Part shown: positions 1 to 21,876 of the stretch, in pieces
How the letters are laid out: each line of letters begins with the position of its first letter
How positions within the stretch are numbered: the first letter of the stretch is position 1
Virus record (IMG/VR): IMGVR_UViG_3300044720_000060
Coordinates: 1-21,876 of that record
Strand: one strand, 5' to 3'
Length of the DNA stretch: 21,876 nt
Origin: a virus
The notes under the pieces: generated by a model
The model's database searches: none
Told to the model about the DNA's origin: nothing
The model's input: the letters and a program-made list of their open reading frames with translations, nothing else
Position numbers and translations under genes: made by a program

Positions 1-1
1 C

Positions 2-52
2 CGCGAGGCCCTGGCCGGCGCGGCTGACGAGCCCGAGGGACGGGCAACGTGA
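2..52 (+). CDS. 3' end of an upstream small gene (partial)
   Basis: An open frame enters from the left edge and stops at TGA 50-52. Only 16 residues are visible, ending GAADEPEGRAT. The stop overlaps the GTG start of the next gene as GTGA, the usual junction in this genome. Its last codons carry the same motif found at the ends of the next two genes. Function cannot be read from so short a piece. Confidence 0.5.
   Translation, partial: REALAGAADEPEGRAT
15..36 (+). repeat. 22-bp motif repeated at the 3' ends of three consecutive genes
   Basis: Copies lie at 15-36, 236-257 and 421-442. The core reads GGCGCGGCNGACGAGCCC. The second and third copies are identical over 22 bases and the first differs at one base. 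All three are in the same reading frame and encode GAADEP just before the stop codon of three different small genes. Codon bias alone does not explain this, because the proteins are otherwise unrelated. It may be a recombination seam or a remnant of duplication. Confidence 0.8.
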
Positions 53-270
53 GCATCTTCCTTTGGCCGTGCTTCCACGCGCGCTGCTCCAAGCGCGGGA
101 GCCACGTCGTCCGCATCGAGTATGGCGACCAGGCCGAGCACGAGGTCGGTATCCGGCTCTGCCGGGAGCACCGCGATTCGTGGACGGCGTGGTTCGAGGC
201 GGGCACTCGACTGACGTTGGAGAAGGTCTACACGGCCGGCGCGGCGGACGAGCCCGAGGAGGGAACGTGA
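49..270 (+). CDS. small CCCH-type zinc-binding-like protein, unknown function
   Basis: This is a 73-residue protein with a GTG start at 49 that overlaps the preceding stop as GTGA. Cysteines at residues 8, 13 and 38 and histidine 41 form a C-x4-C...C-x2-H pattern. The same pattern recurs at the N-terminus of the primase-associated protein encoded at 970-1470, so the two may share a small metal-binding fold. The C-terminus carries the shared GAADEP motif. Small metal-binding proteins of unknown role are common in early regions of actinobacteriophages. No catalytic motif is visible and I do not recognise the family. Confidence 0.7.
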   Translation: MSIFLWPCFHARCSKRGSHVVRIEYGDQAEHEVGIRLCREHRDSWTAWFEAGTRLTLEKVYTAGAADEPEEGT

Positions 271-449
271 CCGTCGGCCAGCGCATCGACAACCTGCTCG
301 CAGACCTGCGCTACCGCTTCGGATGCCGCTCGCCGGAACCACCGCCCTGCCCGACGTGCAAGGGCAGGGGCGTCCTCTACAACGGCGTCGGCTGGCAGAC
401 CTGCCGAGATTGCGACGGCTCCGGCGCGGCGGACGAGCCCGATGTCTGA
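267..449 (+). CDS. DnaJ-type CxxCxGxG zinc-finger small protein
   Basis: This is a 60-residue protein starting at GTG 267, which overlaps the upstream TGA as GTGA. A longer upstream start in this frame would run antisense-like through the previous gene and is unlikely. Two CxxCxGxG repeats are clear: CPTCKGRG at residues 28-35 and CRDCDGSG at 46-53. In DnaJ this repeat type forms zinc-binding hairpins that hold unfolded protein. Here only one pair remains, with no J domain. Phages often encode such isolated fingers, and their function is generally unknown. The second repeat runs directly into the shared GAADEP tail. Confidence 0.75.
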   Translation: MTVGQRIDNLLADLRYRFGCRSPEPPPCPTCKGRGVLYNGVGWQTCRDCDGSGAADEPDV

Positions 450-570
450 GCCCCCGCGCAAGCGCGGCCACCCGTTCGATGAGGAGAACACCTACCGCTA
501 CAAGAAGGGGCGAGCGTGCAAAACCTGTCTCAGGATGGCGGCGAGGGCACGTCGGAGACCGTCGAGGTGA
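442..570 (+). CDS. very small basic protein with one CxxC pair
   Basis: This is a 42-residue protein starting at ATG 442, which overlaps the previous stop by eight bases. The N-terminal half contains NTYRYKKGRACKTC, with a single C-x2-C pair near residues 26-29. The C-terminus is a run of Arg and Ala residues. The tyrosine-rich strand followed by CxxC resembles the zinc-knuckle segments of short phage proteins related to HNH modules, but no HNH residues are present. It overlaps the next gene by 55 bases if that gene starts at 516, or by one base if it starts at 570. Confidence 0.5.
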   Translation: MSEPPRKRGHPFDEENTYRYKKGRACKTCLRMAARARRRPSR

Positions 571-734
571 TGCCCGCGCTGCAGGCCGACTTTGAACGTC
601 GGCTCGCCCAACGCTGCGCGCCGCTGGTGGAGGCGCTGGAGTACTTCGCCACGCCGGGGCTGGTCGGGTGCGGCTTCGCTCAGGAAGCCCTCGACGCCTA
701 CCGCGCAGCCCAGGGCGCCGGGAGAGGGACGTGA
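516..734 (+). CDS. hypothetical phage protein, alpha-helical
   Basis: This is a 72-residue protein from GTG 516, preceded by AAGGGG at good ribosome-binding distance. A second plausible start is ATG 570, which overlaps the previous stop as TGATG and gives 54 residues; the first 18 residues are low-complexity. The core (residues 22-66) looks helical and acidic to neutral, containing RRLAQRCAPLVEALEYFATP. No catalytic or metal-binding motif is visible. It sits in the early small-gene run and is probably co-transcribed. I do not recognise the family. Confidence 0.6.
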   Translation: MQNLSQDGGEGTSETVEVMPALQADFERRLAQRCAPLVEALEYFATPGLVGCGFAQEALDAYRAAQGAGRGT

Positions 735-964
735 TGGCTGACTTCCGGATCGAGTACCGCCGAGCCTGGTGGCCGCGGTGGCGCTTGCTCTCCACCGCTC
801 CCTCCGCTTCGATCTGCTCGGAGAAGGACGAGGACCTCTTCCTCGAGTTCGAGGCGACGGTCACCAAGCGCGCCCACACGCGGGTCCGGCATAGCGAGCA
901 CGGGGACTCGGTGGTGAGCTCGGCGCGGCTGGCGATCACCAACCTGGACGCCGACGAGGACTGA
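734..964 (+). CDS. hypothetical small phage protein
   Basis: This is a 76-residue protein from ATG 734, which overlaps the previous stop as TGATG and follows the strong site GGAGAGGGAC. The N-terminus is basic and aromatic (MADFRIEYRRAWWPRWRLL). The C-terminal half contains alternating beta-like segments and an acidic end, DADED. No family signature was recognised. The position just upstream of the replication genes suggests an early function, but that is inference from location only. Confidence 0.65.
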   Translation: MADFRIEYRRAWWPRWRLLSTAPSASICSEKDEDLFLEFEATVTKRAHTRVRHSEHGDSVVSSARLAITNLDADED

Positions 965-969
965 TCGGG

Positions 970-1470
970 GTGCCCCTCGACGCCGCCACCGGCCAGGAGT
1001 TGTGCGCTGTGCCGGGCTGCGACCTCCTGGGCGAGTGGTGGGGGGTCTGTGAGCCACACCGCCGCGAAGAGCTGGTGCTCGAGCACCTCGAGGAGGAGGC
1101 CGCCTTCATCTCTGTCGACGCCGACATCGGTGCCCAGGTGGACCGGGAGATGATCCACGTCTCGGCGCTGCTCGTTCGCTTCGAGGACGGCGACGGCACG
1201 CCCTACGGCCGCCGCGCGCTGGCCAATGCCTGCCTCGAGCTTGCCGGCACCGACCCCGGCCAGCGCAACATCCGGCTCAACGCGCTCGCCTACTCGCAGG
1301 GGCGGCTGGTGAGTGGCGGCGAGATCCGCCAGGACCGTGTCGAGCGCGATCTGCTGGCGGTGGCCGTCGCGACCGGGCTCCAGGAGAGGTACGCGCTCGA
1401 CACCATCCAGCGGGCGATGCGCAAGGGCATGAGCCATCCCAGGATCGTCCCCGACCGTCGTGGCCGATGA
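970..1470 (+). CDS. primase-associated protein: zinc finger plus primase/helicase linker-type domain
   Basis: This is a 166-residue protein from GTG 970. Residues 12-30 hold C-x4-C-x9-C-x2-H, a small metal site like that of the protein at 49-270. Residues 97-158 carry the pattern GQRNIRLNALAYSQG followed by a helical stretch and IQRAMRKGMSHPR. This resembles the helical region (G-x-RN-x2-LN...tI-x-SGl-x2-G-x-x-x-P) that in many phage and plasmid proteins lies between an AEP primase/polymerase domain and a helicase domain. The primase catalytic domain is absent here. The next gene overlaps it by 11 bases and encodes an ATPase, so the pair looks like a split, primase-less version of that fused arrangement. 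A replication role is inferred. Confidence 0.75.
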   Translation: MPLDAATGQELCAVPGCDLLGEWWGVCEPHRREELVLEHLEEEAAFISVDADIGAQVDREMIHVSALLVRFEDGDGTPYGRRALANACLELAGTDPGQRNIRLNALAYSQGRLVSGGEIRQDRVERDLLAVAVATGLQERYALDTIQRAMRKGMSHPRIVPDRRGR

Positions 1471-2524
1471 CCCGCATCTCATCGCCCAGGACATCGCCGA
1501 CCGCCTCCTCATGTCGGCCGGTATCACCACCAACGGGTTCCTCGCCAACGCTTCGTCGGTGTGCCTGCTCGACCGCATCGGCACGGCGTCGACCGTCGCG
1601 GCGCTGGAGGACACCGTGAGCCAAGAATTGCTCGGGCCGCTCTGTGTGCGCGGCCAGCGCATGGTCGTCGGCGGCCACACGGGTGCCGGGAAGTCCACGT
1701 TCTCGCTCGCCCTGGCCAAGGCGGTCACGGAGGAGTCGGAGCTCCTGGGCTGGCGCGGCGCCGGCGGCCGCGCCCTCGTAGTCGACCTCGAGCAGGGACT
1801 GCGCACGATCAAGCGCCGGCTGGCAGAGAGCGGCCTCTCGGGGTCGGAGAGCGTCGACATCATGCGCGTGCCGGAGGGCCTGGCCCTCGATCGCAACCAG
1901 CGCGAGCGAGACGAGCTCGGCTCGATCCTGGCCGACGGCGGCTACTCGCTGGTGGTCGTCGACCCGCTCTACAAGGCCCACGCCGGCGACTCGAACGACG
2001 AGCGGGCGATGGTCGGGCTGATGGGTGTCCTCGATGCCTGGCGGGCCGAGTACGGCTTCTGCCTGGCGATCCCGATGCACATGCGAAAGCCCCCGCCCCA
2101 GGGCGGCACGCTCACCATGCACGACATCTTCGGCTCCTCGGGGCTGGTGCGTGGCGCCGAGGTGGTGGTCGGGCTCGAGCGCCTGTCCCCGGGGATGAGC
2201 CGTCTGCACTTCTGGAAGGACCGTGACGGCGACCTCCCGGTGGGCGAGAAGTGGATGCTGACCTTCGAGCGCGAGCGCGGGTTCGAGCGGGCGACCCAGA
2301 AGGAGAAGGCGGTCGACGCGATCGGGCACCTGGTGAGCGCGCGGCCGGGGCTCACCTCGACCGAGATTGCCGACGAGACCGGATTCGCCAAGCGCACGGT
2401 GATGGCGGCGCTCAGTCAGCTCCGGGCGGTCGGCGAGACGACCGGCAACCGCAACGAGCGCCGCTGGAGCATGCCTCCGTCCGAGGAGGACGAGGAGCAC
2501 TACGAGAGGCTCGCAAGTGCCTAA
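1460..2524 (+). CDS. RepA/RecA-like hexameric helicase-type ATPase with C-terminal winged helix
   Basis: This is a 354-residue protein from GTG 1460, overlapping the primase-associated gene. Walker A is GGHTGAGKST at residues 71-80. A strand with ALVVDLEQG near 105-113 and Walker B LVVVD at 164-168 follow, as in the AAA_25 (RepA) family of RecA-fold ATPases. A sensor-like stretch, PMHMRKPPPQGGTLTMHDIF, lies near 205-224. Residues about 284-336 form a helix-turn-helix or winged-helix domain (TSTEIADETGFAKRTVMAAL) that probably binds DNA. RepA-type proteins unwind or load at replication origins. The neighbouring primase-linker protein and the repeat-rich stretch just downstream fit a role in phage replication initiation. 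An anti-repressor or recombination ATPase is less likely. Confidence 0.88.
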   Translation: MADDPHLIAQDIADRLLMSAGITTNGFLANASSVCLLDRIGTASTVAALEDTVSQELLGPLCVRGQRMVVGGHTGAGKSTFSLALAKAVTEESELLGWRGAGGRALVVDLEQGLRTIKRRLAESGLSGSESVDIMRVPEGLALDRNQRERDELGSILADGGYSLVVVDPLYKAHAGDSNDERAMVGLMGVLDAWRAEYGFCLAIPMHMRKPPPQGGTLTMHDIFGSSGLVRGAEVVVGLERLSPGMSRLHFWKDRDGDLPVGEKWMLTFERERGFERATQKEKAVDAIGHLVSARPGLTSTEIADETGFAKRTVMAALSQLRAVGETTGNRNERRWSMPPSEEDEEHYERLASA

Positions 2525-2831
2525 AGAGACACGTCCGTGCAGTCCAAACGTACATGGCTGGGGAACGGTGCCCGGCAAGCCCCGGGACCTCGGAGAGGCC
2601 CTGGCAAAGCGTCATCCTCGCGCGCGCGGCGCCTACGGCGCCAGTCACTCCGTGTCTCTTTGCCCCATCCCCACGCTTGGCGCCGCTCACGCTTGGACGC
2701 ATACAGACATGCAACCCGACACGGCAGACATACATGCAGAGGGGGAGCGGACCTTGGTCGCCACCGCCATTGGAGCCTGGCGGCGGGTGGCGGCTTCCGG
2801 GTGGTCCGCAGGGCGGCGGGTGCACGGATGA
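2517..2831 (+). CDS. doubtful ORF over a repeat-rich stretch
   Basis: This 104-codon frame starts at GTG 2517, overlapping the upstream stop by eight bases, and ends overlapping the next start as ATGA. Both junctions look like real gene junctions here. Against this, the first two-thirds lacks the strong G/C third-position bias of its neighbours (AAA, ACA, CGT, AGT, CCA, GTA, ATA). The peptide is compositionally odd and no domain is visible. The same DNA is rich in direct and inverted repeats, so it may be non-coding with a fortuitous frame. Confidence 0.3.
   Translation: MPKETRPCSPNVHGWGTVPGKPRDLGEALAKRHPRARGAYGASHSVSLCPIPTLGAAHAWTHTDMQPDTADIHAEGERTLVATAIGAWRRVAASGWSAGRRVHG
2523..2740. other. 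repeat-rich region after the helicase gene, possible replication origin or regulatory region
   Basis: Several short repeats cluster here. There is an 11-bp perfect inverted repeat (AAAGAGACACG at 2523-2533 against its complement at 2651-2661) and a hairpin GGCGCC-TAC-GGCGCC at 2628-2642. An 8-bp inverted repeat pairs 2636-2643 with 2678-2685. CACGCTTGG is repeated directly at 2672-2680 and 2688-2696 (spacing 16). CAGACAT occurs at 2704-2710 and 2725-2731, and ACATGCA at 2707-2713 and 2732-2738. The location directly downstream of a RepA-like ATPase is suggestive of an origin, but no A/T-rich unwinding element is obvious. Confidence 0.4.
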
Positions 2832-3037
2832 GCCTGCGACTCGACGGCCTCCACCGCGAGTGCCGCCGCCGCGGCTGGAAGCTGCGGGCCGCGATGCTCC
2901 GGTTGACCCCGGACGAGCGGGTCGTGCAGCTGCAGGTGCAGACGTCCAACCACAACCTCGGCGCCCCGCCCGGCCTGGCCATCGATGACCAGGCGCGGTT
3001 CCTGGCCCGGCACCTGTGGATCACGGAGCGCCGGTGA
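2828..3037 (+). CDS. hypothetical small phage protein
   Basis: This is a 69-residue protein starting at ATG 2828 and ending one gene before the terminase, with a GTGA overlap at its 3' end. Codon usage is strongly G/C-ending, unlike the preceding stretch. The sequence begins MSLRLDGLHRECRRRGWKLR and contains DERVVQLQVQTSNHNLG and a helical C-terminus DQARFLARHLW. It could be a small mixed alpha/beta fold. No known motif is seen and function is unassigned. Confidence 0.6.
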   Translation: MSLRLDGLHRECRRRGWKLRAAMLRLTPDERVVQLQVQTSNHNLGAPPGLAIDDQARFLARHLWITERR

Positions 3038-3672
3038 GCGACTCGGCGACCCCTCGTCGGCCCCGGCGGGAGAAGTACCCCTCGTCGCAATGCTCGGCGA
3101 TGAGCAAGCGCACAGGCCAGCGCTGCCGGCAGTGGGCGATGCACGGGCTCAGCGTGTGCTGGCGCCATGGCGGCGCGGCGTCGCAGGTGAAGGCTCGGGG
3201 CGCCCAGCGGGTGGCCCAGTGGACCGCCCGCCGCGAGCTGGTGCGCCTCGGTGCCGCCGTCGACGTGCACCCGATCGACGCCCTGCTCGAGATGGTCCGC
3301 GAGGCCGCCGGCAACGTGGCGTTCCTGCGCGGCCGGGTGTCCGAGCTCGATCAGCAGGCGGGGCTCGTGGCGCTACCCTCGGACGCCGACCAGCTCTTTC
3401 GCGCCGAGGGGATCTACGGCCCCGACCACCAGGGCGACGGCAAGCGGCACATTCTCGTGGCGATGTACGACGAGGAGCGCGACCGCCTCGCGAAGTTCGC
3501 CAAGCTCGCGCTCGACGCCGGCGTCGACGAGAAGCTCGTCCGGATCGCTGAGGCGCAGGGGCAGCAGCTCGCGGGCGTGGTCCGGGCGGCGGTCCGGGCG
3601 GCCGCGGCAGACGGCGAGCAGGCGGGGCTCGAGGCGGCGGCGGCGGAGATGCGGAGGCTGCGGGCGGAGTGA
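3034..3672 (+). CDS. terS: putative terminase small subunit, Cys/His HGG type
   Basis: This is a 212-residue protein from GTG 3034 (GTGA overlap), directly upstream of the large terminase. The N-terminus has a metal-binding-like motif, C20-x10-C31-x10-C42-x2-H45-GG, in the context MSKRTGQRCRQWAMHGLSVC...HGGAA. This motif is common in actinobacteriophage proteins encoded immediately before terL, where it is usually taken as the small terminase or DNA-recognition component. The rest is largely helical (residues 76-112 and 145-210), which would suit oligomerisation. The assignment rests on motif plus position. An HNH-associated DNA-binding protein is the main alternative. The GTG at 3669 overlapping its stop is in frame with TerL. 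Confidence 0.7.
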   Translation: MSDSATPRRPRREKYPSSQCSAMSKRTGQRCRQWAMHGLSVCWRHGGAASQVKARGAQRVAQWTARRELVRLGAAVDVHPIDALLEMVREAAGNVAFLRGRVSELDQQAGLVALPSDADQLFRAEGIYGPDHQGDGKRHILVAMYDEERDRLAKFAKLALDAGVDEKLVRIAEAQGQQLAGVVRAAVRAAAADGEQAGLEAAAAEMRRLRAE

Positions 3673-3863
3673 CATGGGGGCGGCGCCGCCGCTGTTGCGC
3701 GGCCAGGGCCACGGTGGCGCATGCCCCTCCTTGCACAATGCGCGTCACGAGTCGTGGTACCGATGCGCGTCACGAGTCGTGGTACCGTTCCCGTCGAAGC
3801 GCTGTCCCTGGCCTGGGCATGCGGCGCGGTCACCACGATCGGCGACCCCGCGACCAGGCCAGC
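3673..3863. promoter_or_regulatory. 191-base gap between terminase genes, candidate late control or packaging site
   Basis: This is the largest stretch on the plus strand, outside the endonuclease insertions, with no convincing gene. It carries a perfect 25-bp tandem duplication (3738-3787). The in-frame upstream extension of TerL through it (from GTG 3669) would encode an Arg/His-rich segment unlike terminase N-termini. Most other junctions here overlap, so a gap of this size probably holds a regulatory element: a late promoter or operator, or the packaging recognition site expected near terS/terL. No clear -10/-35 pair was identified. Confidence 0.5.
3738..3787 (+). repeat. perfect 25-bp tandem repeat, two copies, each with a CACGA-G-TCGTG palindrome
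   Basis: Unit 1 is 3738-3762 and unit 2 is 3763-3787, identical over all 25 bases. Each unit begins ATGCGCGTCACG, contains the 11-base inverted repeat CACGAGTCGTG and then GGTACC. Two copies of a dyad-symmetric site in a gene-free gap resemble a tandem protein-binding site. The 25-base period is not a multiple of three, which argues against a coding duplication. Confidence 0.9.
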
Positions 3864-5423
3864 GTGACGACAGCAGCGCTCCTCGACCGGCAGCTCCTGC
3901 GCGACCCGTGGCTCATGGCTGCGGACGAGCTCGATCCGCCCGCCTTCATGCGCGATCCGGCGCTCTGGGTCTCGGAGCGCATGGGCGAGTTCCTGTGGTC
4001 CAAGCAGCGCGACATCGCCGCCTCGGTGGCGGCGCACCGGCGCACCGCCGTGCACTCCGCGCACGACGTCGGCAAGAGCTTCCTGGCCTCGCGCATCGCC
4101 TGCTGGTGGATCGAGTCGCACCCGCCCGGCGAGGCGTTCGTGGTCTCGACCGCGCCGACCTTCACCCAGGTCAAGGCCGTCCTCTGGCGCGAGATCGGGG
4201 CGGCCCACGAGGACGCCAAGCTGCGCGGCCGGGTGAACCTCACCGAGTGGTACATCGGCCGGCGCCTGGTGGCCAAGGGCTGGAAGCCGGCGGCCGAGAC
4301 GGCGGTGCCCACCGAGCGCGGGGCCTCCTCGGGTAAGGCCGTCTTCCAGGGCATCCACGCCCGCTACGTGCTCGTGATCCTCGACGAGGCCGGCGGCGTG
4401 CCGGCCTCGATCTGGGAGGGCGCCGAGGCCCTCACGACCAACGAGCACGCGCGCATCCTGGCGATCGGGAACCCCGAGGACCCGACCACGCGCTTTGCCG
4501 AGGTCTGCGCGCCGGACTCGGGCTGGAGCGTAATCCACGTCGACGGGCACGAGAGCCCGAACTTCACGCACGAGCAGGTGCCCGAGGAGCTTCGCGACCT
4601 GCTCCTCTCGCCGCGCTGGGCCGAGGAGAAGCGGCAGGAGTGGGGTGAGGACTCGGCGCTCTATGTCAGCAAGGTGCGGGGGCGCTTCCCGACGAGCGCC
4701 TCGGACGGTGTGGTGCCGCTCGGCTGGGTGCGCCGCTGCCAGGCAGATGACCGGCCGGCGGTGATCCTCGACCCGGTCGAGCTCGGCGTCGACGTCGGCG
4801 CCGGCGTCGACCAGACGGTGATCCGCGAGCGCCGCGGCCCCGTGGCCGGGCGAGCCTGGCGCATCCGCACCGCCGACTCCGAGAAGGCGGTCGCGCTGGT
4901 GCTCCAGGCGATCGACGAGTCGGGCGCCGTGCGCGTGAAGGTCGACGTGATCGGCGTCGGCTGGGGCATCGCCGGGCGCCTCGAGGGCCTTCGCCAGGAG
5001 GGCCGCCACACGGCGGAGATCGTGTACGTCAACGTCGCCGAGGCCTCGGCCGAGCCGCACCGCTTCCCGAATCTTCGCTGCGAGCTCTGGTGGGAGATCG
5101 GGCGCCGGCTCTCACAGGACGGCGGCTGGGATCTACGGGCGCTCGACGAGGACACCGTGGCGCAGCTGATCGCGCCGAAGTGGAAGCTCCAGGGCGGCCG
5201 CACGAAGGTGGAGTCCAAGGAGGAGACCAAGAAGCGCCTGCACCGCTCCTCGCCGGATGACGCCGACGCCCTGCTCCTCGCGTTCTACGTGCCGCCGACG
5301 CGGACCGCGCAGGTGCACTCGACGCTCCCCTCCTCGACGCCGCCGGTGACCCGCAAGGGCGACCTGGTGCTCGTGGGCGAGCGCTACCGCGACGCGCCGC
5401 TGAACGGGAACGGGCACCGGTGA
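3864..5423 (+). CDS. terL: terminase large subunit (packaging ATPase/nuclease)
   Basis: From GTG 3864 the protein is 519 residues. It pumps phage DNA into the prohead and cuts it. The ATPase part has a Walker A variant SAHDVGKS (residues 65-72), Walker B VLVILDEA (169-176) and a coupling motif with GNP (202-204). The RNase H-like nuclease part shows LGVDVG (Asp 310), KVDVIG (Asp 361) and SSPDDADALLLAF (Asp 465/466/468), the expected three acidic positions. In-frame starts at GTG 3669 and ATG 3819 exist, but the extension is Arg/His-rich, covers the tandem repeat and does not look like protein. The sequence from TTAALLDRQLLRDPW onward reads as a normal terminase N-terminus. The ribosome-binding site at 3864 is weak, so the start is uncertain. 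Confidence 0.93.
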   Translation: MTTAALLDRQLLRDPWLMAADELDPPAFMRDPALWVSERMGEFLWSKQRDIAASVAAHRRTAVHSAHDVGKSFLASRIACWWIESHPPGEAFVVSTAPTFTQVKAVLWREIGAAHEDAKLRGRVNLTEWYIGRRLVAKGWKPAAETAVPTERGASSGKAVFQGIHARYVLVILDEAGGVPASIWEGAEALTTNEHARILAIGNPEDPTTRFAEVCAPDSGWSVIHVDGHESPNFTHEQVPEELRDLLLSPRWAEEKRQEWGEDSALYVSKVRGRFPTSASDGVVPLGWVRRCQADDRPAVILDPVELGVDVGAGVDQTVIRERRGPVAGRAWRIRTADSEKAVALVLQAIDESGAVRVKVDVIGVGWGIAGRLEGLRQEGRHTAEIVYVNVAEASAEPHRFPNLRCELWWEIGRRLSQDGGWDLRALDEDTVAQLIAPKWKLQGGRTKVESKEETKKRLHRSSPDDADALLLAFYVPPTRTAQVHSTLPSSTPPVTRKGDLVLVGERYRDAPLNGNGHR

Positions 5424-5590
5424 ACCCCGACCCGACCCCGAGCGCCGACGAGCGTATCGCCCAACTCGAGGCCGACGTGCAGTTCCTGGCCGGCATCCTC
5501 GCGACGCTGCGCCGTCACCCCCATCACGAGTTCACCAAGGCGGAGACGCAGGTTCTCGACGCGCTCGCCGGCGAGGACGATGGCGAGTAG
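5420..5590 (+). CDS. small coiled-coil-like protein between terminase and portal
   Basis: This is a 56-residue protein from GTG 5420, overlapping the terL stop as GTGA and ending one base before the portal start. After a Pro/Asp-rich N-terminus, residues 9-34 (ADERIAQLEADVQFLAGILA) form a probable helix with heptad-like hydrophobics. A second acidic helix follows. It is tightly packed between two essential packaging genes and is probably translationally coupled. No family was recognised. It might be a small partner of portal or terminase, but that is conjecture. Confidence 0.65.
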   Translation: MNPDPTPSADERIAQLEADVQFLAGILATLRRHPHHEFTKAETQVLDALAGEDDGE

Positions 5591-7111
5591 ATGGCGGAGA
5601 TCACCTACTCCATCCCCACCGCCACCCCCGGCGCGCAGGAGACCCAGGACTTCCTCGACGCCGCGGCCGATATGGGCGTCGAGCGGCTGGGCGGCTTCGC
5701 CCTCTACGAGCACTACTACGACGAGGGCGGCAAGGTCCGCCTGACCGACCGCCTGCGCTCGTTCCTGCAGGCCTCGGGGCTCCAGTTCGCCGAGAACTTC
5801 TCAGAGCCGATCATCGACTCGCTGGCGGAGAAGCTGCTGGTCACCGGCTTCAACGTCGACGTCGGCGACCAGGCGCAGGCGATGGCCCAGAGCGCCGACG
5901 TCGAGGCCTCGGCCACGATCTCCTCGTGGCTCGGCGACCTCTGGCAGCAGGGCCGGATGGACGCCGAGCAGGGGACGCTGCACACGCAGGGGCTCATCAA
6001 GGGCGAGGCGTTCCTGATCGTCGACTGGGACGAGGGGGCAAAGCGCGCGCGCTTCACGTTCAACCGCCCCGAGGTCTGCCGCGCCCACTACGACGCCGAG
6101 CGCCCGAACGAGCTCGAGTACGTGGCGAAGGTCTGGTGCACCAAGAGGCTCTCCCCCACCAACCCGACCGGGCGCGCGATCGAGCGGCTGAACCTCTACT
6201 TCCCCGACCGGGTCGAGAAGTGGTACCGCGTCCAGGCCGGCGGCAAGGGCGGCTGGGAGCACCACACGGACGACGGCGAGGCCGTCTGGCCGACGCCCTG
6301 GAAGGACGGCGCGGGCAAGCCGCTCGGGATCCCCGTCGTCCACTTCCGCAACAAGCCGCTCGGCAAGCCCTCGGGCCGCTCCGAGCTTCGCGGCGTCATC
6401 CCGCAGGTCGACCTACTGAACAAGCTGGTCGTCGACCTCGCCGCCATCCTTGACTCCCAGGCTTGGCGCCAGCGCTGGGCGACCGGCATCGACGGCGACG
6501 GGTCGCAGTTCAAGAACGTCCCCGGCGACGTCTGGACGAGCTCCAGCAAGGACGCCGGGTTCGGCGACTTCGCCGCCGACGACGCCGCAGGGGTCCTGGC
6601 GGCGATCGACCAGACGCTCAACCGGATCGCCCGTCGCAGCCGCACGCCGCTGCACCTTCTCACCGGCGGCGACATGCCCTCCGGGGAGGCGCTGAAGTCC
6701 GCCGAGTCCGGGCAGACGGCCAAGGCCAAGAAGATCCACGTCGCCTGGGGCAACGGCTGGGAGGACGCGATGCTCTGCGCGCTCCGCCTGACCGAGGCCT
6801 TCGGACGCCTGCCGGTCGAGATCGACCTGGCGCGCATCGTCATCTCGACCGAGTGGGACGACCCGGTCAGCCGCAACGACAAAGAGGAGGCCGAGACCGC
6901 GCTCCTCTACCGGGAGCTCGGCGTCTCCCAGGACACGCTGCTGACCCGCATGGGCTTTGACCCCGAGCACGAGGCCGAGCAGCGAAAGCTCGAGGGCCAG
7001 GGCGCCGACGAGACGCTGGCGCGGCTGCTCGACCATGGCGCCGGCATGGGCGGCACGGCGGTGCCTCCTCCGCCTCCTTCCGTGCCGGCGCTCGCGGGGG
7101 GCGCGGCGTGA
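5591..7111 (+). CDS. portal protein (SPP1 gp6-like)
   Basis: This is a 506-residue protein from ATG 5591, adjacent to the previous stop. Portal proteins form the dodecameric DNA channel at one vertex of the capsid. Recognisable stretches are the N-terminal helices with FAENFSEPIIDSLAEKLL, the long stem-like region RGVIPQVDLLNKLVVDLAAI, and LHLLTGGDMPSGEALKSAE near residue 365, which is characteristic of SPP1-type portals in actinobacteriophages. Length is normal for the family and the position after TerL is standard. The C-terminus is a low-complexity Pro/Gly/Ala tail. The stop overlaps the next start as GTGA. Confidence 0.93.
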   Translation: MAEITYSIPTATPGAQETQDFLDAAADMGVERLGGFALYEHYYDEGGKVRLTDRLRSFLQASGLQFAENFSEPIIDSLAEKLLVTGFNVDVGDQAQAMAQSADVEASATISSWLGDLWQQGRMDAEQGTLHTQGLIKGEAFLIVDWDEGAKRARFTFNRPEVCRAHYDAERPNELEYVAKVWCTKRLSPTNPTGRAIERLNLYFPDRVEKWYRVQAGGKGGWEHHTDDGEAVWPTPWKDGAGKPLGIPVVHFRNKPLGKPSGRSELRGVIPQVDLLNKLVVDLAAILDSQAWRQRWATGIDGDGSQFKNVPGDVWTSSSKDAGFGDFAADDAAGVLAAIDQTLNRIARRSRTPLHLLTGGDMPSGEALKSAESGQTAKAKKIHVAWGNGWEDAMLCALRLTEAFGRLPVEIDLARIVISTEWDDPVSRNDKEEAETALLYRELGVSQDTLLTRMGFDPEHEAEQRKLEGQGADETLARLLDHGAGMGGTAVPPPPPSVPALAGGAA

Positions 7112-7206
7112 GCCTCTGGGAGTGGTGGCGCGCGTGGGATGGCGTGCCGGCCGAGCGCGACGAGCCCGACGCAGAGCCGCCCGTGCGCAGGGAGGCCACC
7201 TCGTGA
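7108..7206 (+). CDS. tiny Trp-rich acidic peptide, unknown
   Basis: This is a 32-residue frame from GTG 7108 with GTGA overlaps at both ends, embedded in the portal-to-head gene run. The sequence starts MSLWEWWRAWDG and continues with an acidic and proline-rich tail. The coupled junctions are the main reason to believe it. It is too short for family assignment. Confidence 0.45.
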   Translation: MSLWEWWRAWDGVPAERDEPDAEPPVRREATS

Positions 7207-7280
7207 GCGCCGAGATCTACCACCTCGCCACGCTGGTCATCGTCGCGGCCGTCTTCGTGCTCGTGCTGGTGAGGCGCTGA
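7203..7280 (+). CDS. 25-residue single-pass membrane peptide
   Basis: This is a 25-residue frame from GTG 7203 (GTGA overlap upstream, TGATG overlap downstream). Residues 7-23 (HLATLVIVAAVFVLVLV) form an uninterrupted hydrophobic helix followed by RR, a classic single membrane span with a positive cytoplasmic end. Phages do use short membrane peptides, for example as holin-like or exclusion factors. A position between portal and minor head protein is unusual for either. The coding assignment rests on perfect junctions and the hydrophobic pattern. Confidence 0.5.
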   Translation: MSAEIYHLATLVIVAAVFVLVLVRR

Positions 7281-7564
7281 TGGCCGAACGCCGCGCTCTG
7301 CGGGCACGTGACGGGCGCGCCGCCGCCGGGGCGACTCCCGGGCCTCCGGAACGGCAGAGGGCGTCTGAGGACGACACGGCTGTCTGGGTGCCGACCTACG
7401 GCGTGGGCACGGCCGGGCCGCTGTGCGAGATCGACTGGACCCGCGGCGAGAAGGTCCCGCCGTGGCGCCAGCCGCTCGGCTTCGCGCCGCCGGAGGGCCG
7501 CACGCCGCGCTGCATCCGCACGCTCGTCGTCATCACGGGCTACCGGCCGCGGGGGCCGCGATGA
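7280..7564 (+). CDS. hypothetical protein in the head module
   Basis: This is a 94-residue protein from ATG 7280 (TGATG overlap). The N-terminal 30 residues are Arg/Ala/Pro-rich and probably disordered. Residues about 34-90 (AVWVPTYGVGTAGPLCEIDW, then a Pro-rich loop and CIRTLVVITGYRP) look like a small beta-rich unit. No known motif is seen. It ends with an ATGA overlap to the next gene and is probably co-translated. Function is unknown; a virion role is possible from location only. Confidence 0.55.
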   Translation: MAERRALRARDGRAAAGATPGPPERQRASEDDTAVWVPTYGVGTAGPLCEIDWTRGEKVPPWRQPLGFAPPEGRTPRCIRTLVVITGYRPRGPR

Positions 7565-7773
7565 GCACCGTCCGCCGCGCCGCAAGCGACGGACTCAGGC
7601 TGCTGCAACTCGTCGTCATTCCGGGCGACCCGGATCCGTTCCGCATCGCCACCCCGGATGGCGAGCTTCTCGGCGGCCTCACCAACATCAGCGTTGACGC
7701 CGAGGTCCGATTCCAGCGGGTCACGTTCACCGTGAACCAGGTCGCCGTCGTGGTCAGGGAGGCCACCGCATGA
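7561..7773 (+). CDS. hypothetical small protein in the head module
   Basis: This is a 70-residue protein from ATG 7561 (ATGA overlap at both ends). The middle, LVVIPGDPDPFRIATPDGEL, and the later VRFQRVTFTVNQVAVVVRE suggest a compact beta fold. Codon usage is a little less G/C-biased than in neighbours. No family was recognised. Confidence 0.55.
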   Translation: MSTVRRAASDGLRLLQLVVIPGDPDPFRIATPDGELLGGLTNISVDAEVRFQRVTFTVNQVAVVVREATA

Positions 7774-7937
7774 GCGCCGGACGCAAGCGCTACCACGGGG
7801 TTTCCGACGCCGATCTCAAGGCCCGTCTGAGCACAGCCAAGGCCCGCGAAATCGTGTTCCTTCTCGACGAGCTGGATCGACGGGAGCGGGAACGCTCACG
7901 GCTACTGCGGACATTCCGCACGGGGGCCGCGGCATGA
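7770..7937 (+). CDS. small basic helical protein upstream of the minor head protein
   Basis: This is a 55-residue protein from ATG 7770, with ATGA overlaps on both sides. It begins MSAGRKRYHGVSDADLKARL and continues with a charged amphipathic helix (IVFLLDELDRRERERSRLL). The composition would suit a small nucleic-acid-binding or helical adaptor protein, but no motif identifies it. Coupling to the following head gene is evident from the overlap. Confidence 0.55.
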   Translation: MSAGRKRYHGVSDADLKARLSTAKAREIVFLLDELDRRERERSRLLRTFRTGAAA

Positions 7938-8956
7938 GCACCGCCCGCGTCTGGATGGCAGAGCGCCAGCGCCGCCTCGACCGTGACCTCCTGGCCGCCT
8001 ACCGGATCGCCCGCGCCGGGATCCTGGAGCGGATCGACGAGCTCCTGGCGGTGCGTGCCGGCGGCAGCGAGCTGACCCGCGCGCAGCTGATGCGCGAGCG
8101 CCGGCTCACGCGGCTCCTGGCCGACGTCGAGGACCGCATCCGCGTGTTCACCGGAGAGGCAGAGGTGCTGGTGCTCCGCGCCCAGGGTGACGCCGTCGCC
8201 GGCGCCGCCACCCACACCGTGGACGCCGTGATGAGCCAGCTCCCGCCCGGCATGGGCTTCACGCCCTCCTTCCCCGACCGCCCCTTCTCGGAGCTCGTGG
8301 GCCGGCTCAGTAGCGGCAGGCCGCTCTCGGCGCTCCTGAACACGCTCGCCCCGATGGCGTCCCAGGCCGTGCGTCAGTCGCTGATCGAGGGCGTGGCGCT
8401 CGGACGCAATCCACGGGCGATCGCGCGCGACATGCGCCGGGTGACGGCGATGCCGGCGGCGCGGGCGCTCACGATCGCGCGCACCGAGGTGATCGGGACC
8501 TTCCGCGAGGCGGGCCGTCAGACGATGGCTGCCAACCGGGCGGTGCTGGCGGGCTGGGTCTGGAACGCCCAGCTCGGGTCGCGCACCTGCGCCTCCTGCA
8601 TCGCCCAGAACGGATCGCTCCACAGCGTGGACGAGCCGATGACAAGTCACCCGAACTGCCGCTGCAGCTGCGACCCACAGACCAAGTCCTGGGCCGAGCT
8701 CGGCTTCCCCGACGTCCCCGAGACCCGGATCACGCCCCGCTCCGGCGAGGACTGGTTCGCAGAGCAGTCGCCCGCCTTCCAGCTGGCGGCGCTCGGTCCC
8801 GCAAAGCACGCGGCCTACGCCCGCGGCGACATCCATCTCGGCGACCTCGTGCAGCGCACCACGAGCCGCGTCTGGGGCCCGGGCTCGAGCGAGGGATCGC
8901 TCGCCCACGCGCTCTCGCAGGCAGAGGCCCGCAGGACCCGGAGGGTCGCAGCGTGA
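7934..8956 (+). CDS. minor head / head morphogenesis protein, Mu gpF-like
   Basis: This is a 340-residue protein from ATG 7934. Residues 175-195 (AARALTIARTEVIGTFREAG) and 206-244, containing C219-x2-C222 and the terminal HPNCRC (239-244), match the Mu F / SPP1 gp7-like head morphogenesis domain. In that domain a Cys/His cluster probably binds metal. Such proteins enter the prohead with portal and scaffold and act in capsid assembly or DNA ejection. The N-terminal 100 residues are helical and the C-terminal 90 residues are less conserved in type. The position between portal and scaffold is standard for the family. Confidence 0.9.
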   Translation: MSTARVWMAERQRRLDRDLLAAYRIARAGILERIDELLAVRAGGSELTRAQLMRERRLTRLLADVEDRIRVFTGEAEVLVLRAQGDAVAGAATHTVDAVMSQLPPGMGFTPSFPDRPFSELVGRLSSGRPLSALLNTLAPMASQAVRQSLIEGVALGRNPRAIARDMRRVTAMPAARALTIARTEVIGTFREAGRQTMAANRAVLAGWVWNAQLGSRTCASCIAQNGSLHSVDEPMTSHPNCRCSCDPQTKSWAELGFPDVPETRITPRSGEDWFAEQSPAFQLAALGPAKHAAYARGDIHLGDLVQRTTSRVWGPGSSEGSLAHALSQAEARRTRRVAA

Positions 8957-8971
8957 CCCTCGCCACGACCA

Positions 8972-8977
8972 CAAGGA
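8972..8977 (+). promoter_or_regulatory. ribosome-binding site of the scaffold gene
   Basis: AAGGAG lies nine bases before GTG 8987. It fixes the GTG as the scaffold start, in a rare non-overlapping junction where the upstream stop is at 8954-8956. Confidence 0.75.
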
Positions 8978-8986
8978 GACGCCCAG

Positions 8987-9664
8987 GTGGCTGACCCCGC
9001 CCCGCCCACCGCGCCTGCGGCAGACCCGCCCGCGCCCGACCCGACGCCCACCCCGGCGCCGCCGCCAGACCCCGCCCCGCCGGACGAGCCGTTCGACAGG
9101 GACCGGGCGATGGCGACCATCACCAAGCTCCGCGAGGCCGAGAAGCAGGGCAAGGCCGCCGCCCGCGAGCGCGACGACCTGGCCGCCCGCATCAAGGCGA
9201 TCGAGGACGCCAAGCTCTCGGAGCAGGAGAAGCAGACCCGCGAGCTCGCAGCCCTGCAGGCCGAGAAGGCCGCCTGGGCGACCGAGCGGCGCGAGCATGC
9301 GCTCCAGATCGCCGTCTACGCACAGCAGGCCGAGCTCGGGATCACCGACCCCGACCTCGCGCTCCTGGCGCTCGACCGCTCGAAGGTCGAGTTCGGCGCG
9401 GACGGGAAGCCCACGAACGTCACCGAGGCGCTGAACGCGCTGCTCGAGCAGCGCCCCATCCTCAAGGGCACGGCCAAGGCGCCGACAGCCCCACGTATCG
9501 ACTCGGGTGCAGGCACCCACGCCGGCGGTCCGACCCCGCCGCTGACCTCCGAGGAGCTCGCCGTGGCACGCGCCGCGGGGATGAGCGCCGAGGAGTACGC
9601 GATGGCCAAGACCGCCACCACCGTCACCGACTGGCAGACCAAGAGGTCCCCAGCGACGGCCTGA
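8987..9664 (+). CDS. capsid scaffolding protein
   Basis: This is a 225-residue protein from GTG 8987. The first 35 residues are a Pro/Ala/Asp low-complexity segment. Residues 40-112 are a long charged coiled coil (KLREAEKQGKAAARERDD and onward). Then comes GITDPDLALLALDRSKVEF (118-136), a segment typical of phage scaffolds, and a flexible tail with a final helical capsid-binding-like region. Scaffolds direct assembly of the major capsid protein into a prohead and are then removed. Position before the cement and capsid genes is canonical. No protease motif is present, so it is not a fused protease-scaffold. Confidence 0.88.
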   Translation: MADPAPPTAPAADPPAPDPTPTPAPPPDPAPPDEPFDRDRAMATITKLREAEKQGKAAARERDDLAARIKAIEDAKLSEQEKQTRELAALQAEKAAWATERREHALQIAVYAQQAELGITDPDLALLALDRSKVEFGADGKPTNVTEALNALLEQRPILKGTAKAPTAPRIDSGAGTHAGGPTPPLTSEELAVARAAGMSAEEYAMAKTATTVTDWQTKRSPATA

Positions 9665-9689
9665 CCCCGAGGGGTGCGCGACGCCGCCC

Positions 9690-9711
9690 CCTCTCTGAAG
9701 TGAAAGAGAGG
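9690..9711 (+). promoter_or_regulatory. hairpin that would sequester the ribosome-binding site of the capsid cement gene
   Basis: CCTCTCT (9690-9696) pairs perfectly with AGAGAGG (9705-9711) around an eight-base loop. The 3' arm is the only purine-rich Shine-Dalgarno-like sequence before ATG 9717. Folding would hide it, so translation of this gene may be modulated. Confidence 0.45.
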
Positions 9712-9716
9712 TGCAC

Positions 9717-10133
9717 ATGGCCGGATTTGCGTTCCGTTACCGGCTGTCGGGTGGCGCGCCGACCATCCAGGACTTCCTGTTCAAGGACACCGAGACCATC
9801 ACCAAGGGCGACATGGTCAACCTCGAGTCGGGGCAGCTCGACCTGGGGGCGACCGGCGACACCGGCTTTCTCGGGGTGGCGCTCGAGACCAAGGCCGGCA
9901 CCAGCGCCGTCAGCCGCATGACCTGCATCACCGACTCCGACGCCGTGTACGCCGTGGTCGACGCGAACGCCCGCCTCATGGGCGCGACGCTCGACATCGC
10001 CGGCGCCACCGGCGCCCAGACGGTCGCGACCTCCTCCAACAAGGAGTTCGTCTGCGCCACCGAGTCGTCTGCCACCGAGGAGACGCTCGTGATGTTCAAC
10101 ACCGGCAAGCACCTGAAGAACAAGGCCCAGTAA
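9717..10133 (+). CDS. capsid cement / head decoration protein
   Basis: This is a 138-residue protein. ATG 9717 is preferred over in-frame GTG 9711 because AGAGAGG ends six bases before it. The protein is beta-rich: FKDTETITKGDMVNLESG is followed by GDTGFLGVALETKAGTS and short strands to the end. This pattern, with a GVALE segment, is typical of the DUF2190-like capsid cement proteins encoded just before or after the major capsid gene. They bind the outside of the mature capsid and stabilise it. It sits between scaffold and major capsid gene, as expected. Confidence 0.82.
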   Translation: MAGFAFRYRLSGGAPTIQDFLFKDTETITKGDMVNLESGQLDLGATGDTGFLGVALETKAGTSAVSRMTCITDSDAVYAVVDANARLMGATLDIAGATGAQTVATSSNKEFVCATESSATEETLVMFNTGKHLKNKAQ

Positions 10134-10143
10134 GGGGAGGTGA
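10134..10143 (+). promoter_or_regulatory. strong ribosome-binding site of the major capsid gene
   Basis: GGGGAGGTGA directly follows the cement gene stop and precedes ATG 10149. The identical ten bases occur at 11717-11726 before ATG 11733. This suggests strong translation of both and a common junction design. Confidence 0.8.
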
Positions 10144-10148
10144 GATAG

Positions 10149-11099
10149 ATGCCCGCAACACCACAGCATTGGGCGGCGCTCGTCGAGCCTGTCCTCAATC
10201 GGCAGTTCTTCTACGTCGGCTTCGGCGGCGAGGGCAGGCGTCAGTCGCTGCTTGACCGCCTGTTCAACATCCAGACCTCGCAGTACGCCGAGGAGAAGAC
10301 GATGAGCCTCGGCGGCTTCTCGACGCAGGGCTGGAACTTCGAGGACTCGGGCCGCGTGCAGTACGACGAGCGCGCCAAGGGATACGAGAAGACCTTCGCC
10401 CATCACGAGTTCGCCAAGGGCTTCATCGTCACCCGCAGGCTCATGGACGACAACCGCCTCTCGACCGTCTTCCGGGACGCGCGCGAGCTCGGGGACTCGG
10501 CCTTCCGGATGCGCGAGAAGGCCGGCGCCAACGTCTTCGCCCAGGGCTTCTCCAACGCGACGACGGCGACGCTCGACCAGTACGGCACCGACGCGGTCGG
10601 GCCGGATGGGGTGGCGCTCCTCTCCGACGCCCACCCGGCGCCACCCGGCGCCGGCGGCTCCACCCAGTCGAACGAGGGCACGCTGGCCCTGACGGCCGCA
10701 AACCTCGGGACCGTCCGCGCGGCGATGATGAGCTTCAAGGACTACCAGGGCGACCTGCTGAACGTGATGCCGGACACCCTGCTCGTGCCGCCGGAGCTCG
10801 AGGACACGGCGCTCACGATCGTGCGCTCCCAGCAGGACCCGACGAGCGCCAACAACGCCATCAACCCGCAGGCCGGCCGCTTCCAGGTGATCGTCTGGCA
10901 CTACCTCGCGGACTCGAACGCCTGGTTCCTGATCGACTCGTCGCTCATGCGCCAGCACCTTCACTGGTTCGACCGGATCCCGCTCGAGTTCGGCCGCGAG
11001 GAGGACTTCGACACCTTCCAGGCCAAGTTCCGCGCCTACCAGCGCTTCAGCCTGGGCTGGTCAGATTGGAGATTTATTTATGGCGAGAATCCGTCCTAG
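10149..11099 (+). CDS. major capsid protein, HK97-fold, Mu gpT-like
   Basis: This is a 316-residue protein from ATG 10149 with a very strong ribosome-binding site. It is the shell subunit of the icosahedral head. Signs are an N-terminal arm with the long YAEEKTMSLGGFSTQGW segment, FAKGFIVTRRLMDD, helix DSAFRMREKAGANVFAQGF, and the LLSDAHPAPPGAGGSTQSN loop. The later NVMPDTLLVPPELEDTAL and WFLIDSSLMRQHLHWF also match Mu gpT-like capsid proteins of siphoviruses. No delta domain is present, consistent with a separate scaffold gene. The last 12 codons (from about 11062) switch to A/T-ending codons, including AGA, TTT, ATT and TAT, exactly where an antisense endonuclease gene overlaps. Confidence 0.93.
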   Translation: MPATPQHWAALVEPVLNRQFFYVGFGGEGRRQSLLDRLFNIQTSQYAEEKTMSLGGFSTQGWNFEDSGRVQYDERAKGYEKTFAHHEFAKGFIVTRRLMDDNRLSTVFRDARELGDSAFRMREKAGANVFAQGFSNATTATLDQYGTDAVGPDGVALLSDAHPAPPGAGGSTQSNEGTLALTAANLGTVRAAMMSFKDYQGDLLNVMPDTLLVPPELEDTALTIVRSQQDPTSANNAINPQAGRFQVIVWHYLADSNAWFLIDSSLMRQHLHWFDRIPLEFGREEDFDTFQAKFRAYQRFSLGWSDWRFIYGENPS

Positions 11100-11670
11100 T
11101 TATAGCTAGGACCTCGGACCGAGTCTTCAGACCATGACAGTCACCGCAGAGCGCCTGTCCATTGGCCACATCGTTCGTGCCGCCGCGGTGGCACGGCACG
11201 ATGTGGTCGTACTGGAGGCGCTCGGTCGCCCCGCACTGTTCGCACCGGTATCCGGCGCGCTCCAGGATCAGCCGCTTCATGCGATCACTGAACTCCTGGC
11301 CGCGTCGTCGGTTGCGGACCGGGTACCGCTCGGTCCGCAGGCTCACGAAGTAGCAGGCCTGCGAGCAGTAGAGGCGCCCTATGTGACCAAGCACGCACGT
11401 CTTGCCGCAGAGGGCGCAGACCTGCATCGTCCACCCGATCTTGCCGTTCCCACGGCAGGCCATGGAGCAGAAGCGGCGCGCCTCCCAGTAGGCCAGCGAC
11501 CAGTCCCTGTCCTTCTCGAACTCCCGTCCGCAGCGCTCGCACGGCTTGGTCGGCTGATCCTTCAGCTTCGAGCAGCGGCGACCGCAGAAGGTGTTCCGCC
11601 AGTCCTTCGGGACGAAGGTGACACCGCACCGGGGGCATACCTTCGTGCGGTCAAGTCGCGGTCGTCCCAT
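11074..11670 (-). CDS. HNH homing endonuclease with three zinc ribbons
   Basis: This is a 198-residue protein on the minus strand from ATG at 11670. Residues 12-33, 44-72 and 85-106 each have a C-x2-C...C-x3-C zinc ribbon, so there are three in series, probably DNA-binding. Residues 143-182 are a classic HNH domain: CEQCG, then DHIVPCHRGG (D155-H156), N170, and ALCGDCH (C175, C178, H179). The gene overlaps the 3' end of the major capsid gene by 26 bases, and its last eight residues are read from capsid-gene antisense. It is free-standing, not inside an intron or intein, since the capsid gene is intact. Related roles are gene homing and marker exclusion. Codon bias is weaker than in neighbours. 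Confidence 0.9.
   Translation of the reverse strand: MGRPRLDRTKVCPRCGVTFVPKDWRNTFCGRRCSKLKDQPTKPCERCGREFEKDRDWSLAYWEARRFCSMACRGNGKIGWTMQVCALCGKTCVLGHIGRLYCSQACYFVSLRTERYPVRNRRRGQEFSDRMKRLILERAGYRCEQCGATERLQYDHIVPCHRGGTNDVANGQALCGDCHGLKTRSEVLAITRTDSRHK
11093..11112. other. hairpin at the major capsid stop codon and insertion boundary
   Basis: GTCCTAG (11093-11099) and CTAGGAC (11106-11112) pair perfectly over seven bases around the six-base loop TTATAG. No U-tract follows on either strand, so a Rho-independent terminator is not supported. It marks the left edge of the endonuclease insertion and could be part of its target or a fold at the mRNA end. Confidence 0.4.
11095..11100 (+). repeat. 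6-bp direct repeat flanking the first endonuclease (second copy 11706-11711)
   Basis: CCTAGT occurs at the capsid stop codon and again just before the ribosome-binding site of the gene at 11733. Joining the two copies removes 611 bp and leaves capsid TAG, then GGGGAGGTGA, then ATG with normal spacing. The repeat is short, so chance is possible, but its placement is exact. Confidence 0.45.
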
Positions 11671-11678
11671 GCACTAGG

Positions 11679-11684
11679 AGCGTA
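11679..11684 (-). promoter_or_regulatory. possible -10 element for the endonuclease at 11670
   Basis: On the minus strand TACGCT (a TAnnnT hexamer) lies eight bases before ATG, with no Shine-Dalgarno sequence in between. That spacing suits a leaderless transcript. No convincing -35 was seen, so the call is weak alone and gains support from similar spacing at the other two minus-strand endonucleases. Confidence 0.3.
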
Positions 11685-11732
11685 TGCGATGAACCCATGT
11701 AACACCCTAGTCGTTCGGGGAGGTGATCTCCG

Positions 11733-12059
11733 ATGGGGCTGACGAACTTCCCTGACGGAATCAGCGGCGTCGGAGGCGCAGCCATCCCCGGCTACGTGTC
11801 GGACACCTCCGGTAACGCCAAGTTCGCCGCCGGCACCGCGATCATCACCGCCGGCGGGTCGGTGACCGTGGGCACCGGCCTCACCACGGTGAACTTCGCC
11901 ATGGCGAGCGCCTATGGCCTTCTCGCCGGCACCGCGGACTTCGACCAGGTCTCCGCCCAGCCCACGACCGGCGGCTCGATCTTCCTGCGCTCGCAGTCGG
12001 GCGGCGGCACGGCGTCCGTGTCGCCCGGCACGGCGACCTGGTGGGCGGTGGGCACCTGA
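11733..12059 (+). CDS. small Gly/Ala/Ser/Thr-rich virion-like protein
   Basis: This is a 108-residue protein from ATG 11733 with the strong site GGGGAGGTGA. It begins MGLTNFPDGISGVGGAAIPG and continues with beta-strand-like segments (AGTAIITAGGSVTVGTGL, GGTASVSPGTATWWAVGT). Proteins of this type, with a LTNFPdGI start, are commonly encoded after the capsid gene of tailed phages. They are presumed to be head-associated or head-fibre proteins. No enzymatic motif is present. The assignment is by composition and position, so the function is tentative. Confidence 0.7.
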   Translation: MGLTNFPDGISGVGGAAIPGYVSDTSGNAKFAAGTAIITAGGSVTVGTGLTTVNFAMASAYGLLAGTADFDQVSAQPTTGGSIFLRSQSGGGTASVSPGTATWWAVGT

Positions 12060-12247
12060 TGGCCGCCACCGCCGCGCTCTCGGCGGCCTACGAGCGGCTT
12101 CATCCCGGGGCGGTCCGGGATGAGGCCCAGAAGGCCGAGCGGATGCAGCGCCTCGTCCGTGCCGACAAGGCGCCGGCACCATCACGCCGCGGCTCGTCCC
12201 GCGGCGCGATCCTGGTGCCGGCGCTCCCCTGGAAGGAGGCGTCGTGA
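12059..12247 (+). CDS. small basic protein, unknown, in the head module
   Basis: This is a 62-residue protein from ATG 12059, overlapping the previous stop as TGATG. An upstream in-frame start would overlap the previous gene more. An N-terminal helix (AALSAAYERLHPGAVRDEAQ) is followed by a basic linker with Ser-Arg residues and a hydrophobic end, ILVPALPW. No family was recognised. Junctions and codon usage support coding. Confidence 0.6.
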   Translation: MAATAALSAAYERLHPGAVRDEAQKAERMQRLVRADKAPAPSRRGSSRGAILVPALPWKEAS

Positions 12248-12579
12248 GCGACCTGGAGGAGCTGACCGTCGCCGAGCTTCGCGAGATGGCGCGCGAGCAG
12301 GGCATCCCGGTCACGGGGCTGAACAAGGCGGACCTGATCGACGCGCTCGGGGCGGGACAGGGTGATGGGACATCCGCAAAGGCAGAAGAGCCGCAGGACG
12401 GCTCTGCGACAGAGATCGCAGCGGACATTCCCTCGGACAACCTGATCCCGATCGAGCGGCGCATGTCGGGGCGCTGGTGGTGCCCGGTCTGCGGCCACGA
12501 TCAGCTGACCGAGGTGAGGACCTGCGAGCAGTGCGGCGCGGTGCGCGTGGGCACGTCGGTGCGGCCGGCGGGGGGCTAG
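12244..12579 (+). CDS. Rho-N/SAP-like plus zinc-ribbon protein
   Basis: This is a 111-residue protein from GTG 12244, with AAGGAGG just upstream and a GTGA overlap. Residues 5-37 (LEELTVAELREMAREQGIPV, then LNKADLIDAL) match the small Rho N-terminal / SAP / HeH helix-extended-loop-helix fold, which often binds nucleic acid. An acidic linker follows, then a four-Cys zinc ribbon (C80-x2-C83...C94-x2-C97). Rho-N-like domains are frequent in small proteins of phage head modules, often next to capsid and connector genes. A role in DNA or connector contact is inferred. The combination with a zinc ribbon is less usual. Confidence 0.7.
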   Translation: MSDLEELTVAELREMAREQGIPVTGLNKADLIDALGAGQGDGTSAKAEEPQDGSATEIAADIPSDNLIPIERRMSGRWWCPVCGHDQLTEVRTCEQCGAVRVGTSVRPAGG

Positions 12580-12582
12580 GCG

Positions 12583-13731
12583 ATGTCGCGCGGCTACCAG
12601 TCGACCCTGAGCGCCGGCGTCGTCGAGGGCCTCCAGGGCGCCTGGCGCGACGAGTTCCCGGGCTCGGCGCTCCAGTCCGGCAACTGGACCGTGCGTCAGG
12701 TCGGCGTGGGCATGTCCATGTCGGTCGCCTCCTCCAAGCTCACGATCGCCACTGGTGTCACCTCGGGCGACGTGCTGGAGCTGATCTCGGGCTTCACGGT
12801 GCGCCCGCCGTGTCGGCTGCTCGTCAGCCTCGACTCGATCTCCCAGCGGATCGCCAACCAGGAGTTCAGCATTGAGTTGATTCGCGCGGACACGCTGGTG
12901 GACGTGTTCACGACGGACGGGGTGGGGTTCTTCTTCAGCGGCACGTCTGCCACGGCGGGCGTCGATTACCGGAGCGTTTCGCAGGGGGACGCCGGCACGA
13001 ACCTGACTGCCCAGACGATCCCCACGACGGCGGGCGCGTCGGTACTGGAGATCGACCTGACGACCGACGAGTGTTGGTTCTACAACGGCACGGTCGATGT
13101 TGCGGCGGCGAGCAAGACCAACAGCGCCCGCTTCACTCGCAAGGTCCCCGACCCCGCCCAGTCCTACATGGTCCGCATCAGGGCCAAGAACACCGGCGTT
13201 CCCGCCAGCACCACCAACTTCGTCATCGACTCGGTCCTGGTCGAGGACTACACGCACCTCGGCGTCGAAATCGCGCGCTCGCGCGGGTCGAGCGCGGCGG
13301 GGGAGCAGCTGCCGGTCAACGTGGCGAGCGGCACTGTGGGGACGGTCACCAATGCGCTCGTGCTGGGGAAGGCCATTTTCTTCTCCGAGTCCACCACGCC
13401 GTTGGCTGGTGCCGCGACATTCACGGCACCCGGCCGCGAGTTGATGAACACAAACTCGGGCGCGGCCCTGACCGCCGGGACTACCGCCTACCCGGGTCGG
13501 ATCCGCGCCTTTGCCGTTTCCGACCAGATCGGAACGCTTCTGATCGAGGCGAGCAACGACAACGTCACCTACGACGCGGTGCTCTCGGTCGCCACGTCGA
13601 TCGTGGACGGCAAGAGCGTTGCGACCGCCGACGTTCCGGTCTACAGCCGCTACATAAGGGTGCGCTACGTCAACGGTGCCGTGCTCCAGACATTCTTTAG
13701 GTGCGGCTCTCTTCTGACGGCGGTGTCGTGA
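12583..13731 (+). CDS. fibre-like or decoration beta-sandwich virion protein
   Basis: This is a 382-residue protein from ATG 12583. It is almost entirely beta-strand-like with many Ser, Thr, Gly and Val residues and no enzymatic motif. Residues about 25-215 look like a jelly-roll or carbohydrate-binding-type sandwich (WRDEFPGSALQSGNWTVRQV, later VDVAAASKTNSARFTRKVPD). A second beta domain occupies about 270-375, containing LLIEASNDNVTYDAVLSVAT and YSRYIRVRYVNG, as in discoidin-like or head-fibre domains. It lies in the head-to-connector interval rather than after the tape measure. A head fibre or surface decoration is therefore more likely than a tail fibre. It is also a possible target of the glycosyltransferases encoded downstream. 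Confidence 0.65.
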   Translation: MSRGYQSTLSAGVVEGLQGAWRDEFPGSALQSGNWTVRQVGVGMSMSVASSKLTIATGVTSGDVLELISGFTVRPPCRLLVSLDSISQRIANQEFSIELIRADTLVDVFTTDGVGFFFSGTSATAGVDYRSVSQGDAGTNLTAQTIPTTAGASVLEIDLTTDECWFYNGTVDVAAASKTNSARFTRKVPDPAQSYMVRIRAKNTGVPASTTNFVIDSVLVEDYTHLGVEIARSRGSSAAGEQLPVNVASGTVGTVTNALVLGKAIFFSESTTPLAGAATFTAPGRELMNTNSGAALTAGTTAYPGRIRAFAVSDQIGTLLIEASNDNVTYDAVLSVATSIVDGKSVATADVPVYSRYIRVRYVNGAVLQTFFRCGSLLTAVS

Positions 13732-13745
13732 TGGAGGAGGCGAAG

Positions 13746-13943
13746 ATGGACGCCAAGAAGGCCGAGCCCGAGATCCCGGTGGTCGGCGAGGACGCCGTCA
13801 CGGGCGAGGAGATCCTCGCCAACGAGGCGCGGATCACCGACGCCGACGGGACGATGTACCGCGTCGAGAACTACGACGCGGCCAAGTCCGACGCGGCGCC
13901 GGCGGTGAAGGCGGCGCGGGCCGAGCAGGCCGTCAAGGACTGA
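13746..13943 (+). CDS. small acidic protein, unknown, connector region
   Basis: From ATG 13746 the protein is 65 residues. GGAGGAGG at 13733-13740 sits at ideal distance before this ATG, so it is preferred over GTG 13728 and ATG 13731, which overlap the previous stop. The protein is acidic and Lys/Ala-rich at its end (AAPAVKAARAEQAVKD), with a central strand-like TDADGTMYRVENYD. Small acidic proteins of this kind are frequent before head-tail adaptor genes, but no function is known to me. Confidence 0.6.
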   Translation: MDAKKAEPEIPVVGEDAVTGEEILANEARITDADGTMYRVENYDAAKSDAAPAVKAARAEQAVKD

Positions 13944-13951
13944 GCCCGCCC

Positions 13952-14383
13952 GTGGCCCCGCCCACCGACACGACCGACCAGGTCCGGCTGCTCCTCGGCG
14001 GGCCGGCGACGACGCTGGTCACCGACGACCAGCTCGACTTCTTCCTCGCCGAGGCGGACAACGGCATCTACCTGGCGGCCGCCTCGGCGGCGGAGTTCCT
14101 GGCCGCCTACTACGCCTCCGCGTACTCGTTCGAGACCGACGGCCAGAAGTTCGACCGCAAGACGCTGTTCACGAACTACATGGCTCTCGCCGCGTCATTC
14201 CGCGCCCGCGCTGCTGGGCTCACCGTGGGTCCGGGCGGCGCCTTGATTGGCACGGTCTCCACGATCGACAGCACCCGAGTGGACGGGTTCTCCCAAGATG
14301 TTGCCAATCAGGAGGTCGGGGCAACCGGAACCAACCCGCGGCAGCGCTTCTACACCGTGGATGGAGTCGATTCTCTTCCATGA
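13952..14383 (+). CDS. putative head-tail adaptor (connector) protein
   Basis: This is a 143-residue protein from GTG 13952. The N-terminus, TDQVRLLLGGPATTLVTDDQ followed by LDFFLAEADNGIYLAAASAA, has the helical pattern of the small head-tail connector proteins (gp6/gp15-like) that bind below the portal. Residues 70-95 continue the helical bundle (FDRKTLFTNYMALAASFRAR). The last ~30 codons (from about 14284) contain many A/T-ending codons (CAA, GAT, GTT, AAT, GCA, GGA, TCT, CTT, CCA), unlike the first part. This shift lies against the following endonuclease gene, whose ATG overlaps its stop as ATGA. Confidence 0.7.
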   Translation: MAPPTDTTDQVRLLLGGPATTLVTDDQLDFFLAEADNGIYLAAASAAEFLAAYYASAYSFETDGQKFDRKTLFTNYMALAASFRARAAGLTVGPGGALIGTVSTIDSTRVDGFSQDVANQEVGATGTNPRQRFYTVDGVDSLP

Positions 14384-14880
14384 AGCGCCCCCGTCCCCTC
14401 ATGGAGCGCTTGTGGGAGAAGGTCGACCGTTCTGGCGGCCTTGATGCCTGTTGGCCGTGGACGGCCGGCAAGATGCTCGGCTACGGGCTGATCGGGCTTG
14501 GTGGTCGCGCCGGCGGCAACGACCTCGCCCATCGCGTTATCGCAAAGGCGGCGCTCGGCCCGCCGCCGCCGCGGCATGAGGCGCGCCACCTCTGCGGCAA
14601 CCGCGCCTGCTGCAATCCGCTTCATCTTGCCTGGGGCACCCGCAGCCAGAACGAGGCGGACAAGCTTGCGCATGGACGTTCGAATCGTGGTGAGCGGCAC
14701 GGCCTCGCAAAGCTGACGGAGGCCGACGTTCACGAGTTGCGACGGCTCGCCTGGTCCGGCGTCAGACACAGCGAGATCGCCCTGCGCTTCGGTGTCTCCA
14801 CGGCGTGCATCCGAGACGTCCTTGTCGGTCGCCGTTGGGCTTGGCTGACCACCGACCGAGAGGGGGTGATGCCGTCGTGA
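14380..14880 (+). CDS. HNH homing endonuclease (HNH_3 type) with C-terminal HTH
   Basis: This is a 166-residue protein from ATG 14380, overlapping the adaptor stop as ATGA. It starts with the family-typical CWPWTAGKMLGYG (residues 24-36). AHRVIAKAALG (50-60) follows, then the HNH core HLCGNRACCNPLHL (70-83; His 70, Asn 79, His 82) and WGTRSQNEADKLAHGR. Residues 107-152 form a helix-turn-helix (KLTEADVHELRRL then HSEIALRFGVSTACIRDVL), a common DNA-reading tail in phage homing endonucleases. Of the four endonucleases here it is the only one in the same direction as the operon. The next gene starts in its stop as GTGA. Collapse of the flanking TGAAGC repeats would fuse adaptor stop and glycosyltransferase start as ATGA. 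Confidence 0.92.
   Translation: MKRPRPLMERLWEKVDRSGGLDACWPWTAGKMLGYGLIGLGGRAGGNDLAHRVIAKAALGPPPPRHEARHLCGNRACCNPLHLAWGTRSQNEADKLAHGRSNRGERHGLAKLTEADVHELRRLAWSGVRHSEIALRFGVSTACIRDVLVGRRWAWLTTDREGVMPS
14381..14386 (+). repeat. 6-bp direct repeat flanking the second endonuclease (second copy 14878-14883)
   Basis: TGAAGC occurs at the endonuclease start and again at the glycosyltransferase start. Removing one copy plus the 497-bp intervening DNA would give an ATG start for the glycosyltransferase, overlapping the adaptor stop as ATGA, the usual junction of this genome. Short repeats can be chance, but the reconstruction is exact. Confidence 0.45.
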
Positions 14881-16067
14881 AGCTCTTGTGGCACAGCAAT
14901 GCCGCCTGGGCTTCCACCTTAGCCGGGTACGGGAACCAAACGGCGCTCGTCACCCAGCGCCTCGCCCGCGCCGGCCACGACGTCGCCATCAGCGCCTTCT
15001 GGGGCCTCCAGGGCGCCGTCCTCGACTGGCAGGGGATCCGCGTCTACCCCGGCGGCTTTGACCCCTACGGCAGTCAGGCGCTGCCGCTTCACGCCCGCGA
15101 CTGGTTCGGCGGCGACCCCGGGGGCGGCGTGGTCATCACGCTGGTGGACGCCTGGGTGATGGACCCCGCGAAGCTGCGCGACCTGCACGTCGGCATGTGG
15201 GCGCCGGTCGACCACGAGACCTGCCCGCCGCGGGTGGCCGTGGTGCTGCGCGACTCGGGCTGCCTGCCGATCGCGATGAGCCTGCACGGCGAGCAGGCGA
15301 TGCGCGGCGTCGGCCTCGACCCGGTCTACGCGCCGCACGGAATCGACACCCAGGCCTTCGCCCCGCGCGACCGTGAGGAGTGCAGGCGCCTGCTCGACTG
15401 GCCGCGCGACGCCTTCGTCGTGGGCATGGTCGCCGCGAACAAGGGCTACCCGCCGCGCAAGGGCTTCCCCGAGGCGATCGCCGCCTTCGCTCGCTTCCAG
15501 AAAAGGCACGACCAGGCGGTGCTCTACCTGCACACAGAGCCCCACGGCGTGGTCCAGGGCGTCAACCTGCCGTCCATCCTCGGCGCCAACGGCGTGCCGC
15601 AGGAGTCCGTGCGCTTCGCCGATCCCTACCGCTACCAGCTCGGGTTCTCGCAGGAGCACATGGTGACCGCCTACTCCGGGATGGACGTGCTCCTGAACCC
15701 GAGCTACGGCGAGGGCTTCGGGATCCCCATGGCGGAGGCACAGGCCTGCGGCACCCCCGTGATCTCCACCAACGCCACCTCGATGCCGGAGGTGGGCGAC
15801 GTCGGCTGGATCGTGGGCGGCCAGCGGATGTGGACCGAGCAGGGCGCCTATCAGCTGGTGCCCGACATCGACCAACTCGTGGCCGCGCTCGGGCAGGCCC
15901 ACCAGATGGCGCCCCGGATGCGCGAGCGGGCGCGCCAGCACGCGCTCACCTACGACGCCGACCGCGTCTTCGCCGAGCACTGGATGCCGGTGCTCGCAGT
16001 GCTCGAGGCGCGCATGGAGGGGAAGCCGGTCGCGCTCGCGCCGCCGGTGGAGTTGGTGCCGGCGTGA
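14877..16067 (+). CDS. glycosyltransferase, GT4-like (GT-B fold)
   Basis: This is a 396-residue protein from GTG 14877, overlapping the endonuclease stop as GTGA. The GT-B signature is clear: a Gly-rich N-terminal domain beginning KLLWHSNAAWASTLAGYGNQ, the domain link YAPHGIDTQAFAP (151-163), and VVGMVAANKGYPPRKG (181-196). The C-terminal sugar-nucleotide site YGEGFGIPMAEAQACGTPVI has the E-x7-E pair (Glu 279, Glu 287). Such enzymes move a sugar from an NDP donor to an acceptor with retention. This is the first gene of a five-enzyme coupled cassette. The acceptor is not visible from sequence. The first ~23 codons contain several A/T-ending codons (TTG, AAT, TTA, CAA), next to the endonuclease. 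Confidence 0.92.
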   Translation: MKLLWHSNAAWASTLAGYGNQTALVTQRLARAGHDVAISAFWGLQGAVLDWQGIRVYPGGFDPYGSQALPLHARDWFGGDPGGGVVITLVDAWVMDPAKLRDLHVGMWAPVDHETCPPRVAVVLRDSGCLPIAMSLHGEQAMRGVGLDPVYAPHGIDTQAFAPRDREECRRLLDWPRDAFVVGMVAANKGYPPRKGFPEAIAAFARFQKRHDQAVLYLHTEPHGVVQGVNLPSILGANGVPQESVRFADPYRYQLGFSQEHMVTAYSGMDVLLNPSYGEGFGIPMAEAQACGTPVISTNATSMPEVGDVGWIVGGQRMWTEQGAYQLVPDIDQLVAALGQAHQMAPRMRERARQHALTYDADRVFAEHWMPVLAVLEARMEGKPVALAPPVELVPA

Positions 16068-16231
16068 TGGCCTGGCTCTGGATGGCTCGCCGCTACGGCC
16101 TTCGCCCGACGCTGCGCTACTGGCGCGCCTACCGCGAGCGGTTGGTCATCGACTACGCCGCGATCTTCACCGCCGACGAGCTGGCGCTTTTGGGCGACCA
16201 CTTCACGATGCCGTGGGAGCGGTCAGCGTGA
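16067..16231 (+). CDS. small protein inside the glycosyltransferase cassette
   Basis: This is a 54-residue protein from ATG 16067 (TGATG overlap); GTG 16064 is an alternative. It is aromatic and basic at first (MAWLWMARRYGLRPTLRYWR) and then acidic-hydrophobic (AAIFTADELALLGDHFTMPW). G/C-ending codons and overlaps on both sides support coding. It could be an accessory subunit of the neighbouring enzymes. No family was recognised. Confidence 0.55.
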   Translation: MAWLWMARRYGLRPTLRYWRAYRERLVIDYAAIFTADELALLGDHFTMPWERSA

Positions 16232-16803
16232 CCGCCGACGTCACCGTCATCACGGCCTCTCTTCCCACCCGCGGCCGGATGCTCGCCGAGTGCGTGGCGA
16301 GCGTCGCCGCCCAGACCGTGGCGCCGGCCGCGCACCTGATCGGCGTGGACTACGCGCGGCGGGGCACCTCGGCCATCCGCAATGACCTGTGGCGGATGGC
16401 CAAGACGGAATGGATCGCCGTCCTCGATGACGACGACATCCTCCTCCCGCACCACCTGGAGTACCTGGTGGGAGCCGCCGGCAACACCGCGACCATTGCC
16501 TACAGCTTCTGCGCCGTGGATGGGCGGCCGGGTTGGAACCCGAGCCGTCCATTCGACGCCGCGGCATTGCGGGAGGGCCCGAACTACATCCCCGCGACAA
16601 TCCTGATCCGCCGCCCGATGCTCTACGCGCTCGACGGCTGGCGGGACTCGGAGGACTGCCTCCACGGCTGGGAGGACTACGACCTACTCCTCCGGGCGCT
16701 CGACGCTCACGCCGAGTTCGCGTGCGTACCGACCGTGACCTGGGTCTACCGCTTTGCGGCGGGGCGCAACAAGACCGAGGTCGGGGAGTTGGCGGCGTGC
16801 TGA
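16228..16803 (+). CDS. glycosyltransferase family 2-like (GT-A fold)
   Basis: This is a 191-residue protein from GTG 16228 (GTGA overlap). It begins with VTVITASLPTRGRMLAECVA, the usual first strand and helix of GT2 enzymes. GTSAIRNDLWRMAKTEWIAV is followed by LDDDD (66-70), the metal-binding DXD motif. GWEDYDLLLRA (147-157) corresponds to the conserved ED acceptor/catalytic motif. At 191 residues it is a minimal GT-A domain with no membrane helix, so it is probably soluble. It acts within the cassette with the GT4-like enzyme and the two GT2-like enzymes. Confidence 0.87.
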   Translation: MTADVTVITASLPTRGRMLAECVASVAAQTVAPAAHLIGVDYARRGTSAIRNDLWRMAKTEWIAVLDDDDILLPHHLEYLVGAAGNTATIAYSFCAVDGRPGWNPSRPFDAAALREGPNYIPATILIRRPMLYALDGWRDSEDCLHGWEDYDLLLRALDAHAEFACVPTVTWVYRFAAGRNKTEVGELAAC

Positions 16804-17417
16804 CCCACGTCGTCCTTCCCACCGTCACGGGCCGCGAGCGCCACCTCGCCCGGACGCTTGCCGCCTACCGCCAGCGCACCCCCGTCCCGGTCGAGATCAC
16901 CGTCGTTCAGGATCACCCGACCTGCGGCATCGCCTGGCGCGAGGGCGCGGCGCGCGTGGACGGCGCCGCCTACGTCCACCTCGGGGCCGACGACCTGGTG
17001 CCCGAGGATGGGTGGTGGGAGCCGCTCGCGGAGGCGGTCGACGCCGGCTACCTGCCGTGCCCGGTCGTGCTCGAGCCCGATGGGCGGGTCCAGTCGGCCG
17101 GCGGCTACGACTGGGGCCTCCACAGGGACGTGGGCGAGGACTGGGCCACGATCGGCTGGACGACGGTCCCGTTCATGTCGGCCGAGCAGTTCGCCGCGAT
17201 CGGCATGATCGAGACGCACTACTGCACGGATACCTGGGTCTCGGCGGTCGGCGCCCTGCATGGCTGGCAGACGGTGCTGCGGCCGGCCTCGCGCTTCGTG
17301 CACCACAACGCCGAGCCCGGCCGCGGCGCCGGCATGGACGTTCACGCTCGCAACCGCCACGACCGCGCCGAGTTCGCCCGTCTGCTGGAAGAGGAGCGGG
17401 CCCGATGCGCTCGCTGA
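16797..17417 (+). CDS. glycosyltransferase family 2-like protein, divergent
   Basis: This is a 206-residue protein from GTG 16797, overlapping the previous stop by seven bases. It begins THVVLPTVTGRERHLARTLA, a GT-A first strand and helix. VEITVVQDHPTCGIAWREG lies where GT2 enzymes bind UDP, and HLGADDLVPEDGWWE (61-75) supplies a DXD-equivalent, GADD. HYCTDTWVSAVGALHG could be the acceptor-loop region. The usual C-terminal ED motif is less clear than in its neighbours, so activity is uncertain. It may modify or extend the sugar added by the other enzymes. Confidence 0.75.
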   Translation: MLTHVVLPTVTGRERHLARTLAAYRQRTPVPVEITVVQDHPTCGIAWREGAARVDGAAYVHLGADDLVPEDGWWEPLAEAVDAGYLPCPVVLEPDGRVQSAGGYDWGLHRDVGEDWATIGWTTVPFMSAEQFAAIGMIETHYCTDTWVSAVGALHGWQTVLRPASRFVHHNAEPGRGAGMDVHARNRHDRAEFARLLEEERARCAR

Positions 17418-18055
17418 GCATCTGCACGCCGTGGCTCAACCTGCCGTTCCTCATCCCCGATTACGAGCGGGCGGTGCGGGGCGCCGACCAGGTGATCGTG
17501 ATCGACAACGGCTCCTCGGAACCGAACGCCGCCGCGATCGCGGAGATGGTCGCGCGCCTCGGCGGGGTGCTCATCCGGCGCGAGGACAACGGCTGGTTCA
17601 GCGGGCCCGCAAACGAGGGGCTCGCGGTCGCGACCGGCGACGTGGTGGTCGTGCTCAACAACGACATCCGCTGCGCCGACCCGGACTGGCTCGAGCGGGT
17701 GCGCCGCGACGTCGAGCCGGGCGGGCTCTACGGGCCGTCCTCCGGGACGCGGATGGTGGACGGCGTCCACATCCCCTACATCGAGGGCTGGTGCGTGGCA
17801 GCCGCGCGCACGACCTGGCAGCGCCTGTCGGGCTTTGACGCGGCCACGTTCGAGCGCCCCTACTGGGAGGACGTCGACCTCTCCTTCCGGGCGATGATCC
17901 TGGGCATCGGGCTCTACCGCAGCGCCTGGCAGGTCGAGCACCTCTCCAACACCACGAGCGCCGTCACGCCGGGGGCCTATGACGCCTCGGAGGCAAACCG
18001 CCTGAGCTTCGAGGCGAAGGTCCGGCAGCAGCTGGGGCGGAGGGCGGCTGCGTGA
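17405..18055 (+). CDS. glycosyltransferase family 2, rhamnosyltransferase-like
   Basis: This is a 216-residue protein from ATG 17405, overlapping the previous gene by 13 bases. GT2 hallmarks are all visible: QVIVIDNGSSEPN (29-41), DNGWFSGPANEGLAVATGD (61-79), VVVLNNDI (81-88; the DXD-equivalent NND), and the ED motif PYWEDVDLSFRA (152-163). The NGWFSGPANEG segment is typical of the rhamnosyltransferase-like GT2 subgroup. This is the most canonical GT2 enzyme in the cassette. It is coupled to the epimerase gene downstream by a GTGA overlap. Confidence 0.9.
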   Translation: MRSLSICTPWLNLPFLIPDYERAVRGADQVIVIDNGSSEPNAAAIAEMVARLGGVLIRREDNGWFSGPANEGLAVATGDVVVVLNNDIRCADPDWLERVRRDVEPGGLYGPSSGTRMVDGVHIPYIEGWCVAAARTTWQRLSGFDAATFERPYWEDVDLSFRAMILGIGLYRSAWQVEHLSNTTSAVTPGAYDASEANRLSFEAKVRQQLGRRAAA

Positions 18056-18993
18056 AGATTCTCGTCACGGGCGCAGCGGGGTTCATCGGGACCCACCTCT
18101 GCCGCGAGCTACGCGGGGCGGGCCATGAGGTGATCGCGCGCGACCTCGTGACGCACCCGAAGGACGACCTGCGCCGCGGCGGGATCGCCGCTGGTTACGT
18201 CCAATTCCACCGCCCAGAGGCCGTGGTGCACTTGGCTGCCCAGGTCGGCCGCCAGTTCGGCGAGGACGACGTTGCTCGATCCATCGAGTCGAACGCGACC
18301 ATGACGGCGCACGTCGCCCGGGCCTGCACCGCGTGGGGTGCCCGCCTCGCCTACTGCTCCACCTCCGAGGTCTACGGCGACCAGGGCGAGGCAGGGTGCG
18401 TCGAGGGCGGCCCAGAGGTGCTGCCGCACGGGATCTACGGGCTCTCCAAGCGCTGGGGAGAGGAGGCCGCCCGCCTCTACGCCCCCGACGGCCTCCAGAT
18501 CGTGCGCCTCTCGATGCCCTATGGCCCCGGGCTTCCCGCCGGCCGGGGGCGGGCCGCGATCGTCAACTTCCTCTGGCAGGCCCACCACCGGATGCCGGTG
18601 ACCGTGCACCGCGGCGGCAAGCGCTCGTGGACCTACGTCGCCGACACCGTCCGCGGCTTCCGCCTGGTCATCGAGCGCGGCGAGCAGGCGCGCACTGCCG
18701 CCGAGTCCGAGGCCGGCGTGGGCGTCTACAACATCGGCCGCGACGACGCCGAGGTGACGATGCTCGACGTCGCGCGCTTGTCTTGCGACATCGCCGGCGC
18801 CCCCTACGACCTCATCACCGAGGTTGATCCGCCCGAGCGACAGACGGTGGTCAAGCGCCTCTCCACCGCAAAGCTCCGCGCCCTCGGCTGGGCGCCGGAG
18901 GTCGAGCTCGAGGAGGGCATGCGATTGACCTACGAGGTCGTCCGTCACTTCGATGAGGAGGGAAGCCTTGTCCAGTCCCCCGCAGCCGCCTAG
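18052..18993 (+). CDS. NAD-dependent epimerase/dehydratase (extended SDR)
   Basis: This is a 313-residue protein from GTG 18052. It shows the Rossmann motif GAAGFIG (7-13), VVHLAAQVG (58-66), YCSTSEVYG (101-109) and the catalytic YGLSK (Tyr 129, Lys 133). PYGPG and a C-terminal substrate-binding half follow. This is the UDP-glucose 4-epimerase / dTDP-glucose dehydratase superfamily. The enzyme probably makes or alters the NDP-sugar used by the four upstream glycosyltransferases; the exact sugar cannot be read. The coding end overlaps the following Pro-rich gene. It is close to normal length and shows no broken motif. Confidence 0.92.
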   Translation: MKILVTGAAGFIGTHLCRELRGAGHEVIARDLVTHPKDDLRRGGIAAGYVQFHRPEAVVHLAAQVGRQFGEDDVARSIESNATMTAHVARACTAWGARLAYCSTSEVYGDQGEAGCVEGGPEVLPHGIYGLSKRWGEEAARLYAPDGLQIVRLSMPYGPGLPAGRGRAAIVNFLWQAHHRMPVTVHRGGKRSWTYVADTVRGFRLVIERGEQARTAAESEAGVGVYNIGRDDAEVTMLDVARLSCDIAGAPYDLITEVDPPERQTVVKRLSTAKLRALGWAPEVELEEGMRLTYEVVRHFDEEGSLVQSPAAA

Positions 18994-19117
18994 CCCGCCG
19001 CAGGCCCCCGCGCCCGCGCCCGTCCCTGCGCCGCCGGGCGTCGTCGTGTCCCCCGATGACCCGCGCCCCTGGTGGGAGCAGGCGGGTCAGCCCCGACCGG
19101 CGCAGAAGGACCGCTAG
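18968..19117 (+). CDS. short proline-rich protein
   Basis: This is a 49-residue protein from TTG 18968, which has GGAGGG five bases upstream. An in-frame ATG at 18953 without a ribosome-binding site would add five residues. Both starts overlap the end of the epimerase gene. The N-terminal half is Pro/Ala-rich with several PAPAP units and the C-terminus has DDPRPWWEQAGQPRP. Such peptides are probably disordered. It may belong to the connector module that resumes here. Confidence 0.5.
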   Translation: MSSPPQPPSPPQAPAPAPVPAPPGVVVSPDDPRPWWEQAGQPRPAQKDR

Positions 19118-19120
19118 AGC

Positions 19121-19489
19121 GTGCTCGCCCTGTCTGCCGGAGAGCTTGTGACGATGCGCGTGGAGCTCGAGCAGACGCTGCCCGGAACCGCGATCATCTC
19201 GCCGCGCACGCTGCTCCTGGACGGGCAGGGCGGCGAGACCTGGAGCTACGCGGCCGGCGGGACATTCCCGGCGCGTCTGTCGCCGGAGTCCTCGCTTCGT
19301 CAGGCGGAGGCCGTAGCTGCAGGCCGGGTCGCCGAGATGTCGTCCTGGATGCTGACGCTCCCCGCCGGCACGCTCATCACCGAGACCGACCAGGTGCTCT
19401 ACGACGGGGTCACCTACGAGGTCAACGAGGTGATGACGCGGGTGCCGTGGGAGCTGTCGCGCCGGTGTCGGCTCACGGAGCTCGACTGA
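19121..19489 (+). CDS. head-tail stopper-like protein
   Basis: This is a 122-residue protein from GTG 19121, three bases after the previous stop. The pattern is a helix-strand N-terminus with VTMRVELEQTLPGTAIISPR and then SYAAGGTFPARLSP. The later stretch, SSWMLTLPAGTLITETDQVLY, is followed by DGVTYEVNEV. It matches small SPP1 gp16-like / DUF head-tail joining proteins, which close the portal after packaging. Size and location (before the neck protein) agree. The assignment is by overall pattern, not a single diagnostic motif. Confidence 0.75.
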   Translation: MLALSAGELVTMRVELEQTLPGTAIISPRTLLLDGQGGETWSYAAGGTFPARLSPESSLRQAEAVAAGRVAEMSSWMLTLPAGTLITETDQVLYDGVTYEVNEVMTRVPWELSRRCRLTELD

Positions 19490-19815
19490 TGGCCATGACC
19501 GTCTCCGTCACCCGCACGAGCCGCATCCCGGCGGTGACCGCGGCGGTGCTCGCGAAGGCGGCGCTCGTCGTGACCAAGGCCGCCATGGACATCGAGGCTC
19601 ACGCCAAGGACCGCGCGCCGGTGGACACCGGGTTCCTCAAGAACTCGATCGCGGCCAAGAAGGTCGGGGCGTTGTCCTGGGAGGTCGAGGTCCACGCCTC
19701 GTACGGCGTGTTTCAAGAAATGGGCACGAGATTCCAGCCCGCGCGCCCGTATTTTATTCCGGCAATCGAGCTGGTTCGGCCGTCGTATCTCGCTGCGATG
19801 AGAACGGTGGTGTGA
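19489..19815 (+). CDS. HK97 gp10-like neck / tail-completion protein
   Basis: This is a 108-residue protein from ATG 19489 (TGATG overlap). Residues 34-55 (DIEAHAKDRAPVDTGFLKNS) are the diagnostic gp10 helix and loop, and YGVFQEMGTRFQPARPYFIP near 72-91 is the family C-terminal motif. It forms part of the head-tail interface ring. The last ~33 codons (from about 19713) change to A/T-ending codons (TTT, CAA, GAA, AGA, TAT, ATT, GCA), although the protein sequence stays normal. The antisense endonuclease gene overlaps the last 62 bases. Confidence 0.88.
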   Translation: MAMTVSVTRTSRIPAVTAAVLAKAALVVTKAAMDIEAHAKDRAPVDTGFLKNSIAAKKVGALSWEVEVHASYGVFQEMGTRFQPARPYFIPAIELVRPSYLAAMRTVV

Positions 19816-20620
19816 GGCATGGCGCAAGCCGATGTTCCAGACGATGTTTGCGCGCGGAGGCGAACGCCCAATGGGTCAGCTCGATGAGAGGCATGCCGTG
19901 CTCGCGGTAGCGCTCCAGTTTCCACCGTTTCCGCTCGGTGTAGCGGCGGTTGTGGGTGACTCCCCAGATCTCGATGTACCAGCCGTTCGCGAGGAAATCT
20001 GCGCGGAAGCGTCGATCGAACGGAAGCCGAGGATCGTAGACATGCGCGACTCCGTGCTCCGAGAGCCAGTCATCGACCCACTGCTCGTAGGTCGAGCGCA
20101 CGACATGCCCGTCATTGCAGGTTCGCTGCTCGCGCCAGCCAGGGTGACGGCGAGGGATGCCGTGCTCGTCCATGAGCTTCTTGATCGGCCCTGCCGAGAC
20201 GCCGTGGCGCCTGCCGATGTTGATGATCGACTCTCCATGGACGAGGTACGCCTCGCGAAGTTCTGCCTCGGTTGGAAGCAGGGGCACGTGCCCCCCTCGC
20301 CGTGTCATCCAGACCGTGGAGGACGGGATTCCGAACTTCTTCAGCCAGTAGGCGACGGCCGTCAAGTCGACGCCGTAGAGCGCACCGATTGCCGCGAGCG
20401 AGCGGTGCTCCACATGGACGAGCCGCTCCAAGTCCTCGGCCCGCATCGGCTCAAGGCCCCTCGCGGCCAGTCCCTTGCCTTTGGGCCGCGGTGGGATTCC
20501 GTACTTCCGCATCCAGCGCAGCACGTGTGTCTTGCTGACGCCGAATCGCTTCCCGATCTGGCGAGTCGTCAACCCGTCGTCGATGTACAGGCGGGCAAGC
20601 TCGTCGCGGTCGGGCGTCAC
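19754..20620 (-). CDS. homing endonuclease, triple HTH plus PD-(D/E)XK/Vsr-like nuclease domain
   Basis: This is a 288-residue protein on the minus strand with a GTG start at 20620. Three repeats of about 56 residues, each a helix-turn-helix, lie at 7-44, 63-100 and 119-156. Each ends in a KYGIP/KFGIP/EHGIP segment. They are probably DNA-reading units. Residues 173-250 form a nuclease-like domain: VVRSTYEQWVDDWLSEHG (Ser 176, Glu 179), FRADFLANGWYIEIWG (Asp 208, Glu 217). The E-x-K lysine is replaced, as in some Vsr-like homing enzymes. The last ~22 residues are read from gp10-gene antisense and probably are not part of the fold. The gene sits between neck and tail-terminator genes and is free-standing. 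Confidence 0.82.
   Translation of the reverse strand: MTPDRDELARLYIDDGLTTRQIGKRFGVSKTHVLRWMRKYGIPPRPKGKGLAARGLEPMRAEDLERLVHVEHRSLAAIGALYGVDLTAVAYWLKKFGIPSSTVWMTRRGGHVPLLPTEAELREAYLVHGESIINIGRRHGVSAGPIKKLMDEHGIPRRHPGWREQRTCNDGHVVRSTYEQWVDDWLSEHGVAHVYDPRLPFDRRFRADFLANGWYIEIWGVTHNRRYTERKRWKLERYREHGMPLIELTHWAFASARKHRLEHRLAPCLTPPFSSQRDTTAEPARLPE
19828..19834 (+). repeat. 7-bp direct repeat flanking the third endonuclease (second copy 20646-20652)
   Basis: GCCGATG occurs shortly after the neck-gene stop and again at the tail-terminator ATG. Joining them deletes 818 bp and puts the tail-terminator ATG 16 bases after the neck stop. The first copy is inside the present endonuclease frame, so residues after about 265 would come from host-gene DNA. 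Chance cannot be excluded. Confidence 0.4.
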
Positions 20621-20627
20621 GTGCCAA

Positions 20628-20633
20628 ATTATA
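20628..20633 (-). promoter_or_regulatory. TATAAT -10 element, probable leaderless promoter of the endonuclease at 20620
   Basis: On the minus strand a perfect TATAAT ends seven bases before the GTG start, leaving no room for a ribosome-binding site. In actinobacteria TAnnnT at this distance is the hallmark of leaderless transcription. No strong -35 match was seen. It lies in otherwise G+C-rich DNA, so it stands out. Confidence 0.65.
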
Positions 20634-20649
20634 CCTGGAAACGTGGCCG

Positions 20650-21060
20650 ATGAACGTCATGGACGTCGCCATCTACAACGCGCTGGCCGGCTCGACGGCG
20701 CTCACCACCGCGCTCGGCGGCACTGCCATCTTCCAGTGGCTCGCCCCCGAGAACCGCAACCCGCCCTACGTCGTCTACAACAAGCAGGCCGGCACCCCGA
20801 TCCACACCTTCGGCGGCGTGGCGATCGAGAACGACCTCTACACCGTGCGCGGCGTGACCATCGGCCCCTCGGCCGTCGCCGGCGGCACGATCGCGAAGCT
20901 CATCAACGACGCCCTCGCCGACCGGGCGCTCACCATCACCGGCTACACCCACCTCTACCTGCGCCGCGTCTCGGACGTGGACTACCCGGAGGTCGTGGCG
21001 GGGGTGCGTTTCTACCATCGCGGTGCGATGTACCGCGCCATGGCCGATCCCGCCGGCTAA
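20650..21060 (+). CDS. tail terminator-like protein (DUF3168 type)
   Basis: This is a 136-residue protein from ATG 20650. The pattern IYNALAGSTALTTALGGTAI, PPYVVYNKQAG, LYTVRGVTIGPSAVAGGTIA and a final beta segment matches the DUF3168 / gpU-like tail terminator proteins that cap the tail at the head-proximal end. Length is normal for the family. It lies between the neck protein and the tail tube, the standard place. The upstream ribosome-binding site is weak, possibly because the endonuclease insertion altered the leader. The 3' end overlaps the next endonuclease gene by four bases, tail to tail. Confidence 0.78.
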   Translation: MNVMDVAIYNALAGSTALTTALGGTAIFQWLAPENRNPPYVVYNKQAGTPIHTFGGVAIENDLYTVRGVTIGPSAVAGGTIAKLINDALADRALTITGYTHLYLRRVSDVDYPEVVAGVRFYHRGAMYRAMADPAG

Positions 21061-21698
21061 TGCTTCTTCGGCCCCCAACGCGCGAGCGCTCCCTTCCTCC
21101 CGGCCTCGGCCATCCGAGCGCGCGTCTCGGGGCTGTAGGTCCAGGTCTTCCGGTCGTGCTGGGCCAGGTGCTCGGCGGTGCCCGCGTAGACCTCCAGGTT
21201 CTCGGGCCGGTTGTCGTCCTTGACGCCGTTGCGGTGGTGTACGTGTTCGGTGGGAAGCAGGAGGCGTCCGAGCTTCTCGGACATGACGAGACGGTGCTCG
21301 GGGGCATAGCCGCTGCGCTGGGCCATGGGGTGGCCAGGGCACCACACCATCACGTAGCCGCCCGAGGTCAGGTATCGGCCACCGCGCCAGCGCGGACAGT
21401 CGGGACCGATGGCGCGCCCTCGGGGGCTGTGTCCGCGCAGGTAGGGCACCGGGTGGCCGCGGAAGTGGCGCCGCTTGCGGCGCGTCGTCGTGACCAGCGG
21501 GGTCGGCTGACCGCAACCGCATTCGCACATTCCGCTCGGGATCTCGTCCCTTGTCGGCTGGTATGCCCCCCGGTGGGGCCGGCCCTCGCTTGCCGCGAGT
21601 CGCACGTGATGGCCGGGAAGAAACCGCGCCGGTTTGCGGCGCCGCGGGTTGTCAGGGATCGGCTCTCCGCAGCCGCATTCACACAACGGTCTGTCCAT
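21057..21698 (-). CDS. HNH homing endonuclease with two Cys-rich N-terminal motifs
   Basis: This is a 213-residue protein on the minus strand from ATG 21698. Two similar short motifs, CECGCGEPIP (6-15) and CECGCGQPTP (58-67), each followed by a basic R-F-x-x-GH segment (FLPGHH, FRGH), are probably metal-binding DNA contacts. Residues 108-177 are an HNH domain: RYLTSGGYVMVW, EHRLVMSEKLGR (His 135), HVHHRNGVKDDNRPENLEV (His 154/155, Asn 167) and AEHLAQH. The C-terminal YSPETRARMAEAGRKG is a NUMOD-like DNA-binding tail. Its stop overlaps the tail-terminator stop by four bases. No clean flanking repeat was found for this one. Confidence 0.9.
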   Translation of the reverse strand: MDRPLCECGCGEPIPDNPRRRKPARFLPGHHVRLAASEGRPHRGAYQPTRDEIPSGMCECGCGQPTPLVTTTRRKRRHFRGHPVPYLRGHSPRGRAIGPDCPRWRGGRYLTSGGYVMVWCPGHPMAQRSGYAPEHRLVMSEKLGRLLLPTEHVHHRNGVKDDNRPENLEVYAGTAEHLAQHDRKTWTYSPETRARMAEAGRKGALARWGPKKH

Positions 21699-21706
21699 GC
21701 GCTCAT

Positions 21707-21735
21707 AGCATGGCAGAGAAAGAGGGGTGGTTCAA
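21707..21735 (-). promoter_or_regulatory. possible promoter of the endonuclease at 21698
   Basis: On the minus strand TTGAAC (21735-21730) is followed by 17 bases and CATGCT (21712-21707), whose end is eight bases before the ATG. The -35 part is fair and the -10 part is weak (A at position 2, T at position 6). The spacing to the start again suits a leaderless transcript. Confidence 0.35.
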
Positions 21736-21876
21736 ATCGCCTATAGCGCCGGCAAAAACGCAATGCTCCGTGTCACTACCCCCATCGGCGGCGGCATCGT
21801 CGACATCTCCCCCTACCTCACGAGCGTGCAGGGGCCGTCGGTCGACGCGCAGACCGCCGAGGTCTCGACCCTTGGC
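21727..21876 (+). CDS. major tail (tail tube) protein, 5' part only
   Basis: This is a partial protein of 50 residues from GTG 21727, running off the right edge. The start VQIAYSAGKNAMLRVTT, then IGGGIVDISPYLTSVQGPS and TAEVSTLG, follow the opening of siphovirus tail tube proteins, with a first strand and the DIS-x-YLTSV-x-G and ...T-x-G loops. GAGGGG directly before or overlapping the GTG makes the exact start uncertain. The first ~17 codons hold several A/T-ending codons (CAA, TAT, AAA, GCA, CGT, ACT), next to the upstream endonuclease. Confidence 0.75.
   Translation, partial: MVQIAYSAGKNAMLRVTTPIGGGIVDISPYLTSVQGPSVDAQTAEVSTLG

Follow-up and report, generated by a model that had tools for sequence, protein, structure and literature searches.

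A perfect 25-bp tandem duplication in the non-coding spacer upstream of a phage terminase large subunit gene

Direct repeats are a feature of the pac site of phage SPP1, which is located at its small terminase gene (PMC4737164). They are arranged in three sets, over promoters and the beginning of that gene. However, the DNA-binding domain of the small terminase of SF6 shows little specificity for the pac repeat boxes (PMC4737164), so repeats near terminase genes provide weak evidence for a packaging site. Glutamicibacter phage Montesquieu, which is related to the phage described here by its zinc-ribbon protein, is predicted by PhageTerm to package by a headful (pac) mechanism (PMC9331655), and phage LuckyBarnes has no defined genome termini (PMC6588365). 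A different point of comparison is given by promoters of M. tuberculosis, in which an extended −10 motif, centred 7–12 bp upstream of the transcript start, has been associated with greater promoter strength and a −35 consensus was not seen; the motif was reported in 511 copies, with 90 starts associated with it (PMC3898074). Tandem operators of phages and simple tandem duplications derived from slippage are further systems with which a short repeat of this type can be compared.

The locus described here is found in a virus record of IMG/VR that is 21,876 bases long, and the window that was analysed is this entire record. Between a gene for a zinc-ribbon protein and the gene for the terminase large subunit (terL) it contains a perfect tandem pair of a 25-bp unit. 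The features of the locus are collected in Table 1.

Table 1. Features of the zinc-ribbon/terL region and the basis on which each was assigned.
Feature	Position	Strand	Basis
Zinc-ribbon HGG-type protein, phrog_3678 (function unknown); position alone makes it a candidate packaging partner or small terminase	3034..3672	+	Family searches, model, neighbourhood
Non-coding spacer with repeat, 191 bp	3673..3863	.	Flat GC by codon position
Copy 1 of the 25-bp unit ATGCGCGTCACGAGTCGTGGTACCG	3738..3762	.	Tandem detection, edge check
Dyad CACGA-G-TCGTG, copy 1	3746..3756	.	Dyad scan
Copy 2 of the 25-bp unit, 25/25 identical to copy 1	3763..3787	.	Tandem detection, edge check
Dyad CACGA-G-TCGTG, copy 2	3771..3781	.	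Dyad scan
TGGTACCGT, candidate promoter element, the sole TGNTANNNT (extended −10) match of the record	3780..3788	+	Motif scan, both strands
Terminase large subunit (terL), GTG start best supported by homology	3864..5423	+	Family and homologue alignments
56-aa ORF overlapping the terL stop (GTGA), no Pfam match	5420..5590	+	ORF list, Pfam
Portal protein (SPP1 Gp6-like), following gene in the presumed terL operon	5591..7111	+	Family searches

The array at 3738–3787 consists of ATGCGCGTCACGAGTCGTGGTACCG present twice, back to back, and it is the top-scoring tandem of the window. The match at a lag of 25 ends exactly at both edges, with no partial extension, and each unit holds one CACGA-G-TCGTG dyad and one GGTACC. 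A preliminary description of this DNA had reported two identical 25-base units containing both of these motifs, and our analysis confirms it in each respect, with sharp edges. The search for the unit elsewhere in the genome that it had proposed showed that the record holds the tandem pair only, with no further copies when up to three mismatches were allowed in a 22-base core. In IMG/VR, the exact 17-mer core occurs at merely two places, which are unrelated and were taken as chance; the match in locus L037 lies inside a coding frame by eye. Pairs of CACGANTCGTG were found at 13 IMG/VR loci, where their spacings and sequence contexts differ from those of the repeat. The 11-bp dyad is common by itself, as there are 34 palindromes of the 5+1+5 type in the window, four of them within the spacer (two being the repeat itself), and GGTACC occurs four times in the window. 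The repeat is flanked by short inverted matches, with arms at 3711–3726 and 3815–3830, which by a hand estimate appear to be of a size expected by chance at this composition.

The repeat lies in non-coding DNA, as indicated by the GC content at codon positions and by the TerL homologues, which align from ~3864, near residue 1 of the product that starts there. GC at codon positions 1/2/3 is flat across 3669–3863 (0.71/0.74/0.71), compared with 0.79/0.51/0.93 in the upstream gene and 0.72/0.50/0.96 in terL; the spacer has a GC content of 72%. The spacer contains no Rfam match, no tRNA was found, and the scan gave no terminator or standard sigma-70 promoter close to the repeat. It is not the largest gene-free gap, as had been thought, since the gap at 2525–2827 (~303 bp) exceeds it. 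That gap is also non-coding, with flat GC by codon position, and its region has a perfect 11-bp inverted repeat (AAAGAGACACG/CGTGTCTCTTT, 2523–2533 and 2651–2661). Two possible origins of the spacer were considered and rejected. For a decayed gene, there was no six-frame match under E = 0.07 among the comparison loci searched. For insertion of a mobile element, no terminal inverted repeats were seen by eye, and the GTGAC present at both ends of the spacer (3669–3673 and 3864–3868, an arrangement shared with locus L057) may be either a duplication made at insertion or simply the product of GTGA gene overlaps, from which such junctions are expected.

Perfect tandems of this kind are rarer in simulated sequence than in real phage DNA. 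Among 60 Markov simulations of the window, none had a perfect tandem with a period of at least 20, and the maximum period was 11. By comparison, the 1.69 Mb of viral loci that were fetched contained nine distinct perfect tandems with periods of 20–150. In such related viral DNA, perfect tandems of ≥20 bp hence number ~5 per Mb, giving ~0.12 expected per window and a probability of ~0.11 for one or more. Eight of the nine are inside open frames and seven have a period that is a multiple of three, so that non-coding perfect tandems will be rarer than the overall rate implies; the one non-coding case came from a locus fetched by the dyad search, and little non-coding DNA was sampled. Separately, a 22-bp tandem array with CACGAATCGTG dyads was seen outside open frames in locus L045 (2817–2874), and loci L041, L047, and L050 have in common a conserved pair of the CACGAATCGTG dyad, 24 bp apart.

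Neither the repeat nor its spacer was found in the relatives examined. In the loci that separate the zinc-ribbon gene from terL by a gap, the gap was in every case free of perfect tandems of ≥12 bp. Likewise, in 80 TerL relatives (~46–58% identity) the 500 bp before terL held no comparable tandem, only two weak short ones with 12- and 18-bp units. The spacing of the zinc-ribbon gene and terL across relatives ranges from overlap to several kb, with hardly any spacer in most TerL relatives that have the zinc-ribbon gene, and in the nearest ones (L161 and L162) the two genes overlap by ~40 bp. The spacer and the repeat therefore both appear to be particular to the lineage of this phage, as far as the collections reach, although very near relatives may escape such searches. 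In two loci with a gap of ~400 bp between these genes, most of it is occupied by a minus-strand ORF with hydrophobic stretches (L056, 671–1225; L067, 7521–8021).

The explanation that we favour, with a probability of about 0.42, is a recent slippage duplication within a lineage-specific spacer, with the effect that an operator-like dyad next to a weak candidate terL promoter would now be present twice. A single tandem duplication, most simply produced by replication slippage, would have copied a 25-bp piece of non-coding DNA that carries the 11-bp dyad and ends at an extended −10-like element. The array is like simple slippage-derived duplications in its identity over the whole period, its sharp edges, its one extra copy, and its absence from the relatives examined; it differs from those in the comparison loci, which are mostly inside open frames. 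A recent event fits better than two old sites that are alike only at contact positions, because the 25/25 identity spans bases outside the dyad and the edges are undecayed. The likeliest role for the copied piece would be transcriptional, as part of a weak promoter for the terL–portal operon, with the dyad as a possible operator of which the duplication made a second copy. As TACCGT would already follow the unit in a single-copy ancestor, the duplication would add a dyad without loss of the −10 match.

The candidate promoter element, TGGTACCGT, is formed by the end of the second copy and the next base, and it would place the start of a transcript at ~3793–3798. Like the extended −10 promoters of M. 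tuberculosis, it fits the TGNTANNNT pattern without a recognisable −35, and the sigma-70 scan gave no standard promoter for it. Unlike them it is one match only, the corresponding TGGTACCGA of the first copy departs from the pattern, and the mycobacterial motif may not be that of the host. The chance of one TGNTANNNT on the plus strand of a 191-bp stretch of the same composition is ~0.02, a value to be read with the Markov expectation of ~1.9 per strand in the record and with the match having been noticed after the fact. TACCGT shares only three of six bases with TATAAT. Furthermore, TGNTANNNT is not in excess among relatives with a gap, where it was found within 220 bp upstream of terL in 1 of 58 compared with 1.5 expected. 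Many relatives need no promoter at this position, because their zinc-ribbon gene and terL overlap or abut, and this counts against the explanation that we favour.

The dyads stand near a −10 motif that is itself a candidate, with centres at ~−44 and ~−19 from the predicted start. This arrangement, with the centres of two CACGA-G-TCGTG dyads 25 bp apart, is like the tandem operators of phages. The differences are that no cognate repressor or activator was identified and that the record has no more copies; the two dyads also do not face the same side of the helix, as 25 bp is ~2.4 helical turns. The window proteins searched, which cover part of the ORFs of a record that may be a fragment, did not include a regulator, and no shared dyad was seen in the five gaps that were compared. 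The two-site operator suggested in the preliminary description is a possible reading, given the non-coding spacer, its position directly upstream of terL, and the sole extended −10 match, at which the second copy ends.

It is also quite possible, and only somewhat less credible than the duplication with a transcriptional role, that the same slippage event was neutral. The repeat would then be functionless, in a spacer that remained after an insertion or the decay of a gene, and the dyad and GGTACC would be chance palindromes in DNA of 72% GC. Much of what has been described is compatible with this: the repeat is found in this record only, palindromes of the size of the dyad are frequent in the window, and perfect tandems do turn up in related viral DNA at the rate given above. 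The junction of the zinc-ribbon gene and terL accepts insertions, as its spacing across relatives indicates, and the spacer RNA folds no more stably than shuffled sequences do (z = −0.5). Against it, perfect tandems in non-coding DNA are rarer than those in coding frames (1/9, at the locus from the dyad search), and the terL-side copy ends in the only extended −10 match of the record. Our best reading places a promoter or operator role slightly ahead of no function, with a packaging site well behind.

Recognition of the repeat by the packaging machinery is unlikely; in this reading, the protein from the upstream gene would bind it as a pac site, or as one element of a cos site, to initiate packaging. 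A pac site is plausible somewhere in this genome, given the headful prediction for Montesquieu and the lack of defined termini in LuckyBarnes, and the position of the upstream gene makes its product a plausible candidate for the packaging partner. Among zinc-protein loci in which terL could be placed (n = 87), the estimated spacing is ≤20 bp, overlaps included, in 19, and it is ~−47 to +43 bp in ~20 of 30 TerL-similar loci with the zinc-ribbon gene. Loci where this gene abuts or overlaps terL include L081, L091, L101, L110, L123, L128, L161, and L162. As in SPP1 and SF6, there are direct repeats beside terminase genes and an SPP1-type portal, and a headful relative is known. Here, in contrast, there is one perfect, non-conserved pair, which is located downstream of the gene for the candidate partner. 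The proposal of a packaging element made from the sequence at the outset is unsupported, because the repeat is not kept in relatives, because most TerL relatives with the upstream gene have hardly any gap to hold it, and because its 17-mer core is found at only two unrelated IMG/VR places. The genomes of TripleJ and Kukla begin at terL codon 1. Circular genomes are often opened at terL, so these starts are not taken as genome ends.

Beyond its position, nothing found in the upstream product itself marks it as a packaging partner. The protein matches phrog_3678, and its match to the HGGxSTG domain is weak, under the curated cut-off. A structure predicted with 19 homologues as input shows long helices (mean pLDDT 82.9), and from conserved Cys/His and short strands in the model we read the N-terminus as zinc-ribbon-like. 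A PDB search with this model gave no significant match and no TerS fold; the sole significant hit among viral models was to a protein of a Microbacterium phage that is itself uncharacterised. Family searches and the model revealed no HTH, and there is no TerS annotation or curated name. The label terS that this gene was first given finds no backing in the family searches made with its product. In LuckyBarnes it is a separate gene, with an excisionase/MerR-like HTH, that is noted as the small terminase. It is very doubtful that the zinc-ribbon HGG protein is a small terminase without an HTH for which, in this phage, the duplicated 25-bp dyad unit serves as a pac site between the terminase genes.

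A start of TerL at the GTG at 3669, which would make the repeat part of the coding sequence and which had been named as a finding that would overturn a regulatory or packaging role, is highly improbable. The frame is open from 3669 and this GTG overlaps the upstream stop (GTGA), a frequent type of coupling in such operons. However, an open frame of 65 codons is unsurprising at 72% GC, the flat GC of this stretch lacks the strong codon-position bias of both flanking genes, and homologues begin near residue 1 of the 3864 product. The 63-residue in-frame spacer peptide had no convincing match among the comparison loci searched (best E 0.08). Doubling of one copy by an assembly error can be given equally little credit, as the record is an assembled contig but the 50-bp array is well within normal read length and has clean edges.

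As it stands, the 25-bp repeat matters little, being one non-conserved duplication in a spacer. Of more use is what emerged about the gene first labelled terS: it belongs to a zinc-ribbon family (function unknown) that many phages and prophages, mostly from actinobacteria, have kept immediately upstream of terL. For phages in which no small terminase with an HTH has been named, this family offers a candidate, open to test, for the partner that initiates packaging.

Other genes in the record were also observed. The structural module has three HNH endonuclease genes identified by Pfam, at 11074–11670 (−), 14380–14880 (+), and 21057–21698 (−), and an ORF with an HTH domain at 19754–20620 (−) may be a related endonuclease. 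In the structural half, the region 14805–18990 contains three glycosyltransferase-type ORFs and an NAD-dependent epimerase, for which a role in glycan modification of the host or the virion is possible.

Follow-up and report, generated by a model that had tools for sequence, protein, structure and literature searches.

We observe that a free-standing endonuclease gene, lying on the minus strand of a viral genome and antisense to its late genes (positions 20620 to 19754, 288 amino acids), has a perfect TATAAT hexamer directly ahead of its start codon, and comparison with related loci indicates that the gene probably has its own leaderless promoter. The window, i.e., the whole stretch of DNA that was analyzed (21,876 nucleotides), is one whole IMG/VR record, with nothing beyond it. 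Its minus strand reads TTCCAGG TATAAT TTGGCAC GTG ACG at this place, with TATAAT at 20633 to 20628, followed by seven nucleotides and then GTG at 20620 to 20618, exactly as the preliminary description had it. Based on the spacing from the −10 element, the predicted first base of the transcript is G at 20620 or C at 20621. As an explanation of the data as a whole, we consider an endonuclease-owned leaderless promoter, imported with the homing gene, to be probable.

TATAAT occurs just once on the two strands of this 70% GC window, compared with a mean of 0.07 copies in shuffled windows (at least one copy in 6 of 100 shuffles). The looser pattern TANNNT-N7-RTG is also found once, at the same place, versus 1.96 expected by shuffling; since shuffles expect about two, this pattern alone is no evidence, and the weight therefore rests on the perfect hexamer and on the relatives, in which the −10 element is kept. 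At a spacing of 16 to 18 bp, no −35 element giving a −35/−10 pair of 9/12 was found in the window, and not even a 3/6 match within such a pair. The preliminary description was also right in reporting no ribosome-binding site before this GTG, the best four-base match to a Shine-Dalgarno sequence being AGGT at −16, a site shared in part with the −10 region; several late genes have Shine-Dalgarno sequences of six to seven bases (8987, 10149, 11733, and 12244). GTG 20620 is the earliest ATG, GTG, or TTG in its frame, and family matches of the endonuclease begin at residues 1 to 9, for which reasons we regard this start codon as sound.

With respect to its genomic setting, the gene is an antisense insert between two tail genes, at the junction of an HK97-gp10-like gene (19489 to 19815, plus strand) and a gp17-like tail completion gene (20650 to 21060, plus strand). 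It overlaps the last 62 nucleotides of the former tail-to-tail (19754 to 19815), and its start lies 29 nucleotides from that of the latter, its divergent neighbor. A promoter for the gp17-like gene within the same 29 nucleotides was rejected, since no TAnnnT is read in that direction; this gene has no Shine-Dalgarno sequence at its start. The other two minus-strand endonucleases of the window overlap the stop of the preceding late gene by 26 nucleotides (capsid) and 4 nucleotides (gp17-like), and the sole sense-strand HNH gene (14380 to 14880) shares 4 nucleotides with the end of the gene before it. Between 14862 and 18993, glycosyltransferase-like proteins and an NAD-dependent epimerase-like protein are encoded amid head and tail genes, as judged by eye.

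The predicted protein combines three helix-turn-helix (HTH) units (residues 5 to 40, 61 to 96, and 118 to 152; positions 20608 to 20165), presumed to bind DNA from the model and the Pfam match (HTH_28), with a nuclease domain (residues 176 to 274; positions 20095 to 19799) whose I-Bth0305I/Vsr-like fold is assigned from structure matches of the model. This AlphaFold2 model (14 family members) has a mean pLDDT of 83.5 and a pTM of 0.44. The best solved structure matching the nuclease domain is the catalytic domain of I-Bth0305I (Foldseek E = 0.01, probability 1.00; VIA Z = 10.9, rmsd 2.5, 94 residues), followed at Z of 8.0 to 9.1 by mitoribosomal proteins, a putative Neisseria endonuclease-like protein, TnsA, and Vsr. 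I-Bth0305I, an EDxHD enzyme, is like the window protein in catalytic fold and, according to its description (PMC3943268), in being multidomain with DNA-binding parts, whereas identity is only 15%, the HTH repeats of the window protein are N-terminal, and the likeness is one of fold. E179, D208, and E217 are invariant in all 14 aligned family rows. Pfam and NCBIfam see HTH domains only and leave the C-terminal domain unnamed, and the PHROGs matches to the HTH part are named HNH endonucleases. Going by the model, the gene is likely to be a free-standing homing endonuclease gene, putative as to cleavage.

Scanning of viral contigs, together with one scan of bacterial genomes, added 14 distinct members that include the 5′ end, 31 to 53% identical to the window protein where aligned (13 alignable), in loci that, across the family, range from 40 to 71% GC. 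In all 15 loci, window included, the endonuclease runs opposite to the flanking late genes seen. The downstream neighbor matches the HK97-gp10 family in 10 of the 11 loci scanned (9 above the Pfam cutoff), with L011 as the exception; those of L033 and L126 are gp10-like by eye, and L034 lies elsewhere among tail genes. In most relatives, the endonuclease thus sits at the gp10 3′ end, L013 being cut off in that part. We dropped L008 (upstream DNA and protein the same as in L007), L009, L036, L118 to L125, and L127 to L129 (same contigs as earlier loci), and L004 (a C-terminal fragment without the 5′ end), and excluded L013, which is broken by a run of N, from the alignment and tree. The endonuclease start was set at ATG 4989 in L033 and is uncertain in L006, where AGGAGG-ATG is present in another frame. 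The L004 fragment (5920 to 6303), which encodes the nuclease part without the HTH repeats and lies antisense between a tape-measure gene and another tail gene, is likely a decayed endonuclease copy. Among named isolate phages, the endonuclease matched Haloarchaeal virus HJTV-4 only, over the HTH part, and the gp17-like protein of the window matched none; plasmids gave six partial matches.

A −10-like element is present upstream of the endonuclease in all 15 distinct members, matching at least 5/6 in 13 of them and 4/6 in the other two. The element stands seven nucleotides before the start codon in the window (TATAAT-7-GTG), L032 (TAGAAT-7-GTG), L033 (TAGGAT-7-ATG), L035 (TTGACT-17-TATATT-7-ATG), and L126 (TATAAT-7-ATG), six before it in L007 (TAGAAT-6-ATG), L010 (TACAAT-6-ATG), and L013 (TATGAT-6-GTG), and nine before it in L012 (TTGACA-17-TATAAT-9-ATG). 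Promoters with leaders are predicted in L002, L003, L005, L006, and L034 and, less clearly, in L011 (TTGACC-17-TATTGT). Leaderless geometry is predicted in all six loci of at least 68% GC and, among the seven loci of 47 to 58% GC, in L126 only, and the two loci near 40% GC are leaderless or nearly so; the lower-GC members therefore comprise two with the 6- to 7-nucleotide geometry, a third that nearly has it, and six with leaders. The lower-GC relatives have stronger promoters at the same place, and no conserved −35 element was found in the high-GC members, where only L032 gets to 9/12. In L011, a long hairpin with a T run, like an intrinsic terminator in a leader, lies immediately before the endonuclease ATG (4370 to 4445), with attenuation as a possible role.

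In the six high-GC loci, which were found via the protein but for which the pattern was picked after they had been viewed, TAnnAT stands 6 to 7 nucleotides before ATG or GTG at 6 of 3,929 codons on both strands, all six being endonuclease starts (0 of the 3,923 other codons). A stricter 5-of-6 rule finds five of the six endonuclease starts and no other codons. When each locus's own 60 upstream nucleotides are shuffled, the chance of TAnnAT in place is 0.2 to 0.9% per high-GC locus (0.7% in the window, where these 60 nucleotides are 52% GC). Each case taken singly is weakened by local AT-richness, which does not account for all six together, and the single odds are far less striking than the pooled ones. 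Furthermore, −35/−10 pairs of at least 9/12 are found upstream in 10 of 15 loci versus 0.64 expected, and pairs of at least 10/12 in 7 of 15 versus 0.10 expected.

In the eight members with 6- to 7-nucleotide spacing, the 13 bp immediately upstream of the −10 element have an identity of 0.514 (0.261 when shuffled), whereas the stretch 31 to 70 bp before it is unconserved (0.271 versus 0.265); the conserved part in these leaderless members is only about 20 bp. The 13-bp block abuts the −10 element in most members (Gibbs score of 93.3; 25 shuffles with a mean of 70.6, a standard deviation of 2.1, and a highest score of 74.0) and was not found in the window, L012, L034, or L002. It is a weak motif, with left-one-out ranks of 1 to 24 in nine loci and of 109 in L013 among 10,000 to 26,000 positions, L005 being taken in a register chosen by eye. 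Since these 13 bp are conserved and the more distant flank is not, the promoter core looks to have been kept by selection and not to be a residue of recent descent, though the window is without the block.

Microcystis phage MinS1 (L117, MZ923504.1), a relative of L007 that is ~71% identical to it over the gp10 region, is without the endonuclease gene. At its junction, 2 nucleotides separate the gp10 stop from the next start, and TAnnAT does not occur within ~100 bp of it, so the predicted L007 promoter sits within the inserted stretch. The idea that the 13-bp block copies the homing site was rejected, as the block has no standout match at this empty junction. In L007 (4932 to 4976), the insert offers GGAGG on the late strand upstream of the start of the following tail gene. 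MinS1 is 71.7% GC in the stretch seen, and the GC content of Microcystis is much lower; given this GC content, its host label may be worth a check. For the window itself, no close relative lacking the gene at 20620 was found. In the tree, the high-GC leaderless members cluster (support of 89/86), with the window basal, and the leaderless state takes three changes in all, just one inner branch being well supported. Since the high-GC members group together, their leaderless cases may descend from one ancestor.

The preliminary description had attributed leaderless promoters of their own to the other two minus-strand endonucleases as well. The relatives, together with the one that lacks the gene, speak for such a promoter at the gene at 20620; for the other two, comparison lends the claim no comparable support. 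TACGCT and CATGCT do stand eight bases before ATG 11670 and ATG 21698, as it had said, each only 3/6 identical to TATAAT by hand count. For the HNH gene at 11670 to 11074, no usable −35 element was found upstream and no relatives were found (four stretches matched, none of them a relative), leaving a promoter role for TACGCT (11684 to 11679) unsupported by comparison. An inverted repeat, GTCCTAG-CTATAA-CTAGGAC (11093 to 11112), lies where the end of the capsid gene meets that of this HNH gene. The HNH_3 gene at 21698 to 21057 is a recent insertion for which an own promoter is possible, with a weak candidate, TTGAAC-17-CATGCT (21735 to 21707), 8 nucleotides before its ATG; its two best relatives have good promoters, but leadered ones. 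These relatives (L037 at 2449 and L038 at 2455) have TGC-TATAAT and TGG-TATCAT, with leaders of 31 to 34 nucleotides, opposite tail tube genes.

Relatives of this HNH_3 gene were found at 80 loci, 58 distinct rows of which were classed as antisense or sense by a crude gene caller. At a GC content of at least 0.55, and counting only members whose two strands differ by 150 codons or more, a −10 match of at least 5/6 is seen in 5 of 10 antisense versus 5 of 19 sense cases, as hand counted on these crude classes; L113, L115, and L105 look leaderless and antisense, as single cases picked out of the list. L014, which is 96.8% and 90.6% identical to the window on either side, is without the insert and shows an empty site (21057 to 21698 set against L014, 285 to 317). 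Strong divergence is seen beside the insert (start of the tail tube gene and end of the gp17-like gene), and identity is 90 to 97% farther away, a pattern as co-conversion would leave.

In the explanation that we favor, the endonuclease gene would have brought in a promoter of its own, with TATAAT as its −10 element. Host RNA polymerase carrying the main sigma factor would initiate at GTG 20620 or one base earlier, and the resulting leaderless mRNA would need no Shine-Dalgarno sequence, allowing a homing gene that lies backwards at its insertion site between gp10 and gp17 to be expressed without the late promoter and, as the preliminary description had proposed, presumably independently of the late operon. 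Its further proposal, of transcripts running antisense to late genes, holds with certainty for no more than the 62-nucleotide gp10-like overlap, and there only if the gene is transcribed. Since the host polymerase would read a TATAAT-type promoter at once after entry, expression may be early. The HTH-plus-nuclease protein would then cut this junction in a co-infecting phage without the gene, and repair would copy the cassette over. The comparison supports the start codon, the −10 element with its position and conservation, the antisense setting, the insertion, and the nuclease fold; what we infer is transcription itself, use of the main sigma factor, early expression, cleavage, and homing.

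An incidental TATAAT in an AT-rich intergenic stretch, the gene being silent or driven by a promoter far away, as supposed for T4 segD, would fit the 52% GC of the upstream 60 nucleotides with their 0.7% chance by local shuffling, the loose pattern expected about twice in the window, the missing −35 element, and the assumption in a T4 review that the antisense segD is hardly transcribed (PMC2988022). We nevertheless hold this to be improbable, given that TAnnAT is found in six of six high-GC loci and at no other start codon there, that the lower-GC relatives have stronger promoters at the same place, and that the core is conserved next to unconserved flanks. It is also conceivable that the −10 element is real and expression tightly held down, the upstream block serving chiefly as an operator or as part of the homing site, bound by the HTH repeats so as to repress the gene. 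The block's position against the −10 element in most members (Gibbs score of 93.3; identity of 0.514 versus 0.261), the three HTH units, and the I-TevI precedent of repression at its own promoter, as given in the T4 review (PMC2988022), would agree with this, whereas the lack of the block in the window and three relatives, its weakness as a motif, and the empty MinS1 junction without a standout match do not, and we think it rather unlikely.

That the protein is instead an HTH regulator or defense nuclease, encoded by a cargo gene with its own promoter, would be in line with Pfam and NCBIfam seeing HTH domains only. The I-Bth0305I catalytic domain as the best fold match, the three invariant acidic residues, the HNH endonuclease names that PHROGs gives to the HTH part, and the presence or absence of the gene at one junction, as with mobile genes, make this very improbable. 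A broader form of the imported-promoter explanation, which we put forward tentatively and with some doubt, is a self-contained cassette inserted backwards at the gp10 3′ end in phages of very different hosts, with a core of ~20 bp (the 13-bp operator-like block plus the −10 element), early expression by host polymerase ahead of the late transcription coming from the other side, self-repression through the HTH repeats, and a leader set by the distance of the start codon from one ancestral promoter; the self-repression is a guess by analogy.

Among known systems, segD is, according to the T4 review, the only T4 homing endonuclease gene that does not run in the direction of its neighbors; the T4 genes either borrow phage promoters or use middle and late ones, and no endonuclease-specific promoter is early (PMC2988022). 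segD is like the window gene in being a free-standing homing endonuclease gene antisense between late virion genes; it is of the GIY-YIG class, with no promoter found and transcripts thought to be vanishingly low, whereas the members of the window family each have a predicted host-type promoter. I-TevI, reported there to repress its own promoter in T4, is like the window gene in combining an adjacent promoter with a DNA-binding part able to repress, and differs in its sense orientation inside an intron, its T4 late promoter, and its Shine-Dalgarno sequence. In mycobacteriophage Corndog (PMC4351075), gene 53 runs leftward in the structural operon from a predicted leaderless SigA-like promoter, PL2; compared by description, it resembles the window gene in its backward placement and its predicted SigA-like promoter and leaderless mRNA and differs in being annotated as a putative DNA-binding protein, not a homing endonuclease. 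In Mycobacterium tuberculosis (PMC3898074), 73% of primary starts have TANNNT centered 7 to 12 bp upstream, no −35 consensus was found, and leaderless genes make up 26% of those with a primary start; the window gene is similar in its −10 element close to the start and lack of a −35 consensus, whereas those genes are cellular with mapped starts and the window gene is a phage gene with a predicted one. In the titles and abstract openings searched, we recognized no description of this combination, an antisense homing endonuclease gene with a leaderless promoter of its own.

With respect to the host, one endonuclease relative sits in a metagenome-assembled genome (MAG) of Propionicimonas, which we take to be an actinobacterium. 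A draw of 396 actinobacterial genomes gave nine with some match at 1e-10, only this MAG being strong, and a second draw gave the same MAG again (1 of 391 at 1e-30). The best records listed for the window terminase are a human-feces phage (42.7% identity) and then Streptomyces and Arthrobacter phages (36 to 38%). An actinobacterial host for the window phage is plausible.

If the favored explanation is true, antisense homing genes would be expressed, probably early, and the promoter would be part of the mobile unit. This contrasts with the T4 review, which treats segD as near-silent for want of a promoter (PMC2988022). For high-GC phages, the finding suggests a search rule, namely TAnnAT 6 to 7 nucleotides before a start codon opposite late genes.
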